A stretch of DNA of 64,000 bases, taken from NCBI GenBank assembly GCA_030447305.1, contig JAUJPC010000004.1:62001-126000 (forward strand), in the 5' to 3' direction. This document shows positions 1 through 64,000 of the stretch, in pieces. Position numbers and translations under genes: made by a program. The notes beneath the pieces were generated by a model that saw only the letters and a list, made by a program, of their open reading frames with translations, was not told where the DNA came from and ran no database searches. This stretch comes from Actinomycetota bacterium (GTDB taxonomy: Bacteria; Actinomycetota; CADDZG01; JAHWKV01). Within the stretch, counting starts at the first letter, position 1. Every line of letters begins with the position of its first letter.

Positions 1-328
1 CCCCAAGGTCGGAGGCCACTCCCCCGCCGAAGGTCACGATCACGTCATTGCGGCGGACCTTGAGCTCCGCCAGGCGGCTCAAGATCTCTCCCGCCTGGCT
101 CCACGACTTGGCGGTCTCGGTGGACGGGACAAGGATTCGGTGAACTTCGCCCACGGAGGAGAGCGACCTGGACAGGCGGTCGCCGTAGCGCTCGTCGACC
201 GCCTCGTCGGCAATCACCGCCACACTGCTCGGAGTGCCGGTAACGTACTCCGATGCGGAATCGACCAGCCCCTGTCCTACGTGGATCTCGTAGGAGCGGC
301 GACCCAGATCCACCTTCAACGTCTTCAC
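1..328 (-). CDS. aroB: 3-dehydroquinate synthase, N-terminal part (truncated by window edge)
   Basis: AroB converts DAHP to 3-dehydroquinate, the second step of the shikimate pathway, in the cytosol with NAD and a divalent metal. Only the first 109 residues are inside the window. They end in FGGGVASDLG, the start of the glycine-rich NAD-binding segment of this family. The GTG start overlaps the TGA stop of aroK (GTGA), so the two are probably translationally coupled. The position after aroC and aroK on the same strand fits an aroC-aroK-aroB operon. The rest of the gene lies left of position 1. Confidence 0.88.
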   Translation of the reverse strand, partial: MKTLKVDLGRRSYEIHVGQGLVDSASEYVTGTPSSVAVIADEAVDERYGDRLSRSLSSVGEVHRILVPSTETAKSWSQAGEILSRLAELKVRRNDVIVTFGGGVASDLG

Positions 329-975
329 TGCCGGGGGGCGTCCCCCCGAAGCGAGAAGCCGAACCGCGGTCCGCATACTGCCTCCCAGACCTCTACCAGG
401 GCATCCACCACATCCTCAAGCTTGCCGTCCGCATTCAGCTCGTAGTGCGCCGCCCGGCGGTACAGGTCCTGGCGGTCCTCGATAAGCTGGGCGATGCGGT
501 TGCCCAGGGGGGTGCCTTCCAGCAGAGGGCGGCCCTCACCGGATCCCAGCCTCGCCGCGGCCACCGCCGCACTGGCCCGAAGGTAGATGACCTGTCCGGA
601 GGAGCGGAGTGCCTCGACGTTGCGTGGATCCAGCACAACGCCGCCGCCGGTGGCGATGACCGCTCCCGGAACCGCGGCCGCTTCGACCACCGCCTCCGCC
701 TCTTTGGCCCGGAAGGCCGTCTCCGATTCCTCCGAGAAGATATCGCTCACGCTCCGCCCGTCTCTTTCAACCACCAACGCGTCCGTGTCGATCAGGGGCC
801 TTCCAAGGCGCTCCGCGAGGCGGCGTCCCACCTCGGTTTTGCCGGCGCCCATGGGGCCGATCAGAGCAATGGTGGGTAGGTTAATGCCTTCGGCATCCGG
901 ATTACGGTTACTGATCCGGGGCGGGTTCGGCTTTGGTGCTCTTGCGGGTTTGCTCCTGCGGCGATCAGCGCCCAT
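325..975 (-). CDS. aroK: Shikimate kinase
   Basis: Phosphorylates the 3-hydroxyl of shikimate with ATP, in the cytosol. The Walker A motif GPMGAGKT sits near residues 40-47, followed by the substrate-binding stretch LIDTDALV, the GGGVV motif and the arginine-rich lid around RLGSGEGRPLL. I chose the ATG at 975, which overlaps the aroC stop (ATGGGCGCTGA). It gives 216 residues, about 40 more than typical shikimate kinases, with an Arg/Pro-rich N-terminal tail. An ATT codon at 885 would give a family-sized protein of about 186 residues, so the start is uncertain. The 3' end overlaps aroB. Confidence 0.9.
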   Translation of the reverse strand: MGADRRRSKPARAPKPNPPRISNRNPDAEGINLPTIALIGPMGAGKTEVGRRLAERLGRPLIDTDALVVERDGRSVSDIFSEESETAFRAKEAEAVVEAAAVPGAVIATGGGVVLDPRNVEALRSSGQVIYLRASAAVAAARLGSGEGRPLLEGTPLGNRIAQLIEDRQDLYRRAAHYELNADGKLEDVVDALVEVWEAVCGPRFGFSLRGDAPRQ

Positions 976-2116
976 CGATTCGCTGCTGGTAGGCCGCCAT
1001 GGCCGCCTGGATATCGCCCAGGTGGTCGGACCCGAACTTCTCCAGGATCTCGCCGGCCAGCACCAGGGAGACCATCGACTCGCCGACCACTCCGGCTGCC
1101 GGAACCGCACAGGTGTCGGTGCGCTCCTTGAAGGCGGTGACCTGCTCCTTGGTCTTCACGTCGACCGTGCGAAGCGGCTTCTTCAATGTCGAAAGAGGCT
1201 TCATGGCCGCCCGCACCCGCAGCGTTCCGCCCATCGAAACCCCGCCCTCCGTCCCCCCGGCCCGGTCGGTGGTCCGGGTGAACTGCCCGTCGGTGTAGAA
1301 AATCTCGTCGTGCGCCTGGGATCCTCGTAGCGCGGCATTGCGGAACCCGTCGCCGATCTCCACGCCTTTTATGGCGTGGATCGACATGACCGCCTGCGCG
1401 AGCCGGGCATCGAGCTTGCGGTCCCACTGGACGTACGAGCCGAGGCCCACCGGGACCCCGTACGCCAGGACCTCGAAGATTCCACCCAGGGAGTCCTTGG
1501 CCTCGGTGGCCGCTTCGATCTCGGCGATCATCCGGGCCTCAGCCTCGGTGTCGAAGCAGCGAACCTGCGATGCGTCGATTGCCTCGAGGTCGTCGGGCGT
1601 CGGCCGGAGGTCGCTAGGAGCCTCGGCGGACCCGATTGAAACGACGTGCGAGATCACCTGGATGCCCACTTGGGACAGAAAGAGCTTCGCCAGGGCGCCG
1701 CCCCCGACCCGGGCTGCCGTCTCCCGGGCGCTGGAGCGCTCCAGGACGTTGCGGGCGTCCTCAAAGCCGTACTTCTGCATGCCGACCAGATCGGCGTGGC
1801 CGGGACGGGGCTCGGTAAGGACGTTGCCCGCCGGCGACCCTTCAGGTGACATCACCCGCTCCCACTTCGACCACTCCGAGTTGCGGATCACCAGCGCGAT
1901 GGGACTGGCGAGACTGAGGCCGAACCGCACACCGGAGAGCAGCTCAAGCTGGTCCTGCTCGATCTTCATGCGGGGACCCCGGCCGAATCCGAGCCGCCGC
2001 CGCGCAAGCTCATCGGCAATGAACTTGGTGTGGATCGGCACACCCGCCGGCATTCCGTCGACGATCACACTGAGCGCGGGGCCGTGGGACTCCCCGGCGG
2101 TGAGGTATCTGAACAT
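965..2116 (-). CDS. aroC: Chorismate synthase
   Basis: Converts EPSP to chorismate, the last step of the shikimate pathway, using reduced FMN. The 383-residue protein is close to family length. It has the signature GESHGPAL at residues 8-15 and the C-terminal RAGGTEGGVSMGG block, both typical of AroC. The ATG at 2116 is preceded 6 nt upstream by TAGGCT, which fits a leaderless transcript. It is followed by aroK (overlap) and aroB, so three consecutive shikimate genes form one operon. Upstream lie a prepilin peptidase gene and aroE on the same strand. Confidence 0.96.
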   Translation of the reverse strand: MFRYLTAGESHGPALSVIVDGMPAGVPIHTKFIADELARRRLGFGRGPRMKIEQDQLELLSGVRFGLSLASPIALVIRNSEWSKWERVMSPEGSPAGNVLTEPRPGHADLVGMQKYGFEDARNVLERSSARETAARVGGGALAKLFLSQVGIQVISHVVSIGSAEAPSDLRPTPDDLEAIDASQVRCFDTEAEARMIAEIEAATEAKDSLGGIFEVLAYGVPVGLGSYVQWDRKLDARLAQAVMSIHAIKGVEIGDGFRNAALRGSQAHDEIFYTDGQFTRTTDRAGGTEGGVSMGGTLRVRAAMKPLSTLKKPLRTVDVKTKEQVTAFKERTDTCAVPAAGVVGESMVSLVLAGEILEKFGSDHLGDIQAAMAAYQQRIDGR

Positions 2117-2182
2117 GGATTTAGCCTACTTCAGAATTTCACGGGACCCGGGAGGCGTCCAGGGTTGCGGCCGCGGCAACGC

Positions 2183-2968
2183 CTACGGGTTGAGCAACGC
2201 CGGCACCGACGCTATGAACAGTACAAGGAAACCCCCCACCGACATCGAGGGACCGAAGGGCAGTGTGTCCTTGCGATCCTTCTTCCTCACTGCAATTAGA
2301 AGCAGGCCGAGGATCGCTCCGATCAGAAAGCCCAGGAACGCTCCCACGAGCACGTGGCCGAGGGAGAACCACGCCAGGTGAGAGCCGAGATACGCCGCCA
2401 GCTTCACGTCCCCCATTCCCATGCTTCCCGGAGCCACCACTCCGAGGACGAACATCGGCACCGCGTAGCCGAGGGCTCCCGCCAGCATGCGGCCGATGGC
2501 GAAAGGCTCCCCTTCCACCAGGGCCGCCCCGAGCAGCAGGACGGCGGCCGCCACGCCGGCAGGCGTCAGCACCTTGTTCGGGATGCGCCTCTCGTCCAGG
2601 TCGACCGCCGAGACGACCACCAGCGTGGTCGTGAAAACCAGCAGGGCCGGGAGGACGGCCGTGAGACCGAACCGGGCGATCACAAGCGCCCAGCCGATCG
2701 CACACACCACCTCGACGAGCGGATCCCGCACCCGGACCTTGTCGCCGCACCTCCGCCTCTTCCCGCCGCCGATCAGGTAGGAGATCAGGGGAAGCCGCTC
2801 GTAGAACGGCGACGGTTTGCCGCAGTCGGGGCAGACAAACCGGCCGGCAAACAGCGGCACCCGTGCCCGGTCACGGTGGACCACGACATTGGCCAGCACG
2901 CCGGTGACCAGGCCGCCGAAAGCGAACACCATTAGAACCAGAGGACGGGCTTCGGTAAACATCGGCAT
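2183..2968 (-). CDS. Type IV prepilin peptidase (PilD/TadV-like membrane protease)
   Basis: Integral-membrane aspartic protease of the A24 family, which cleaves the leader of type IV prepilins or pseudopilins and may methylate the new N-terminus. Two catalytic aspartates are visible, in SAVDLDERRIPN near residue 123 and GMGDVKL near residue 189, with several hydrophobic segments around them. The N-terminal cytoplasmic domain keeps one CxxC (CPDC, residues 46-49) but the usual second pair is reduced to a single Cys (RRRCGDKVRVRDPLVE). No pilin genes are in the window, so its substrates are unknown. It separates aroE from aroC, as in several actinobacteria. Confidence 0.88.
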   Translation of the reverse strand: MPMFTEARPLVLMVFAFGGLVTGVLANVVVHRDRARVPLFAGRFVCPDCGKPSPFYERLPLISYLIGGGKRRRCGDKVRVRDPLVEVVCAIGWALVIARFGLTAVLPALLVFTTTLVVVSAVDLDERRIPNKVLTPAGVAAAVLLLGAALVEGEPFAIGRMLAGALGYAVPMFVLGVVAPGSMGMGDVKLAAYLGSHLAWFSLGHVLVGAFLGFLIGAILGLLLIAVRKKDRKDTLPFGPSMSVGGFLVLFIASVPALLNP

Positions 2969-2993
2969 GATCGATCCTACGGCCGGTGCCTGC

Positions 2994-3860
2994 CTAGTGG
3001 GTGGCGTCGGCAGCCTTCGCCAGCTCCCACAGGGCCGCGGCGCTCATGGCGTCCATCGGAGCTTCCACTCCGGTCCAGATTTCGAATGACAAGGCCGCCT
3101 GGTGCAGCAGCATTCCCAGGCCGCTGTGCGCTATGGCGCCCTTGGCCCGGGCGGCTTCGATCAACGGAGTCACCGGAGGCCGGTAGACCAGGTCCACCAG
3201 AACGACCTCGGGCGAGATAGCGCCGACCGGTATCACGGGGAACTCGTTCTTCTGGCCGACAGGAGTGGCATTGACTATGACTCGGGCCTGCGAGACCCAC
3301 CTGTCCAGGTCCCCGTCGAGACCGGCCGCTTCGAAGATGACGTTGCCGGCCACCGCCCGCAGATCCTCTGCTCGTGAGACGTCGCGGGCCAGGACACACA
3401 GGTGCGCGACGCCTGCCTCGCCCAACGCAGCCACTGCCGCCCGGGCGGACCCGCCGGTTCCGATCACCAGCGCATGAGACTCCTGCAGGGATACCCCGAG
3501 GTCGGCCTCCAAGAATCGCCTCAGACCGTCGCCGTCTGTGTTGTGCCCGATAAGCTCCCCGGCTCGCACCTCGATGGTGTTGATCGCGCCGATTCGCTGA
3601 GCCGGCGGCGCCAGCCGGTCCATCACCGCCATGGCCGGCAGCTTGTGCGGCATGGTCACATTCATCCCCAGCACCCCCGAGGCGGCCAAACCCCGGATTG
3701 CAATTTCCAGGTCTTCCGGCGCCGGAGCGAAAGGGAGGTACACCCAATCCATGTGGAGGTCTTTGAAGGCTGCATTGTGGATGGCGGGGCTCAGGCTCAG
3801 CTTCACCTGGTCGGGGCTCCCCAGGATGCCGGTCAGGTGGGTCTGGCCCGATATCAGCAA
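2994..3860 (-). CDS. aroE: Shikimate dehydrogenase
   Basis: NADP-dependent reduction of 3-dehydroshikimate to shikimate. Visible motifs are the substrate-binding SLSPAIHNAAF, the NVTMPHK segment with the catalytic Lys, INTIEVRAG, and the nucleotide-binding GTGGSARA, followed by VNATPVGQ. I chose a TTG at 3860, overlapping the last codons of mltG, which gives 288 residues. The frame is open further upstream to an ATG at 3929, but that stretch lies inside mltG and does not resemble AroE. The overlap points to operon expression with mltG. Confidence 0.92.
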   Translation of the reverse strand: MLISGQTHLTGILGSPDQVKLSLSPAIHNAAFKDLHMDWVYLPFAPAPEDLEIAIRGLAASGVLGMNVTMPHKLPAMAVMDRLAPPAQRIGAINTIEVRAGELIGHNTDGDGLRRFLEADLGVSLQESHALVIGTGGSARAAVAALGEAGVAHLCVLARDVSRAEDLRAVAGNVIFEAAGLDGDLDRWVSQARVIVNATPVGQKNEFPVIPVGAISPEVVLVDLVYRPPVTPLIEAARAKGAIAHSGLGMLLHQAALSFEIWTGVEAPMDAMSAAALWELAKAADATH

Positions 3861-4858
3861 TTGGTGGGCTGGTTGTTCTTCGCGACCACGAACTCGTTGT
3901 AATCGGCCGTGAACTTGTGGTGAACGCAATCGCCGGTCAGCACGTAATAGAGGTAGTCGGAGTTGGCCGGACGCAGCGCCGCCTCGATGGACCCCTTACG
4001 AGGGCTCGATATCGGGTGCGGAGGCAAACCGGCGCGAGTGCGGCTGTTGAAGGGCGAGTCGATGTTCAGGTCGCTGACCGTCAACGGCTGGCCCTCGTAT
4101 TTGCGGACGGCGTACTGGATGGTCGCGTCGATGCCGAGAGGCATGTTTCTCTGCAGGCGGTTGTGGATGACCGCCGAGATCTCGTCCCGTTCGTCGGCCG
4201 ACTTCGCCTCCTCCTCGATGAGAGAGGCGATGATCAAAGTTTCGTAGGGGGTCCGGCCCTGGTCGTTGTCGGCCCCCAGATCGGCGTCCTCGGTCTGCTT
4301 GTGGAACTCGGACACCATGCGAGCGACCAGAGTCTGGGCCGTCTCCTTCTTCTCCACGAAGTAGGTGGTCGGGTAGAAGAACCCTTCCAGGGTCGTTCCT
4401 CCCTTTGGGAGGATCGTCGGACGGGCGGTGGCCGGAGTGGCCGCCGCCAGGAAGTCGGCGGCCGTAATATGGGTCTGCTCCTCCACCCGGGCAGCGGTCT
4501 GCTCTACGTTCATTCCCTCCGGGATGGTAAGCCGGACGAACTCCGCCGGCGGGCCCTTTCGCAGCTCGGCTATCAGGTCGTCGAACGGCTGCGCGGTCTC
4601 AAGCTTGTACCTGCCGGCTCGAAGATCGGCGTTGATGTCGTTCAGCCGCATGTAGAGCCTGAAGGCCATGGCGTTGTCCACGACTTTGGCCTCTTCGAGT
4701 GTCTCTGCAATCTTGGTGGCCGACGAGCCCTGCTCGATCGTTACCTCCACCGGCTCCCCGCCTGAGAACTCGGGACCCTTGGCCCAGTCCCACACCAGAT
4801 ACGCCACTGCCGCCCCGATGAATCCCAGGACCAGCAGCAACCCCAGAAACCTCCTCAA
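3854..4858 (-). CDS. mltG: Endolytic murein transglycosylase MltG (YceG-like)
   Basis: Membrane-anchored lytic transglycosylase that cuts nascent peptidoglycan strands. A single N-terminal membrane segment (residues 5-24) is followed by a LysM-like domain and then the YceG catalytic domain. ASLIEEEA carries the catalytic Glu near residue 215, with the conserved PLGIDATIQYA and NSRTRAGLPPHPISSPG-like segments after it. Length is 334 residues, normal for the family. The TTG start overlaps the ruvX stop (TTGA), and the gene runs into aroE. The ruvX-mltG-aroE order is common in actinobacteria. Confidence 0.94.
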   Translation of the reverse strand: MRRFLGLLLVLGFIGAAVAYLVWDWAKGPEFSGGEPVEVTIEQGSSATKIAETLEEAKVVDNAMAFRLYMRLNDINADLRAGRYKLETAQPFDDLIAELRKGPPAEFVRLTIPEGMNVEQTAARVEEQTHITAADFLAAATPATARPTILPKGGTTLEGFFYPTTYFVEKKETAQTLVARMVSEFHKQTEDADLGADNDQGRTPYETLIIASLIEEEAKSADERDEISAVIHNRLQRNMPLGIDATIQYAVRKYEGQPLTVSDLNIDSPFNSRTRAGLPPHPISSPRKGSIEAALRPANSDYLYYVLTGDCVHHKFTADYNEFVVAKNNQPTNC

Positions 4859-5319
4859 AGGTTCTCCCCGGCCGGGTCGCCGGCTTCTTCAGAAGCCTGG
4901 GATGCGGGATGTGAGTCCAGATAGCTCTGAAGCAGAACGGTTGCCGCGACCTTGTCGACCACCGGACGCTGATTGCGTGAGCTGACCTGTGAGGCCCTCA
5001 GGGCATCTTGCGCGATACGCGTGGTGAACCGCTCGTCCAGCATGTGGACCGGCAGGTCGAGCTTGCGTCGAAGCAGCCCGGCAATCCTCAGCGCCTCCAC
5101 CGCCTCGGGCCCCTCGTGCCCGTCAAGGTGCGTCGGAAGCCCGACGACTATCTCGTCGGCCTCCCGCATGCGGACGAACTCGGCCAGTTCGTCGATGTAG
5201 GAGTCGTCGTTAGTCCGCTCCAGAACCGCAAGGGGGAATGCCACCGTGCCGCCGGCATCGGAGACCGCCACACCGATGCGCCGGGTGCCCGGGTCGATAC
5301 CCAGAATCGTGCGCGTCAA
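4855..5319 (-). CDS. ruvX: Putative pre-16S rRNA nuclease / Holliday junction resolvase-like protein YqgF
   Basis: RNase H-fold nuclease of the YqgF/RuvX family, implicated in 16S rRNA 5'-end processing. It shows the first acidic motif GIDPGTRRIGVAVSD (residues 7-21), the VGLPTHLDGHEG segment and DERFTT, which together mark the family. It is 154 residues long. It starts with TTG overlapping the alaS stop (TTGA) and ends overlapping mltG, so alaS, ruvX and mltG form a tightly coupled operon. Confidence 0.93.
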   Translation of the reverse strand: MTRTILGIDPGTRRIGVAVSDAGGTVAFPLAVLERTNDDSYIDELAEFVRMREADEIVVGLPTHLDGHEGPEAVEALRIAGLLRRKLDLPVHMLDERFTTRIAQDALRASQVSSRNQRPVVDKVAATVLLQSYLDSHPASQASEEAGDPAGENL

Positions 5320-7967
5320 CTGAGCCCCTGCAATGCTCGGCGCACCTCGTCCTGCACGGCCTTCAACGCCTTTCCGATCTCTGCACCATTAGGCCCGCCG
5401 GCGACCGCCAGGTCGGGCTTGCCTCCTCCTCCGCCGCCCAGGATCTTAGCGGCGGCCGATACAAAAGCTTGACTGGAAACGCCTTTGGCAACCAAATCCT
5501 TCGAGCTGGCGGCCACCAGATTGGCCTTGGTGTCACTGGTCGAGCCGACGACCACCACTGCGGTGCCAAGCTCGTCCCGCAGCGCCACCGCGAGCTTGCG
5601 CAACTCGTCGACCGCTGCGTTTTCCCGCCGGGATACCACCATACGGTACCCGTTCACGTCGCTCACAGCGTCCGACGCCAGTATCTCCTTTACCTGCACC
5701 CGGTGGCCCTGGGCCGCCTGCTGGTTCAGCTGAGACTCCAGGGTTCCAAGGGTCTGAAGTGTCTTGTCCAGGCGCTCCAGCACCTTGTCGGGATCCGTCT
5801 TCAGCCGCTCCGCTACCTGGCGGAGCTTCTCCGCCTGGGCGCTCAGGTAGTTGAATCCCGCCATGCCGGTCAGGGCCTCCACCCGGCGTATCCCCGCGGC
5901 CACCGACCCCTCGTGGACCAGCTTCACAAGTCCGATGCTTCCGGTCCGGGGGACGTGGGTGCCTCCACAAAGCTCCTTGGAGTAGTCGCCCACCTCCACC
6001 ACCCGGACGTGCTCTCCGTATCTCTCTCCGAACAGCGCGATGGCGCCGATGCTGGTTGCGTACTCGAACGTGGTCTCAAACGCCCGCACCGGATCGTCCC
6101 AGAGCGACCGGCGGTTGATGGTCTCCTCGATCTCGGCCAGCTGGTCGGTATGAACCGGCTCGAAGTGGTTGAAGTCGAAGCGCAGACGCCCCGGCTCAAC
6201 CAGCGATCCCTGCTGCCTGGCGTGCTCGCCCAGCTGCCGATGCAGCGTCCAGTGAAGGATGTGGGTGGCCGTGTGGGCCTGGGTGACCCCCTCCCGGTGG
6301 ACGGGGTCAACCGTGGCCCGGGCATCCTGTCCGGCCCGGATCTCGCCCTGAACCACCGTGCCGCTGTGGACCACCACTCCGGGGATCCCCCACGCCGTGT
6401 CGTCCACTCGGAACAGCCCGGTTTCGGTGCGAATCTCACCGTGGTCGCCGATCTGACCGCCTCCCCGCGGATAAAAAGGCGTCCGGTTCAAGACCAGGTT
6501 TCCGGTGCTACCCTCGCCCAGAGCCTGAGCCGGGACCACTCCCTGCAGAAGGCCGATCACGGAGGCGTCCATGGAGAGCTGCTCGTACCCAAGGAAGTAG
6601 GTGCGGCCTAGCGTGTCCCGGATCTCGGATAAAGCTTCGTTCTCCGTAAGGCCTCTGCGCCCGGCCGGGCGGGCAGCGCGGGCCCGCGTTTTCTGGTTCT
6701 TCATGAGCAGCTCGAAAGCATTCCGGTCGACGGTAAGCCCTTCCTCGGTGGCGATGTCGGTGGTCAGGTCCAGCGGAAATCCGTAGGTATCGTGCAGCTT
6801 AAAGGTGATGTCGCCGGAGAGCTCCGTCAGGCCGGCACCCTTCATGCGGGCGATCTCGGTGTCCAGGATCTCGATGCCCTGGCGCAGGGTCTGGTTGAAC
6901 CGCTCCTCCTCCTTGGAGACCACCGCCTGGATGAGGTCGCGGTTGCGCCCGACCTCCGGGTAGTCGCCGGCGTAGGTCTCGATGACCACCTCGGTCAGCC
7001 GGGCCAGAAACAGCTCCTCGATCCCCAGCAGGCGGGCGTGGCGTGCAGCCCGGCGGATCAACCGCCGCAACACGTATCCCCGGCCCACGTTGCCCGGCAG
7101 GACCCCGTCACCGATCAGCATCGTCATGGAGCGGGCGTGCTCGGAAAGCACCCGAAGGCCCACGTCGGACTCGGCCGACTGACCGTAGGTCTTGCCGGTC
7201 GCCTGCTCTACCACCTGCAGGATGGGCGCCATGGAATCGATCTCAAAAGCTGTGGAGACGCCCTGAAGAATTGAGGCAAGGCGCTCAAGGCCCATTCCGG
7301 TGTCGACGTTGCGGTTGGGGAGATCACCGACAATTCGGAACTGATCGTCCTGCATGTACTGCATGAACACCAGGTTCCACACCTCCAGATACCGCTCCTC
7401 GTTCAGGTTGTCTCCGCCGGTGTAGGTGGCGCCTAACGCATCGCCCCGGTCGTAAAGCATCTCGGAGCAAGGGCCGCATGGCCCGGCCACCCCCATGTCC
7501 CAGAAGTTGCCCTGCGCCCGGGTCCGCCGCAGGACCCGGGCGCCGGGCACGCCCACCTGCTTCTCCCAGATCAGGGCCGCCTCGTCGTCCTCCTCGAATA
7601 CGGTGATCCAAATGCGGTCGGGGTCCAGGTCGAAACCCTGGGTCATAAGCTCCCAACCCCACCTGCAGGCGTCCGCCTTGAAGTAGTCACCGAACGAGAA
7701 GTTGCCCAGCATCTCGAAGAAGGTCAGGTGGCGGGCGGTCTTGCCGACCTCCTCCAGGTCCTTCTCCCGAAAGCATTTCTGAACCGACGTGGCCCGGGCA
7801 TACGGGGCGGGACGGGTGCCGAGAAAGTAGGGCTTGAACTGCACCATGCCCGCATTGGTCAGCAGGAGCGTTGGGTCATCGGGGACGAGGGACGACGAGG
7901 GGACCACGGTGTGGCCCCGCCCGGCGAAGAAGTCGAGGAAGGTCTTGCGGATGGCCGGGGTGTCCAC
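5316..7967 (-). CDS. alaS: Alanyl-tRNA synthetase
   Basis: Charges tRNA-Ala and hydrolyses mischarged Ser- or Gly-tRNA-Ala. The 883-residue protein has the full architecture: class II catalytic core beginning at RKTFLDFFAGRGHTVV, editing domain with HTATH (Zn ligands) and CGGTH, and a C-terminal coiled-coil/DHHA1 domain ending in a Gly-rich segment (LGGGGGGKPDLAVAGG). The GTG at 7967 is the first good start. It is the first gene of the alaS-ruvX-mltG-aroE run. The 128 bp upstream of it carry no obvious T-box element. Confidence 0.97.
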   Translation of the reverse strand: MDTPAIRKTFLDFFAGRGHTVVPSSSLVPDDPTLLLTNAGMVQFKPYFLGTRPAPYARATSVQKCFREKDLEEVGKTARHLTFFEMLGNFSFGDYFKADACRWGWELMTQGFDLDPDRIWITVFEEDDEAALIWEKQVGVPGARVLRRTRAQGNFWDMGVAGPCGPCSEMLYDRGDALGATYTGGDNLNEERYLEVWNLVFMQYMQDDQFRIVGDLPNRNVDTGMGLERLASILQGVSTAFEIDSMAPILQVVEQATGKTYGQSAESDVGLRVLSEHARSMTMLIGDGVLPGNVGRGYVLRRLIRRAARHARLLGIEELFLARLTEVVIETYAGDYPEVGRNRDLIQAVVSKEEERFNQTLRQGIEILDTEIARMKGAGLTELSGDITFKLHDTYGFPLDLTTDIATEEGLTVDRNAFELLMKNQKTRARAARPAGRRGLTENEALSEIRDTLGRTYFLGYEQLSMDASVIGLLQGVVPAQALGEGSTGNLVLNRTPFYPRGGGQIGDHGEIRTETGLFRVDDTAWGIPGVVVHSGTVVQGEIRAGQDARATVDPVHREGVTQAHTATHILHWTLHRQLGEHARQQGSLVEPGRLRFDFNHFEPVHTDQLAEIEETINRRSLWDDPVRAFETTFEYATSIGAIALFGERYGEHVRVVEVGDYSKELCGGTHVPRTGSIGLVKLVHEGSVAAGIRRVEALTGMAGFNYLSAQAEKLRQVAERLKTDPDKVLERLDKTLQTLGTLESQLNQQAAQGHRVQVKEILASDAVSDVNGYRMVVSRRENAAVDELRKLAVALRDELGTAVVVVGSTSDTKANLVAASSKDLVAKGVSSQAFVSAAAKILGGGGGGKPDLAVAGGPNGAEIGKALKAVQDEVRRALQGLS

Positions 7968-8095
7968 GCTTACGACGGGTCCGGGGTATGGAGGCTATTC
8001 ATCTGCAATCCAACCCTACCGCCCCTGCCGTAACTTAGGTCATCAGCGGAGGCACCGGAAGGTTTCACCCGGCAGCACGGGTCCGTGCCAGCCTG

Positions 8096-8890
8096 CTACA
8101 GCGTGAGGTAGAGCGCTGCGACCTGGACTCCGTTGTATGCGGCATGCATCGCCATCGAAGGCACCAGGGAACCGGTTCTGATCCGCAGTAAGAGCATGAC
8201 CAGGCCAACCAGCGTGATCACACCCAGCGCCGGCCAGTACCCGGCTATGTCGGCGATGTGGAGCAGACCGAAGAGCAGGGTAACCACAACGGCCGCCGGC
8301 CATTTCCCCCACGACCGCGTCATCCCGGTGAACATGACGCCCCGGAACAGGAACTCCTCCACGACCGGGGCCAGGATCACCGCCAGAACGACAAAAACTA
8401 TGCGCTGCCAGCCGGGCGCCGAGGCCGCTTGGATCAGCGGCCCTTCAGGAGTGTCACCGGGTGGAAACACCGCCTCAACGGCGTACCCAAAAACGAGGGC
8501 CATACCAACACCGAGCGCCGCCCCCTTGAGCATCAGGGCCGGCTTTACCTTCACCCACCCAAGCGGAGCAAAGGCCTCCTTCATTGTCGGGGCCGGCTGC
8601 AGCGCCCGAGTCACAAGAACTACTGCCGGTCCCCCGACAACAAAGCCAGCCACACCGGCGACCAGGAACAGCACGGGATCTAGGTCCTCCAGAGCTTGAA
8701 TTGACTCCATGCCATTTGTCAGGCCGAACATAAGTACAGTGACGGCGCCGGCCACCCCCTGGCTGAGCAGGTAGACAATGAAGACCAGCATCGCTTTGGC
8801 CGCGCCCAGGGGCCTTCTCTCCGGCACGACCAGTCGAAAAGGCGGCGGCTGCGGCGGCGGCGCTGAGCTTGGCGGCGCAGGAAAGGACAT
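8096..8890 (-). CDS. CPBP-family intramembrane metalloprotease (CAAX protease/bacteriocin-processing type)
   Basis: Polytopic membrane protein of the CPBP (Rce1-like) family. The characteristic EExxxR motif is seen in PVVEEFLFRGVMF (Glu pair near residues 178-179), followed by the second conserved His in LLHIADIAG and the third motif MHAAYNG near the C-terminus. A Pro-rich cytoplasmic N-terminus precedes about seven to eight hydrophobic segments. I chose the ATG at 8890 (MSFPAPP) over the in-frame ATG at 8914. Its substrates are unknown. It is divergent from the MFS exporter gene, with about 410 bp between the two starts. Confidence 0.85.
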   Translation of the reverse strand: MSFPAPPSSAPPPQPPPFRLVVPERRPLGAAKAMLVFIVYLLSQGVAGAVTVLMFGLTNGMESIQALEDLDPVLFLVAGVAGFVVGGPAVVLVTRALQPAPTMKEAFAPLGWVKVKPALMLKGAALGVGMALVFGYAVEAVFPPGDTPEGPLIQAASAPGWQRIVFVVLAVILAPVVEEFLFRGVMFTGMTRSWGKWPAAVVVTLLFGLLHIADIAGYWPALGVITLVGLVMLLLRIRTGSLVPSMAMHAAYNGVQVAALYLTL

Positions 8891-9156
8891 CGTCAGTCCA
8901 GTGTAGATGCCCATTTGCCCAGCGCAGCCTTTACCTCCTCAGCTCAGGTCGTTTCGCTACGCAGTTGCCCATGGTGCTTGAGAGCGCCGCTGCCGGTCCC
9001 GCCGTGTGGAGCCGTAATCGTAAGGGATCCTCGCGGCGCCACCTGTTACAGCAGGTTTCGACGCACCGACGGATCATGCTTCGCGGGGGCGGACACAGCC
9101 ATTCCATCGTTCCCGATCCGGTAGGGCGTTTTTCTTCGATTTCGAAAATTTCCCTC
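8891..9156. other. Intergenic region between CPBP protease and MFS exporter (no gene seen)
   Basis: About 414 bp (8891-9304) separate the two divergent genes. This left part shows no convincing coding sequence: the open frames here have poor composition and no recognisable motifs. The right part (9157-9304) holds a promoter with an inverted repeat and a short upstream reading frame, listed separately. Confidence 0.5.
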
Positions 9157-9184
9157 TTGACTCCGAGTGAGCGGCGCTCACAAT
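9157..9184 (+). promoter_or_regulatory. Promoter of the MFS exporter with nested operator-like inverted repeat
   Basis: TTGACT (9157-9162) and CACAAT (9179-9184) are separated by 16 nt and resemble -35 and -10 boxes. Between and overlapping them lies the perfect inverted repeat GTGAGC-GGC-GCTCAC (9167-9181). A palindrome in this position is where a TetR- or MarR-type repressor would block RNA polymerase. No candidate repressor gene is adjacent. Confidence 0.5.
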
Positions 9185-9197
9185 ACACGCACCGGGT

Positions 9198-9308
9198 ATG
9201 GGAAATCGCATGACCGAAGCTACGACTGTGGGCAACGGATCGGGATGCCCCTCGCCTCGCCGGCGCGACAGGATACGAACCGCTTACTCAGAGGCGGATT
9301 CGCAATGA
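9198..9308 (+). CDS. Possible 36-codon upstream reading frame (leader) before the MFS exporter
   Basis: An ATG at 9198, about 7 nt past the predicted transcription start, opens a 36-codon frame that ends with TGA overlapping the ATG of the exporter gene (ATGA at 9305-9308). The peptide is hydrophilic and ends in an Arg-rich stretch (PRRRDRIRTAYSEADSQ). The ATGA overlap would allow translational coupling. There is no homology I recognise. It may be a leader peptide or simply a chance frame. Confidence 0.3.
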   Translation: MGNRMTEATTVGNGSGCPSPRRRDRIRTAYSEADSQ

Positions 9309-11560
9309 GGCGCTTTTTGGTCCTTTTGGCGATGCTCCTAGGCGTGTCGATGCCGGTGCTCGCCAACTTTGTCGCCAACGATGCCCTTCCGGCCATCGAG
9401 CAGAGCGTTGGTAGAGGGTCGCTCGATTCCCGGTGGATCACGAATGCCTACCTGATCAGCTTCGCTACGCTGTTGCTTGCCGGCGGCGCCCTGGGGGATC
9501 GATTCGGCCGCAAGGGCATTCTGATGTGGGGCATAGTGATCTTCACTGCCGCCTCGGCGGCTTGCGGGCTCGCCCAGACACCCGAGCAGCTGATCGGCGC
9601 CCGAGCCGTGCAGGGACTGGGAGCTGCGCTGCTTGTTCCGGCCACACTGTCGATCCTCGCTACCGGGGACAAGGGCCGCGGAGCTGGGCTGGGTCTATGG
9701 GCGGCAGTCTCAACGGTAGCCGTGGTATACGGCCCCCTCACCGGGGCCTACATCCTGCGGCACTATTCCTGGAACTGGCTGTTCCTTGTCAACGTGCCGG
9801 CGGGAGTGGTCGTCCTCATCCTGGGAACCGCCGTGCAGAATTCCAGATACCCATCACTGTTTCGGCGCCTTGATCTGCCGGGGATGTTCCTCGGAACACT
9901 CGCTCTTGGATTACTCAGTTACGGCCTTGCGGAGGGAAACTTCCGAGGCTGGAGGCACGAGCTTGTTGCCGGCTCACTGCTCCTGGGCGCCTTTTTCCTC
10001 GTGATCTTTCTGTTCGTAGAAAGCCGCCGGGCTCAGCCCATGGTGTCGCTGAGGTTCGCCGGACACGCCACCTTCTCCGCGTCCAACGCGGTGGCGGCCG
10101 CCGTTTTCTTTGCCGTCTTCGGCATGAGCATCTTCCTGCCCGCCTACCTGCGCAATTTTCTCGGTTACACGCCGGACACAACCGCAATCCGCCTTCTGCC
10201 GTTCGCCGGGGCTCTCCTGATGATCTCGCCGATTGTCGGGAAGATCTCCGATCGTCTCGGCTCCCGAGGCCTGATGACATACGGCTGCGTGATCGCCGCC
10301 GCTGGCCTTGGTCTGCTCCTCCAGGCTGACCTCGAGCCGGCCTACGAGACCGTCATCGTCCCCGCGCTGGTCCTGATGGGGTGCGGGATGGCGCTGACCG
10401 TCGGACCCATGACCACGGCGGTTACCGGAGTGGTGGACCGGGACGAGGTAGGGGGCGCATCGGGCGTCACCAACACCGCCAGGCAGCTCGGGCTTCTGGT
10501 CGGAGTTGCCCTGTTGGGCACCGTCGCCACCTCCGCCTTCAAGAACAGCTTCATTGCCGGCCTGGTGTCGGCCGGGGTTGAGAGCTCAGCGGCAGCGTCA
10601 ATCGCGGAAAGTGCCCCGGCCTTGTCCGTTCTGTCGGGAGGCAGTTTCGAGCCTCTCCGGGCCCAGATGCCCCCCGGCACCGCTCCCGGCGTTCTGGACG
10701 GCGTTGTCCGGGCCGCTCAGGACTCCTTCATCGATGCCCTGCACACCGGAGTGCTGCTCTCAATTGGCTTCATGCTGCTGGCTGCGATGATTTCGTTGAT
10801 TTTCGTCCGGTCCCACGCTACAAGCCTGGCCGGAGTTGAGGCGGAGCCTGCCGCGTCTGAACGGGAAGGAGGAGCTGTGATGGAAGACTCGCCTGAGGAA
10901 CCTGTAGCACCGGAGCACACTGACCCCACACCTACGCCCCACATTCCGGTGGGGAGCCCAACCGGCCGAGCCGGCGAGGACCCGCAGGCCGACGTCCAGG
11001 CGGCCCCTTCGGAAGGTGAGGCCGACCGGCAACCCGAGGCGGAACCTGCGGGAGACCTGGTAGAGAGCGCCGTCGTGCTGAAACCCTCCCGCCCGCTGCG
11101 ACCTGCCGAAAACCCGGTCGATTACACGACCGTTCTGTTCCAGCTACCCTTCAAGGCGGGAACGAGCACGTTGGTGCAAAACGTCAAAGACTTTCTCCGG
11201 TCGACTCTGCGTTTTTATGACGAGCCCGGATCCGTCGCCCCTCCGCCGGTCCCACTCCCGGAACCGATCGCCGGGGGTCTGAACGCCACGACGAGCGCCG
11301 ACATCGCAAGCCTTACGGGTTATCTCCTGCTGGAGCAGCGTTTCGGCCGGATCAAGGCCCAGACCAGGCCGGAGCTTGCTGCGACGGCCCTCATAGGTGC
11401 CGCCAGATCGATGAAGCAGTGGAGCTTCGACGACGACACGGAGGAAGGAGCCGACGACTTCCTGCCCGACCTGATCAAAGTGGTCATGGAGGGAATCGGA
11501 CCGGTTTCAGCGGCTCTGGTCGACGGCGTGACCACCAAGGAAACCCCGATGAGCGCCTAG
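9305..11560 (+). CDS. MFS drug exporter (DHA2/EmrB-QacA type) with fused C-terminal TetR-effector-like domain
   Basis: Proton-coupled multidrug efflux protein. Residues 1-510 carry about 14 hydrophobic segments, with the MFS motif A-like GGALGDRFGRKG after helix 2 and the family-typical RAVQGLGAALLVPATLS. A low-complexity acidic, Pro-rich linker follows (about 520-600). The last 141 residues (nt 11135-11557) form an unusual soluble domain containing QLPFKAGT, GYLLLEQRFGRI and a terminal VVMEGIG. These resemble the ligand-binding half of actinobacterial TetR regulators, and the same domain ends the ABC ATPase at 46740-48257. I chose the ATG at 9305 (MRRFLVLL), since the open frame upstream runs through the promoter. 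The stop shares CTAG with the convergent kinase gene. Confidence 0.88.
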   Translation: MRRFLVLLAMLLGVSMPVLANFVANDALPAIEQSVGRGSLDSRWITNAYLISFATLLLAGGALGDRFGRKGILMWGIVIFTAASAACGLAQTPEQLIGARAVQGLGAALLVPATLSILATGDKGRGAGLGLWAAVSTVAVVYGPLTGAYILRHYSWNWLFLVNVPAGVVVLILGTAVQNSRYPSLFRRLDLPGMFLGTLALGLLSYGLAEGNFRGWRHELVAGSLLLGAFFLVIFLFVESRRAQPMVSLRFAGHATFSASNAVAAAVFFAVFGMSIFLPAYLRNFLGYTPDTTAIRLLPFAGALLMISPIVGKISDRLGSRGLMTYGCVIAAAGLGLLLQADLEPAYETVIVPALVLMGCGMALTVGPMTTAVTGVVDRDEVGGASGVTNTARQLGLLVGVALLGTVATSAFKNSFIAGLVSAGVESSAAASIAESAPALSVLSGGSFEPLRAQMPPGTAPGVLDGVVRAAQDSFIDALHTGVLLSIGFMLLAAMISLIFVRSHATSLAGVEAEPAASEREGGAVMEDSPEEPVAPEHTDPTPTPHIPVGSPTGRAGEDPQADVQAAPSEGEADRQPEAEPAGDLVESAVVLKPSRPLRPAENPVDYTTVLFQLPFKAGTSTLVQNVKDFLRSTLRFYDEPGSVAPPPVPLPEPIAGGLNATTSADIASLTGYLLLEQRFGRIKAQTRPELAATALIGAARSMKQWSFDDDTEEGADDFLPDLIKVVMEGIGPVSAALVDGVTTKETPMSA

Positions 11561-12918
11561 AGATCGAGCTGGAGTTCCGGAGTCGGCGAGCCGGCGAGCG
11601 GTGATGGCGGAATGACCTTGCCCAGCTGCAGGTCAACTCCGAATACAGCCGCCAGCAACCGGTCGGCCGACTCCTGCGGCAGCTTCACCTCCTGCCGAAG
11701 GGCCTGAACCTGGTTTCGCATGAACCCAAGCTGCTCGGATACCGTGAGCCGGTCTCCGGCCTGAGCCGCACTTCTAACCTTCTGCACTGCCTGCCGCAGC
11801 TCCTCAGTGTTCGGGGTCTCGACAATGGCAGTCTCCAGTTGCACGAGCGCCGACTCGAATGCCGGGTCAATCGGAACGGTCGGAGGGGGGCTGGGCGGAG
11901 CTGCCGGAGACGCCGCCACCTTCTCCGGTGCACCTCGGTCGATGCTGAGCAGCACATAAGCCGGCCAGGCGATGGCAAGAATCAGGATGAATACTCCGGC
12001 CAACCGTCGCGCGGTGCGGCTGGTCCCCTTCTTCGGCAATCTCAGCCCCGAAGTTGGGCTTCCAACGAGCGAGCCGGTGGAATCCAGCTCCGAATGTGGT
12101 GTCCACTCCTCGAGAGCCAGCCGCATCGCTTCCGCCGTCGCGTACCGGCGCCGGGGATTCTTCGCCATTGCCCGCTCGACGATCAGAGCCAGCGTGGGAT
12201 CGACGCCGGGCCGGGCCTGACTCAGCGGTTCAGGTTCCTCCTCCTGGATGGCCCGCACCATTGCGAGCGGAGTGTCGGCCTCGAACGGCTTGCGTCCGGT
12301 GAGCATCTCGTAAAGGATCACGCCCGCAGAGTAGACGTCGGTTGCAGGGCTGGCCGGCTCTCCCGCGACCCTCTCGGGCGCCAGGTAGGCCGGCGTCCCG
12401 AGGGTCATCCCGGTGGTGGTCAGGTCGACTCCCTCGGTGGCTTTGGCAATGCCGAAGTCGGCCACCTTGGCAGAGCCCTTGTCGGTCAACATGACATTTC
12501 CGGGCTTCAGGTCACGATGAAGGATGCCCTTTTCGTGTGAGGCTTCCAGCGCCGAAAGAATCTCCAGCTCAATGCGGCGGGCCTCCGCCTCCGGCAAGGG
12601 ACCCTCCTCCACGATGTCCGCAAGCGTGCGACCGGAAAGCCGTTCCATGACGATGAACGGAACTCCGTCGTCCTCTCCGGAGTCGAAGACCCCCACTATG
12701 TTGGGATGGTTGAGCTGAGCCGCCGCCTTGGCTTCGGAGTCGAAGCGGGCCTTCGCCTCTGCGGTGGGACCAATGTGAGGACGCAGGAACTTGATGGCGA
12801 CGGGCCGGTCCAGGGTCGTGTCCTGAGCGGCTCGCACCTCTCCCATGCCGCCCACGCCGATTACCTCACCCAATTCGTAACGCTCCAGTAGGACCTTACG
12901 ATCGGGCTCCACATTCAC
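11557..12918 (-). CDS. Eukaryotic-type serine/threonine protein kinase, single-pass membrane protein
   Basis: Hanks-type kinase related to actinobacterial Pkn proteins. Visible elements are the Gly-rich loop GVGGMGEV (21-28), catalytic Lys43 in VAIKFL, HRDLKPGN (134-141), DFG (154-156) and the APE segment. A membrane helix near residues 308-328 leads into an extracytoplasmic region of about 125 residues with a Pro-rich stretch and a helical segment. No PASTA repeats are seen, so the external signal is unknown. The start is GTG. The gene is convergent with the MFS exporter, and the two share the tetranucleotide CTAG as stop codons. Confidence 0.92.
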   Translation of the reverse strand: MNVEPDRKVLLERYELGEVIGVGGMGEVRAAQDTTLDRPVAIKFLRPHIGPTAEAKARFDSEAKAAAQLNHPNIVGVFDSGEDDGVPFIVMERLSGRTLADIVEEGPLPEAEARRIELEILSALEASHEKGILHRDLKPGNVMLTDKGSAKVADFGIAKATEGVDLTTTGMTLGTPAYLAPERVAGEPASPATDVYSAGVILYEMLTGRKPFEADTPLAMVRAIQEEEPEPLSQARPGVDPTLALIVERAMAKNPRRRYATAEAMRLALEEWTPHSELDSTGSLVGSPTSGLRLPKKGTSRTARRLAGVFILILAIAWPAYVLLSIDRGAPEKVAASPAAPPSPPPTVPIDPAFESALVQLETAIVETPNTEELRQAVQKVRSAAQAGDRLTVSEQLGFMRNQVQALRQEVKLPQESADRLLAAVFGVDLQLGKVIPPSPLAGSPTPELQLDL

Positions 12919-13019
12919 GCTGGCATCATCCCACTTACCGACCGGAAGAAAACCCCCTCACGAGTGAGAATGTGAAAAATGTGGCGGGGCAGAGGCCCAC
13001 CCAAGCCCCTCACCCGAAT

Positions 13020-13133
13020 TCAATCTGGTCGGTTGGCGCGGCCCTTTCGCCCGGCACTCAGCCGTTCCAGCCGCTCCCCTATTTCGGCTTCACTGCCATG
13101 GCGGGTGGGCTGATAGTAACGGCGGGGCCTCAT
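13020..13133 (-). other. rarA: Out-of-frame C-terminal segment of rarA (frameshift)
   Basis: Right after the in-frame stop of rarA, the -1 frame encodes [17 protein letters not shown] and continues for 37 residues to a TGA at 13020. This matches the conserved RarA/MgsA C-terminus pattern RYYxPTxxGxE followed by a xxRLExL helix. One missing G in the minus-strand GGG run (plus-strand CCC at 13135-13137) would join the two frames. It is either an assembly error or a real truncation of the last helix. Confidence 0.8.
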
Positions 13134-14362
13134 GCCCTGGGCAGATGGTCCTGGTCCACCCAGCCCTCCGGAAAGTCATGCGGATTCTTGTAACCCGGTC
13201 GCTCCCCCCTGGCACCCTTACGCGAGAAATGGGACCTCAGATGGCTGGGCACCTCGGCGTTCGCCGACTCCTTAACGTCCCGGGTCGCCTTGCCGATGGC
13301 GGTGGTCACCGCGTTCGACTTCGGTGCAGCCGCCATGTACGTCACCGCCTGGGCCAGGTTGAGGCCCGCCTCCGGCAGGCCGACGTGCTCAAGCGCGTGG
13401 GCGGCTGCCACGGCCACCACCAGGGCCATCGGGTCGGCGTTGCCGATGTCCTCGGAGGCCAGAATGATGATCCGCCGGGCGATGAACCGGGGGTCCTCGC
13501 CGGCCTCCAGCATCCGGGCGAGCCAGAACAGGGAGGCGTCGGGATCCGAGCCCCGCATGCTCTTGATGAACGCCGACACCACGTCGTAGTGCTGATCGCC
13601 CTGCTTGTCGTAGCGGACCTGCCGCCGCTGCAGCGCCCGCTCGGCCATCGCCAGCGTCACGCCCTTCTTGTCCTCGGCCTGGGCGCTGATAACGCAGACC
13701 TCCAGGGCGTTGAGCGCCGACCGGGCATCGCCTCCGGCAGTGTTTACGATGTGCAAAAGGGCCTTGGGCTCGACGTCCACCCCCGACTTGCCCAGCCCGT
13801 GCCCGGCGTCGGCGAGTGCCCGGCGCAGGACGGTCAGGACGTGCTCGGGTCCCAATGACTCGAGCCTCACCAGCAGGCATCGGGAGAGCAGGGCCGAGAT
13901 CAGCTCGAAGTAGGGATTCTCGGTCGTCGCACCGATCAGAGTGATCCAGCGGTTCTCCACCGAGGGCAGCAGGGCGTCCTGCTGCCCCTTATTGAATCGG
14001 TGGATCTCGTCGATGAAAAGGATGGTCTTGCGGCCGGTCCCGGCCAGCACCTCCCGGGCCTGCGTTATGGTGCGGCGCACTTCGGCCACGGAGGCGTTCA
14101 CCGCCGACAGCTCCTGGTAGCGCGCGTCGGTCTCGGCCGCCACGATGGTCGCCAGAGACGTCTTCCCAGTCCCCGGAGGCCCCCACAGGATCAGCGACGT
14201 GAAGGCGTCCTTCTCGATCAGGGTGCGTAGCGGGCTCCCAGGACCAAGCAGGTGCTCCTGGCCGACGAACTCGTCCAGCGTCCTTGGTCGCATGCGGGCG
14301 GCAAGCGGTGCAAACTCGTCGAACCTGGTTTCGAGCGACTCTGAGAACAGGTCGTCGGCCAC
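13130..14362 (-). CDS. rarA: Replication-associated recombination protein A (clamp-loader-like AAA+ ATPase), 3' frameshifted
   Basis: RarA (MgsA/WRNIP1) acts at stalled replication forks. The 410-residue frame has an N-terminal lead [19 protein letters not shown], Walker A GPPGTGKT (61-68), Walker B FIDEIHRF (117-123), sensor GATTENPYF and the C-terminal tetramerisation region up to [16 protein letters not shown]. The frame then stops, but the next conserved block is present in the -1 frame (13020-13133), so the intact gene would be 13020-14362. It lies 10 nt downstream of aspS and belongs to the hisS-aspS-rarA operon. Confidence 0.93.
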
Positions 14363-14372
14363 GGAGCTACGC

Positions 14373-16157
14373 CTATTCCCCAGGCTGAGCGACTACCTTG
14401 ATGTGAAGGTCGTCCAGAAGGCTTTGGTCCACCACGTCCGGGGCGCCGGTCATCAGGTCCGTCATCGCCGAGCTCTTCGGGAACGCCATAACCTCCCGGA
14501 TGCTGTCCTTGCCGGCAATCAGGGCCACCAGCCGGTCAATGCCGGCCGCGATGCCCCCGTGCGGAGGCGCCCCATAGTTGTAGGCGTCGACGAACCAGCC
14601 GAACATCCGCTCCGCCTTCTCACGGCCGATGCCTATGAGGCCGAAAACCTTGCGCTGCAGGTCGGGATCGTGGATCCGGATGCTTCCCCCGGCGACCTCC
14701 CAGCCGTTGAGGACCGCGTCGTACGAGCGTGACCTCACCGCTCCAGGGTCGGTTTCGATCAGGTCTACGTCGGCGTCGTGGGGGGCCGTGAAGGGGTGGT
14801 GGGTGGGGTCCCAGCGGTTCTGTATGGGGTTCCACTCAACCATCGGGGCATCGATCACCCAGAGAAACTTCCACGCTTCGGGATCGGTCGGCTCCAGCTC
14901 CGGACGCAGGTTGAGCTTGTCGGCCAGCGCGAGGCGCACCTCGCCGAGGCTCCGCTGAGCTACCCGAAGAGCGTCGCAGACGATAAGGACGGTGTCTCCC
15001 GCGAGGGCTCCCGACACCTCCTTTACGCCGGAGACCTCCTCTTCGGACAGCGCTTTGGTCAGCGGCCCGGTTGTGCCGTCCGGCCCGTAGCTGATCCACG
15101 CCATCCCTGCAGCCCCGAAGGTGCGAGCCACTCCCACCAGGGCTTCTAAGTCTTTTCGGCTGAAGCTGGCGCCGCCGGACACCCGAAGACCCTTGACGGT
15201 GCCGCCGGAGTCGAGGGCCCGCTGGAACATCTGAACCGCGGTGCCGGCGAAGACCTTCGTCAGCTCGACCATCGGCATGCCGAACCGCAGGTCCGGCTTG
15301 TCGGAGCCGTAGACATCCATGGCCTCGGCGTAGCTCATTTGTGGGAACGGCGTTGAGATCTCCACACCCAGAGCGCGTCGCATCACCGCGACGAACATCT
15401 GCTCGGACAGATGCCGGACCACCGCCTCGTCGGCAAACGAGACCTCCATGTCCAGCTGCGTGAAGTCGGGCTGACGGTCGGCTCGGGGATCCTCGTCCCT
15501 AAAGCAGCGCACAATCTGGTAGTAGCGGTCCAGGCCGGACACCATCAGCAGCTGTTTGAAAAGCTGGGGCGACTGCTGTAGTGCGAAGAAGTTGCCCGGC
15601 TGCAGGCGGGACGGCACCAAGTAGTCGCGGGCTCCCTCCGGAGTACTTTTGTTCAACATCGGGGTCTCGACCTCTACAAACTCCTCCGCGTCGAAATAGT
15701 CGCGGATGGCCTTGATGATCTCGTGGCGCATCTTCAGGCCCCGCTGCATCTCCGGCCGCCGCAGGTCGATGTAACGATATTTGAGGCGGATCTCCTCCTT
15801 GACCTCAATGCGGTCCTCGATCTGGAAGGGAGGCGTCTGGGCCCTGGCGAAGATCTCGATGGAGTTGGCGGCTATCTCGACCTCTCCTGTGGGCAGGTTG
15901 GGATTCTCAGCCCCCGCTATCCGGGCTCGCACCACGCCGCTGATGCCCAGGACGTATTCGCTGCGTACCGCTTCGGCGATCCTGTACGCCTCCGGCTGCT
16001 CCTGCGGATGCAGGACGACCTGAATCAGGCCCTCCCGGTCGCGAAGGTCGAGGAAGATGACACCCCCGTGGTCGCGACGCCGGTGGACCCAACCGGTCAC
16101 CGTGACCGCAGAGCCGATGTGCTCTGCCCGCAGCTCACCGCACCAGTGGGTCCTCAA
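14373..16157 (-). CDS. aspS: Aspartyl-tRNA synthetase (bacterial type)
   Basis: Class II synthetase that charges tRNA-Asp, possibly also tRNA-Asn. The N-terminal OB-fold anticodon-binding domain (VTVTGWVHRRRDHGGVIF) is followed by the catalytic core with CFRDEDPRADRQPDFTQLD and the bacterial insert domain. Motif 3 is GIAAGIDRLVAL near the C-terminus. The 594-residue length is normal. The TTG start overlaps the hisS stop (TTGA), and rarA follows 10 nt after the stop. Confidence 0.97.
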   Translation of the reverse strand: MRTHWCGELRAEHIGSAVTVTGWVHRRRDHGGVIFLDLRDREGLIQVVLHPQEQPEAYRIAEAVRSEYVLGISGVVRARIAGAENPNLPTGEVEIAANSIEIFARAQTPPFQIEDRIEVKEEIRLKYRYIDLRRPEMQRGLKMRHEIIKAIRDYFDAEEFVEVETPMLNKSTPEGARDYLVPSRLQPGNFFALQQSPQLFKQLLMVSGLDRYYQIVRCFRDEDPRADRQPDFTQLDMEVSFADEAVVRHLSEQMFVAVMRRALGVEISTPFPQMSYAEAMDVYGSDKPDLRFGMPMVELTKVFAGTAVQMFQRALDSGGTVKGLRVSGGASFSRKDLEALVGVARTFGAAGMAWISYGPDGTTGPLTKALSEEEVSGVKEVSGALAGDTVLIVCDALRVAQRSLGEVRLALADKLNLRPELEPTDPEAWKFLWVIDAPMVEWNPIQNRWDPTHHPFTAPHDADVDLIETDPGAVRSRSYDAVLNGWEVAGGSIRIHDPDLQRKVFGLIGIGREKAERMFGWFVDAYNYGAPPHGGIAAGIDRLVALIAGKDSIREVMAFPKSSAMTDLMTGAPDVVDQSLLDDLHIKVVAQPGE

Positions 16158-17410
16158 GACCGCACCGCCAGGTATCCGGCAATCCGGCTGGGAGGAAGCT
16201 CTTCCTCGTCGCCGGTATTCATTTGCCTGACCGTGTACTTTCCGGATTCCAACTCTTTTTCTCCGATCACGACCACCCAGTTAGCACCCCGGCTGTTGGC
16301 CGCCTTGAACTGGCCTTTCATCACCCGCCCGGCGTAGTCCAGGTCGGTGGTAAAGCCCGCCTCCCTCAGCTTGGCCGCCAGCGAGAAGGCCGCAGTCCGG
16401 CCCCGGTCACCGATAGAGACTATGAAGACATCCAGCGCCGGTTTGCGCTCGACGCCTTTGCTCTCCAACGCCAGCGCAATGCGCTCCACGCCCAGGCCGA
16501 ACCCGATGCCGGGCAGCGACGGCCCGCCCAACGACTCCGCCAGTCCGTCGTACCGGCCACCTCCCCCCACCGCGTTCTGGGAGCCCAGCCCGACGGCGGT
16601 GAGCTCAAAGGCGGTGCGGGTGTAATAGTCCAGGCCGCGAACGAGCCGCGGGTCCTCGGTGTAGCGGATCCCCCACTCGTCCAGCCGGTCTTTAACCCCG
16701 GCGTAGTGGATCTCACACTCGGGGCAAAGCTGGTCGACGATAAACGGCGCATCCTCCAGCAGCTTCCGGTCGCTCTCCACCTTGCAGTCGAAGGTCCGTA
16801 GGGGGTTGGTCTCAATCTTACGCCGGCAGTCACCGCACAGCTGATCCGCCACCGACCGCAGGTACGCCTGGAGCTTGGGAATGTAGTCCGCGCGGCAGCC
16901 TGGATGACCGATGCTGTTCAACGCCAGATTGACGTCCAGCTCAACCGCTCTGTAGATGTTCAGAGCCAGCTGTATCACCTCGGCGTCGATATCGGGGCCA
17001 CCGGATCCCACCGCTTCCACCCCCACCTGGGTGAACTGGCGCTGCCGGCCGGCCTGGGGGCGCTCCTGGCGAAAGATCGAAGCGACGTAGTAGAGCTTCA
17101 CCGGCAGCCCCTGACGGTCCATGCCGTGCTCGATGATCGCGCGCACCACGGGAGTCGTCATGTCGGGCCGCAGGGTGAGAGACCGGCCGCCACGGTCCTC
17201 GAAGGTGTACATCTGCTTGGTGACCAGGTCGCTCCCGGGCTCCAGACCCTTCTCGAAGAGCTGGGTGTGCTCGAAGACCGGAGTCTCGATGCGGTTGTAG
17301 CCGAAGCGGCGCAGCTGGATGACCGCCCGGCCGATGATCTCGTCGTGCAGCAGGGACCGAGGGGGAAACAGGTCGGGCGCGCCTTTGGGCCCGGAGATCT
17401 TCGAGGACAT
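16154..17410 (-). CDS. hisS: Histidyl-tRNA synthetase
   Basis: Class II synthetase that charges tRNA-His. The opening KGAPDLFPPRS, the motif TLRPDMTTPVVRA, the histidine-A motif GLDYYTRTAFEL and the C-terminal anticodon-binding domain are all present in 418 residues. The ATG at 17410 is preceded 7 nt upstream by TAAACT, consistent with a leaderless start. It heads the hisS-aspS-rarA operon. Confidence 0.97.
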   Translation of the reverse strand: MSSKISGPKGAPDLFPPRSLLHDEIIGRAVIQLRRFGYNRIETPVFEHTQLFEKGLEPGSDLVTKQMYTFEDRGGRSLTLRPDMTTPVVRAIIEHGMDRQGLPVKLYYVASIFRQERPQAGRQRQFTQVGVEAVGSGGPDIDAEVIQLALNIYRAVELDVNLALNSIGHPGCRADYIPKLQAYLRSVADQLCGDCRRKIETNPLRTFDCKVESDRKLLEDAPFIVDQLCPECEIHYAGVKDRLDEWGIRYTEDPRLVRGLDYYTRTAFELTAVGLGSQNAVGGGGRYDGLAESLGGPSLPGIGFGLGVERIALALESKGVERKPALDVFIVSIGDRGRTAAFSLAAKLREAGFTTDLDYAGRVMKGQFKAANSRGANWVVVIGEKELESGKYTVRQMNTGDEEELPPSRIAGYLAVRS

Positions 17411-17490
17411 TAAAGCCAGTTTACCTGTGAGCTAAGAGCCCATTGCGGGCCGCTTGCCAAGTCGCCTCCAGACCTCCAACCTAGGATGCT

Positions 17491-18387
17491 CTAGGGCACG
17501 GTAGCGTTGATGGCAGCCGCCACCTGATCCGCCATGGCCCCCATCCCGGCCGCATTCGGGTGGACCGGGGCCGCGCCGATGGGCGCCAGTACGGGCTCGG
17601 CCCACCGCACGGTCGGGAGCCGGCAGGCGTCACGCCCCAGACTGGGCGTGTAGGTGTCGACATAGACTGCGCCGTTGGCGGCGGCGCTGTCGCTCAACAT
17701 GGTGTTGAGCTCAATCTGTTTGGCTACCAGATATGGAACATCTTCCGGCGAGTACGGCATGAACGGCCAGCAACCTTGAGCTCCTTCGGGCAGCAACGAA
17801 GGGTAGCCCAGCACCAGAATCCTGGCCTCAGGAGCTCTGCGCCTTATATCGGCGAGCACTGCTTCGACATTGCCGCGGGTCCGGTCGATGCGGTAGCTGA
17901 TCTCGTCTTCCCCCGAGCCTGCGTATCGGGCCCGGCACGGAGTTCCGAGCGGGGTCAAGGTGGCGCAGTTGGTGGCCAGCTCCGCATACCCGATGTCGTT
18001 TCCGCCGATTTGCACCGTTACCAGCTGTGTCGTCGGGTCAAGCGCATCCAGTTGAGGAGGGTTGGCACCACCCTGAACGAGCTGCGGCTCGTACATGTGT
18101 CTGGTGGCCGCTCCCGAGCAGCTGACGTCTTTGAAGTTCGCAACCTGGAACCGGACGCTCAACAGGCGGGGATAGTTCGATGAGGAGCGCAGGCAGCCCA
18201 GCGACCGGGGGTCCGTCACCGGGATCAGCGGCCCGGCGGCGAACGAGTCGCCGAGAGCGACGTAGGAGGCAAAGGTCGACTGAGCAGCCCCAGCCGGGGG
18301 CGCAACCTGAATCGCTCCTGCCCCAACCAGCAGCAAAAGGACCAAGATCCGCGGTTTGAGCACCCGGCCCGCCTCCGTCACGCGCAT
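17491..18387 (-). CDS. Secreted SGNH/GDSL-type esterase or lipase
   Basis: Secreted hydrolase of the SGNH fold, similar to actinobacterial SEST-type lipases. A signal peptide with a hydrophobic core (ILVLLLLVGAGAIQV) ends near AGAAQS. The block I nucleophile motif GDSFAAG follows, then the block III GGND with the oxyanion Asn, and the block V His in VHPNAAG close to the C-terminus. Four or more Cys residues suggest disulfides. The substrate is unknown. It is transcribed divergently from the SLC41 gene. Confidence 0.85.
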   Translation of the reverse strand: MRVTEAGRVLKPRILVLLLLVGAGAIQVAPPAGAAQSTFASYVALGDSFAAGPLIPVTDPRSLGCLRSSSNYPRLLSVRFQVANFKDVSCSGAATRHMYEPQLVQGGANPPQLDALDPTTQLVTVQIGGNDIGYAELATNCATLTPLGTPCRARYAGSGEDEISYRIDRTRGNVEAVLADIRRRAPEARILVLGYPSLLPEGAQGCWPFMPYSPEDVPYLVAKQIELNTMLSDSAAANGAVYVDTYTPSLGRDACRLPTVRWAEPVLAPIGAAPVHPNAAGMGAMADQVAAAINATVP

Positions 18388-18488
18388 CCTGCAACCGCCC
18401 CCCGGTCAACCCGATCCAGCGCAGACATTATGCCCGTACCGGCGCAGGTAACCACGCCACAGCCTCCGGCTCGACAGCAAAAGGGCCA

Positions 18489-18507
18489 ACCGCACGGCGC
18501 GTGCGGT
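18489..18507. promoter_or_regulatory. Perfect 8-bp inverted repeat upstream of SLC41-type transporter gene
   Basis: ACCGCACG-GCG-CGTGCGGT forms a perfect inverted repeat in the 206-bp gap between the divergent esterase and transporter genes. It has no T-tract after it, so an operator or small RNA hairpin is more likely than a terminator. I did not recognise an M-box (Mg riboswitch). Confidence 0.4.
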
Positions 18508-18593
18508 CAAAATTCATTCCACGTGGCGTCTGGCAGGGATGTCGCTGTGCAAAGATCGGCGCTTAGCCACCAAAGTTCGACGATTGGGTTGCC

Positions 18594-19850
18594 ATGAAGA
18601 TGCCCGGCCTCTCTGCAAGTTCACGCCGCCTGATCCGGCGGCGGTTCGTCGCACTTATCGGCCGACAGCGGACCAACTTCCGTCAGGGCATGGCGGCTCT
18701 TCTCGTCTCCTCTGCCGGAGATCTGGCGGCAGGCCTGGCGCTCGGATTCATGACCGGGACCCTGGAGAGGTTTCCCGGGTTGATCGTTCTGGTTCCCGCC
18801 GCGATCGGGATGAGGGGCAACATCTTCGGAGCCCTGGGTTCCCGCCTGGGGACGGCAATCCACACCGGCGAGTTTGAGGGCCGCGTGGAAAGGCGAAATC
18901 TGGCCGGCCAGAACGTCATGGCGTCTGCGGCGCTGACCCTCTACGTCTCCATCGCCCTTGCCGTGCTGGCCAAGGAGGTTGCCCGCCTGTTCGACGTCGA
19001 AACCATTCCGCTTTCCCACTACATCACGGTCTCGGTGGTGGGGGGTCTGCTGTCCAGCCTGGTGGTACTTGCGATCACCCTGTGGGTGGCCACCATGTCG
19101 GTAAGGCGGGGGTGGGACATGGACAACGTAGCGGCTCCGGTCGTAACGGCGGCCGGCGACCTGGTCACGCTGCCGGCTCTATGGCTGACGACCTTCTTGT
19201 TGCCGGTGGGCCGCACCCCCGAGGTCGTGGCCCTCCTGAGCGTGTTCGGCGCGGTTGTGACGACGCTGTATCAGCTACGCCGCTGGGAGCTGGCCGTCTT
19301 CCGCCGGGTGGTGCGCTCCAGCCTGGCGGTACTGATCATCGCGGGATTGGTCGATGTGGTGGCCGGTCTAACCATCGAGAAGCGCTTGGAGAGCTTTTTG
19401 CTCTATCCCGGCCTATTGGTGTTGATCCCTCCGTTTCTTGAGGATGCCGGTGCGCTGGGGGGCATCCTGTCGGCCCGACTATCCTCCAAGCTGCATCTTG
19501 GATCAATTCCGCCTCAGGCGATTCCCAGCAGCCGAAGCTGGGAAGACATTTCTCTGACCTATATTCTCGGAGTCCCAGTGTTCTTTTTTGTCGGTTTGAG
19601 CGGCACCATCGTCTCGCATGCGGTTGGGCTGGATACTCCCGGGCTGGTGCAGATGCTTTCGCTGACCATGCTGGCCGGCGCCATTGCCACTACCGGAGCG
19701 ATCTTTGTCGCCTACTACACCGCAATGATCTCGTTTCGCCATGGGCTCGACCCGGACAACTACGGCATCCCGGTGGTCACGAGCTCCATGGACCTGATAG
19801 GGGCGGTGGCCCTCATCCTGTCGATGGTCTGGTTGGGGATAGCCGGTTGA
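18594..19850 (+). CDS. SLC41/MgtE-type divalent cation transporter with tandem duplicated membrane domains
   Basis: Predicted Mg2+ or other divalent cation transporter. The protein contains two copies of the MgtE membrane domain: PAAIGMRGNIFGALGSRLGT in the first half corresponds to PPFLEDAGALGGILSARLSS in the second, so it is an internal duplication of the SLC41 type. It lacks the cytoplasmic N and CBS domains of classical MgtE. About ten hydrophobic segments are seen. The stop codon overlaps the start of the next gene, a PhoU/TrkA-C protein that probably supplies the missing cytoplasmic regulatory part. Confidence 0.85.
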   Translation: MKMPGLSASSRRLIRRRFVALIGRQRTNFRQGMAALLVSSAGDLAAGLALGFMTGTLERFPGLIVLVPAAIGMRGNIFGALGSRLGTAIHTGEFEGRVERRNLAGQNVMASAALTLYVSIALAVLAKEVARLFDVETIPLSHYITVSVVGGLLSSLVVLAITLWVATMSVRRGWDMDNVAAPVVTAAGDLVTLPALWLTTFLLPVGRTPEVVALLSVFGAVVTTLYQLRRWELAVFRRVVRSSLAVLIIAGLVDVVAGLTIEKRLESFLLYPGLLVLIPPFLEDAGALGGILSARLSSKLHLGSIPPQAIPSSRSWEDISLTYILGVPVFFFVGLSGTIVSHAVGLDTPGLVQMLSLTMLAGAIATTGAIFVAYYTAMISFRHGLDPDNYGIPVVTSSMDLIGAVALILSMVWLGIAG

Positions 19851-21019
19851 ACGAACAGCCGAGGACTCTGAAGGCCATGCTGGCGCATGCGAAGGACACG
19901 TCCGAGCTCATGCTGGACCTGGCCTACGCCGGCCTGTTCTACGCGGACCGGGACTTGTCGGGTGAGGTGCTCGAGCTCGAGGAGGAACTTAGCCGCCTGG
20001 TCCACCGGATGCGGGAGGTTTGCCTGCTCGCATCCCGCAGCCCGCAGGATGCCGCCGGACTGGCCTCGCTTCTGCAGGTGATGTCGTCCATCGAGATGAT
20101 CGGCAACCAGGCGGTGGACGTCGCCAAGATCGTGCTGGACTCGCTGGGCATACCGAAGGAGCTGAGGACGGACCTGTCGCAGGCCGACGAGGTTATCGAC
20201 CGCATGCAGGTGCAGGAGGGCAGCGAGCTGCACGGGCGCAGCGTCGACGAACTGGAGAACGCAGTTGAGGAGGTGCGCCTGCTGGCAATCCGCCGGGGGA
20301 CCCGGTGGCTGTTCGACCCCGCCGACGAGGGAGTTTTACAGGGCTCCGACATCCTGGTTGTGCGGGGGCATCCGGAGGGGCTGCCGCAGTTAAGGCGCCT
20401 GGCGGGAATGGCGGCCAAGCCGGGACCCAGCACCGACGAGCAAAGCTACTGGGAACTGGACAAAGCGGTCGACGAGGTGGTCGACATGAAGGACCTGGCT
20501 GAGGCGGCCGTCGGCTTGGCCTACGCCGCAGTGCTGTTCGACGACCGGGGTCTGGCGGCCGAGGTGGTCCGCCTGGAGGACCGGCTGGACGACATGCGTG
20601 AGAGCATCGAGTCCTGGGTGCTCGACGCGGCGGCGGAGTCCCGCAACCGCCCGTCCCTGCGGGGCCTGCTGCACCTGGCGGTGGCCTCGGAGGGCATCGG
20701 CGACGCTGCCCAGGCGATGGTGTGGCTCATCGAGCGGGACGAGGAGCTGCACCCGGTCATCGCCGAGGCGCTGGGGGCCGCCGAGGACGTGGTGCAGGGC
20801 CGCACGGTGCGCGAAAAGGCGCCGGCAGACAACAGTTCGCTGGGCGAGCTGGACCTGCGGGGCATGAACCCCCTGGCGTTCTCCCGTAGGGGCCGGTGGA
20901 TTTACCGGCCGAGAGGAAGGACCATACTGCAGGAAGGCGACCGGCTGATCCTGATAGGCCCGTCGGAGGCGGTCGAGCACCTGGAGTACCTGTTCGGAGA
21001 GGAAGAGCCGGAAGACTGA
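19847..21019 (+). CDS. Tandem PhoU-like / TrkA-C (RCK_C) regulatory protein of the SLC41 transporter
   Basis: Soluble protein made of two repeats. Each begins with a PhoU-like helical bundle (AYAGLFYADRDLSGEVLELE and AYAAVLFDDRGLAAEVVRLE) and ends with a TrkA-C ligand-binding domain (ending LQGSDILVVRGHPEGL and LQEGDRLILIGPSEAV). The two-fold repeat matches the two-fold membrane repeat of the preceding transporter, whose gene it overlaps by 4 nt. Archaea and some bacteria pair such proteins with SLC41/MgtE or anion transporters. By inference it gates the transporter in response to a nucleotide or ion. Confidence 0.82.
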   Translation: MNEQPRTLKAMLAHAKDTSELMLDLAYAGLFYADRDLSGEVLELEEELSRLVHRMREVCLLASRSPQDAAGLASLLQVMSSIEMIGNQAVDVAKIVLDSLGIPKELRTDLSQADEVIDRMQVQEGSELHGRSVDELENAVEEVRLLAIRRGTRWLFDPADEGVLQGSDILVVRGHPEGLPQLRRLAGMAAKPGPSTDEQSYWELDKAVDEVVDMKDLAEAAVGLAYAAVLFDDRGLAAEVVRLEDRLDDMRESIESWVLDAAAESRNRPSLRGLLHLAVASEGIGDAAQAMVWLIERDEELHPVIAEALGAAEDVVQGRTVREKAPADNSSLGELDLRGMNPLAFSRRGRWIYRPRGRTILQEGDRLILIGPSEAVEHLEYLFGEEEPED

Positions 21020-21030
21020 CCGCGGGTTTC

Positions 21031-21516
21031 TCAACGCCGAGGCGCCACGTGGCCGATGGGCCGAGGTTCCCAAGCATCGGGCATAGCCAGCAGCTCCTCT
21101 ACCGGCGTGGGCAGCTCGCCGGCCAGGACGTCGGCCAGCGTGACGGACTCGAGCACGAGTCGTAGCGCGGCGCGCACGGCCACCCACACCTGCTGAAGAT
21201 GTGCGGCCGGGCCGTCGTATTCCGTGTTCTCCGGGCGTATGCCTCGCACCTCGGCCAGCGGGCCCTCCAGGACACGGAAGATGTCGGCCACTGCGATCTG
21301 ATCGGCCGGCCGGGCCAGCCTATAACCCCCCTCGGAGCCACGCTGGCTGGTGACGATCCCCTGCCGCCGGAGCTCCACCAGGGTGTTCTCAACGAACTTG
21401 ACCGGAAGACCCTGCGCCTTCGCCAGGAGCTCGCCCCTTATGGCGCTCCCGGCCGGCGCCGCGGCCAGGGTGAGGAGAACCCGGATGGCGTAGTCGACCT
21501 TAGCCGGAATGTACAT
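21031..21516 (-). CDS. Rrf2-family transcriptional regulator (no Fe-S cysteines)
   Basis: Winged-helix repressor of the Rrf2 family. The N-terminus MYIPAKVDYAIRVLLTLA and the helix-turn-helix through LPVKFVENTLVELRRQGIV and GSEGGYRLARP are diagnostic. There is no Cys in the protein, so unlike IscR, NsrR or RsrR it should not bind an iron-sulfur cluster. CymR-like sensing is a possible alternative. It is divergent from a TauE/SafE exporter gene, and a palindrome lies in the 61-bp gap between them. Confidence 0.9.
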   Translation of the reverse strand: MYIPAKVDYAIRVLLTLAAAPAGSAIRGELLAKAQGLPVKFVENTLVELRRQGIVTSQRGSEGGYRLARPADQIAVADIFRVLEGPLAEVRGIRPENTEYDGPAAHLQQVWVAVRAALRLVLESVTLADVLAGELPTPVEELLAMPDAWEPRPIGHVAPRR

Positions 21517-21551
21517 CTCGCAATCGTCTCATGAGTGGCCGCTTGCCTTAA

Positions 21552-21577
21552 TCCACAATGTCCATTAGTTTTGTGGA
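21552..21577. promoter_or_regulatory. Candidate Rrf2 operator between rrf2-like gene and tauE-like gene
   Basis: TCCACAA (21552-21558) and TTGTGGA (21571-21577) form a perfect 7-bp inverted repeat with a 12-nt AT-rich spacer, ending right at the GTG start of the exporter gene. Its location between a regulator and a divergent transporter suggests control of both. Confidence 0.55.
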
Positions 21578-22456
21578 GTGAACGATCTGGTCGTCGTCTT
21601 TCTCGCCGGCTTTGCTGCATCGCTCGTCGACGGTGTCCTGGGGATGGGCTTTGGACCCACCTCGTCCAGCATTCTTCTCGGAAGTGGGCTCCCGCCTGCA
21701 GCAGTCTCCACCACGGTCAACCTCGCCAAGGTCGCGACCGGGCTCACCGCCGCCATAGCCCACTGGCGTTTCGACAATATTGATCGTCGCCTGGTTCGGC
21801 AGCTGGCTCTTCCGGGCTCGCTGGGAGCCCTCATCGGCGTCACCGTCCTGACAAGTGTTGACGGCGACAGGCTGAAGCCCATCCTGGCCGTGCTGCTTCT
21901 CTTCATGGCGGGACGAATTCTGTTGCGGTTCAGCCGGCCGCTGCCGACGAGGAGTGACGGCACCGACGCCCGGGCCGGCAACCGCTTAGGGCACGACGAG
22001 CGAGGAACAGCGGCCGTGGCCGCCGTCGGCGGAGTGACCAACGGTCTGGTTGGGGCGTGGGGCCCGGTGGTGACTCCGTTCCTGCTTCAGCGCGGCGTCT
22101 CTCCCCGTTACGCCGTCGGGTCGGTCAACACCGCCGAGATGGCGGTCGCGGTCGTGGCCTCCGGCTCGCTTCTGGCCTCGGTCGGGGGCGGCGGCATCGA
22201 CCTCGCCATCGTCGTAGCAATGCTCGCCGGAGGAGTGCTGGCTGCACCCATCGCTGCATGGGGGATCCGTTTCCTGCCGGCACGCGGCCTGGGCATAGCC
22301 ATCGGCGGCCTGCTCTTGGCCACGAACCTCCGGGAGCTTATGTCATCGACCGGCCTGCCGGTGGTTCCGTGGTTGGGATACGGCCTCGTCGCCCTCGCGT
22401 GCGGCTGGGCATTCGTGCGGTCGCGCCCGGTTCAGCAGCGCTCCGGCCGCACGTAG
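21578..22456 (+). CDS. TauE/SafE-family membrane exporter (sulfite/organosulfonate type)
   Basis: Eight-helix membrane protein of the TauE/SafE (DUF81) family. The repeated motif is visible in LAGFAASLVDGVLGMGFGP and again around VGGVTNGLVGAWGPVVTPFLL. Members export sulfite, sulfoacetate or similar anions, but the substrate cannot be read from sequence. The GTG at 21578 is the first possible start, since an in-frame stop lies just upstream. There is no Shine-Dalgarno sequence, so the mRNA may be leaderless. The divergent Rrf2 gene and the palindrome suggest regulation by sulfur or redox status. Confidence 0.85.
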   Translation: MNDLVVVFLAGFAASLVDGVLGMGFGPTSSSILLGSGLPPAAVSTTVNLAKVATGLTAAIAHWRFDNIDRRLVRQLALPGSLGALIGVTVLTSVDGDRLKPILAVLLLFMAGRILLRFSRPLPTRSDGTDARAGNRLGHDERGTAAVAAVGGVTNGLVGAWGPVVTPFLLQRGVSPRYAVGSVNTAEMAVAVVASGSLLASVGGGGIDLAIVVAMLAGGVLAAPIAAWGIRFLPARGLGIAIGGLLLATNLRELMSSTGLPVVPWLGYGLVALACGWAFVRSRPVQQRSGRT

Positions 22457-22468
22457 GTCGGCCGACCA
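22457..22468. terminator. Perfect 12-bp palindrome between convergent tauE-like gene and dtd
   Basis: GGTCGGCCGACC is a perfect palindrome, extended to an imperfect GTAGGT...ACCTAC hairpin, in the 13-bp gap between two convergent genes. It may stop transcription from both sides. It lacks U-tracts. Confidence 0.35.
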
Positions 22469-22469
22469 C

Positions 22470-22913
22470 CTACGCCAAGACCTCAAGGATGAGCGTGACC
22501 GGGCCGTCGTTCACCAGGGACACCTGCATGTCTGCTCCGAACCGGCCCTGCTCTACCTTCAGGCCAAGCGACCTCAGCTCGTCGGCGAGCTCCTGGATCA
22601 GCGGCTCCGCATCCTCGCTAGGCGCACTCTTCACGAACGACGGCCGCCGACCCTTCGACGTGTCGGCCAGCAGGGTGAACTGCGACACCAGGAGCACCTC
22701 ACCGTTGATGTCGGTCACCGAGCGGTTCATCCTGCCGTCCATATCGTTGAAGATGCGCAACTCCGCAATCTTGCGTGCCGCCTTGGCGGCGGTCTCCCCA
22801 GTGTCATCCAGGCCGACGGCGGCGAGCACCAGGATCCCCCGCCGGACCTCGCCTATCACCTGACCCCGCACGGTCACGGACGCAGAGGAGACCCTCTGCA
22901 GGACCAGCCTCAA
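22470..22913 (-). CDS. dtd: D-aminoacyl-tRNA deacylase
   Basis: Removes D-amino acids, and Gly from tRNA-Ala, from charged tRNAs. It has the family motifs SQFTLLADT with the SQxxL signature and NDGPVT near the C-terminus, and 147 residues, the standard length. The start is TTG, 6 nt after the relA stop, so it is the second gene of a relA-dtd operon, a common pairing in Gram-positive bacteria and actinobacteria. Confidence 0.95.
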   Translation of the reverse strand: MRLVLQRVSSASVTVRGQVIGEVRRGILVLAAVGLDDTGETAAKAARKIAELRIFNDMDGRMNRSVTDINGEVLLVSQFTLLADTSKGRRPSFVKSAPSEDAEPLIQELADELRSLGLKVEQGRFGADMQVSLVNDGPVTLILEVLA

Positions 22914-22919
22914 ATTCGG

Positions 22920-25307
<2,388 letters not shown>

Positions 25308-25491
25308 AGCCCCTTCAGGGGCCTCTGCGGCAGTCTTGCCCTTGTCGGCCAGCTGAACCTCCCAAACCGTCTAAACAGACTCACCCCATTAAAGCACTTG
25401 CAGAATCGTCGCCCCGGGCGGGAACTCAGCGTTTGCTTCCTATTCAGGCCGGGGCCGAAGCCGAACGCCCCTTTAACGACGGGGGTCCGGT

Positions 25492-26265
25492 CTATTCGAC
25501 CAACAGAGTCAGACACGTGGGACCGGCGTCGGCGCGGATAAACTCCTGAAGGTCGAGCCTGTGCAGGGTGAAGCCCTCCTTCTCCAGCTCCTGGTGAACC
25601 TCGTACTCCCCCGAGGCGATCACCTGGTCCCCGATGACCAGCACGTTGCATGCCTCGAGCGGGTCATCGGAGACCGGGAGGGTGTTTACCGTGTCGAAGA
25701 CCTCGTGCTCAAGCACGTGGGGAAGACCCATCACCAGCTGGTCGTTCATCACCGACACCGCAGTCCCCAGATGCAGCACGCCGGGGGGGACGTTCACCGG
25801 AACCACCCGGTAGCCCAGGCGCTCCGCCCACTCCCTCAACGAATCGGCACCGGCCATGCTGGTCCTGCGGGACCGGCCCACCAGCAGATTCTTACCCAGG
25901 CGAAGGACGTCTCCCGCTTCAAGGCTTCCGGGGGGCGGCACAGCGTCCAGCGTCTCGACCAACGGTTTCAGCGCGTCGACGATGCTGGTGGTCTCGCCCC
26001 GCCGGGTGGGAACTCCCGTCCGGGCGATCAGTGCGTGACCGTCCAGGATGAGCGCGGTGTCCTGCGTGAAGCAGGAGTCAGGGTACCGCTCGTCTCGAGG
26101 AAGCTCTATTACCTTTCCCACCATCTCCGCCAGGGTGTCGCGGTAGTTCTCATGCTGGCGGCGGGCCTTTGCAGGGTCGATCTTGTTCTTCTCCTTGTGG
26201 TTGGACACCGCACGGTAAAAGGAGTCGCCGGGAGGGCGCACTATTGCGTACCGAGGTTTGTTCAT
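25492..26265 (-). CDS. Dimethylarginine dimethylaminohydrolase-like amidinotransferase-fold hydrolase
   Basis: Member of the arginine deiminase/DDAH superfamily, which hydrolyses N-methylated arginines or related guanidino compounds. It has FTQDTA near residue 66-71 with the substrate-binding Asp, GSLEAGDVLRLG, the catalytic His in GVLHLGTAVS (about 157) and the nucleophile Cys251 in GPTCLTLLVE close to the C-terminus. The ATG at 26265 gives 257 residues, the typical DDAH length. It stands alone between relA and a secreted-protein gene on the same strand. Substrate assignment is by family only. Confidence 0.87.
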   Translation of the reverse strand: MNKPRYAIVRPPGDSFYRAVSNHKEKNKIDPAKARRQHENYRDTLAEMVGKVIELPRDERYPDSCFTQDTALILDGHALIARTGVPTRRGETTSIVDALKPLVETLDAVPPPGSLEAGDVLRLGKNLLVGRSRRTSMAGADSLREWAERLGYRVVPVNVPPGVLHLGTAVSVMNDQLVMGLPHVLEHEVFDTVNTLPVSDDPLEACNVLVIGDQVIASGEYEVHQELEKEGFTLHRLDLQEFIRADAGPTCLTLLVE

Positions 26266-26302
26266 GACGCAAAACTGTACAGGCTGAGTGGGACTGCAGC
26301 GC

Positions 26303-27331
26303 TTAAACGGCCCTTCGGGCGCTGTACAGGCGCCGGACCGCAAAAGCCGCAATGGTTGCGAGGACGCCGGCGGCAACCAACAACCAGGACGAGACGCCCT
26401 CGTCTGAATCGCCATCCTCCACGGTGAACTGGCTGCTGGCCAAGACCTTGGCGTCGGAGCCCCGAGAGACCAAGGTGATCGGGATGTCGCCCGTGGCATC
26501 CTCCGGGATGTCGACCTCGACCCGTGACTCTTCGGCGACCATTATGAGATCGCTCGACGGCTCACCGTTGACTCGAACCTGGGCATCGGCATCGGGACAG
26601 TCGGATACCGCCGTGGGAGCCCAATCGATGACCACGGAAGCCGTGCTTCCGGGCTCACCCGCCGAAGGAGATATCGACATTGACTCAACTGACCTCGGCT
26701 GGAGACAGCCCGGGCCGACAGCCGGCGGAGCAGGGGTGGGGGAGGCGGTCTGGGTAGGCGACGCCGTCGGAGTAGGTGAGACGCTCGGGCTGGGCGTGGG
26801 AGCCGTCGGGACAGGGACCTGTGTCCGGGGCGTAGCAGGGGGCCTGGGAGCCGGGGCCGGGGGCCGGGCAGCCGGGGCCGGGGGCCGGGCAGCCGGGGCC
26901 GGGGGCCGGGCGGCCCGAACAGGGGGCCTGGGAGCCGGGGCCGGAGGCGGAGGAGGGGGCGGCTGGGGATCCGTTGCCACCCCGACTGTGAACGCTAACG
27001 TAACCTGGGAAGCACCTTCTACTCCCCGGAACTGATGGACGCCCGAAGTCGCGTTCGCCGGGATGGTGAAGGTGGTGCTCACCGCCCTACCCGGGGGGCA
27101 GGAGCGGGCGTCGACGATCCGGATGTTGTCGAAGAACACCTCGCACGGCGAGCTGGCCGCGCTCACCCTGACGGTCACCCGGGTGCCGGGAGGACCGGAC
27201 CTGGGACTGATACTCATGGCTATGGCCGACGCCGGAGACGCAGACAGCGTCAGAATTGAGGTCACCAGCACCGCCACCATGAAGATGGACGTATACCTGC
27301 CGCCGGCCAGCACTCGTCGACTTGTGCTCAT
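26303..27331 (-). CDS. Secreted Pro-rich surface protein with C-terminal membrane anchor
   Basis: I do not recognise a named family. A signal peptide (ILTLSASPASA) is followed by an Ig-like or beta-sandwich domain of about 80 residues with two Cys, a long Pro/Ala/Arg-rich linker of AARPPAP-type repeats changing into a Ser/Pro/Thr-rich stretch, a second beta domain (SMSISPSAGEPGSTASVVID) and a terminal membrane helix followed by RRLYSARRA. The two domains begin similarly (MSISPRSGPPG and MSISPSAGEPG), so they are probably duplicated. The design suggests a cell-surface protein that spans the wall. Confidence 0.75.
   Translation of the reverse strand: MSTSRRVLAGGRYTSIFMVAVLVTSILTLSASPASAIAMSISPRSGPPGTRVTVRVSAASSPCEVFFDNIRIVDARSCPPGRAVSTTFTIPANATSGVHQFRGVEGASQVTLAFTVGVATDPQPPPPPPPAPAPRPPVRAARPPAPAARPPAPAARPPAPAPRPPATPRTQVPVPTAPTPSPSVSPTPTASPTQTASPTPAPPAVGPGCLQPRSVESMSISPSAGEPGSTASVVIDWAPTAVSDCPDADAQVRVNGEPSSDLIMVAEESRVEVDIPEDATGDIPITLVSRGSDAKVLASSQFTVEDGDSDEGVSSWLLVAAGVLATIAAFAVRRLYSARRAV
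26849..26911. repeat. Three tandem 21-bp repeats in the Pro-rich linker gene
   Basis: Three consecutive 21-nt units (26849-26869, 26870-26890, 26891-26911) differ only at the last base. Each encodes seven residues of the AARPPAP type. The copy number is likely to vary among strains by slippage. Confidence 0.85.
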
Positions 27332-27344
27332 TTGGGCAACTCCG

Positions 27345-27358
27345 CACCTAGTTAGGTG
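27345..27358. promoter_or_regulatory. Short inverted repeat upstream of the secreted-protein gene
   Basis: CACCTA-GT-TAGGTG lies 14-27 nt upstream of the ATG at 27331 (minus strand). The position fits an operator or a 5' UTR hairpin. There is no independent support. Confidence 0.3.
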
Positions 27359-27483
27359 GTGACGCGCCGAATCCTAGCATCCGCTCTCCGTGGTTGCGCG
27401 CAATAGGTTCGGAAGCCGAGCGGGGTGGGTAACTCCTTGTTGCCCCGATGACGGACATGGATAGAGAGAGCTAGGAGGCAGTT

Positions 27484-27714
27484 ATGAGTACTGAGCACAA
27501 GCCTACCGACGACATCTTTTACGACATGATCAGCATCCAGTACCACGCCCTCAAGGCAGCCGAAGCGTACGACAAGTACATCCAGGACGCCCACGATCAC
27601 CAGGACGTCGCGGACTTCATCCGCCAGTGCAAGCAGGAGGATGAGGCTCGTGCAATTCGTTGCCACGAGCTCATGAAAGAGCTTGGGGGCGCACGCCAGC
27701 ACTCCAACGCCTAG
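27484..27714 (+). CDS. Small helical protein of unknown function
   Basis: A 76-residue protein with a strong ribosome-binding site AGGAGG 6 nt before its ATG. It appears wholly alpha-helical, with many acidic residues and conserved-looking His/Glu/Tyr positions (DMISIQYHALKAAEAYDKY and EDEARAIRCHELMKEL). The spacing of Glu and His is reminiscent of half of a ferritin-like or rubrerythrin-like bundle that might dimerise, but that is only an impression. It is flanked by intergenic stretches of about 150-180 bp on both sides and seems monocistronic. Confidence 0.75.
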   Translation: MSTEHKPTDDIFYDMISIQYHALKAAEAYDKYIQDAHDHQDVADFIRQCKQEDEARAIRCHELMKELGGARQHSNA

Positions 27715-27879
27715 CACGCCGGCTCGTCCAGAGTCAAAATAGCCAGCGGCTGGGCAACGGCGTAGACGGTACTGACTCCAGGCGGAACCCGAGGTGGTTG
27801 ACGGGCAGATATGCACCCATCTGATCGGGGAGGTCTGCCGGCGGCACAAACCTCTGTAAGGGTTCTTCCTGCCGCCTCT

Positions 27880-27885
27880 TAGTAT
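27880..27885 (+). promoter_or_regulatory. TAGTAT -10 hexamer placing transcription start at the M15 peptidase ATG
   Basis: TAGTAT ends 5 nt before the ATG at 27891, so the transcript would begin at or next to the start codon (leaderless). No clear -35 box is visible at 16-18 nt. Confidence 0.35.
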
Positions 27886-27890
27886 GGGGT

Positions 27891-29105
27891 ATGGCTCTAC
27901 CTCCCGGCCCACGGGATCTGTCGACGGCGCGGCTTAAAAAGAGGAGGCGACGCTTCCGAGCCCGACGAATCCTCTTACTGGCCGTCGTGGCGGCGGCTCT
28001 GGGAGCCGGAGCGAATCAACTCTGGGGCCGGGCCGACCCTGTACTGGGCTATCCGAAAGCGCCCATCCTGCTGGCGTGGACCTCTGAACGGATGCTGCCG
28101 CGGCTTGCGCAGGCAGCCGGCCAAGCCGAGGGCATCGGGGCGGTGGCAGAGGCTCGCAACGGCGTCGGCTGGGTGACCTCGTGGGCGGCGGAGGGTGGCA
28201 CGGCGAACTCGGCGCCTGACGGTTATCAGGTTCCCCTGGAGGTCCTTGCCGTAGATCCCGAGGACTACTCGGTATTCGTCCCCTCCGACCATAGGTCCGC
28301 CTTCCGAAGTCTGGCCCACGGAGGGGCGCTGCTCGGCAGAACGGGGGCTGCGTTGCGAGGCATTTCCGGTGAGGGTTCGCTCACCTTCGCCAAATCCACA
28401 GTTCAGGTCAAGGGCGTGGTGCCCGACGACCTGGTGGCGAGCCACGAGGTGGTCATGTCGACCGAAACGGCAACAAACCTTGGAATCGACGACCGAAAGT
28501 ACGTCCTCATTGAGTTGGAGCGCGGGACCAGCCAGCAAGAAGCCGAGCAACGGCTGAGGAGCCTGCTTCCCTCGGGAACGCGTCTGGGCCTGAGGGCACC
28601 GGGCGAGTCCGAGGTCTTCCGTCCGGGCGGCAACATCCTGGCGCAGTCGCAGATCAAGAAGGCTTTTGGAGAGTTCGGCGGCCGCCGGGGCTCAGGCCGC
28701 TCCATCCAGATTGATCCTAAGTGGATCGAGGAAAACACCTCCAGAGTAACCGTTCCTCTGCTCGGCACGGCACGTTGCCACAAAAAGGTTATCCCGCAGA
28801 TTCAAGGCGCGTTCCGCGAGATCGTGGAAGAGGATCTGGGAAGCCTCGTTCGTCGACGCGATTTCGGCGGGTGTTTCTCTCCCCGGTTCTTGAGCGACGA
28901 CCCACACTCGGGCCTCTCGCACCATGCCTGGGGAATCGCGTTCGACTTCAACGTCTCCCGAAACCCCTTCGGCGTGAAGCCCAGGATGGATCCCAGGCTC
29001 GTCAAGCTGCTCGAGCGGTGGGGATTTGCCTGGGGCGGACACTGGATGGTTCCGGACGGCATGCATTTTGAGTACCTGAGGGAACCGGAATCCTCCAATA
29101 GATAG
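27891..29105 (+). CDS. M15-family D-Ala-D-Ala-type metallopeptidase with N-terminal MacB-like extracytoplasmic domain
   Basis: Membrane-anchored cell-wall peptidase. An Arg-rich N-terminus and one membrane helix (ILLLAVVAAALGAGA) are followed by about 190 residues resembling the periplasmic core domain of MacB/FtsX permeases (VLAVDPEDYSVFVP, then VKGVVPDDLVASHEVVMSTE). The C-terminal third has the M15 zinc motifs: SHHAWGIAFDFN (His344/345, Asp353) and MHFEYL (His392). It probably trims peptidoglycan stem peptides outside the membrane. It is the first gene of a possible pair with the hypothetical gene at 29157. Confidence 0.8.
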   Translation: MALPPGPRDLSTARLKKRRRRFRARRILLLAVVAAALGAGANQLWGRADPVLGYPKAPILLAWTSERMLPRLAQAAGQAEGIGAVAEARNGVGWVTSWAAEGGTANSAPDGYQVPLEVLAVDPEDYSVFVPSDHRSAFRSLAHGGALLGRTGAALRGISGEGSLTFAKSTVQVKGVVPDDLVASHEVVMSTETATNLGIDDRKYVLIELERGTSQQEAEQRLRSLLPSGTRLGLRAPGESEVFRPGGNILAQSQIKKAFGEFGGRRGSGRSIQIDPKWIEENTSRVTVPLLGTARCHKKVIPQIQGAFREIVEEDLGSLVRRRDFGGCFSPRFLSDDPHSGLSHHAWGIAFDFNVSRNPFGVKPRMDPRLVKLLERWGFAWGGHWMVPDGMHFEYLREPESSNR

Positions 29106-29156
29106 ACCCAGGATGGGTACCGTTCTGGTGGGTGCAGGAGTCGTGCGGGAGCCCCA

Positions 29157-30383
29157 ATGCCAGAGACCGACCCAGCGATAGTCGAAGCCCTCGGCACCAT
29201 CGCCGCCGAGGACCCCAACGCGTCCAGCCTGGCGGGCACCGCTCTTGCCTGGGTCACCGGCGGCGGAGGAGCCGGCCGCATCACGCAGGAGCGGGTGCAG
29301 CGTTTCCTATGGTACGACCTGCCCATCAAGCTCCGGCCCACGCCCGAGGGTCGCGCGGCGATCACATCGGCCCTCGCCACCGCCTTGGATCTGCTGAGAC
29401 TTCCCCGTTATGCTCAGATCTGCCGTTCGGAGGCCACGCTGCGAGTGCACGCCGCCTACAGCGAGAATCCCCAGAAGGGCCTATTTGCGTTCCGGGAGGC
29501 CAATCTGGCATCCGGCATTTACCCGCCCGATCTTCCGGAGTTCAAGTGGGGAGCCGCGATGGGACTGGAGGAGGCCAAGATCCTGACCGGCGTCCAGGAC
29601 TTTCTTGAGCTGGCGGTAGCCTCCGGCGAGCTGGTACCGGGAAACAAGGACTGGAAGCGCAAACAGCGCAGGCTGGTGCGGACGTATCTGACGACGGCCA
29701 ACTTCCAGCTCGCCGGCCAAACGCCGCTTGACGTCATGAACACCGAGCGTATCCAGAACTGGATAAAGGTCGAGCCAAGTGAAACCCGCATCCGCCTGCT
29801 TTCCGGACTGGCCAACCGCCTGCTGTACCCGGCGGAACTACCGCCGGGCACCACGGATCCCTATCCGGCCCTCACCAAGCTACTGGCGGCAATAGCAGCC
29901 GGTGCTCCCTTAGAAGCAGAAAACGGGCGTCTTCTGGAAATCGCCGCCGGAATGGGACTCACCCGTAGGGTAAAGGGTGAGCTGGTGCTCAAGCAGAAGG
30001 GAAACCGCATGCTGGCCGACTCGGTGTCGTCGTGGCGGGTGTTTCCCGCTACGCTGCTGGGTGGCAATCCGTATCACCGCTTGGCCGGCGAGATTATGTT
30101 CGCGCTGCTGGTCGACAAGGACTCCAGCCTGGGTGAGATCATCACGACGATTCGTCAGGCAGCGACTGAAGCTAACTACCGGGAAGCGGGCACCGGCCTT
30201 CCCCCCAGTGAGATGAGCCTGATGAAGGCGCTCGATCCAACGGTTCTTCCGGTCGCCGAGATGGGACTGTTTGTGCCGGGTGACTTCACGAGCGTCATGG
30301 CGCTCACGCCCGCCGGCAAGGCGGTGGCGCTGGAGGCATTGCGGTCCCGGGCCACGGGTCCCGGTGCCGCTCCCTGGGATTGA
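29157..30383 (+). CDS. Hypothetical protein, 408 residues, soluble
   Basis: I do not recognise the family. The protein has no signal peptide or membrane segment and looks mostly helical. The middle segment MGLTRRVKGELVLKQKGNRML resembles the winged-helix-like part at the C-terminal side of some actinobacterial pRiA4b ORF-3-type proteins (a helix, then RRVKGELVLTxKG), which is weak evidence. It ends with another winged-helix-like stretch (FTSVMALTPAGKAVALEALR). It lies 51 nt after the M15 peptidase gene on the same strand and may be co-transcribed. Confidence 0.7.
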   Translation: MPETDPAIVEALGTIAAEDPNASSLAGTALAWVTGGGGAGRITQERVQRFLWYDLPIKLRPTPEGRAAITSALATALDLLRLPRYAQICRSEATLRVHAAYSENPQKGLFAFREANLASGIYPPDLPEFKWGAAMGLEEAKILTGVQDFLELAVASGELVPGNKDWKRKQRRLVRTYLTTANFQLAGQTPLDVMNTERIQNWIKVEPSETRIRLLSGLANRLLYPAELPPGTTDPYPALTKLLAAIAAGAPLEAENGRLLEIAAGMGLTRRVKGELVLKQKGNRMLADSVSSWRVFPATLLGGNPYHRLAGEIMFALLVDKDSSLGEIITTIRQAATEANYREAGTGLPPSEMSLMKALDPTVLPVAEMGLFVPGDFTSVMALTPAGKAVALEALRSRATGPGAAPWD

Positions 30384-30561
30384 TCGTCCGGACCGGTTCA
30401 GCGCCACATTCAACCGTCGCCACAACTCAGAGACAGGACGCTTTAGGGTCCAAGCAGGAGCGTCATCGGTGGTCTGCCGGCCCATTAGCGGGGGGTCGGT
30501 TAAGCTCAGATGGGATCCGCAAGAGCGGGCCCATTGAGCAGAACCTCTGCAAGGAGACCCA

Positions 30562-30729
30562 TTGACTGAGCCAGAAGTAGATACAGCCGTTGATTCAGAC
30601 ACCGCGAACGACGACGGAGCAGACGAGCGAAAATTCCCCAAGATCGTCAATGCCGCCGAAGACGCCAGCATCGTTCACTACTCCCCTGAGGCTCATGAGC
30701 CTCTCGACCCCTCGAAACGACACATCTAG
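30562..30729 (+). CDS. Small acidic protein of unknown function (55 residues)
   Basis: A TTG start at 30562 is preceded by a strong ribosome-binding site AAGGAG with 5-nt spacing. The 55 codons encode a very acidic N-terminal half (TEPEVDTAVDSDTANDDGAD) and a C-terminus ending HEPLDPSKRHI. The codon use and the ribosome-binding site support a real gene even though it is short. No family is recognised. Confidence 0.6.
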   Translation: MTEPEVDTAVDSDTANDDGADERKFPKIVNAAEDASIVHYSPEAHEPLDPSKRHI

Positions 30730-30919
30730 ACGAGCTCTGCCGGGCCGGGTGGGCAGACTGTTGATCCATCCGGCCGGGAGCAGTCGCTCACCGAAGCTCT
30801 AGCCGCTTGCCGGCCGCCCGCCGGTCAGCGTTTTCCAACCGGGTAGGCCCCCGGTTGCGAGGTAATTCCGGGAGTAGGTTAGTGCCGTCCGTGGCATGAG
30901 CGAGCGTTAGCATCGCACG

Positions 30920-32692
30920 ATGGCACACCTTCTGGGGGCAGAAGCCCTCCATCAGGAGTTTCAAAACGGCGTCGTCTTCGAATCGGTAACGCTGGGCGTG
31001 AACGGGGGCGACCGCATTGGCATCGTCGGCCGTAACGGGGACGGCAAGTCGACCCTGCTCTGTCTGCTTTGCGGACGGCTGCCGCCCAACTCAGGCCGGG
31101 TCACCAGAAGGCGGGGCGTCGTCACTGTCATGCTGGACCAGTCGGACACTCTGGTTCCCGAAAAAACCGTGAGCCAGACGGTTGTCGGTGAGTTGCCGGA
31201 GCATGTTTGGGCTGGCGATCCACGAATCCGCGACATCATCGACGGCCTCGTTTCGGACATTCCTTGGCGATCTCCCATCGCTCGGCTGAGCGGCGGCCAG
31301 AGGCGGCGAGTGGCGCTCGCAGGCGTGCTCGTGAGCCACGCCGACGTGCTGTTCCTTGACGAGCCCACCAACCACCTGGACATCGAGGGGATCACCTGGC
31401 TTGCCGATCACCTGAAGCGGAGATGGGCTCCCAACGACGGCGGCCTGGTGATGGTCACGCACGACCGATGGTTCCTCGATGCCGTCTGCACCACCACCTG
31501 GGAGGTTCACGACCGGGTGGTAGAGGCGTTCGAGGGTGGATACGCCGCCTACATCCTGCAAAGGGTGGAGCGAGACAGGACGGCTGCTGCATCGGAGGAC
31601 AAGCGCCAGAACCTGATGCGCAAGGAGCTTGCCTGGCTGCGGAGAGGAGCTCCGGCCCGGACCACCAAGGCAAAGTTCCGGGTTAATGCCGCCAACGAGC
31701 TTATCGCCAAAGAACCGCCCCTCCGGGACGAGGTCGAGCTGATGCGCATGGCCACTAGCCGGCTGGGCAATCAGGTGGTCGACCTGCTGAACGTGTCGGT
31801 CTCGTTCGGCGAAAAGCAGGTGCTCCGCAATGTCGACTGGCTCATCAAACCGGGTGAGCGCACCGGAATCCTGGGGGTCAACGGGGCCGGGAAGTCGACG
31901 CTGCTGAATCTGGTCACAGGGGCCGTCCAACCCACCACCGGCGAGGTCAAGCGAGGAAAGACCGTGAAGGTGGCGACGCTGACCCAGGTGCCCACCGAAC
32001 TGGATAAGCTCGCCGGGGAACGGGTGAGCGACATCTTGAAGCACGAGCGAAGCACCTACGTGGCCGGCGGTAAGGAGATGACTCCGGCTCAGCTGTTGGA
32101 GCGTCTTGGATTCAAGACGGCGCAGCTTTCGAACCCGGTCGTCAAGCTGTCCGGTGGACAAAAGCGCCGTCTGCAGCTTCTGTTGATCCTGCTGAACGAG
32201 CCGAATGTCCTGGTGCTCGACGAACCTTCGAACGACCTGGACACACAGATGCTGGCGGCGATGGAGGATCTTCTGGACTTCTGGTCGGGCACCCTGCTGG
32301 TCGTTTCCCACGACCGCTATCTAATGGAGCGTGTAACCGACCAGCAGTACGCAATTCTCGACGGCAGGTTGAGGCACATGCCGGGCGGGATCGACCAGTA
32401 CCTACAGCTGCTGCGGGAAACCCGGCGACCAGTGTCCTCCGCTGCTGCGCCGCAGAGGCGAAACCTCGATGCGCAGGCGGCGATCCAGGCTCGCAAGGAG
32501 ATTGCCGCTATCGAACGCAAGCTTGCCAAGGTTCCGGTACAGATCGCCCAGGTCAACGACAGAATCGCCGCCCACGACCAGAGCGATTACAAAGGGCTGC
32601 AGCCCCACGTCGACGAGCTGAAGGAGCTGCAAGCCAAGCTCTCCGATCTCGAGACCCGCTGGCTGCAGCTTAAGGAGCAGCTGGCAAGTTAG
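30920..32692 (+). CDS. ABC-F family ATPase (Uup/EttA-like ribosome-associated protein)
   Basis: Two fused ABC ATPase domains without membrane segments, typical of ABC-F translation factors. Walker A motifs are GRNGDGKST and GVNGAGKST, signatures are LSGGQRRRVAL and LSGGQKRRLQL, and Walker B segments are VLFLDEPTNHLD and VLVLDEPSNDLD. The C-terminus is a coiled coil (EIAAIERKLAKVPVQIAQVN onward), which resembles Uup. A role in ribosome rescue or antibiotic resistance is possible but cannot be decided here. It is convergent with a small minus-strand frame. Confidence 0.92.
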   Translation: MAHLLGAEALHQEFQNGVVFESVTLGVNGGDRIGIVGRNGDGKSTLLCLLCGRLPPNSGRVTRRRGVVTVMLDQSDTLVPEKTVSQTVVGELPEHVWAGDPRIRDIIDGLVSDIPWRSPIARLSGGQRRRVALAGVLVSHADVLFLDEPTNHLDIEGITWLADHLKRRWAPNDGGLVMVTHDRWFLDAVCTTTWEVHDRVVEAFEGGYAAYILQRVERDRTAAASEDKRQNLMRKELAWLRRGAPARTTKAKFRVNAANELIAKEPPLRDEVELMRMATSRLGNQVVDLLNVSVSFGEKQVLRNVDWLIKPGERTGILGVNGAGKSTLLNLVTGAVQPTTGEVKRGKTVKVATLTQVPTELDKLAGERVSDILKHERSTYVAGGKEMTPAQLLERLGFKTAQLSNPVVKLSGGQKRRLQLLLILLNEPNVLVLDEPSNDLDTQMLAAMEDLLDFWSGTLLVVSHDRYLMERVTDQQYAILDGRLRHMPGGIDQYLQLLRETRRPVSSAAAPQRRNLDAQAAIQARKEIAAIERKLAKVPVQIAQVNDRIAAHDQSDYKGLQPHVDELKELQAKLSDLETRWLQLKEQLAS

Positions 32693-32700
32693 CTGATAGG

Positions 32701-32883
32701 TCACTGTCGGGACTGTAGGTAAGCCTCGGTCAACCACTCGCGTAGCCGGTCATCGAAAACCTTGGGATCCCTCAGGTTGGCGACGTGGTAGTAGCGGCCG
32801 GCATACGGCATGACCTTCCTCGTGATAGTGGGATGCTTGACGATCCGGTGTAGGGCAAAGGACATTGCGACCCAGCGCTGCAT
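32701..32883 (-). CDS. Small basic hypothetical protein
   Basis: A 60-residue frame from the ATG at 32883, possibly longer (73 residues) if a CTG at 32919 behind a GAGGG motif is used. The upstream codons encode a similar basic, helical sequence, which favours the longer form. The sequence has many Arg, Tyr and Trp residues (PYAGRYYHVANLRDPKVFDD). It follows the yqgE-like gene on the same strand. No family is recognised. Confidence 0.5.
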   Translation of the reverse strand: MQRWVAMSFALHRIVKHPTITRKVMPYAGRYYHVANLRDPKVFDDRLREWLTEAYLQSRQ

Positions 32884-32967
32884 TGGCCGCAGCTGCGCGA
32901 AGGTCTGGGCTTTCTTCAGGAAGATGCCCTCTGCGGGAGCCGCTCAACCCGCCGGCAACCGGCACAG

Positions 32968-33507
32968 TTAGTTGGTCGAGGGATCCTCCGGCATGAGGGC
33001 CAGCAGCTTATAACTGCCGCCCTTCCGGGCCAGCACCGAGCTCCAGAGCTTGTTGGGGTCCTCGGTGAAGATGTCGTCGGGGAACGCGTCCTCGATGATC
33101 CATGCATCCTCGTCCGTCTCGGCCTCCAGCTGTCCGGGACCCCACCCGGCGTAGCCGGCGAACACCCGTGCTCGTTTGATTGCGGGCTCCGTCTCACCGC
33201 TGTAAGTGGACAGGAGGCCGACAGAGCCGACGACTATGCGACCATGATGATCGAATGCGTCGAAGTCTGCGAGGACGAGGGCGGCCTCGGGCTGAACGGG
33301 ACCGCCGACGTAAATCGGGGAGCCGGGGTCCACCAGGGAGGCCAGCAAAGGAGTCGCTTCCGCGACTGTGACCGGAGCAGGCCGGTTGAGCACCAAGCCT
33401 ACGGCACCCTGATCGCTGTGCTCGGTAATCACCACAACCGTCCTGCGAAAGTGCGGGTCCATTAGCGATGCGTTGGCCACGAGCAGGCTGCCCATGAGGT
33501 TCTCCAT
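32968..33507 (-). CDS. yqgE: YqgE/AlgH family protein (UPF0301)
   Basis: Member of the UPF0301 family, whose biochemical function is uncertain. Diagnostic stretches are GSLLVANASLMDPHFRRTVV, GAVGLVLNRPAPVTV, YVGGPVQPEAALVL and AGYAGWGPGQLEAE. The length of 179 residues is normal. In many bacteria yqgE is next to ruvX, but here it is about 28 kb away from it. The 29-31 nt spacing to its neighbours leaves the operon structure unclear. Confidence 0.93.
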   Translation of the reverse strand: MENLMGSLLVANASLMDPHFRRTVVVITEHSDQGAVGLVLNRPAPVTVAEATPLLASLVDPGSPIYVGGPVQPEAALVLADFDAFDHHGRIVVGSVGLLSTYSGETEPAIKRARVFAGYAGWGPGQLEAETDEDAWIIEDAFPDDIFTEDPNKLWSSVLARKGGSYKLLALMPEDPSTN

Positions 33508-33540
33508 CCCCCAATAATCCCCTATGCCCCGAACTAGGAC

Positions 33541-34587
33541 CTACTTCATGAAGGCGCGAAGGCGCTTCGCCTCCTGCTCCAACCGGTCTTGCGCGCTCGC
33601 ATTCAGGGGCTCGAACGGAGCCGTCTCCACACGGCCCTTGTCGAATTTCCAGGTCCCTGCGACTTTTCCGTCTACGAGGAATGTGCCGATCGACTGAGGG
33701 TTGTGGGTGGAAAAGACCCGCGGCCGGTACTCCTCCGACAGTATGGCGGCGCGGCGGCAGTGCACCAGCAGCGTCGCATCCCACGTGGGAAGAAACCGGA
33801 TGGGGGCCGGAGTGCCGGCATCGGGAAGGGGGGCGTCGGGCAGATCCAGCAGCTCCTTGCCGGCCACATCCCGATAGGGCACCACATCGATCTCCCGCAC
33901 TCTTCCTGCCAGCATTGACCCCGGCAGACCGCTCCAGCTAGCAAGGTCCGCCGTCGACGCAGGCCCGAAGGCCCCCAGGTACCGGCGGATGAGGTGATCT
34001 ATCCCCTCCTCCTCGGAGACGTCCGGCGGGCCCAACCAGGATTCCGCCAGGCCGTACAGGTCGGCCCGCCTATGCCCCCATGTTCCCGACGGAGGCACCC
34101 GGACCAGGTCCACCCACAGCCCGATGCCGATCCAGGTCCCGTTGTCCAGGCCCCCGAGCTCACGCAAAAGGTCCTGCCGCTTCCGCGGTCCTGCGGCCAG
34201 CAGCTCTCGGGTTTGGTCCGCCAACACCCGCATCTCATCGACCGTCCTTCGACCCTTGAAAGCCCGTAACCACATCTGCCGGCGGGCCGTCCGCAGGCCC
34301 ACTGCAAAGGGCCAGTAGTCCTGCCGAGAAACCAGGTGGATGGTCACCCGCATCAGCGTGCCCTGGACCACGGTCCGGTCGTGCAATGCCCGATCGAGAT
34401 CCGCGCGCTCCATCCCGACCCGGCGCGACCAAAGCCCAACGTAGGAAGAGGGCGCGTACTGAGCCTGAAGACCTCCCATCTGCTCGAGCACTCCGGGCAG
34501 CGACCCTTGCTGCTTGCGCAGCAGGAGCTGGCGGCCGAGCACCGCCCGATTCAGTTGGAAACTATCCAGCACTCGACCTGTTTTCAC
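33541..34587 (-). CDS. Winged-helix DNA-binding protein of the AlkX/AlkZ (HTH_42, DUF1006) glycosylase family
   Basis: Member of the HTH_42 family, which includes the AlkZ and YcaQ/AlkX DNA glycosylases that unhook interstrand crosslinks. The catalytic-site motif of this family, QxQ or QxD, is present as LQAQYAPS (Gln41-Ala-Gln43). Three winged-helix domains are expected over the 348 residues. The C-terminal segments PTWDATLLVHCRRAAILSEE and GTFLVDGKVAGTWKF are typical. Its target lesion is unknown. It is transcribed divergently from the PBP gene with about 50 bp between the starts. Confidence 0.85.
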   Translation of the reverse strand: MKTGRVLDSFQLNRAVLGRQLLLRKQQGSLPGVLEQMGGLQAQYAPSSYVGLWSRRVGMERADLDRALHDRTVVQGTLMRVTIHLVSRQDYWPFAVGLRTARRQMWLRAFKGRRTVDEMRVLADQTRELLAAGPRKRQDLLRELGGLDNGTWIGIGLWVDLVRVPPSGTWGHRRADLYGLAESWLGPPDVSEEEGIDHLIRRYLGAFGPASTADLASWSGLPGSMLAGRVREIDVVPYRDVAGKELLDLPDAPLPDAGTPAPIRFLPTWDATLLVHCRRAAILSEEYRPRVFSTHNPQSIGTFLVDGKVAGTWKFDKGRVETAPFEPLNASAQDRLEQEAKRLRAFMK

Positions 34588-34640
34588 GACGCGATTTCCT
34601 TTGTTTCCCCCACTCTGGGCCAGGGTACGACTCGACTACC

Positions 34641-36836
34641 ATGAGCACGGACGGCTTAAATCTCATCAACATGCGACTCAAAAGAGCATTAATGGTACTC
34701 ATGGCCAAGTGGCCATGGACGGCCATGGGAGCACTCCTCGCAATCGTTGGGATTTACGCCGTCAGCCGCCTGATGGCGGTGCCCCTTCCGGAGATACCGC
34801 CCCCCGCGCAGTCTTCGAAGGTCCTCGCTCAGGACGGCCAGGTTGTTGCCACCCTCCACGGTGAGGAGAACAGAACGATCGTCCCGCTCGACAAGATCTC
34901 ACCCTACCTGCAGGTGGCCCTCCTTTCGACCGAGGATCGTGAGTTCTATGAGCACCGAGGCATGAGCGTGAAAGCTGTTATCCGGGCTGCACGGGCCAAC
35001 CTCAAGGGCGGCGAGATCAAGCAGGGCGGCTCGACCATCACCCAGCAGCTTGCTCGAAACACCATTCCCGGCGTGGGCAAGGACCGCACCTACATGCGCA
35101 AGCTGAAGGAGGCCTATTGGGCCATGCAGATGGAACGGCACATGCCCAAGCACAAAATCCTCGAACGGTATCTGAACACCGTTTACTTCGGCAGGGGAGC
35201 CTACGGCGCAGAGGCCGCCGCCCGCACGTACTTCAAGGTGCCGGCGGCGGAGCTGACCCCGGGGCAGGGGGCTTACCTTGCCGGGATGATCCGCTCCCCC
35301 GAGCGGTACCAGATCGATCGCAATCCGGAGGGGGCGGTCGAGCTTCGCAACACCGTGCTGACCCGGATGAAAACCGGCAAGTACCTGGGACCGGCCGAAG
35401 CCGATGCGGGCATGGCGGAGGATCTGGTGGCCCAGTTCAAGCCGGGCATGTCCATCGAGGTCGACTCTCCACGAGCCGGGTACTTCGTCGAGTACGTGAG
35501 GCGCATACTCAAGCGTGATTTCAACCTGACGGACGAGGAGATCCTCGCCGGGGGCCTGCAGATCCACACCACCCTGGACCTCAAGGCGCAGGACGCTGCC
35601 GAGGCCGCCGTCCGGTCCACACTGGACCGGCCCGACGACCCCGAGGTCGCGCTGGTTGCGATGGATCCCGAGGGACGCATCCGGGCGATGGTGGGCGGCC
35701 GTGAGGTCGACAACATCGACCGGTCACGAGGCTTCAACTACGCTGCCGATGTCAACGCCACCGGGGGAGGACGCCAGGCCGGATCGGCGTTCAAGCCCTT
35801 CGCCCTGGCCGCGTTCTTGGACCAGGGCAAGTCCGTGGCCTCAACGTTCTCGGGCAGCTCACCCATTCGCCTCGACAGCCCTCAGTGTCGCAACGGCGAT
35901 GGCAAGCCGTGGGAGGTGTCCAACTTTGGGAACGCGAGCTACGGGGCGATGGACGTCACTGCCGCGACCCTCAGCTCGGTCAACACCATCTACGCTCAAC
36001 TGATGGACGACGTGGTGACTCCTAAACAGTTCATGGAGATGGCGGCGCGCACCGGGATTGACATTCCTGAGTACGATGCCGGATGCGCGCTGGCGCTCGG
36101 CACCACCGACGTGACCCCCATGGAGATGGCGAGGGCCTACACGACGTTCGCCCAACGCGGACAGCGCCCGGAGACTCTGGTGATCACGAAGATCACCCGT
36201 CCCAACGGTGAGGTAATTGCAGAGCGTAACCTAGAGGTACATAAGGAGCTGGACTCGAATGTGGCCGACACCGTCAACTACATCCTGGAGCGCAACATCC
36301 AATCAGGTACGGGCACGGCAGCGAAGATAGGCCGGCCCGCCGCTGGAAAGACCGGCACCACCCAGAGCTTTCAAAACGCCTGGTTCGCCGGATACACCCC
36401 CGAGCTGACGGCGGTGGTTTGGATGGGGTACGCTCCCCGGCCCGATGGAACCATTCCGGAGATGCAGCGCGTGCGAGGGAAACAGGTAACAGGGGGATCC
36501 TTTCCGGCTACGATCTGGCAGAAGTTCATGACGAGGGCGCTCGAGGGCACCAAGGCGTCCTCGTTCCCCAAACCCAAGCTGGGCGGGGAGATAGCCACGC
36601 CCCGAAGATTCGCGCCGGAGGCCACCCTCGCGAGCACTAAGAATCCCGTGGTTATCAACAGCGAAGCCCGCCCCCCGCGTCAAGGTGAGCTCGCCACCAG
36701 ACGTGAGACGGCGCCTCAGCCTCCGCCGCCTCCCCGGCCTGCTGGGCCGCCCGCTCAATCCCGCGACATCAAGGACGCGGTGGGCCCGGAAAAGAGCTCC
36801 AAGCAGGTGTTCCAGGACTGTTTTCCGTTCTGTTGA
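34641..36836 (+). CDS. Class A penicillin-binding protein (glycosyltransferase 51 / transpeptidase)
   Basis: Bifunctional peptidoglycan synthase. An N-terminal membrane helix (residues 27-45) is followed by a GT51 domain with STEDREFYEHRG (catalytic Glu98) and QGGSTITQQLARN. The transpeptidase domain has the SxxK motif in GSAFKPF (Ser382, Lys385), the SxN motif SVN (446-448) and KTGTT (570-574). A Pro-rich tail follows. I chose the ATG at 34641, since the open frame extends back inside the divergent gene. The stop overlaps the TTG of the next gene (TTGA). Confidence 0.94.
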   Translation: MSTDGLNLINMRLKRALMVLMAKWPWTAMGALLAIVGIYAVSRLMAVPLPEIPPPAQSSKVLAQDGQVVATLHGEENRTIVPLDKISPYLQVALLSTEDREFYEHRGMSVKAVIRAARANLKGGEIKQGGSTITQQLARNTIPGVGKDRTYMRKLKEAYWAMQMERHMPKHKILERYLNTVYFGRGAYGAEAAARTYFKVPAAELTPGQGAYLAGMIRSPERYQIDRNPEGAVELRNTVLTRMKTGKYLGPAEADAGMAEDLVAQFKPGMSIEVDSPRAGYFVEYVRRILKRDFNLTDEEILAGGLQIHTTLDLKAQDAAEAAVRSTLDRPDDPEVALVAMDPEGRIRAMVGGREVDNIDRSRGFNYAADVNATGGGRQAGSAFKPFALAAFLDQGKSVASTFSGSSPIRLDSPQCRNGDGKPWEVSNFGNASYGAMDVTAATLSSVNTIYAQLMDDVVTPKQFMEMAARTGIDIPEYDAGCALALGTTDVTPMEMARAYTTFAQRGQRPETLVITKITRPNGEVIAERNLEVHKELDSNVADTVNYILERNIQSGTGTAAKIGRPAAGKTGTTQSFQNAWFAGYTPELTAVVWMGYAPRPDGTIPEMQRVRGKQVTGGSFPATIWQKFMTRALEGTKASSFPKPKLGGEIATPRRFAPEATLASTKNPVVINSEARPPRQGELATRRETAPQPPPPPRPAGPPAQSRDIKDAVGPEKSSKQVFQDCFPFC

Positions 36837-37636
36837 ACAGGGCAACAACTCAAAGGAACGCCACCCGGTCAGAAGGGAGCCCAACCATCTTGCGCCGCCT
36901 CGGCCTGCCCACGAGCATCTCAGCCTGCCTGTTCGACCTGGACGGAGTCCTAACGCACACCGCGGCCCTTCATTTTGAGGCGTGGAAGCAGACCTTTGAC
37001 GAGTATCTGACGCTTCGGGCAGGTGCAAATCCGGACAGCTTCAAGCCTTTTGACATGCAGGACTACCTCACGTACGTCGACGGGAAGCCTCGTTCCGAAG
37101 GCGTGCGATCCTTTCTTGTCTCCCGGGGAATCGAGCTCGATGACGGCTTCCCGGACGACGCACCGGGGACCGAGACGATCCAGGGAATCGGAAATCGCAA
37201 GAACGAGCTGGTACTGGAGCTGATGGAGAGAAAAGGAGTCGAGGCCTTTGAGGGATCCCGCTTATACCTGCTGGCGGTCCAGGATGCAGGCCTCAAGCGA
37301 GCGGTAGTTTCGGCCAGCACCAATACCGAGGCGGTTCTGGCGGCCAGCGGGCTTGCCGAGCACTTCGACACCGTGGTGGACGGCAATGTCGCCAAGCGGC
37401 AAGGGCTGAGGGGGAAGCCGTATCCCGATACGTTTCTCCACGCCGCAAAGGCCGTCCAGGTGGCGCCTGCGTTCGCCGCAGTGTTCGAAGACGCCCTGGC
37501 CGGGGTCAGGGCGGGCCACGACGGCCGGTTTGGCTTTGTCGTCGGCGTGGACCGGGCCGGCCAGGCGGAGGCGCTGAAAAAGGAGGGCGCGGACGTGGTG
37601 GTGACGGACCTGGCCGAGCTGCTGGAGGAAGGGTGA
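36833..37636 (+). CDS. HAD-superfamily beta-phosphoglucomutase
   Basis: Interconverts beta-glucose 1-phosphate and glucose 6-phosphate. The nucleophile motif is FDLDGVLTHTA (Asp35 and Asp37 counting from 36833), followed by the cap domain, SASTNTEAVL, GKPYPDTFLHAA and FEDALAGVRAG. The start may be the TTG at 36833 overlapping the PBP stop, or the TTG at 36890 behind AAGGGAG. It overlaps the following GH65 phosphorylase gene by 4 nt. Disaccharide phosphorylase plus beta-phosphoglucomutase is a standard pair for phosphorolytic use of trehalose, maltose or kojibiose. Confidence 0.9.
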   Translation: MNRATTQRNATRSEGSPTILRRLGLPTSISACLFDLDGVLTHTAALHFEAWKQTFDEYLTLRAGANPDSFKPFDMQDYLTYVDGKPRSEGVRSFLVSRGIELDDGFPDDAPGTETIQGIGNRKNELVLELMERKGVEAFEGSRLYLLAVQDAGLKRAVVSASTNTEAVLAASGLAEHFDTVVDGNVAKRQGLRGKPYPDTFLHAAKAVQVAPAFAAVFEDALAGVRAGHDGRFGFVVGVDRAGQAEALKKEGADVVVTDLAELLEEG

Positions 37637-39996
37637 GCGCGAAGCCCGAGTTGACGGTCGAGCCATGGCGGGTGGTGGAAGAACGCCTGGACCTGGCTTC
37701 CCTCGCCGAGACGGAGTCGCTGTTCGCTTTGGCCAACGGACATCTCGGCCTGCGCGGCAACCTGGATGAGGGCGAGCCGTTCGGGTTACCCGGCACCTAT
37801 CTGAACTCGTTCCACGAGCACCGTCCGCTCCCGAGCGCAGAGCCCGGCTACGGAGATCCCGAGTCGGGCCAGTCCATCATCAACGTTACCAACGGGAAGA
37901 TCATCCGGCTTTTGCTGGACGACGAGCCGTTCGACATCCGGTACGGGGAGGTGGAAAAGCACGAGCGCGTGCTGGACCTGCAGGCCGGGACCCTTTCCCG
38001 GGAGGTCGAGTGGGTCTCTCCCGCCAGGCAGAAGGGGCGCATCACCTCGACCCGGCTCGTGTCTCTGACGCAACGGGCGGTGGCCGCCATCAAGTACGAG
38101 GTGGAGGCGATCGACGAGGGATCCAGGGTCGTCATCCAGTCGGAGCTGGTGGCCAACGAGCCGCTGCCTCCCACCCGTAAGGATCCGAGAGTTTCACAGA
38201 TCCTCGACTCACCCCTCGAGTCAGAGCAGTTCTCGGACTGGCAGTCGGGGGCGGCGCTGGTTCACCACACGAAACGAAGCCAGTTGAGGCTTGCGGCGGC
38301 GATGGACCACATCTACTCCGGACCGGACACCACCGACGTGGAGGTCGACGTCTCCGACGACATCGCCCGGGTCACGTTTACCAGTGTGCTGAAGCCGGGA
38401 GAGAAGCTCAGCATCGTGAAGTTCCTGGCCTACGGCTGGTCCGGTGTTCGTTCCCGCCAGGCGCTCTTCGACCAGGTGACGGCCGCTCTTACGGCAGCCA
38501 AGCACACCGGATGGGACGGACTCGTGGAGGAGCAGCGCAGGTACCTGGACGAGTACTGGGAAGACGCCGACATAGAGATCGACGGCGACCCCGAGGTTCA
38601 GCAGGCGGTCCGGCTCGGCCTATTTCACGTCCTGCAGGCGGGAGCACGGGCGGAACGCAGGCCCATCTCCGCCAAGGGCCTGACCGGTGTCGGTTACGAG
38701 GGCCACCAGTTCTGGGACACCGAGATCTTCGTCTTGCCGCTGTTGATCCACACGGTGCCGGCGGCTGCCGGTGACGTCCTGCGCTGGCGTCACAGCACGT
38801 TGGACGCCGCTCGGAACAGGGCCCGGCATCTGGGGATCGAAGGAGCGGCCTTTCCCTGGAGGACAATCGGGGGCGAGGAGTGCTCCGGCTACTGGCCGGC
38901 CGGCACCGCCGCGTTCCACATCAATGCGGACATCGCCTACGCAGTGACCCGGTACATGGACGCAACCGAAGATGAACGGTTCGAGCGGGACGTGGGCCTG
39001 GAGCTGCTGGTTGAGACGGCCCGGCTTTGGGAGGGGCTCGGCCACTACGACCGGGACGGCAGGTTCCGCATCGACGGCATCACCGGTCCCGATGAGTACG
39101 ACGCCCTTGCCGACAACAACATATACACCAACCTTCTGGCACAGCACAATCTGCGTGCGGCAGCCGACGCGGTGGAGCGACAGATGGACCTGGCACGGGG
39201 ATTGACGGTGCTCGAAGAGGAGCCGGCCAGCTGGCGAGCCGCCGCCGCCTCGATGTACATCCCGTACGACGAGAAGTTGAGGGTCCACCCGCAATCGGAC
39301 AACTTCACCCTTCACCAGATGTGGGACTTCACAGATACCGATCCCTCGAAGTACCCACTGCTGCTGAACTATCCCTACTTCGAGCTATATCGAAAGCAGG
39401 TGGTGAAACAGGCCGACCTGATCCTGGCCATGCACCTGCGCCACGACTACTTCACCGACAAGGAGCAGAAGGAGCGCGACTTCGCCTACTACGAGCGCAT
39501 CACGGTGAGAGACTCATCGCTCTCGGCGGCGAGTCAGGGAGTGATTGCCGCGGAGCTCGGCCATCTGGACCTCGCCTACGACTACCTGGCCGAAACGGCG
39601 CTCGTCGACGTCGCAAACCTCCACAACAACACCAGCGACGGCGTCCATCTGGCTGCGATGGCCGGCGCCTGGAACTTGTTGGTCGCGGGATTCGGGGGCC
39701 TGCGGGTAGGCGGCAAGGCTTTGGCCTTCTCCCCGAGACTCCCCGACGGGATCAGCCGGCTGGCCTTCAACCTCTGTTACCGATCGCGCCAGCTTTCCGT
39801 GGTGGTTCTGAAGGACAAGGCGACGTACTCGGTGAGGAGCGGAGACCCGATCCTTCTGAGCCACCATGGTGACGAGTTCGAACTGGGCCCCCAGCGGCTT
39901 GCCACCCACCGCATTCCTCCCGCCCCGGCCCGAGAGCAGCCGACACATCCGCCTGGCAGGGACCCTTTGCGGCGTGCGCCGCTTCGCCGCGCCTAG
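37633..39996 (+). CDS. Glycoside hydrolase family 65 disaccharide phosphorylase
   Basis: Inverting phosphorylase that splits an alpha-glucoside with phosphate to beta-glucose 1-phosphate and glucose. Family features are ESLFALANGHLGLRGN at the N-terminus, GYEGHQFWDTEIFVLP, the catalytic-acid motif GPDEYDALADNNIYTN (Glu near residue 487) and the C-terminal LAFSPRLPDG. The 787 residues are full length. The exact substrate (trehalose, maltose, kojibiose or nigerose) cannot be read from sequence. It is coupled to the upstream phosphomutase gene and shares CTAG with the convergent methyltransferase gene. Confidence 0.9.
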   Translation: MSAKPELTVEPWRVVEERLDLASLAETESLFALANGHLGLRGNLDEGEPFGLPGTYLNSFHEHRPLPSAEPGYGDPESGQSIINVTNGKIIRLLLDDEPFDIRYGEVEKHERVLDLQAGTLSREVEWVSPARQKGRITSTRLVSLTQRAVAAIKYEVEAIDEGSRVVIQSELVANEPLPPTRKDPRVSQILDSPLESEQFSDWQSGAALVHHTKRSQLRLAAAMDHIYSGPDTTDVEVDVSDDIARVTFTSVLKPGEKLSIVKFLAYGWSGVRSRQALFDQVTAALTAAKHTGWDGLVEEQRRYLDEYWEDADIEIDGDPEVQQAVRLGLFHVLQAGARAERRPISAKGLTGVGYEGHQFWDTEIFVLPLLIHTVPAAAGDVLRWRHSTLDAARNRARHLGIEGAAFPWRTIGGEECSGYWPAGTAAFHINADIAYAVTRYMDATEDERFERDVGLELLVETARLWEGLGHYDRDGRFRIDGITGPDEYDALADNNIYTNLLAQHNLRAAADAVERQMDLARGLTVLEEEPASWRAAAASMYIPYDEKLRVHPQSDNFTLHQMWDFTDTDPSKYPLLLNYPYFELYRKQVVKQADLILAMHLRHDYFTDKEQKERDFAYYERITVRDSSLSAASQGVIAAELGHLDLAYDYLAETALVDVANLHNNTSDGVHLAAMAGAWNLLVAGFGGLRVGGKALAFSPRLPDGISRLAFNLCYRSRQLSVVVLKDKATYSVRSGDPILLSHHGDEFELGPQRLATHRIPPAPAREQPTHPPGRDPLRRAPLRRA

Positions 39997-41003
39997 ACGG
40001 GAACGCCCTCGATCACGTTGTACTCCAGCGGAACAGGTAATACCCGCGAAAGCCGAAAGCCGGTTTGCGACATGAGCTTTGCGAACTCTTCTTCGCTGCG
40101 CTCACGTCCCCCGGTCACCGCAAGCATGTTTACGTCCGCGGCGGTGGCGTAGGTGCCTGGGAGCAGCCGTTCTACGACCAGTATCCGGCCTGTTAGCTCG
40201 ATCACCCGGCGGCAGTTGGCAAGGATCGTCCGGCACTGCTCATCCGTCCAGTCGTGGAGAATCCGAGAGAACAGATAGGCATCACCCCCCCCGACGATCG
40301 ACTCGAAGAAGTCTCCGGACACCAGCGTGACCCGATCAGACAGGCCTTCGCTTTGCAAGGCAGAGTGTGCCGCTTCGACAACGGAACGGACATCGAGGAG
40401 GACGCCCTGAAGGTGTGGATAAGCGCCCAGGATCGACGCCAGCAGGGACCCGTTTCCTCCTCCGACGTCAACCACCGTCTTCAAGTCCGAGAAGTCATAG
40501 GAGGCCGGGATGAAATTGAAGAACACTGCGCCCGCTCCCATGGCTCGATCGAACTGCCGGGCCCGGTCGGAATGCTCCCCGAGATACTCGAAGAGACCTC
40601 TACCAAAGGTTATTCGGAACGCATCCCGCCCGGTCCTGACGGCGTCCAGCAAGTTCGCGAAGGCCTGGTAGAACTCCTCGCCGAACACCAGGACGAGGTC
40701 CCGCATCGAGCCCCGGGTGCCGATCCTCAGGCTTTTCGCCGCGCGGTTGAGGCCTACACGGCCGTCGGAATCCATCTCGAAAACTCCCGATACCACCAGC
40801 AGCCTGAGGATCCGGTGCAGCGCATCCGCGTCCGCCTCAACCGCGGCGGCCAGGTCGTTGACTGCAACCGGCCCTTCGGCGACGAGGTCCGCTATGCCGA
40901 GCTTCGCCGCCACGTAGAGGGCTTGCGAGCCGTAGTACCCCATCGCAAGCTCCTGGATCCGGCGCGCTCCGGAATCATCGGGAGTCTCTTCGGCATCGGC
41001 CAC
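39993..41003 (-). CDS. SAM-dependent O-methyltransferase (plant COMT/hydroxyneurosporene-like)
   Basis: Two-part protein: an N-terminal winged-helix dimerisation domain (LYVAAKLGIADLVAEGP, then LHRILRLLVVSGVFE) and a C-terminal class I SAM-binding domain with VVDVGGGNGSLLASIL, followed by LVSGDFFESI and LHDWTDEQCRTIL, where the catalytic His lies in FSRILHDW. Related enzymes methylate hydroxyls in antibiotics and pigments. The substrate is unknown. It starts with GTG and stands alone, convergent with the GH65 gene. Confidence 0.86.
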   Translation of the reverse strand: MADAEETPDDSGARRIQELAMGYYGSQALYVAAKLGIADLVAEGPVAVNDLAAAVEADADALHRILRLLVVSGVFEMDSDGRVGLNRAAKSLRIGTRGSMRDLVLVFGEEFYQAFANLLDAVRTGRDAFRITFGRGLFEYLGEHSDRARQFDRAMGAGAVFFNFIPASYDFSDLKTVVDVGGGNGSLLASILGAYPHLQGVLLDVRSVVEAAHSALQSEGLSDRVTLVSGDFFESIVGGGDAYLFSRILHDWTDEQCRTILANCRRVIELTGRILVVERLLPGTYATAADVNMLAVTGGRERSEEEFAKLMSQTGFRLSRVLPVPLEYNVIEGVPV

Positions 41004-41094
41004 GGCAACAAGCCTATCCGGCTACGGTTCTGAGCTCCCCGAGCTGCCCCGGGGAATCGCGTCGGGGTGGACGTGGGCACGCTCCCCGATCGTC

Positions 41095-41565
41095 CTAGAC
41101 GAACAATGCGCCGGGCCTGGGGACAAATGCAGGCGTGCGTCGAGCGTACTCGTCGTAGTCGGCGAATCGTTCCCTTAGCAGCTGCTCCTCGAAGCGCGCC
41201 TTCACGTTCAGGACAAGGATCAGCAGGATCAGAGCCAAAACCGAGATGGGATTGCCGGAGGTCAGTGCAATGCCGGCGGCCAGCACGAGAACGCCCGAGT
41301 AGATGGGGTGGCGAACGTAGCGATAGAGCCCGTCGGTCTTCAGCCTGGCGTGGCCGGGCGGCTCCGGGTGCACGCTGAGCGATCTTCCAAGGTTGACTGC
41401 GCCGGCGGCGATGGCGGCCAGCCCTCCCATCCGCAGCCCCAGGCCGGCCGAACGCACGATCGCAGGAACCGCCCACGCGTCACCCGCCGGCACGAAGATC
41501 AGCACCGCGAGAACGGCGAACTGGGCACCCACCAACAGCCACCCGCGAGACCTATTGGACGTCAC
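41095..41565 (-). CDS. Isoprenylcysteine carboxyl methyltransferase-like membrane protein
   Basis: Small integral-membrane methyltransferase of the ICMT/PEMT type. The conserved YRYVRHPIYSGVLV and the C-terminal RFEEQLLRERFADYDEYARR are the family signature. Four or five hydrophobic segments cover 156 residues. The acceptor is unknown, since bacterial members modify various small molecules or lipids. The start is GTG. Confidence 0.83.
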   Translation of the reverse strand: MTSNRSRGWLLVGAQFAVLAVLIFVPAGDAWAVPAIVRSAGLGLRMGGLAAIAAGAVNLGRSLSVHPEPPGHARLKTDGLYRYVRHPIYSGVLVLAAGIALTSGNPISVLALILLILVLNVKARFEEQLLRERFADYDEYARRTPAFVPRPGALFV

Positions 41566-41691
41566 GGCCCCCTGGGAACATCCTGCGCCAACCGTATCGG
41601 AATATGGACCACCTGTTTTCAGGTGGATACTGGGAGACCGGGAACCGCAAGCGGCGCGGAGATGTCCCAGTATGCGTGAGGGAGTCTGCCA

Positions 41692-42267
41692 ATGAGCATG
41701 CGAAAGATCGTAATCCTGAGCGTCACCGGCGCCCTCGTGCTTGCCGGAACGCTGGCTGCGGTGGCAATGCTGAACGGAGACCGTTCACCAGACTCCCCGC
41801 CCGACGCCATGTCATCGCCGGGCAGTCCGGCTGTGCCCTCGCCCGATCAGACCGCGACTTCGCCCGGCGGAGGTTCGTCTCCTTCACCGGTCCCCCCAAC
41901 CGGCCAGGCCGGTCCTCCGGCGTCCGGGCCGGTCCCCCCTCCAACCGCGGGCGACCCGCCGGGGTATCAGCCGAACATGGTGACTCCCAGGGCAGGGATG
42001 GACAACGTCCACCGGATCGCATGGCGAAGAGCGGAGGTGGTGAACGAACGCACCGTCCGGGTGCACTACGAGAGCGGTGTCGCACCGTGCAGCGTGCTGG
42101 ACCGGGTGGAGGTGCAGTACGGGGCAAACATCACCATCAGCCTGTTCGAAGGCAGTGACCCGGGGTTCGAGGATGCCGTCTGCATCATGATCGCCCAGTT
42201 CAAGGCGGTGGATGTTCCGCTGGACGAGCCGGTCAACGGCCGGCCGATTGTGGACGGGAGCGCCTAG
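41692..42267 (+). CDS. Membrane-anchored protein with Pro/Ser-rich linker and conserved extracytoplasmic domain, unknown function
   Basis: An N-terminal membrane segment (IVILSVTGALVLAGTLAAVAML) is followed by a Pro/Ser/Gly-rich linker (about residues 30-90) and a C-terminal domain of about 95 residues. That domain contains VVNERTVRVHYESG and two Cys (APCSVL and AVCIMI), probably a disulfide. This kind of small beta domain occurs in actinobacterial secreted proteins, but I cannot name it. It is followed 25 nt later by a Rieske-like protein gene and may be in one transcript with it. Confidence 0.72.
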   Translation: MSMRKIVILSVTGALVLAGTLAAVAMLNGDRSPDSPPDAMSSPGSPAVPSPDQTATSPGGGSSPSPVPPTGQAGPPASGPVPPPTAGDPPGYQPNMVTPRAGMDNVHRIAWRRAEVVNERTVRVHYESGVAPCSVLDRVEVQYGANITISLFEGSDPGFEDAVCIMIAQFKAVDVPLDEPVNGRPIVDGSA

Positions 42268-42292
42268 CTCCCTCGCAATCTACGATGGCATA

Positions 42293-42853
42293 ATGACCAT
42301 TACGTCGGGCGAGCCGGGTACACTTCGCCGCCGGCGCGCGTTGGTTCGGGCGACTGCCTTCGTACTGCTTTCCTGCGTGCTTTTAATGTGCGCCTTCCTA
42401 CTTCGCGCCTTCTTGACCGCCGCCCCGGAACCACCTCCAATGGGAATCCCGGTCAGTGAAGTCGACGAGGGGTTGAGCCTGCATCAAATCGCCGGCCATG
42501 GGGTGTGGATCGACCGCTCAGGGAAGAGGTTCACCGCCTTTCTGAACGATGCGCAGCACATGCCGGGCGAAGGTGTCGTTTACTGCGCAGGTCAGAACGT
42601 ATTCATGGCCCCTATGCATGGTGAGCTGTTCGATCGCAACGGCCGCGCCATCGCCGGCCCGGCATCTCGCGGCCTTGACCGCGTCCCGGCATCTGTTCAT
42701 GTCATTGACGAGGTCCCCCGTCTTGTCGTCGACACTTCCCAGGTAACTCGTGGTGAACCTCCCGTAGCCTGGGAGGATCGTCATCTCTACTTGAACGAGG
42801 ACCTGCTGCGCAACTACGACGCCGGGGGAGGTTCCGGCTTCTGCACCGGCTAG
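42293..42853 (+). CDS. Membrane-anchored Rieske-fold-like protein lacking the [2Fe-2S] ligands
   Basis: The N-terminal membrane helix (TAFVLLSCVLLMCAFLLRAF) is followed by a domain whose end reads APMHGELFDRNGRAIAGPASRGLDRVPASV. This lines up with the second Rieske box and following loop (CPCHGSxFDxxGxxxxGPAxRxLxxxP). The ligand Cys is replaced (Met in APMHG), and the first box CxH is not recognisable. It should therefore keep the fold but not bind a cluster. The gene sits 48 nt before SURF1. The start is the ATG at 42293. Confidence 0.65.
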   Translation: MTITSGEPGTLRRRRALVRATAFVLLSCVLLMCAFLLRAFLTAAPEPPPMGIPVSEVDEGLSLHQIAGHGVWIDRSGKRFTAFLNDAQHMPGEGVVYCAGQNVFMAPMHGELFDRNGRAIAGPASRGLDRVPASVHVIDEVPRLVVDTSQVTRGEPPVAWEDRHLYLNEDLLRNYDAGGGSGFCTG

Positions 42854-42901
42854 CTGTCGTTCACGGGGCATGAACCGTAACCGGTTATCCTGGGCAGGTC
42901 G

Positions 42902-43690
42902 ATGCAGCACTTCCTCACCCGGCGCTGGGTAGCCATCCACCTGCTCACACTCGTGATCGTGGCGGTGTGTCTGTCCATGGCCATCTGGCAGCTGCGGCGG
43001 CTGGACCAGCGCCGGGAAGAAAATGCCCACGTTGCCGCCCGGATGAAGTTGCAGCCGGTCGACCTGCAGACGCTCCTGGACCGGGCAGCTGCGCCGCCGG
43101 AGGGGGCGGAAGCTGCCGAGTTTCGTGTCGTCAGCGTCCGCGGCACCTTCGACGTCTCGGAACAGGTCATCCTGCAGTCCCGACCCTTCAAGAGACGGTC
43201 GGGCAACCACCTGCTGACCCCGCTGATCCTTCCCTCCGGCGAAGCGCTTCTTGTGGACCGGGGCTGGGTGCCGCTTCCGACCGACGATGCCGTCCTGGCA
43301 GAGGCGCACCCTCCGTCCGGTACCGTGACCGTAGAGGGACCACTGCTTCCTCCGGAAAAAAGGGGCTTCCTTGGCGTGTCGGACCCTCCGCCCGGCCGGG
43401 TGACCGCCACCGCTCGCGTGGACCTGGATCGGATCGCCGCCCAGCTTCCCTACCGGCTTTATCCGGTATATCTGCGGCTGCAGAGCCAGCAGCCGGGGAA
43501 CGTCGGGGCCCTTCCCGAGCCGGTGCCAATCCCGCCTCCGGATGAAGGACCGCATATGGAGTACGCCCTCCAGTGGTTCCTGTTCGCCGCGACTGCTCTG
43601 CTGATCTACATCGGACTGTTGCGCCGGGAGCATTCGAGCCGCACGGCCGGCGCGGGAGATCCCGAAGAGCCTGAGCCGGTGGCAGCATGA
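42902..43690 (+). CDS. SURF1-family cytochrome oxidase assembly protein
   Basis: Two-helix membrane protein (helices near residues 10-30 and 225-245) of the SURF1/Shy1 family, which helps insert heme a into cytochrome c oxidase. Typical elements are IWQLRRLDQRREEN after the first helix, VRGTFDVSEQVILQSRP, LLVDRGWVPL and the C-terminal HMEYALQWFLFA. The length of 262 residues is normal. No oxidase subunits are in the window. It overlaps the phosphatase gene by 4 nt. Confidence 0.92.
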   Translation: MQHFLTRRWVAIHLLTLVIVAVCLSMAIWQLRRLDQRREENAHVAARMKLQPVDLQTLLDRAAAPPEGAEAAEFRVVSVRGTFDVSEQVILQSRPFKRRSGNHLLTPLILPSGEALLVDRGWVPLPTDDAVLAEAHPPSGTVTVEGPLLPPEKRGFLGVSDPPPGRVTATARVDLDRIAAQLPYRLYPVYLRLQSQQPGNVGALPEPVPIPPPDEGPHMEYALQWFLFAATALLIYIGLLRREHSSRTAGAGDPEEPEPVAA

Positions 43691-44193
43691 CCCACATCTG
43701 TTTTGTCTGTACCGGCAACATCTGCCGGTCGCCCATGGCGGAGATGGTGTTCCGCGAGTATCTGCGACGAGAAGGCATGGACGACGGAGTGCAGGTCACC
43801 AGCGCCGGGACCGGGAGCTGGCACGTGGGCGACTGCGCCGACTACAGGGCCGCCGCCGTCCTGGCCGAGCACGGCTACCCATACAAGCACACTGCAGCGC
43901 AGGTCAACACCGACCACCTGAAGGCCGACCTGCTGGTAGCGCTGGATGCGGGGCACCAAAGCGCTCTGCAGCGCCTGGTAGCCAACGCCGGAGGGGACCC
44001 GGCCCGCATCCGGATGCTGCGCTCCTTTGACCCGGCCGCCTCGGGGGACCTTGACGTTCCTGACCCCTATTACGGCGGCAACAGCGGCTTCACCCGGGCG
44101 CTGCGCATGATCGAGGCCAGCATGCCCGGCCTGGTCGACTGGGTGAGAGCCAACCTCCACAAGCAGGAGACTCCCCCAGAAACGGTTGGTTAG
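43687..44193 (+). CDS. Low-molecular-weight protein tyrosine phosphatase
   Basis: Cytosolic phosphatase with the P-loop CxxxxxR motif near the N-terminus (VCTGNICRSPMAE) and the late general-acid loop DVPDPYYGG (Asp-Pro). It is 168 residues long, normal for the family, and may also act as an arginine phosphatase. Such enzymes often oppose bacterial tyrosine kinases or act in stress. It overlaps SURF1 at its start and is followed by a fructosamine-kinase-like gene. Confidence 0.93.
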   Translation: MTHICFVCTGNICRSPMAEMVFREYLRREGMDDGVQVTSAGTGSWHVGDCADYRAAAVLAEHGYPYKHTAAQVNTDHLKADLLVALDAGHQSALQRLVANAGGDPARIRMLRSFDPAASGDLDVPDPYYGGNSGFTRALRMIEASMPGLVDWVRANLHKQETPPETVG

Positions 44194-44209
44194 ACGCTTG
44201 ACTCCGGAC

Positions 44210-45070
44210 ATGACCAGCGAGCTAGCCCGGGCGGCCGCTGCTTTGCTCACCGGCACATCCGCCTCGAGCGCTCGGCCGCTCGGCGGAGCGGCTTTCCTCA
44301 TCGTTCTCGAAAACGGTAACCGGCTGGTCGCAAAGGGCCACGGCGACCCCAACGCAGTGAAGGCAGAAGCGGCATCCCTGGTCTGGCTGGCCGAGCCGGC
44401 GGCGGTGCCGGTTCCCCGCCTCCGGGGGGAAAACCACGAGTGGCTGCTCACCGACTACATCGAGGAAGGCGGGTCCACGCCCGAAGCTGCCGAAGATCTG
44501 GGAAGAGGCCTGGCCAGGCTGCATGCTGCAGGAGCTCCGGCTTTTGGTTCACCGCCTCCCGGCGGACCCGAGGAGGCGTCGATCGGTCTCGCTCCCATGC
44601 GGAACGCGGAGTGCGAGACCTGGCCGGAGTTTTACGGCAGTTACCGGATCGAGCCGTATCTGAGAACCGCAGTCGACCGCGGCAGCTTCAGCCCCCGTCA
44701 GGTGGAAGCAATCCAGGAGGTGATGGAGAGGCTGGCAGAGCTGGCCGGACCGTCCGAACCGCCGGCACGTTTACATGGAGACCTCTGGAGCGGAAACGTG
44801 CTGTGGGGCCCCGGCGGACGCGCCTGGCTCATCGACCCCGCGGCCCACGGAGGGCACCGAGAGACCGATCTCGCCATGCTCAGTCTGTTCGGTTGCCCCT
44901 ACCTCGAGCATCTGATCGGCGCCTACCAGGACGAAACGCCGCTGGCCGACGGGTGGAGGGACCGAGTCCCGCTGCATCAGTTGTTCCCCCTGCTGGTTCA
45001 TACCGTGCTGTTCGGAGGAGGTTACGCCACCCAGGCGTTGGGTGCCGCGCGAGCGTCGCTCAGCACCTAG
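44210..45070 (+). CDS. Fructosamine-3-kinase-like / aminoglycoside phosphotransferase-fold kinase
   Basis: Small-molecule kinase of the APH/FN3K fold. The Gly-rich and Lys segments GGAAFLIVLENGNRLVAKG, the catalytic loop LHGDLWSGNVLW and the metal-binding LIDPAAHGGHRETDLAM are typical of fructosamine kinases (HGDLWxGN, DPAxxxGHRExDLAM). It probably repairs glycated amines. The ATG at 44210 is the simplest start, and a TTG at 44198 is possible. The pairing with a low-molecular-weight phosphatase gene is a known deglycation-linked neighbourhood in several bacteria, which supports the call. Confidence 0.88.
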   Translation: MTSELARAAAALLTGTSASSARPLGGAAFLIVLENGNRLVAKGHGDPNAVKAEAASLVWLAEPAAVPVPRLRGENHEWLLTDYIEEGGSTPEAAEDLGRGLARLHAAGAPAFGSPPPGGPEEASIGLAPMRNAECETWPEFYGSYRIEPYLRTAVDRGSFSPRQVEAIQEVMERLAELAGPSEPPARLHGDLWSGNVLWGPGGRAWLIDPAAHGGHRETDLAMLSLFGCPYLEHLIGAYQDETPLADGWRDRVPLHQLFPLLVHTVLFGGGYATQALGAARASLST

Positions 45071-45074
45071 CGGC

Positions 45075-45878
45075 TCATGGAGGCAGGAAGGTCCCGGCAA
45101 ACCTGAAGGCCAGCCACGGCTTCGGGCCCCAGGTCGTCAGCTTGAGCTTCGCGATGGGTCCCCACTGCTCGATGAGGCGGATTCCTACCATAAAGAAAGC
45201 CACCGGGTCGGCGGAGAGGTGGCAGTCCACCCTCCGCACAGGCGTGTCGGTTATCCGGGCATTGCCCTGGTCGAAGGTCACGTAAAACTTCGGCCCGCCC
45301 CGCAGGTGCAGCGCATAGGCTGCCGTGAAGTTCTTCACCGAATCGCGATCCACGAAGCGCTCGAAGACGAAGTAAACGAAGGGCAACGCCCCGATGACGC
45401 TCGGCCGGTCCAGGATCGAGGGTTTCTTAAGGGCCCGGGCGATTGCTTCGCCGTGCATCATGAGGTGCGTCAGAACGTAAGCGGTGAACGTCTCCACCGG
45501 CATGGGACCCAGAGGGCTGTTCGCGGATGCAGAGGCCGGTAGAGCAGCGGCCTTTTGACAGAAGGCCTCTACGGCAGACTCGATTCTGTCGGCCAGCACC
45601 GCCCCGTTGCGCTCGGTGAAGCCGATCAGCGTCTCCATGTTCTGCCGGGCAAAACCCTCCCTGGTCCCGTCGCCGTAGGTGAGCGGCTCGCCCGCCAGCA
45701 TGCGCGCCATCAACTCCTTGAGGTACGCCAGGTGGGCAGCGTGCTCTCCCACGGTCCACTCGGTCTTGGGAACCATCGTGCCGGTGTCCTGCAGAGGACG
45801 GATCAAGTTGCCAACGCGGCCGGCCATGACCTTGGCCAGCTCCTGCGTCTGCCTCCGGCCGGAGACGGTTTGGCTCAT
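45075..45878 (-). CDS. Maleylpyruvate-isomerase/DinB-type protein, mycothiol-dependent family
   Basis: Member of the DinB/MDMPI four-helix superfamily, common in actinobacteria and often mycothiol-dependent. The metal-binding histidines are in WTVGEHAAHLAYL and LTHLMMHGEAI, and the C-terminal domain resembles the SCP2-like partner in these proteins (FYVTFDQGNARITDTPVRRV). TATAGT ends 9 nt before the ATG at 45878, so I prefer this start to a TTG at 45887. The substrate is unknown. Confidence 0.8.
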   Translation of the reverse strand: MSQTVSGRRQTQELAKVMAGRVGNLIRPLQDTGTMVPKTEWTVGEHAAHLAYLKELMARMLAGEPLTYGDGTREGFARQNMETLIGFTERNGAVLADRIESAVEAFCQKAAALPASASANSPLGPMPVETFTAYVLTHLMMHGEAIARALKKPSILDRPSVIGALPFVYFVFERFVDRDSVKNFTAAYALHLRGGPKFYVTFDQGNARITDTPVRRVDCHLSADPVAFFMVGIRLIEQWGPIAKLKLTTWGPKPWLAFRFAGTFLPP

Positions 45879-45887
45879 GCGGTTCAA

Positions 45888-45893
45888 ACTATA
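45888..45893 (-). promoter_or_regulatory. TATAGT -10 hexamer of the MDMPI-type gene
   Basis: On the minus strand TATAGT precedes the ATG at 45878 by 9 nt, giving at most a 2-3 nt leader. No -35 box is visible. Confidence 0.35.
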
Positions 45894-45921
45894 GCAGCGG
45901 CGTCATCGAGGTTGTTTGGCC

Positions 45922-46743
45922 TTAGATGCTCCTGCGGTAGCGTGAGACGGCCAGCGGAATCATCACCAGCAGGATGCCGGCGCACCAGGCCAGCGCCCGA
46001 ATGACGTAAACGGAAGTCGACTCCGCGCCCGGAAGCTGACCGATGGAGAGAGCTCTCACCGCAGAAGCCACCACTGAGACCGGTTGATGCCGGGCAAATC
46101 CTTGCAGCCAGTCCGGCATGCTCTCCACTGCCACGAACGCCGAGGAGGCAAATACAAACGGTGCCATCACGGGGAAGGCCGCGGCTTGGGCGCTCTCGGG
46201 GTCTCCCACCAGCAAGCCTACCGTGGCGAACACCCATGAAAGCACGTAGGAGAACAGAACGGTCAGCGCGAGTGCAGCGGCGAACTCGATTGCGCTGGTC
46301 TGGACCCTGAAGCCCACCAAAAAGCCGACTCCGGCAATCAACATGACCACGAATATGTTGCGGAACAGGTCTGCGGTGGTTCTTCCGGCCAGCACAGCCG
46401 ATCGCGACATCGGCAGCGATCGGAATCTTTCCAACAGGCCGCTCTTGAGGTCCGCCGCCATGCCGATGGCCGTTTGGAGCGCCCCGAAAGTAACCGTCTG
46501 GATGAAGATTCCCGGGATCAGGTAGTTGACGTACGAGCCACCGGGAACCTCGATGGCCCCGCCCATCACGTAGCGAAACAGCACGACGAATATGACCGGC
46601 TGGATGAGCGTGAAGACCAGGAGCTGGGGAACCCGGCGGATGGACGTCAGGTTGCGGCCCGTAACCGCCAGCATGTCCCGAAGTGCACTCCCCGACTTCT
46701 TAGGCCGGACGATGCCTACCGGTTCTGCCCTGACCGCACTCAT
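45922..46743 (-). CDS. ABC-2 type exporter permease (DrrB-like)
   Basis: Membrane partner of the adjacent DrrA-like ATPase. The 273 residues contain about six hydrophobic segments, and typical DrrB/ABC-2 stretches are seen: LTSIRRVPQLLVFTLIQPVIFVV, YLIPGIFIQTVTFG, ERFRSLPMSRSAVLAGR and APFVFASSAFVAVESMP. It overlaps the ATPase gene by 4 nt (ATGA). Such pairs export hydrophobic drugs such as anthracyclines. The divergent MarR gene is the likely local regulator. Confidence 0.9.
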   Translation of the reverse strand: MSAVRAEPVGIVRPKKSGSALRDMLAVTGRNLTSIRRVPQLLVFTLIQPVIFVVLFRYVMGGAIEVPGGSYVNYLIPGIFIQTVTFGALQTAIGMAADLKSGLLERFRSLPMSRSAVLAGRTTADLFRNIFVVMLIAGVGFLVGFRVQTSAIEFAAALALTVLFSYVLSWVFATVGLLVGDPESAQAAAFPVMAPFVFASSAFVAVESMPDWLQGFARHQPVSVVASAVRALSIGQLPGAESTSVYVIRALAWCAGILLVMIPLAVSRYRRSI

Positions 46744-48257
46744 GAACTGTTCCCGATTCCTTCAAGCAGGATCTTCACTGCACCTTCCGCAAACTCTTCT
46801 GCTTCACCGTTGACAGACCCGCCCGAGGATCCCAGGGCCACGGCCCGCGCCACGGCAGCTCCCATCAGAAGGGAGGCGGCCCCCTCGGCGGATGCTTGGT
46901 CGCTGATCCGGCCAAATCGCTGTTCGAGGGTGAAATAACCCGCCACCGGTCGTGCGTCGAGCGGTTGCTTCGAGGAAGCGTCCAGGTAACAGTTCAGAGC
47001 CGCCTCCGCGACCTCCCTCAGGTGGGCCTCCACGCTGCCCGTGCCCGCCCTGTAGGGAAGCTGTGTCAGCAAGCTCTCCAGACGAGCGGCCGCGTCTGGT
47101 GCGTGACCGCCTCCGGGTTCGGCCCCCCACTTGTCGTCTTCATCATGCGGGTGCCACCGCTCATCGAACGCCGCCACCTCAGGAATCCGCGGATCCCGCC
47201 CCTGTTCGATGTCGCCAATCCCCTCGTCCACCTTGCCGCCCGCTTCTTCGACGGGAGCCGTCCGCATGCGGCCCCTGTGGCGCTTCGCCGGCCTGCCGGC
47301 TCCGCCGGACGCTTCCTTGGCGTCGGCGTGCTTGCCCGTGAGCGACAGGAAGACGTCGTCGAGGCTCGGATCCCGCACTGTTATCCCGACTGCCGCCATG
47401 CCGTTCGCATCCAGCGACCGCAGGACCTGGGTTAGAACCTGGGGCGCCTGCGCCGTGGAGAGCCGCACCTTGTCGCCCTCTCGCTCCGGGCGATCGGTAA
47501 CGAGGCGGGCCAGCAGGTTCTGGGCGTGCTTGGCCCGGACATCGTCGGCAAGGGTGAGCTCGATGACAGTGTTGCCCAGCCGCGCCTTCAGCGACGCAGT
47601 GGTGTCGTTCGCCACCACCACACCGTCGTTCACCACGGCGATACGATCGGCCAGCTGGTCCGCCTCCTCGAGGTACTGGGTGGTCAGTAGGACGGTTGAC
47701 CCCTCGGCCACCAGCTCCTCGATCACCACCCACAACTCGGTTCGGCTCTGGATATCAAGGCCGGTGGTGGGCTCGTCGAGGAAGATAACGGGTGGCTTTC
47801 CCACGAGCGCCGCGGCGACGTCCAGGCGGCGCCTCATCCCTCCGGAGTACGTCCGAATGGGACGGTCGCCTGCTTCGACCAGCTGGAAACGCTCCAACAG
47901 CTCGTCGGCGCGCGCATCGATTGCGTTGCGGGGCAGCTGAGCAAGGTTGCCGATCAGCTTGAGGTTTTCCCTGCCCGTCAGATTCGGGTCGACGGCAGCG
48001 CTCTGTCCGGCGAGGCCGATGAGCATGCGAACGTCGGAAGCCCGACGGTCGACGTCATAGCCGAAGACCTCGGCTCTACCCCCCGACGGCTTGATGATCG
48101 TGGCGAGGATACGCACGGCGGTCGTCTTACCCGCGCCGTTTGGTCCAAGAAGGCCGAAGATGCTTCCAACGGGGACTTCGAAGTCGATTCCTTTAAGGGC
48201 CTCGACGTCGCCGAAGCTCTTTTTGAGTCCCTCGACGAAGATCGCCGGTTTAGTCAT
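46740..48257 (-). CDS. DrrA-like ABC exporter ATPase with fused C-terminal TetR-effector-like domain
   Basis: The first 220 residues are the ABC domain: GPNGAGKTT (Walker A), RTYSGGMRRRLDVAAAL (signature) and FLDEPTTGLD (Walker B). A DUF4162-type DrrA accessory domain follows (to about residue 320), then a basic/acidic linker. The final 108 residues (nt 46743-47066) hold QLPYRAGT, GYFTLEQRFGRI, GAA and KILLEGIG, which match the C-terminal domain of the MFS exporter at 9305-11560 and resemble the TetR effector-binding half. Typical DrrA proteins are about 320-340 residues, so this one is about 170 longer. The ATG at 48257 fits a leaderless promoter (TTGACT, 17 nt, CACCAT). Confidence 0.9.
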   Translation of the reverse strand: MTKPAIFVEGLKKSFGDVEALKGIDFEVPVGSIFGLLGPNGAGKTTAVRILATIIKPSGGRAEVFGYDVDRRASDVRMLIGLAGQSAAVDPNLTGRENLKLIGNLAQLPRNAIDARADELLERFQLVEAGDRPIRTYSGGMRRRLDVAAALVGKPPVIFLDEPTTGLDIQSRTELWVVIEELVAEGSTVLLTTQYLEEADQLADRIAVVNDGVVVANDTTASLKARLGNTVIELTLADDVRAKHAQNLLARLVTDRPEREGDKVRLSTAQAPQVLTQVLRSLDANGMAAVGITVRDPSLDDVFLSLTGKHADAKEASGGAGRPAKRHRGRMRTAPVEEAGGKVDEGIGDIEQGRDPRIPEVAAFDERWHPHDEDDKWGAEPGGGHAPDAAARLESLLTQLPYRAGTGSVEAHLREVAEAALNCYLDASSKQPLDARPVAGYFTLEQRFGRISDQASAEGAASLLMGAAVARAVALGSSGGSVNGEAEEFAEGAVKILLEGIGNSS

Positions 48258-48263
48258 ACCGGC

Positions 48264-48292
48264 ATGGTGGCACACAAATTGGCAGTAGTCAA
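48264..48292 (-). promoter_or_regulatory. Promoter of drrA-like gene, predicted leaderless
   Basis: On the minus strand TTGACT (48292-48287) is 17 nt from CACCAT (48269-48264), and the ATG at 48257 is 6 nt past the -10. The transcript would begin at the start codon. Confidence 0.5.
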
Positions 48293-48319
48293 ACCATCGG
48301 GCACTTCAAACTTACGTGC

Positions 48320-48348
48320 TTGCGACATTTGCTCTGCTGTAGTAATAT
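48320..48348 (+). promoter_or_regulatory. Promoter of marR-like gene, predicted leaderless
   Basis: TTGCGA (48320-48325), 17-nt spacer, TAATAT (48343-48348). The GTG start codon at 48355 is exactly where +1 is expected. The -10 overlaps the palindrome AATATATT, a plausible part of a MarR operator. Confidence 0.6.
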
Positions 48349-48354
48349 ATTGTA

Positions 48355-48822
48355 GTGAGGAGAGAAACTACCAGGCAAGAAGCTGCCACAAGGGTCTGGC
48401 GGATCATGTCCGAGTACTCCATGGCGCAGTTCCGCCGGAAGAGCCGGAACCTGTCCGAAATAGGACTGACCCCCGGCCACATGAAGGCCCTGATGACGCT
48501 GGAGCCCGGAGAGGCACTTCCCATGGGGGCTTGCGCTCAGGAGATGGGATGCGATGCCTCGACGGCAACCTGGCTCATCGACCGGTTGGAGGAAAGAGGT
48601 CTGGTTCAACGCCGGCCTTCAACCACCGACCGCAGGGTCAAGGGCGTGGTTCTCACCGACGCGGGATCCGCTACCAAGGCCAGCCTCCAGGAACATTACT
48701 TCCATCCTCCGGATGCGCTTCTCGAGCTTTCGCTTGAGGAGCTGGAAACACTCTTCAGCCTGCTGTCCAAGCTGGTGGAGGCGGCCGACAAAGCGGACAG
48801 ACAGCCGGCCCGACAGGCTTAA
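48355..48822 (+). CDS. MarR-family transcriptional regulator
   Basis: Winged-helix regulator with the MarR pattern: LTPGHMKALMTLEPGE, ALPMGACAQEMGCDASTATWLIDRLEERGLV (recognition helix) and the wing RRPSTTDRRVKGVVLTDAG. It is divergent from the DrrAB-like exporter genes and shares the AT-rich intergenic region, so it probably represses them and itself. The GTG at 48355 matches a leaderless start. An aldo/keto reductase gene follows 4 nt after the stop. Confidence 0.93.
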   Translation: MRRETTRQEAATRVWRIMSEYSMAQFRRKSRNLSEIGLTPGHMKALMTLEPGEALPMGACAQEMGCDASTATWLIDRLEERGLVQRRPSTTDRRVKGVVLTDAGSATKASLQEHYFHPPDALLELSLEELETLFSLLSKLVEAADKADRQPARQA

Positions 48823-48826
48823 TTCA

Positions 48827-49735
48827 TTGGAATACCGCAAGATCGCCTCGCTCGAGGTGTCGGTGGTGGGTCTCGGCTGCAACAACTTCGGCGGACGCAT
48901 CGACGGGAGGACTTCCAAGCAGGTCGTTCACGCCGCACTGGACAGCGGCATCAACTTCTTCGACACCGCCGAGCTTTACTCAAGCGGCAAGAGCGAGGAA
49001 CACCTTGGGAAGGCGCTGAAGGGCCGGCGTGAGGAGGCGTTCGTAGCGAGCAAGTTCGGCTTCGGCGGCGACTCCAGTCCGGCCTACATCCGCAAGGCCG
49101 CCGATGCCAGCCTGCGCCGGCTGGGAACCGGCCACATCGACCTCTATCAGCAGCACCGGCCGGATCCAAAAACCCCTATGGAGGCGACGCTTGGATGCCT
49201 GGACGAGCTTGTCAAGGCAGGCAAGGTACGGGAGATCGGCTGCTCCGAGTACTCGGCCGAACAGCTTCGTAGCGCCGAGAAAAGCGTCCGTCCCGGAATG
49301 GCCCGGTTCGTCAGCGTTCAAAACGAGTACAGCCTCCTGCATCGTCAGCCGGGGGCCGGCGTGCTGGATGAGTGCCGCCAACGCGGACTCGCCTTCATCC
49401 CGTATTTTCCGCTGGCCAGCGGACTGTTGACCGGCAAGTACCGGCTGGGGCAGCCGCCGCCCGCCGGCAGCCGGCTGGACTCGGGCTGGGGCGCGGACCG
49501 GCTGACCCGGTGGAACCTCCAGATCGTCGAAGCGCTGATCCGCTTCGCCGAGGACCGGGGTCACACGCTGCTGGAGCTGGCGATGTCCTGGCTCGCCGCC
49601 CAGAACCCGGTGGTATCAGTCATCGCGGGGGCTACCTCCGCGCAACAGGTGCAAGCCAACGCCTCGTCAACCGGCTGGCGGCTGACCGCCGAGGAGCTGG
49701 AGAAGATCGACGAGCTCGTTCCACCTCCGAAATAG
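48827..49735 (+). CDS. Aldo/keto reductase
   Basis: NADPH-dependent reductase of the AKR superfamily, TIM-barrel fold. The catalytic tetrad is visible as DTAELY (Asp and Tyr), ASKFG (Lys) and LYQQHRPD (His). The NADPH-binding IAGATSAQQVQANAS lies near the C-terminus. The TTG at 48827 gives 302 residues. It follows the MarR gene by 4 nt and is probably co-regulated, perhaps as a detoxification enzyme alongside drug efflux. Confidence 0.9.
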   Translation: MEYRKIASLEVSVVGLGCNNFGGRIDGRTSKQVVHAALDSGINFFDTAELYSSGKSEEHLGKALKGRREEAFVASKFGFGGDSSPAYIRKAADASLRRLGTGHIDLYQQHRPDPKTPMEATLGCLDELVKAGKVREIGCSEYSAEQLRSAEKSVRPGMARFVSVQNEYSLLHRQPGAGVLDECRQRGLAFIPYFPLASGLLTGKYRLGQPPPAGSRLDSGWGADRLTRWNLQIVEALIRFAEDRGHTLLELAMSWLAAQNPVVSVIAGATSAQQVQANASSTGWRLTAEELEKIDELVPPPK

Positions 49736-49760
49736 CATGTCCCCTGGGCGAAAGGTCCGA

Positions 49761-50303
49761 TCAGTAGCGAATGAAGGTTTGGAGATTGAGGCCTTCCAGC
49801 TGGCTGCGCCCGTTCAAGAACTCAAGCTCGATAAGGCACACGATGCCCGACACCACCCCACCCAGGCGCTCAACCAGGTCGGCGGCGGCCCGGGCGGTTC
49901 CGCCGGTGGCAAGGACGTCGTCCACGATCAGGACCCGCTCGCCCGGCTGGATCGCATCGGAATGGATCTCCAGGATCGCCTGCGAGTACTCGAGCTCGTA
50001 GGATGCCGCCTCAGCGGTGAACGGCAGCTTTCCGTGCTTGCGAATCGGCACGAAGCCCACCCCCAGCCGGTACGCAACCGGCGCGGCCAGTATGAAACCC
50101 CTGGCTTCGATACCGCACACCTTGTCCACTTGTCCGTCGCCGTACAGGCTCGCAATCCCCTCGACCACCTGGGCGAAGGTCGCCCGGTCCCCCAACAGCG
50201 GTGTGATGTCCTTGAAATTCACTCCCGGTTTCGGGAAGTCGGGAATCGTGCGGATCTTGTCCTCCCAGCCGCCACCCGACGTGTATGCAGAACCTGTCGT
50301 CAC
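49761..50303 (-). CDS. apt: Adenine phosphoribosyltransferase
   Basis: Salvages adenine to AMP with PRPP. Type I PRTase features are TIPDFPKPGVNFKDITPLLG, the EARGFILAAPVA stretch and the PRPP loop VLIVDDVLATGGTA. The length of 180 residues is typical. The GTG start overlaps the yajC stop (GTGA). In most actinobacteria secD and secF stand between yajC and apt. Here they are absent. Confidence 0.95.
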   Translation of the reverse strand: MTTGSAYTSGGGWEDKIRTIPDFPKPGVNFKDITPLLGDRATFAQVVEGIASLYGDGQVDKVCGIEARGFILAAPVAYRLGVGFVPIRKHGKLPFTAEAASYELEYSQAILEIHSDAIQPGERVLIVDDVLATGGTARAAADLVERLGGVVSGIVCLIELEFLNGRSQLEGLNLQTFIRY

Positions 50304-50644
50304 GGGCTGGGAGGAAGGTTGCCGTCCGGTTCCGGGGCGTCCACCGTGGTCTCCAGCTCCTCGACGCCCTCGTCGGTTCCCCGGCTCTGAGCCTCCAGCC
50401 GCCGGCTTACCGACTGCTTGGAGATCCTGATCTCGATGCCTTCGGACACCTCGAGGAAGACAGTGTCCCCCTCGACCCGGTTGATGAAGCCGTAGATTCC
50501 CCCGACGGTTACCACCTCATCGCCGGGAGCCAGCGTCGACAGGAGTGAGGCGTGCTCCACCGCGCGCTTTTTCTGCGGCCGCACCAGAACAAAGTAGAAG
50601 ATGATCATCACAACCATCAGCATCAAGAGACTTCCCGGATCCAT
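50300..50644 (-). CDS. yajC: Preprotein translocase accessory subunit YajC
   Basis: Single-pass membrane protein of the SecDF-YajC complex. The N-terminal helix (LLMLMVVMIIFYFVLV) is followed by RPQKKRAVEHASLLSTLAPGDEVVTVGGIYG, the family hallmark, and a variable acidic C-terminus. The length is 114 residues. SecD and SecF, its usual partners, are not adjacent, since apt starts 4 nt before the yajC stop. Confidence 0.94.
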   Translation of the reverse strand: MDPGSLLMLMVVMIIFYFVLVRPQKKRAVEHASLLSTLAPGDEVVTVGGIYGFINRVEGDTVFLEVSEGIEIRISKQSVSRRLEAQSRGTDEGVEELETTVDAPEPDGNLPPSP

Positions 50645-50763
50645 CGGCTCCTCCCGCCTTAGCAGACTTGTTCAGCCTAAGCCTAGTTGCTTCAGAGCGA
50701 GCCCGGAAAAGCCAAGATCAGGTCGATGGCTTGGGGGTCGTCGGCCCCGGGTAGAGTTCCGCC

Positions 50764-51567
50764 ATGACAATGTGGAAAGTTGAGCCCGGCACCTCCATTT
50801 CGTTGAGCGATACGGCCACGAAGTCGACCGACGGCGCCCCCGGTGACCGGGATGCAACAGCCGCCGCCATGGCGGATCTGCACCAGGAGCTGTCCTCCTA
50901 CCAGGAGAGACTCTGGGCCGAGCAGTCGCAGTCTCTGCTGGTTGTCCTGCAGGCCATGGACACGGCCGGCAAGGACAGCACCATCAAACACGTCTTCTCC
51001 GGGGTCAACCCACAGGGGGTTCACGTAACGTCATTTAGGGCACCGACCTCCGCGGAGCGCGAACACGACTTCCTGTGGCGAATTCACGCGGCTGCGCCCG
51101 AGCACGGCGACATCGGCGTGTTCAACCGGTCGCATTACGAGGAGGTCCTGGTCGTCCGGGTGAAGCAGCTCGTCCCCGAGCCGGTCTGGCGAGAGCGCTA
51201 CGACCTGATCAACAACTTTGAGCGCCAGCTGGCCCACGGCGGAACCACCGTCATCAAGTTCTTCCTGCACATCTCGGAGCAGGAGCAGGCAAGGCGCCTG
51301 AGGGCCCGCCTGGACGACCCCACCAAGCGCTGGAAGTTCAATCCCGATGACCTCAAGGAGAGGGCGAGATGGGACGATTACCAGCAGGCATACCAGGAAG
51401 CCATCGAGAAGACCTCCACGCTCCACGCACCCTGGTACGTAATCCCGTCCGACCGGAAGTGGTTCCGCAACTGGGCGGTGGCAAGGGTAATCGCCGACAC
51501 GCTGAAGGGGATGGACCCTCAGTACCCGGACCCGCCCGAGATCGACCCGAACCTGGAGATCGTCTAG
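50764..51567 (+). CDS. Polyphosphate kinase 2 family protein (polyphosphate:nucleotide phosphotransferase)
   Basis: PPK2 transfers phosphate from polyphosphate to nucleotides. Walker A is present as AMDTAGKDS (64-72), followed by FRAPTSAEREHDFLWRIHAAAP, the lid FNRSHYEEVLVVRV and the C-terminal RKWFRNWAVARVIADTL, a set typical of PPK2. The class (I, II or III) is uncertain from sequence alone. It is on the opposite strand to its neighbours and shares CTAG with the convergent methyltransferase gene. Confidence 0.9.
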   Translation: MTMWKVEPGTSISLSDTATKSTDGAPGDRDATAAAMADLHQELSSYQERLWAEQSQSLLVVLQAMDTAGKDSTIKHVFSGVNPQGVHVTSFRAPTSAEREHDFLWRIHAAAPEHGDIGVFNRSHYEEVLVVRVKQLVPEPVWRERYDLINNFERQLAHGGTTVIKFFLHISEQEQARRLRARLDDPTKRWKFNPDDLKERARWDDYQQAYQEAIEKTSTLHAPWYVIPSDRKWFRNWAVARVIADTLKGMDPQYPDPPEIDPNLEIV

Positions 51568-52367
51568 GCGCCCTCGAACGTACAGACGGACCGGATCGCC
51601 CGAACCCGCCCCTCTTCGAGGTTTCGGCGAAGGTTTGCCATCTTTGCCGGCATCTCGGTAATCAGAAGGTGGGACCCGAGCGGGGCTGCTACAAGCTTGC
51701 TGAAGAACTCTGCTCCCTGAGCCGTGACGTCCTCCCAGAGATGGACGTGAAAACCAGCAGTGCTCAGCAGCAGGCGCAGTTGGCTCTCGTCCACCAGGTG
51801 GTTGATCGACGGATCGTCGGCCCATGGCACAGGGTAATGGACATCTCCCTCCCCGCCGATCACGTCGAAGAATGCCAGCTTTCCATCCTGCTTCAGCACC
51901 CGGGCCAACTGATCGTAGAGGGTCGTCTTGTCCTCGATGTTCATAGTCACGTGCATCGTCCACACCACATCGAAGGTGCGGTCGCCGAAAGGAAGCGCAA
52001 GGGCGTTGGCCTCCTGGATCACGATGCGGTCCTGAAGTCCCACGCGGCGGTTGAGCTCGGCCGCCACCCGGCAGTATTCGGGGGTCACGTCGATACCGGT
52101 CAGCCGGCAGCCGTAGCGGCCGGCGAGCGTTCGGGCGGGGCCGCCGAGTCCGCACCCGACATCGAGAACCTCCTCGCCGCCCCGAAACCCGGTGGCCTCT
52201 GCCAGTGCCATGGTGGCGAGGGGGCCCAGGGTGTGGAAGTGGTCGACCGGAACAAGGTCCTCGACGGTGAGGGTGTCGGGATCCTTGCCGGCTGACCGAA
52301 GGGCTTCGAAGATCCTCTCCAGCAGGTTGCCCTGCGTGTACTGCGCCGTGACCCGGTCGATCGACAT
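51564..52367 (-). CDS. Class I SAM-dependent methyltransferase (sarcosine/dimethylglycine N-methyltransferase-like)
   Basis: The SAM-binding motif VLDVGCGLGGPARTLA is followed by GIDVTPEYCRVAAELN and IQEANALALPFGDRTFDVV. The general pattern with PVDHFHTLGPLATMALAEA before motif I resembles N-methyltransferases of the glycine-betaine type and the related SDMT group. The substrate is unproven. I chose the ATG at 52367 (MSIDRV). The frame continues to 52427 without clear homology. Confidence 0.82.
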   Translation of the reverse strand: MSIDRVTAQYTQGNLLERIFEALRSAGKDPDTLTVEDLVPVDHFHTLGPLATMALAEATGFRGGEEVLDVGCGLGGPARTLAGRYGCRLTGIDVTPEYCRVAAELNRRVGLQDRIVIQEANALALPFGDRTFDVVWTMHVTMNIEDKTTLYDQLARVLKQDGKLAFFDVIGGEGDVHYPVPWADDPSINHLVDESQLRLLLSTAGFHVHLWEDVTAQGAEFFSKLVAAPLGSHLLITEMPAKMANLRRNLEEGRVRAIRSVCTFEGA

Positions 52368-52433
52368 GTGCCCAGGATACAAGGCGTCCTCCAGGAGTGA
52401 TTCAACCGGTACCGGCCGGGGTAGCAACCGATC

Positions 52434-52829
52434 ATGGACGAATCTGAACTGGGGCTGCCCCCAGACCTTTCACCCGATTACAACGGCATTCCCGACACCA
52501 TAGAAGGACCACCTCCCCGGACATCCGGCAAGATGGCCGACCAGGCTATGGCCATGCCGGGTGACGAGCCGGGAGCAGTCTTCGGACGCGTGACCGCTGC
52601 CGAGCAGGCTGACAGCGAGACTCTGGAGGAACGCATCCGGCAGGAGGAACCCGACGGTATCGCGGATCCTCAGGATCATCCCGGCCGATTGATCGCGCCG
52701 GAGTCGGAGATAGAGCAACTTGACAAGACCGCCGAGGAGGTGGCATTTCACGCCGCCGAGCCGGGAATGGGACTGACGGCAGAAGAAGCCGCAGTGCGGA
52801 TTCAGGACGAATCCGAGCTGGACGGCTAG
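52434..52829 (+). CDS. DUF5709 family acidic protein
   Basis: A 131-residue hydrophilic, acidic protein without membrane segments. The segment ETLEERIRQEEPDGIADP followed by GRLIAPESE and ending TAEEAAVRIQDESELDG resembles the actinobacterial DUF5709 family, which is of unknown function. It has a GPPPRTSGKMADQAM linker after a short N-terminal block. It lies between genes of opposite strand. Confidence 0.78.
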   Translation: MDESELGLPPDLSPDYNGIPDTIEGPPPRTSGKMADQAMAMPGDEPGAVFGRVTAAEQADSETLEERIRQEEPDGIADPQDHPGRLIAPESEIEQLDKTAEEVAFHAAEPGMGLTAEEAAVRIQDESELDG

Positions 52830-52847
52830 GCAGCTGCGACGCTTGCC

Positions 52848-53069
52848 TTACCGGCCGCGCAAGAACAGGTTCAGCAGCACCGTCAAAATGATCGACAGAA
52901 CGATGCTTGTCCCCAGGGGGAAGTAGACGCGCACGTTTCCCTTACCGAACCGCATGTCCCCGGGCATCGAACCGATGCCCATCTTTCCGAGCAGAAGGAA
53001 GATGCCGCCGGCAATCAATGCAACCACGCCAATGACCAGAAGAATTCGGCCGAAGCCGGACGGCTCCAT
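52848..53069 (-). CDS. DUF2905 small membrane protein
   Basis: A 73-residue protein with two membrane helices, separated by the diagnostic loop MGIGSMPGDMRFGKGNVRVYFPLG. It is the typical DUF2905 gene that follows ruvB in many bacteria. The ATG overlaps the ruvB stop (TAATG). Its function is unknown, and it is often found near ruvCAB. Confidence 0.92.
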   Translation of the reverse strand: MEPSGFGRILLVIGVVALIAGGIFLLLGKMGIGSMPGDMRFGKGNVRVYFPLGTSIVLSIILTVLLNLFLRGR

Positions 53070-54091
53070 TACAGCAACCGATCGGCGGTCTCGAACAGCC
53101 CTAGGTGCTCGTAAGCCGGCGAGGTAGCCTGGCGGCCCCTCGGCGTCCGAATAATGAATCCTCTGCGCAATAGGTACGGCTCGTAGACCTCTTCCAGGGT
53201 GTTGGGCTCCTCCCCCACCGCCACGGCGAGCGTGGTGAGCCCGACCGGCTTTCCCCGGAAGCGTTGGATTAGGGCGGTGAGGATGGCCATGTCCACCTTG
53301 TCTAACCCCTCCACGTCAATCTCAAACAGCGAAAGGGCGTCCCTGGCCACCTCGACGTTGATCTGCCCGTCGGCCCGCACCTGCGCGTAGTCGCGGACCC
53401 GCCGCAGCAGCCGGTTGGCAATGCGAGGGGTTCCCCGCGACCGGCCGGCGATCTCCACGGCGGCGTCATGGGCGATCTGCAGGTTGAGCAGGCTCGCCGA
53501 GCGCTTGAGGATGTGGAGCAGATCCGCGGTCTCGTAGTAGTCGAGGCGCCCGAGAAACCCGAAGCGGTCCCGAAGCGGGGAGGTCAGTAGTCCGGTTCTT
53601 GTGGTGGCCCCGATCAGGGTGAACCGGGGCAGCTCGAGACGTATCGACCTGGCGGCCGGCCCCTTGCCCACCACCAGGTCGAGGCCGAAGTCCTCCATGG
53701 CAGCGTAGAGGATCTCCTCCACGGGACGTGCGAGCCGGTGAATCTCATCGATGAAGAAGACATCACCCTCCTGGAGGTTCGTGAGGATGGCCGCCAGGTC
53801 TCCGGCCCGGACCAGCGCCGGCCCTGAGGTGGCCTTGATGCCCACACCCAGCTCCGAGGCAACTATGTTTGCCAGAGTGGTCTTGCCCAGCCCCGGACTC
53901 CCGGCAAAAAGCAGATGGTCCGGGGATTCCCCCCGGCCCTTGGCGGCTTCCAGAATGATGGCCAGATGCTCCTTTGTTGCCGGCTGGCCGACAAACTCCT
54001 GCAGCCTGATGGGGCGGAGCGACCACTCGATGGCCTCTTCTTCCGCATCCTGACCGGAGTTGAGCACCCCTTTGGGCGTTGTGTCGCTCAT
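53069..54091 (-). CDS. ruvB: Holliday junction branch migration helicase RuvB
   Basis: Hexameric AAA+ motor that pumps DNA through the RuvA-bound junction. It shows [12 protein letters not shown], Walker [12 protein letters not shown], Walker [10 protein letters not shown], the sensor [19 protein letters not shown] and the C-terminal winged-helix domain ending [14 protein letters not shown]. The length of 340 residues is normal. It overlaps ruvA by 4 nt (ATGA). Confidence 0.98.
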
Positions 54092-54660
54092 ACCCGGGAA
54101 AGCGCCTTCAGGGCCGCCTTTACCATGTCCGCGACCTCAGCCTCCTCGGAACTCAGACCCTGGAGGATCTCTCCCAGCTCCCCCGGCGCATATCCCAGGC
54201 CGATCAGGGCCTCTCTAACCTCAGCCAGCTTGGATCCGGCCGCTTCGATCCCGGAATCCGGGATTCCGAGCTGAGTCTTAAGCTCCAGGATCATCCTCTG
54301 GGCACTGCGCCTGCCCACACCGGGCACCTCCACCAGCGCGTCGACATTGGAAGACGCAATTGCCCGGCGCAGGCCATCGGGCTTCATATGACCCAGCACT
54401 GCAAGAGCCAGCTTCGGTCCGACACCGGTGACTCCGGTCAGGCACCGGAAGAGCTCCCTTTGCTCCATATCGGGGAATCCAAAAAGCGACAGCGAGTCCT
54501 CCCTGACCACCATCTGGGTAAGCAAGCGCACCTTCTCACCAAGCTGCAGGGTGCGCAAAGTGGACGACGAGACCTGGACGAAGTATCCAATGCCGTTCAC
54601 GTCGACCTCGACCGCACCAAGACCGAGCTCGGTGATGGTGCCGCGTACCGACGAGATCAT
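54088..54660 (-). CDS. ruvA: Holliday junction DNA-binding protein RuvA
   Basis: Tetrameric junction-binding protein that loads RuvB. It has the N-terminal OB domain [13 protein letters not shown], helix-hairpin-helix repeats ([19 protein letters not shown] and [17 protein letters not shown]), and a C-terminal domain III with [18 protein letters not shown]. The length is 190 residues. It lies 13 nt downstream of ruvC, in the usual ruvC-ruvA-ruvB order. Confidence 0.97.
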
Positions 54661-54673
54661 GTTTTCCTCCTCC

Positions 54674-55189
54674 TCATCTGACTGCCTGCAGCTCGCCCAA
54701 TCGTCTGGAGCTGAGATGAGTGATGGCGACCCCCAGGGCGTCGGCCGCGTCGGCCGAGTCCGGCTGCGGGAAACCCCGCACCAGACGCTCCACCATGTAC
54801 TGGACCTGCTTCTTGGTGGCCGTCCCGTTGCCCACGACCGCCAGCTTTACCTGCAGAGGCGTGTACTCATGGACCGTTAGCCCAGACTGGGCCGCCAGCA
54901 GCAACACGATCCCGCTCGACTGGATGGCCGGCACGGCCGAGGCTGCGTTGGCACTGAAAAAGAGGCGTTCGCAGGAAACCACATCTGGTCGCCACTCACC
55001 GACCACCAACCTTAGCTGCTCGAAAAGCATCATCAGGCGACTGGAGGTTACCTGCATGGGAGAGGTGACGAGCGTGCCGCAGACCAGCGCCTGGAGGTTT
55101 CCGGAGGTCTCCTGCACCACTGCATAGCCCATACGTGTGAGACCCGGGTCGATGCCCAGCACCCGCAGAGGACGGCTGTCTACTCTCAT
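54674..55189 (-). CDS. ruvC: Crossover junction endodeoxyribonuclease RuvC
   Basis: Dimeric RNase H-fold resolvase. The acidic active-site residues are in LGIDPGLTRMGYAV, SCERLFF and the C-terminal DSADAADALGVAITH. The length of 171 residues is normal. It is the first gene of the ruvC-ruvA-ruvB-DUF2905 operon. An SOS-like box lies directly upstream (55200-55215), consistent with LexA control of this operon. Confidence 0.97.
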   Translation of the reverse strand: MRVDSRPLRVLGIDPGLTRMGYAVVQETSGNLQALVCGTLVTSPMQVTSSRLMMLFEQLRLVVGEWRPDVVSCERLFFSANAASAVPAIQSSGIVLLLAAQSGLTVHEYTPLQVKLAVVGNGTATKKQVQYMVERLVRGFPQPDSADAADALGVAITHLSSRRLGELQAVR

Positions 55190-55199
55190 TGTTCCCCAA

Positions 55200-55215
55200 T
55201 CGAACAGACGTTTGG
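55200..55215. promoter_or_regulatory. LexA/SOS-box-like operator upstream of ruvC
   Basis: TCGAACAGACGTTTGG resembles the actinobacterial SOS box (consensus TCGAAC-N4-GTTCGA), with a perfect left half and about half of the right half conserved. It is nested in a larger perfect repeat, TTCCCCAA (55192-55199) and TTGGGGAA (55212-55219). A TATCAT-like -10 (minus strand, 55224-55219) would place the transcription start inside the box. Confidence 0.7.
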
Positions 55216-55290
55216 GGAATGATAACCACGGCGGAGGACAGGTTAGGGGATTTGAGACCGAGCTTTCGGGCCGGGCTGAACTTCAGACCG

Positions 55291-56040
55291 TCAGGCGTTG
55301 AGCTCCGCCAGGGTCTCCTCCGGGATCTCGAAGTTGGAGTAAACCTCCTGCACGTCCTCTTCGTCGTCCAGGGCATCCATGAGCTTCAGGACCTTGTCCG
55401 CCAACTCCCGGTCCAGAGGCACGCTGGCGTTGGGCTCCATCGCCAAGCGGGCCGATTCGGGCTCGATTCCCGCTGCGGCAAGAGCATCCTTCAGCTGCTG
55501 CAGGTCGGTCGGGGCGCATAGTACCTGCCAGTAGTCCCCGTCCTCGGTGATGTCGTCTGCTCCGGCCTCCATGGCGGCCATCATCAGGTCGTCCTCCGTC
55601 ACGCTATCGCGCGGGATCAGCACCACGCCCTTGCGGGTGAACATCCAGGCTACCGATCCCGGATCGCCCAAGGTGCCGCCGTTCTTCGTGAACACCCGGC
55701 GAACGTCGGCGGCGGCCCGGTTGCGGTTGTCGGTCAGAACCTCCACCAGCACTGCGACCCCTCCCGGCGCGTATCCCTCGTAGGTAAGGGTCTCGTACTT
55801 TATCCCCTCGATCTCACCGGTCCCCCGCTTGACGGCCCGCTCGATGGTGTCGTTGGGCATGCTGATGGCCCGGGCCCGGGCAATGGCGTCTGCCAGTGTG
55901 GGGTTGGTGTCCGGGTTGCCCCCGCCCTCCCGGGCGGCCACCTCGATAATCCGGATGGTCTTGGCGAACAGCTTTCCCCGGCGCGCATCCTTGACCGCCT
56001 TCTGGTGCTTGGTGGTTGCCCACTTCGAGTGGCCCGACAC
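55291..56040 (-). CDS. yebC: YebC/TACO1-family translation factor
   Basis: Member of the YebC/PmpR family, reported to relieve ribosome stalling at poly-proline and long annotated as DNA-binding. The conserved opening SGHSKWATTKHQKAVKDARRG and the later NKNGGTLGDPGSVAWMF and DDITEDGDYWQVLC-type segments mark the family. The length of 249 residues is normal. The GTG start follows the pdxT stop by 3 nt, in the pdxS-pdxT-yebC-ruvC order typical of actinobacteria. Confidence 0.97.
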   Translation of the reverse strand: MSGHSKWATTKHQKAVKDARRGKLFAKTIRIIEVAAREGGGNPDTNPTLADAIARARAISMPNDTIERAVKRGTGEIEGIKYETLTYEGYAPGGVAVLVEVLTDNRNRAAADVRRVFTKNGGTLGDPGSVAWMFTRKGVVLIPRDSVTEDDLMMAAMEAGADDITEDGDYWQVLCAPTDLQQLKDALAAAGIEPESARLAMEPNASVPLDRELADKVLKLMDALDDEEDVQEVYSNFEIPEETLAELNA

Positions 56041-56043
56041 GCT

Positions 56044-56622
56044 CTACTCCCCCCTTGAGCAAAGATTCTCAACGAACCAGCGGTGGATCCTGTGCTCGCC
56101 CGCCAGCTCGGGATGGAAGGTCGCCGCCAGCAGGTTCTCCTTGCGCACCAGAACCGCCTGACCGGCCCATGTCGCCATCACCGTTGAGCGTCCGGCGTCC
56201 GTGATAATCGGAGCCCTTATGAAAATACCTCGGACCGGCTCGTCCAAGCCGTCGACAGGAATGTCAGCCTCGAAGGACTCGGCCTGCCGGCCATAGGCAT
56301 TTCGTTCGACCTGCAGTTCCCACACGCCAAGCGTTCGCTCCCCATCCGAGACCCGGTCGGCAAGAACTATGGCTCCGGCGCAGGTGCCGAACACCGGCAT
56401 CCCGCTCTGGACTCGCTTGACCAGGGCATCCCGCATTTCGTACCGGTCGATGAGCTTTAGCATGGTTGTCGATTCGCCGCCCGGAATGATCAGCGCATCG
56501 ACCACATCCAGATCAAGGCAAGAACGAACCATCTGGCTGCGGTAGCCGAGAGATTCCAGGACCGACAGATGTTCGGCAAAATCCCCCTGGAGCGCCAGTA
56601 CCCCTGTCTTGGGGGCTACCAT
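56044..56622 (-). CDS. pdxT: Pyridoxal 5'-phosphate synthase glutaminase subunit PdxT
   Basis: Class I glutaminase that supplies ammonia to PdxS for PLP synthesis. [20 protein letters not shown], the catalytic Cys in [11 protein letters not shown] and the His/Glu in [13 protein letters not shown] are present. The length is 192 residues. It overlaps the pdxS stop by 7 nt, so the two subunits are co-translated. Confidence 0.97.
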
Positions 56623-57500
56623 CCCCTGGGGGCCAGCAGCTTGTCGGCCGGAATGTCTCGCAGGTCCACGCCTCTCATCGGCTCACCCAGCCCTCTCGAC
56701 ACCTTGGCCAAAACGTCGGGATCGTTGTAGTAAGTGGTTGCCTCGACCACCGCACGAGCCATCCGGGCTGGATCCTCGCTCTTAAAGATCCCCGAGCCGA
56801 CGAACACTCCCTCGGCTCCCAGCTGCAGCACCAGCGACGCATCCGCCGGAGTCGAAACGCCGCCCGCGCAGAACAGAACCACGGGCAGGCGGCCGGTCTC
56901 GGCCACCTCCTTGACCAGATCGAACGGCGCTCCCAGGCTCTTGGCCTGGGTCATCAGCTGTTCGGCGGGCAGCACGCTCAGACGCCGGATCTCATCGGTG
57001 ATCGACCGCAGATGGCGGACCGCTTCAACAACGTTGCCGGTGCCCGCCTCGCCTTTGGAGCGGATCATTGCGGCCCCCTCGCCTATCCGGCGCAGAGCCT
57101 CTCCCAGGTTGGTGGCTCCACACACGAACGGCACCGTGAAGTTCCACTTGTCAATGTGAAAGCTCTCGTCGGCGGGGGTAAGGACCTCGGATTCGTCGAT
57201 GAAGTCGACACCCAGGGATTGGAGGATCTGCGCTTCGGCGACATGGCCGATGCGGGCCTTCGCCATGACGGGGATGGTGACCGCGGCCATGATCTCCGAG
57301 ACCTTGTTGGGGTCGGCCATACGGGCCACTCCACCATCGCGGCGAATGTCCGCCGGGACCCGCTCCAACGCCATGACGGCACAGGCGCCGGCTTCCTCTG
57401 CAATCCCGGCTTCCTCGGCGGTGGTGACATCCATGATGACGCCGCCCTTCAGCATCTCCGCCAGGCCCCGTTTGACACGGGCAGTACCGCGCTCAGCCAC
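56616..57500 (-). CDS. pdxS: Pyridoxal 5'-phosphate synthase subunit PdxS
   Basis: TIM-barrel synthase that makes PLP from ribose 5-phosphate, glyceraldehyde 3-phosphate and ammonia. The conserved stretch [33 protein letters not shown], the catalytic-lysine segment AKARIGH and the later [18 protein letters not shown] are visible. The length of 294 residues is normal. The GTG at 57500 is preceded by GAGGTGAG. A TAGAAT -10 hexamer lies about 30 nt upstream. It heads the pdxS-pdxT-yebC cluster. Confidence 0.98.
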
Positions 57501-57529
57501 TTAACTCACCTCGTCTTCGTAAAATCCAA

Positions 57530-57535
57530 TTCTAG
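57530..57535 (-). promoter_or_regulatory. Candidate -10 box of the pdxS-pdxT-yebC operon
   Basis: TAGAAT on the minus strand lies about 30 nt upstream of the pdxS GTG, giving a leader of about 20-25 nt that includes the ribosome-binding site. A clear -35 box is not seen. Confidence 0.4.
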
Positions 57536-57580
57536 CTGTCCGCTTCGGTGTTGGTCTGAGATTCGAGCGGCGACGGAGGA

Positions 57581-57606
57581 TAACCTCCCCCCAATGTTGG
57601 AGGTTA
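57581..57606. promoter_or_regulatory. Inverted repeat in the pdxS/response-regulator intergenic region
   Basis: TAACCTCC (57581-57588) and GGAGGTTA (57599-57606) form a perfect 8-bp inverted repeat with a 10-nt loop that itself contains CCAA-TG-TTGG. It lies about 80 nt upstream of pdxS, outside the expected promoter core, and may be an upstream operator or a hairpin. Confidence 0.4.
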
Positions 57607-57815
57607 GCAGGGTGGCTACCCTATCCAGATCGATGGGAACATCGGTCCCAGCGAAGCGGCATCGCTCGCCCCGATCCACAGCCAGGGAGAACGCTGAACC
57701 TCGGGTTACTCAGCCCGCAAATCTGAGGTGTTGACGGGTAGCATCGGGCCAAAGGAGGGGCGTCCCATCGGGCGCCGGGGAGCCTCCTATTGGTCTACCA
57801 TGCTAGTCAACGGAA
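57607..57815. other. Intergenic region before response regulator (no gene seen)
   Basis: The 348-bp gap between pdxS and the response regulator (57501-57848) holds no coding sequence I can support. Besides the flanking inverted repeats, this part contains TTGACG near 57732 and an AGGAGG...CCTCCT pairing (about 57755-57788). It could be part of a folded leader RNA. Confidence 0.4.
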
Positions 57816-57854
57816 CCGCACTCTAGGCCCCCTTCAGGGGGGCCGAGAGTGCGG
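57816..57854 (+). promoter_or_regulatory. Strong 39-nt hairpin overlapping the response regulator start codon
   Basis: CCGCACTCT and AGAGTGCGG form a perfect outer 9-bp stem, and GGCCCCC with GGGGGCC form an inner 7-bp stem, with a TTCA loop and only single mismatched or extra bases. The GTG at 57849 is inside the right arm. It could hide a ribosome-binding site or start codon. It has no U-tract, so it is not a standard terminator. Confidence 0.65.
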
Positions 57855-58598
57855 ACACTGCGGCGGGCCCATGCCATCGCAAGGAACGGGGGTGCCATTC
57901 TAGTCCCGCCTGAAGACCCCGCCACCGCTCCTTTGAGCGTCCTGATAGCCGAAGACCAGTTCCTGCTGCGCGAGGGGACTCGACGTCTGTTGGAGGAGGC
58001 GGGGCTCAACGTCGTGGGGGTCGCTGCCGACTACGCAAGCGTGATCGAGCAAACCCGCCTACTGCGTCCCGAGGTGGTCCTCATGGACATTCGAATGCCG
58101 CCGACCCACACCATGGAGGGAATCAAGGCAGCCCACAAGATAAAGGCGGAGTTTCCCAGGATCGGGGTCGTGGTGCTCAGCCAGCATGATGACGAGAGCT
58201 ACGTCTGGGCCCTTTTGAAAGAGGGAGTGGCCGGTTACGGCTACCTTCACAAGGTCCGGGTAGGTGACGTCGCTCAGCTTGTCAGGGCACTGCATGAAGT
58301 TGCTTCCGGGGGCTCGGTACTGGACCCGCGCATCGTCGAACGGTTGCTGGCTCTTCGCTCCCGCAAACCGGGATCGGCGCTGGGCCGGCTCACCCCGGCC
58401 GAGATGGAGGTGCTGCGGCTCATGGCCGAAGGCAAGAACAACGCCCGGGTGTCGCAGGAGCTCAGCGTCTCACTTGGGACCATCGAAAAGCGCATTGCAG
58501 CCGTCTTCTCCAAGCTCGGCCTCTCCGAGGAAACTGAGCTCAACCGCCGGGTCGCCGCCGTACTGATCTACCTGCGCGAGTCGGCCACCGTCAACTAG
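57849..58598 (+). CDS. NarL/FixJ-type two-component response regulator
   Basis: A receiver domain with the acidic pair in LIAEDQF, phospho-acceptor Asp in VLMDIRMPP, VVVLSQHDDE and the Lys in YLHKVRV is followed by a LuxR-type helix-turn-helix (LTPAEMEVLRLMAEGKNNARVSQ onward). The 28 residues before the receiver domain are not conserved, and the GTG at 57849 is inside a strong hairpin. The TTG at 57933 gives a more standard 221-residue protein. It is convergent with the histidine kinase gene, and the two overlap by 8 nt. Confidence 0.9.
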   Translation: MRTLRRAHAIARNGGAILVPPEDPATAPLSVLIAEDQFLLREGTRRLLEEAGLNVVGVAADYASVIEQTRLLRPEVVLMDIRMPPTHTMEGIKAAHKIKAEFPRIGVVVLSQHDDESYVWALLKEGVAGYGYLHKVRVGDVAQLVRALHEVASGGSVLDPRIVERLLALRSRKPGSALGRLTPAEMEVLRLMAEGKNNARVSQELSVSLGTIEKRIAAVFSKLGLSEETELNRRVAAVLIYLRESATVN

Positions 58599-60318
58599 AT
58601 CCGCGACCACCTTGGCTTTCCCACGGGATCCTGACCAGAATGGACACTCCCGAGCCTCGATTACCAACGATGGCCGCCGAACCGCCCACCGCGTTCACCC
58701 TGTCCGCCATGTTCTGGAGGCCGGCCCCGATGCGGCTCTCGGCGGGATCGAAACCAGGTCCGTCGTCTGAGACCTCCAAAACCACCTCTCCACCTCCGCT
58801 GCGCAGGCCGAGGAAGAGCTCGGACTGGGGGGCGTGTTTTTGGGCGTTGGCCATAGCCTCCATTGCCACAAAGTACACACTGCCCTCGATCTCCGGGCTG
58901 AGGCGCACCTCCTCCATCTCAGGAGCGACCTCCAGCCGTACCTTCATCGGCAGCCGGCTGGCGGAGGTGCGTAGTGCGGCAGCGACGCCCTGGTCCCCCA
59001 GTACGGTCGGGAAGATCCCCCTCCCCAGGTCCTGAAGGGCAAAGGCGGCCTCCTCAGCCTCGGCAGCAAGGTGCTCCAATGTCAGAGGATCGGGGGGCTG
59101 CTCCGACGCAGCAAGCTGCTTGATCTTCACCGCCAGCACCACGAGTTGCTGTTGCATGCCGTCGTGCAGATCCCGGGCTACCCGCTGACGCTCCTCCTGC
59201 TGAGCAACCAGGAGGCGCTTCGATGCCTCCCTCAAGCGGCGGGTCTGTCCCTGAAGCTCGCCGGTCATCTTCTGAAGAGCGCCGGCAAGCCGTCCGATCT
59301 CGTTGTCTCTGGGGGCGACAAAGGTGGCGGTCAGGTCTCCCTGCGCTATTCGGGTCGCCGTGCGTGACAGGCCGACCAACGGCCGGATCAACCTCCAGAA
59401 CAGCAGCCACCCCATGATCAGAGCGACCACCGTCAGCACCGCCGTCGACAGGGAACGCACCAGATTCAGCCGTTCGGTAAGCCCGCTCACGGGGTCGGGC
59501 ACCGCCACCCCGATGGCGCCGGCGGCGAGGTCGTCCCCGCGGCGTCCGATGGACTTGTAGACAAGGAGCATCCGGTCGCCCCCAAGCCTCACTACCTTGG
59601 GCTCCGTGGGCAGCTCTCCGGTCTCGGGATCCTTGCCGGGCAGACTGTCGGTGCCGAGCTCGATACTGCTGCCCACCACCTTCTCGCCGGCCAGCAGAAT
59701 GACCTGGCCCCTTTCACCCAATGTCTTGCGCAACTGCAGGGCGGTGAAATCGGAAAGCTCCAGTCCCGCCAACAAGACCTTGCTATCCCCCTCTATCGGA
59801 GTGGCCAGCACTCGCATGAAGGTCGTTTCGGAGGCCGGCACTATGCTGGACGTCGATCCGGGCGCCGCGCTCGTTACGGCCGCGGACCCTTCCAGAAAGG
59901 TCCCGTTGCCGGCGACCAGTTTGCCCTCTCGATCAAAAACGCCAAGCACGTCGAGGTCCAGCGCGTTCTCCGTCAGGCTCAGCTGCCTTTCCAGATTGTT
60001 GCGCTGGTTCGGTTCGGTGGTCCCGCTGACGTTCAGCAGCTCGGCGAGATAGCGCAGCGTCTCCCCCAGGGTGACCTCACGTGCTCTGTACGCCGCAACC
60101 ACGACGTCGAGCCGGCTCTGGGTCAGGCGGCTCGCCTCAGCAGCAAGCGCAGACTTGGTCAGCCGGTCCTCGAAGATTGCCGTCCCCACGGCGGCAATGA
60201 GCACGACCGCTGCAAGGGCCGCAAGAAACTCCGCCAGGATTGAATGACGTCTCCGCCTGTGAGCGGGCTTTGTGCGGACGACGCCTTTAGCTGTGGACCG
60301 ACGAAGGGCTATGGCCAT
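58591..60318 (-). CDS. Sensor histidine kinase (HisKA_3/NarX-like) with extracytoplasmic sensor domain
   Basis: A membrane helix near residues 30-50 is followed by an extracytoplasmic sensor of about 230 residues that looks dCACHE-like, a second membrane helix, a HAMP segment (RPLVGLSRTATRIAQGDL) and a HisKA_3 domain with the phospho-His in RVARDLHDGMQQQL. The HATPase domain has the N-box EAMANAQKHA and DDGPGFDP. It lies 9 nt after the sugar-binding lipoprotein gene and is therefore probably in one operon with it. The partner regulator is the convergent NarL-type gene. Confidence 0.92.
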   Translation of the reverse strand: MAIALRRSTAKGVVRTKPAHRRRRHSILAEFLAALAAVVLIAAVGTAIFEDRLTKSALAAEASRLTQSRLDVVVAAYRAREVTLGETLRYLAELLNVSGTTEPNQRNNLERQLSLTENALDLDVLGVFDREGKLVAGNGTFLEGSAAVTSAAPGSTSSIVPASETTFMRVLATPIEGDSKVLLAGLELSDFTALQLRKTLGERGQVILLAGEKVVGSSIELGTDSLPGKDPETGELPTEPKVVRLGGDRMLLVYKSIGRRGDDLAAGAIGVAVPDPVSGLTERLNLVRSLSTAVLTVVALIMGWLLFWRLIRPLVGLSRTATRIAQGDLTATFVAPRDNEIGRLAGALQKMTGELQGQTRRLREASKRLLVAQQEERQRVARDLHDGMQQQLVVLAVKIKQLAASEQPPDPLTLEHLAAEAEEAAFALQDLGRGIFPTVLGDQGVAAALRTSASRLPMKVRLEVAPEMEEVRLSPEIEGSVYFVAMEAMANAQKHAPQSELFLGLRSGGGEVVLEVSDDGPGFDPAESRIGAGLQNMADRVNAVGGSAAIVGNRGSGVSILVRIPWESQGGRGSS

Positions 60319-60327
60319 GCCGCTACG

Positions 60328-61605
60328 CTATCCGGTCGAACCGGCCGGCGAGCTCTCCGCCTTGACCTGAGCCGCTTTCAAGGCTGCCGCCGGATCTGTT
60401 CCGTCTCTCATCACCTCGGTGAATGCGGTGTCCCACGCGCGCGCCGCCTCCGGAAAGGCCTCGATCAGCAACGGGTGGGCGCTTTCCAATTGTTTCCGGA
60501 CCACCTTGAGGGTCGGGTCTTCGAAGAAGGGGTCGGAATAGACCCTCGGGCGCACCGGCAGACGAGCCTCCTGTTTGGCGAGCTGCAGGGCGTGGTTGTC
60601 CGAAATGATCGTCCTCATCAGCTCAAACGCGAGCTCACGATTCTGCGAACCCTTCGGTACGAATAGACTACTCCCTCCGGTAACGGTTCCCTCAGTCTGG
60701 CCGGTGGTTCCTCTGGGCATGAGTGCGGCTTCATAGGTGGTGCCCAACGTCTGCTTGTCGAGCTTCGCCAGGTCCCAGGAGCCGGAAGCATGGATTGCCG
60801 CGCTTCCGGAGCGGAAGAGCGCCAGCGCGTCGGCCGACGAAGTGGCGCCGGCCGGAGCGAAGGCATGGCCCTGCTTGACCATCCGGGACAAAAAGGTCAG
60901 GGCCTCGACGTTCTTGGCGGAGTCGAGGGTGAACCGCGGCTTTCCTCCTTCAAGGGTCACCAGCTCCCCGCCATTTGCCCGGATCCACCCATAAGCCGCC
61001 CAGTAACTGTTCGCGAGTGCCATTACCCGCCGAGAGCCGTCCGGGCTCGTCAAGACGCGCCCGTACCGCTCCAGGTCTGCGAACGTGGTGGTTTCAGCAG
61101 GCGGGTCGAGATTCGCCGCGGCAAAGCTCTCCGGCCGGTAGAACAGAACAAGAGCATTGATGTCGAGCGGAAGCCCGTAGAGCCGCCCGTTCCACTCCAC
61201 GTCGGCAACCGCACCCGGGAAGAACTCGGCCGATTTTATCCCAGCCTTTTTCCATAGGTCGTCGACCGGCTCGGCCAGGCCCTGAGCTCCGGCGGCATAG
61301 GCGTGCCACTGGACCACATCGGCCGGATCTGCGGCCTTGATCTGCCCGCGCACAGCCTCGGCCATGTTTCGGATCGGCAGCTTGTCTACCTCGACCCGAA
61401 CATCGTCGTGCTGCTCCTCGAAAGCCTTGACGGCCGCCAAAAACGCAGGGCGATCACCCCAATCGTCGGTCATCAGGACCCTCAAGCGCACCGGAGGCGG
61501 GTCTGCGGTTGGCGCGGAAGACGAGCATGCTGCCATCAGACAACAGGCGACGAACAGGGCAGTTGGAATGCGCGGCGCCCGGCGCCGAATGGTCGCTATT
61601 GTCAT
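60328..61605 (-). CDS. Extracellular sugar-binding lipoprotein (family 1 solute-binding protein)
   Basis: Substrate-binding protein of carbohydrate ABC transporters, anchored as a lipoprotein: the signal peptide ends in the lipobox LMAAC (Cys27). The mature part has the two-lobe pattern with FEEQHDDVRVEVDKLPI, DVVQWHAYAAG, WNGRLYGLPLDINALVLFY and GGSSLFVPKGSQNRELAFE. No permease or ATPase gene is adjacent, but a histidine kinase follows in the same operon. It may therefore serve as the periplasmic sensor of a three-component system rather than for uptake. Confidence 0.9.
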   Translation of the reverse strand: MTIATIRRRAPRIPTALFVACCLMAACSSSAPTADPPPVRLRVLMTDDWGDRPAFLAAVKAFEEQHDDVRVEVDKLPIRNMAEAVRGQIKAADPADVVQWHAYAAGAQGLAEPVDDLWKKAGIKSAEFFPGAVADVEWNGRLYGLPLDINALVLFYRPESFAAANLDPPAETTTFADLERYGRVLTSPDGSRRVMALANSYWAAYGWIRANGGELVTLEGGKPRFTLDSAKNVEALTFLSRMVKQGHAFAPAGATSSADALALFRSGSAAIHASGSWDLAKLDKQTLGTTYEAALMPRGTTGQTEGTVTGGSSLFVPKGSQNRELAFELMRTIISDNHALQLAKQEARLPVRPRVYSDPFFEDPTLKVVRKQLESAHPLLIEAFPEAARAWDTAFTEVMRDGTDPAAALKAAQVKAESSPAGSTG

Positions 61606-61692
61606 CCAATCCTCGGAACTGAAGGGTCGACTCCCTCAGCCTGCTACTTATACATTGAATGACATTGTTTGGGAACGCGAGCGTGGGTGAAG

Positions 61693-62178
61693 CTAACGCA
61701 ACTCAAACCACACTGTGGTGGGAGGGTCCTGCTGGATGCCCCACCGTTGCGAGAGCCGCTCGACGAGCGGCAATCCCCATCCACCGGCTTGATCCAGTGG
61801 AGTCGACCGACGCTGGAACGTAAACCCGCTGCCCTGGTCGGCCACCTCGATGCGAACGACCGGCGGGCGCATACAGATACGCAGCAGGACCGAGCTGTCG
61901 GGCGTCATGCCCGAATGGCGAACCGAGTTGCTGACGAGCTCGCTGACCAGCAAGGTCGCAGCCTCGACGGTCTCCTCGGCCGCCCCGGACAGACTCTCCT
62001 TCACCGCCTTGCGGGCCATGCCGGGCGCCAGAGGGTTCGGCGGGAACCGTACCTCATGGACGGAGCGAGCGGTTTGGCTGATCACCGTGCCGTCTCCTTG
62101 ACCGCAACTCCAGTTTTCCGGATAGCCGGAAACCGGCCATTTCTGACGGCTCTCTGTGGAAAAAGCAGTGGAGCTCAC
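61693..62178 (-). CDS. Anti-sigma-factor-like ATP-binding protein (HATPase_c_2, RsbW type)
   Basis: Single-domain GHKL ATPase. The N-box ELVSNSVRHSG, the G1-box EVADQGSGF and the G2 region GWGLPLVERLSQRWGI are seen, with the ending TVWFEL typical of actinobacterial RsbW/SpoIIAB-like kinases. These usually phosphorylate an anti-anti-sigma factor or hold a sigma factor. No partner is adjacent. The start is GTG at 62178, though the first 40 residues are not conserved-looking and a shorter start is possible. Confidence 0.85.
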   Translation of the reverse strand: MSSTAFSTESRQKWPVSGYPENWSCGQGDGTVISQTARSVHEVRFPPNPLAPGMARKAVKESLSGAAEETVEAATLLVSELVSNSVRHSGMTPDSSVLLRICMRPPVVRIEVADQGSGFTFQRRSTPLDQAGGWGLPLVERLSQRWGIQQDPPTTVWFELR

Positions 62179-62234
62179 ATTAAGTAGATTTCCCGCCGAC
62201 TAAGTACTGAAACCGCAGAAATCTCCGATTTGCT

Positions 62235-63293
62235 CTACTGGACGGTCACAGGCCTCTCCTGAGGCACCAAGTGGATGAACGTGGTCCCCGGGGCGAATTC
62301 GATGGTTTTGCCCGCTGCATCGGTGAAGGTGGTGTCGTCGTTGAGACTGGGCCTGCTCCAAGTGCCGGTGACCGATGTACCACCACGCACGACGATCGCC
62401 TCCCCGGTTCCTACCACCGTGGTCTCCATTGTCGGGGTCCCGGAGGCGTCCCTGACGGTGCCGGGTTGGACCCTCACCTTCTGGATGACCACGTTCGCAG
62501 CACTGACCTGTTTGCCTCCCACCAGGTTGTGGGGCGTATCGCCGTGAAAGCGCAAGTACGTCTCGCTGCCCTGGTCGTAGTTGTACCTGACGGTGGCTCG
62601 CTCGGCGAAGGAAAGGGTTACCGAGTTGCCGCCGGCGGCAGCGGGCGGGGGCCTGTCTCCCGCGCCCGCTGGACTTGCTGCGGGAGGGTTCAGCACATCG
62701 GCGTTGAACTTGAGGGCCGTCTTCGGCGGCCCCTTAACATCCTTGGCACCTTCCAGAGAGCGCAGCTTGTCCGTGGAGGTGACCAGGTTGTACGGCGCCT
62801 TGCGGTCCGAGGCCCGGGTGTAGGCCTCGCCGTTTGAGCCGTGCTTGAGGTCTACGATCCAGTCTGCGCTGTCGATCCTGCCCAAGACCTGCTGGTTGGC
62901 GCCCGAGTATCCGAACAGCACCGGGTCGTACTCCTTGAGGATTTCGACGTCAACGTTGCGTGAGCTGCGCACCGGACCCACCTGGTCGGCGTCGTTGCAC
63001 TGAAAGATGCTCAGGAAGCGGGTAAGGCCGCCTTCGCCTAGCTCCTCGTATACGATGTCGGCCGCCTCGAGGCCTTGCTGGGGTCGGGCGGGGGGCGCAT
63101 TGTCTATTTTGACGGCCAGTGCCGGGCGTTCGACATCGGCACCACCGGGGGCTTCCGTACCGGTCAAGGGGCACACGGCCGGCCTGTCGGGCCCAGGACC
63201 AGCAGTATTGCCGCCGCGGTTACAGGCAGCCAAACCGAAGACGAGCAGCACAAAACAAAGTAGGCGGGTCCGCATGGCCGTGAACATTAGCAT
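62235..63293 (-). CDS. DUF3048 family lipoprotein (YerB-like)
   Basis: Lipoprotein with the lipobox FGLAAC (Cys24). The two DUF3048 domains are recognised by VKIDNAPPARPQQGLEAADIVYEE, SIFQCNDADQVGPVRSSRNVDVE and the later SAADWIVDLKHGSNG-type region, with FHGDTPHNLVGGKQVSAANVVIQ in the C-terminal half. The function is unknown. Members are surface-exposed in Gram-positive bacteria. In-frame ATG codons at 63293, 63287 and 63275 leave the start uncertain by up to six residues. Confidence 0.88.
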   Translation of the reverse strand: MLMFTAMRTRLLCFVLLVFGLAACNRGGNTAGPGPDRPAVCPLTGTEAPGGADVERPALAVKIDNAPPARPQQGLEAADIVYEELGEGGLTRFLSIFQCNDADQVGPVRSSRNVDVEILKEYDPVLFGYSGANQQVLGRIDSADWIVDLKHGSNGEAYTRASDRKAPYNLVTSTDKLRSLEGAKDVKGPPKTALKFNADVLNPPAASPAGAGDRPPPAAAGGNSVTLSFAERATVRYNYDQGSETYLRFHGDTPHNLVGGKQVSAANVVIQKVRVQPGTVRDASGTPTMETTVVGTGEAIVVRGGTSVTGTWSRPSLNDDTTFTDAAGKTIEFAPGTTFIHLVPQERPVTVQ

Positions 63294-63347
63294 GGGTTTA
63301 CCGATGGTGCAGCCCGGTCCGGGGACGGCGTGCGGGGATCCGTGACC

Positions 63348-63899
63348 CTAGAACTCGACGCTTACTGGACCCCGGGAATCCTCGTCGGTCTGGAAGAAGT
63401 CCTTCTTCTGAAAGCCGAAGACCCGGGCGATCAGGACATTCGGAAACACCTGAATTAGGTTGTTGTACCTGAGAACGATGTCGTTGTAGTACTGGCGGGA
63501 GAAGGCAATCCTGCCCTCGGTTTGGGTCAGCTCGGCCTGCAGCTGAGCGAAGTTCTCGTTCGCTCTGAGCTGCGGGTAAGCCTCCGCCACTGCGAACACC
63601 TGACGAAGAGCCTGCGTGAGGAACCCTTCCGCCTCAGCCTGTTCGGGGACGCTCTTTGCCTCGATGCCCATCGCCCGGGCTCGGGTAACGGCGTCGAAGG
63701 TCTCCTTCTCGTGGGCCGCATAACCCTTGACCGTCTCAACGAGATTGGGGACCAGGTCGTACCTTCGCTTGAGTTCGACATCGACGCCGCTCCAGGCGTT
63801 GTCGACTCTATTGGCGGTCGACCGCATGCGGTTGTAGAGGAGAATCGCATAGAGGGCGAGAATGCCGCCGACGATGGACAGGATGATGCCGGTGCTGAT
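63348..63899 (-). CDS. lemA: LemA family membrane protein, likely non-canonical ATC start
   Basis: LemA proteins have one N-terminal helix and a coiled-coil domain. Diagnostic segments are VDVELKRRYDLVPNLVETVKGYA, ENFAQLQAELTQTEGRIAFSRQYYND and LIQVFPNVLIARVFGF. The membrane helix (GIILSIVGGILALYAILLY) lies upstream of the first ATG at 63827. The only way to include it is to start at the ATC at 63899, which sits 7 nt after GAGGAGG. This gives 183 residues, the normal LemA length. The ATG start would remove the helix. Confidence 0.85.
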   Translation of the reverse strand: MSTGIILSIVGGILALYAILLYNRMRSTANRVDNAWSGVDVELKRRYDLVPNLVETVKGYAAHEKETFDAVTRARAMGIEAKSVPEQAEAEGFLTQALRQVFAVAEAYPQLRANENFAQLQAELTQTEGRIAFSRQYYNDIVLRYNNLIQVFPNVLIARVFGFQKKDFFQTDEDSRGPVSVEF

Positions 63900-63928
63900 C
63901 GTAGGACCTCCTCGCTACATGTGGCACT

Positions 63929-64000
63929 TCATGATAGCGCCGCCTCGTAGACCTCCCGGACCTGCTTGGCCAGGACGTCCCAGTCCAGCTCCCACGCGCG
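63929..64000 (-). CDS. C-terminal end of a gene cut by the window edge, possibly a group 4 glycosyltransferase
   Basis: The last 23 codons before the stop read WELDWDVLAKQVREVYEAAL, which resembles the C-terminal helix of GT4-type glycosyltransferases (FSWDxxAxxxxxVYExxL). The rest lies to the right of the window. In actinobacteria a mannosyltransferase often lies near pdxST, but here it is 6 kb away from it. The evidence is short. Confidence 0.5.
   Translation of the reverse strand, partial: RAWELDWDVLAKQVREVYEAALS

Follow-up and report, generated by a model that had tools for sequence, protein, structure and literature searches.

A candidate magnesium transporter and regulator pair of bacteria and archaea: a double-MgtE membrane protein without CBS domains and its co-inherited PhoU-TrkA_C partner

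Double-MgtE membrane proteins that lack CBS domains have been described from archaea and animals (PMC9276622; PMC13022745), and the doubled motif was given as occurring only in Archaea, choanoflagellates and metazoa (PMC9276622). Members of the SLC41 family are reported to be Na+/Mg2+ antiporters, with Na+/Mg2+ exchange reported for human SLC41, and a review calls for comparative genomics of the CBS-less double-MgtE/SLC41 branch (PMC9276622). In canonical MgtE, represented by the structures of the T. thermophilus protein (PDB 2zy9, 2yvx, 4u9n), the gate is formed by N and CBS domains of the same chain, and Asp432 is reported to be essential for Mg2+ selectivity (PMC3435302).

Among soluble proteins, PH0236 of Pyrococcus horikoshii (PDB 1vct, 2bkn, 2bko, 2bkp) carries a single PhoU-TrkA_C unit per chain and was labelled by its depositors as a putative potassium-channel related protein or as a protein of unknown function. 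In the KhtT-KhtU and TrkA-TrkH systems, a soluble TrkA_C protein controls a membrane ion transporter; both are K+ systems and neither has a PhoU domain. TrkA also carries a nucleotide-binding RCK_N domain. PhoU proteins, which take part in PstSCAB/PhoR signalling and include T. maritima PhoU with its iron clusters, consist of a helical-bundle domain with a pair of ExxxD motifs. The motif of the PhoU metal cluster is described as E(D)XXXD (PMC5686610).

The window, which is the whole stretch of 64,000 nucleotides that was analysed, belongs to a bacterial genome of 2.88 Mb (98% complete). It encodes a fused two-repeat MgtE/SLC41-like membrane protein, here called M (18594-19850, 418 aa, ATG to TGA), followed by a fused two-unit PhoU and TrkA_C soluble protein, here called R (19847-21019, 390 aa, TTG start). 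Both assignments are based on Pfam, self-alignment and AlphaFold2, and all features given below for the two genes are on the + strand. By the gene coordinates, R starts at 19847 and the stop codon of M ends at 19850, so that the overlap of 4 nt named in the original prediction is present (TTGA, 19847-19850). M is the sole PF01769 protein of the genome. The neighbours of the pair, as read from the sequence, are a GDSL-type hydrolase, an Rrf2-type regulator and a TauE/SafE-type permease, and they give no functional hint. The latter two lie downstream of the pair at 21031-22456 (regulator on the - strand, permease on the + strand), with no sign of a link to it. A search for Mg2+ and c-di-AMP riboswitches upstream of the pair found none, its two matches both scoring far below the gathering score.

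The Pfam domain MgtE (PF01769) was found twice in M with 115 bits (cut-off 27.6), and M has no Pfam match to MgtE_N or CBS. Its two halves align without gaps over 174 residues with an identity of 25% (E=1e-15), which confirms that M is an internal duplication of the MgtE membrane domain without N and CBS domains. Repeat 1 (residues 26-205, 18669-19208) and repeat 2 (residues 234-418, 19293-19847) have five predicted TM helices each. The AlphaFold2 model (pLDDT 94.1, pTM 0.90) consists of five helices, one connector helix and another five helices. The connector (residues 208-229, 19215-19280) was delimited from this model and from a comparison of linkers. A linker of 32-40 aa with a hydrophobic stretch of 17 residues is present in all 90 fused M sequences, and it is absent from the split archaeal M genes inspected, which end only a few residues from the unit boundary. 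As one MgtE repeat has five TM helices, the odd connector helix would place both repeats of M in the same orientation, matching the MgtE homodimer; this parallel arrangement is predicted from the helix count.

Repeat 1 of M contains the motif PX6GN (P68-N76) and a DX4PX6D motif with M in place of P (D177-D189), while repeat 2 contains PX6GA and an exact PDX4PX6D (P387-D400). The second motif is exact only in repeat 2 in bacteria, where repeat 1 has M or L for P, and is exact in both repeats in archaea. The codons of D189 (19158-19160) and of its repeat-2 counterpart D400 (19791-19793) are invariant in 115 of 115 loci, and both aspartates align with Asp432 of T. thermophilus MgtE, the number being derived from chain offsets. 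The M-unit profile matches the TM domain of the same protein with E=2e-7, and a Foldseek comparison with MgtE gave a local match to one repeat. Foldseek also returned MATE transporters (TM 0.2-0.4, rmsd 11-19 Å), which was judged a chance likeness of 11-12-helix proteins.

M resembles canonical MgtE in its homologous TM domain, in the pore aspartate, which it keeps twice, and in a presumed parallel two-fold pore. It differs from MgtE in forming a pseudo-dimer within one chain and in having its candidate gate, R, as a separate protein of unrelated fold. With the archaeal and animal SLC41-type proteins it shares two repeats with PX6G(N) and DX4PX6D motifs and the absence of N and CBS domains; unlike these, it is bacterial, and its operon includes the gene of a PhoU-TrkA_C partner. 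In a comparison of bacterial and archaeal sequences, the predicted likeness to SLC41 is supported at the level of motif and architecture; M is a putative member of the SLC41/archaeal double-MgtE subtype, with two repeats and no CBS domains but with motifs that agree only in part.

Pfam identified two PhoU and two TrkA_C domains in R and no match to RCK_N. The halves of R can be aligned over 172 residues with 27% identity (E=5e-15), in agreement with the predicted duplication of a PhoU plus TrkA-C unit, and the AlphaFold2 model reached a pLDDT of 84.6 and a pTM of 0.81. Unit 1 (residues 4-188, 19856-20410) is about one third identical to PH0236 (PDB 1vct), and its ExxxD motifs are partly lost (S49, N87). 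Across the family, the second acidic residue of the unit 1 motifs is often lost, and these motifs are degenerate in the window and in most bacteria. In unit 2 (residues 204-390, 20456-21016; Pfam, AlphaFold2), both the first ExxxD motif (E244-D248, 20576-20590) and the second (E282-D286, 20690-20704) are invariant in 136 of 136 loci. Given this invariant pair and the known PhoU metal-cluster motif, we infer that the PhoU domain of unit 2 binds a divalent metal.

PH0236 is the best structure match of R (1vct and others, E=9e-13), followed by TrkA, GsuK and PhoU. The PhoU-TrkA_C unit of PH0236 corresponds to that of R (E=1.6e-32, TMt 0.73), the difference being its single unit per chain; its relatives in Thermococci occur as pairs of one-unit genes (r, r). 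R shares the helical bundle and the ExxxD pair with PhoU proteins, which have Pst/PhoR partners, whereas in R each PhoU domain is paired with TrkA_C and the partner is of the MgtE type. The fold matches also include TrkA-TrkH and KhtT, earlier examples in which a soluble RCK_C protein regulates an ion transporter.

M and R are side by side in 29 of the 30 regulator loci examined. With both genes conserved together in these loci, their adjacency is more than chance. Related pairs were found in records of Rubrobacter, Nitriliruptorales and Acidimicrobiia, which makes an actinobacterial lineage most likely for the window. Of 199 genomes from the bacterial phylum of the window, 64 encode M and 65 encode R, the latter counted by strong matches. 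The archaeal phylum surveyed (148 genomes) has M in 121 and R in 124. No genome with M alone was found among the 64 bacterial and 121 archaeal M genomes. The original prediction would have been contradicted by homologues that never co-occur; instead, the two genes were found together in 64/64 and 121/121 M genomes. R without M was seen in four genomes across both phyla, and in the sole bacterial one (G171) R is cut by the start of the contig. Among 17 genomes with a locus that were checked for M, it was missing only from a Thermoplasmata MAG (G208). In the phylum to which the Bathyarchaeota locus belongs, 40 of 101 genomes also carry R units, almost always two per genome. As judged from these sequences, the M-R pair is widespread and ancient. 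A halophilic archaeon (G211, of locus L071) additionally has several M-unit fragments about 10 kb from R, one of them with an internal TAG (G211:C1:1922721-1925317), which may be a decaying duplicate.

The number of units is conserved through all four forms in which the genes occur. Bacteria have fused M and fused R, Thermococci fused M with r, r, Methanocellales (L042, L043) two one-unit M genes (m, m) with fused R, and a euryarchaeal MAG (L045) four genes in the order m, m, r, r. Every locus examined has two M to two R units, with a single exception. This is G107, in which two complete M genes in tandem precede one R gene (L146, G107:C63, 705-3268, + strand), giving four M to two R units. 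A natural fusion of M with R was not found among the loci surveyed. The proposed coupling of the two proteins, with one regulatory unit per membrane repeat, is upheld by the 2:2 ratio, which is kept even with four separate archaeal genes, and by the fact that M never occurs without R.

In trees of 230 M and 272 R units, M1 separates from M2 and R1 from R2 without a single misplaced unit, whether the genes are archaeal or bacterial, fused or split. Support at the central branches is modest (0.72 and 0.42), and it is the perfect split that carries the argument. When canonical MgtE serves as outgroup, the M family remains one group, set off from MgtE by a long branch, with M1 as a clade (support 77) and M2 unsettled near the root. 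Based on the unit trees, the duplications of M and of R are most likely both older than the spread between domains, M1 and M2, like R1 and R2, having remained distinct ever since.

Physical linkage of the genes is not universal. They are nearly always adjacent in bacteria, yet lie on different contigs in G135 (R at L014), and in several Thermococcus genomes M lies apart from the r, r pair; both genes are still present in each case. Such unlinked genes would suit a cytosolic phosphate- or metal-responsive R that shares an operon and a physiological role with M and makes no contact with it. We consider this improbable, since neither the absence of M genomes without R (0 of 185, with linked or unlinked genes) nor a 2:2 parity that outlasted repeated fusion or fission is easily accounted for unless the two proteins assemble stoichiometrically. 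With regard to contact, raw mutual information between M and R was enriched on the cytoplasmic side of M, a signal that was not consistent after correction for relatedness by removal of principal components.

Several observations link the pair to magnesium. MgtE_N is absent from the whole genome of the window, and in the phylum it is found in 9 of 64 genomes with M compared to 100 of 135 others (p=5e-16, a value that ignores kinship, with phylogeny only partly controlled). The exchange of M for MgtE_N recurs within families f8, f11, f42 and f44 and within one genus (g35, G024 versus G064). In G135, M (L147, G135:C3:187500-193500, at 3124-4437 on the - strand) is not adjacent to R and lies directly upstream of a corA gene of the same strand. 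In family f9 and in G171, corA is found on the opposite strand, at a distance of about 3 kb from the pair, with an IspH/LytB-like gene between them in G107. CorA is encoded elsewhere in the genome of the window, so that M and R are not the only Mg2+ route of this organism.

Two further loci with MgtE_N genes were observed. A sister species of the window's genus (L150, G104:C44:500-4500, 200-2369, - strand) encodes a TM-less MgtE_N-CBS-like protein, followed by a full canonical MgtE (N-CBS-TM); these genes adjoin a mechanosensitive-channel-like gene. G153 has, besides a standard pair, a second and divergent R-like protein with 30% identity (C97:7762-8928), and an MgtE_N gene (C97:6416) lies on the same strand at a distance of about 1 kb.

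The presence of CorA, which could supply uptake, also bears on the direction of transport. M and R could be a real transporter-regulator pair in which M is an exporter or exchanger that R opens at high cytosolic cation, and the doubled motifs and missing CBS domains that M has in common with archaeal and animal SLC41-type proteins (PMC9276622) would fit such a role. Since M replaces canonical MgtE, which is an uptake channel, across relatives, we regard export or exchange as rather unlikely.

Regarding the ligand of R, the PhoU metal motifs of unit 2 point to a divalent metal. The ligand would then be less different from the Mg2+ sensed by MgtE than the original prediction supposed. The TrkA_C domains of R resemble KhtT, including its c-di-AMP-bound structure 7agv. 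R could accordingly be an RCK_C-type receptor for c-di-AMP or a nucleotide through which Mg2+ transport follows the osmotic or K+ state, in the manner of KtrA, CpaA and KhtT, and the c-di-AMP synthase DAC (PF02457) is indeed encoded in many other genomes with the pair and in three archaeal control genomes. In the genome of the window, however, DAC is absent, as it is from the 17 relatives sampled within its genus, family, order and class, 15 of which carry the pair. Across the phylum, DAC and the pair are anticorrelated (29 of 64 genomes with M and R, 111 of 135 others). We give little credence to R as such a receptor; the DAC counts speak against c-di-AMP, and ATP, NAD or cations may be ligands. 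With no synthase in this genome or in the sampled class, c-di-AMP is an unlikely ligand in the organism of the window.

Taken together, we favour, with slightly better than even confidence, the reading that M and R form one unit: a transporter of divalent cations, most likely Mg2+, with an MgtE/SLC41 fold, that is gated by R as a metal-sensing cytosolic partner. The choice of Mg2+ is supported by the match to the MgtE TM profile, the invariant pore aspartates, the tendency of M and MgtE_N to exclude one another and the position of corA beside M in G135. Weighing against the reading are the CorA of the same genome, the nine M genomes that also have MgtE_N, the four-to-two locus of G107 and the lack of an Mg2+ riboswitch upstream. 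Within this transporter-regulator model we infer the cation, its direction, the binding, the gating and its polarity, the contact and the parallel topology. M would mimic the MgtE homodimer in a single chain, with parallel repeats restored by the odd connector helix. R would form a matching two-fold helical bundle on the cytoplasmic face of M, at the site where MgtE has its own N/CBS gate. The PhoU domain of unit 2 would take up a divalent metal at its two ExxxD motifs and thereby signal the level of Mg2+, or of a related metal, in the cytosol. A second input may come from the two TrkA_C domains and is probably not c-di-AMP in the window's organism. R would keep M closed when the cytosolic cation is high and free it when the cation is low.

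In the open-access literature, as far as its partial coverage reaches, no description of the M-R pair, of a PhoU-TrkA_C partner or of the regulation of prokaryotic members of the branch was found. The CBS-less double-MgtE pore is known, while the proposed trans-acting, structurally unrelated regulator is suggested to be new, within the limits of that partial coverage. More tentatively, and at somewhat less than even confidence, M and R may represent an ancient, domain-spanning class of Mg2+ transporters with a fused pseudo-dimer MgtE-type pore, in which an unrelated two-fold PhoU-TrkA_C protein has taken the place of the Mg2+ gate in trans. The PhoU domain of unit 2 would be a strictly conserved metal site among four sensor modules, and the others would carry a second signal.

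These results indicate that bacteria, like archaea, commonly have members of the CBS-less double-MgtE/SLC41 branch. With its presence in 185 of 185 M genomes, R is a concrete regulator candidate for the prokaryotic part of this branch, and it offers a role for solved structures of 'unknown function' such as PH0236. Archaea with split genes provide natural sets of two to four subunits with which the stoichiometry could be reconstituted. If the proposed mechanism is true, R would supply the regulatory subunit that has been missing from the prokaryotic part of the CBS-less SLC41-like branch.
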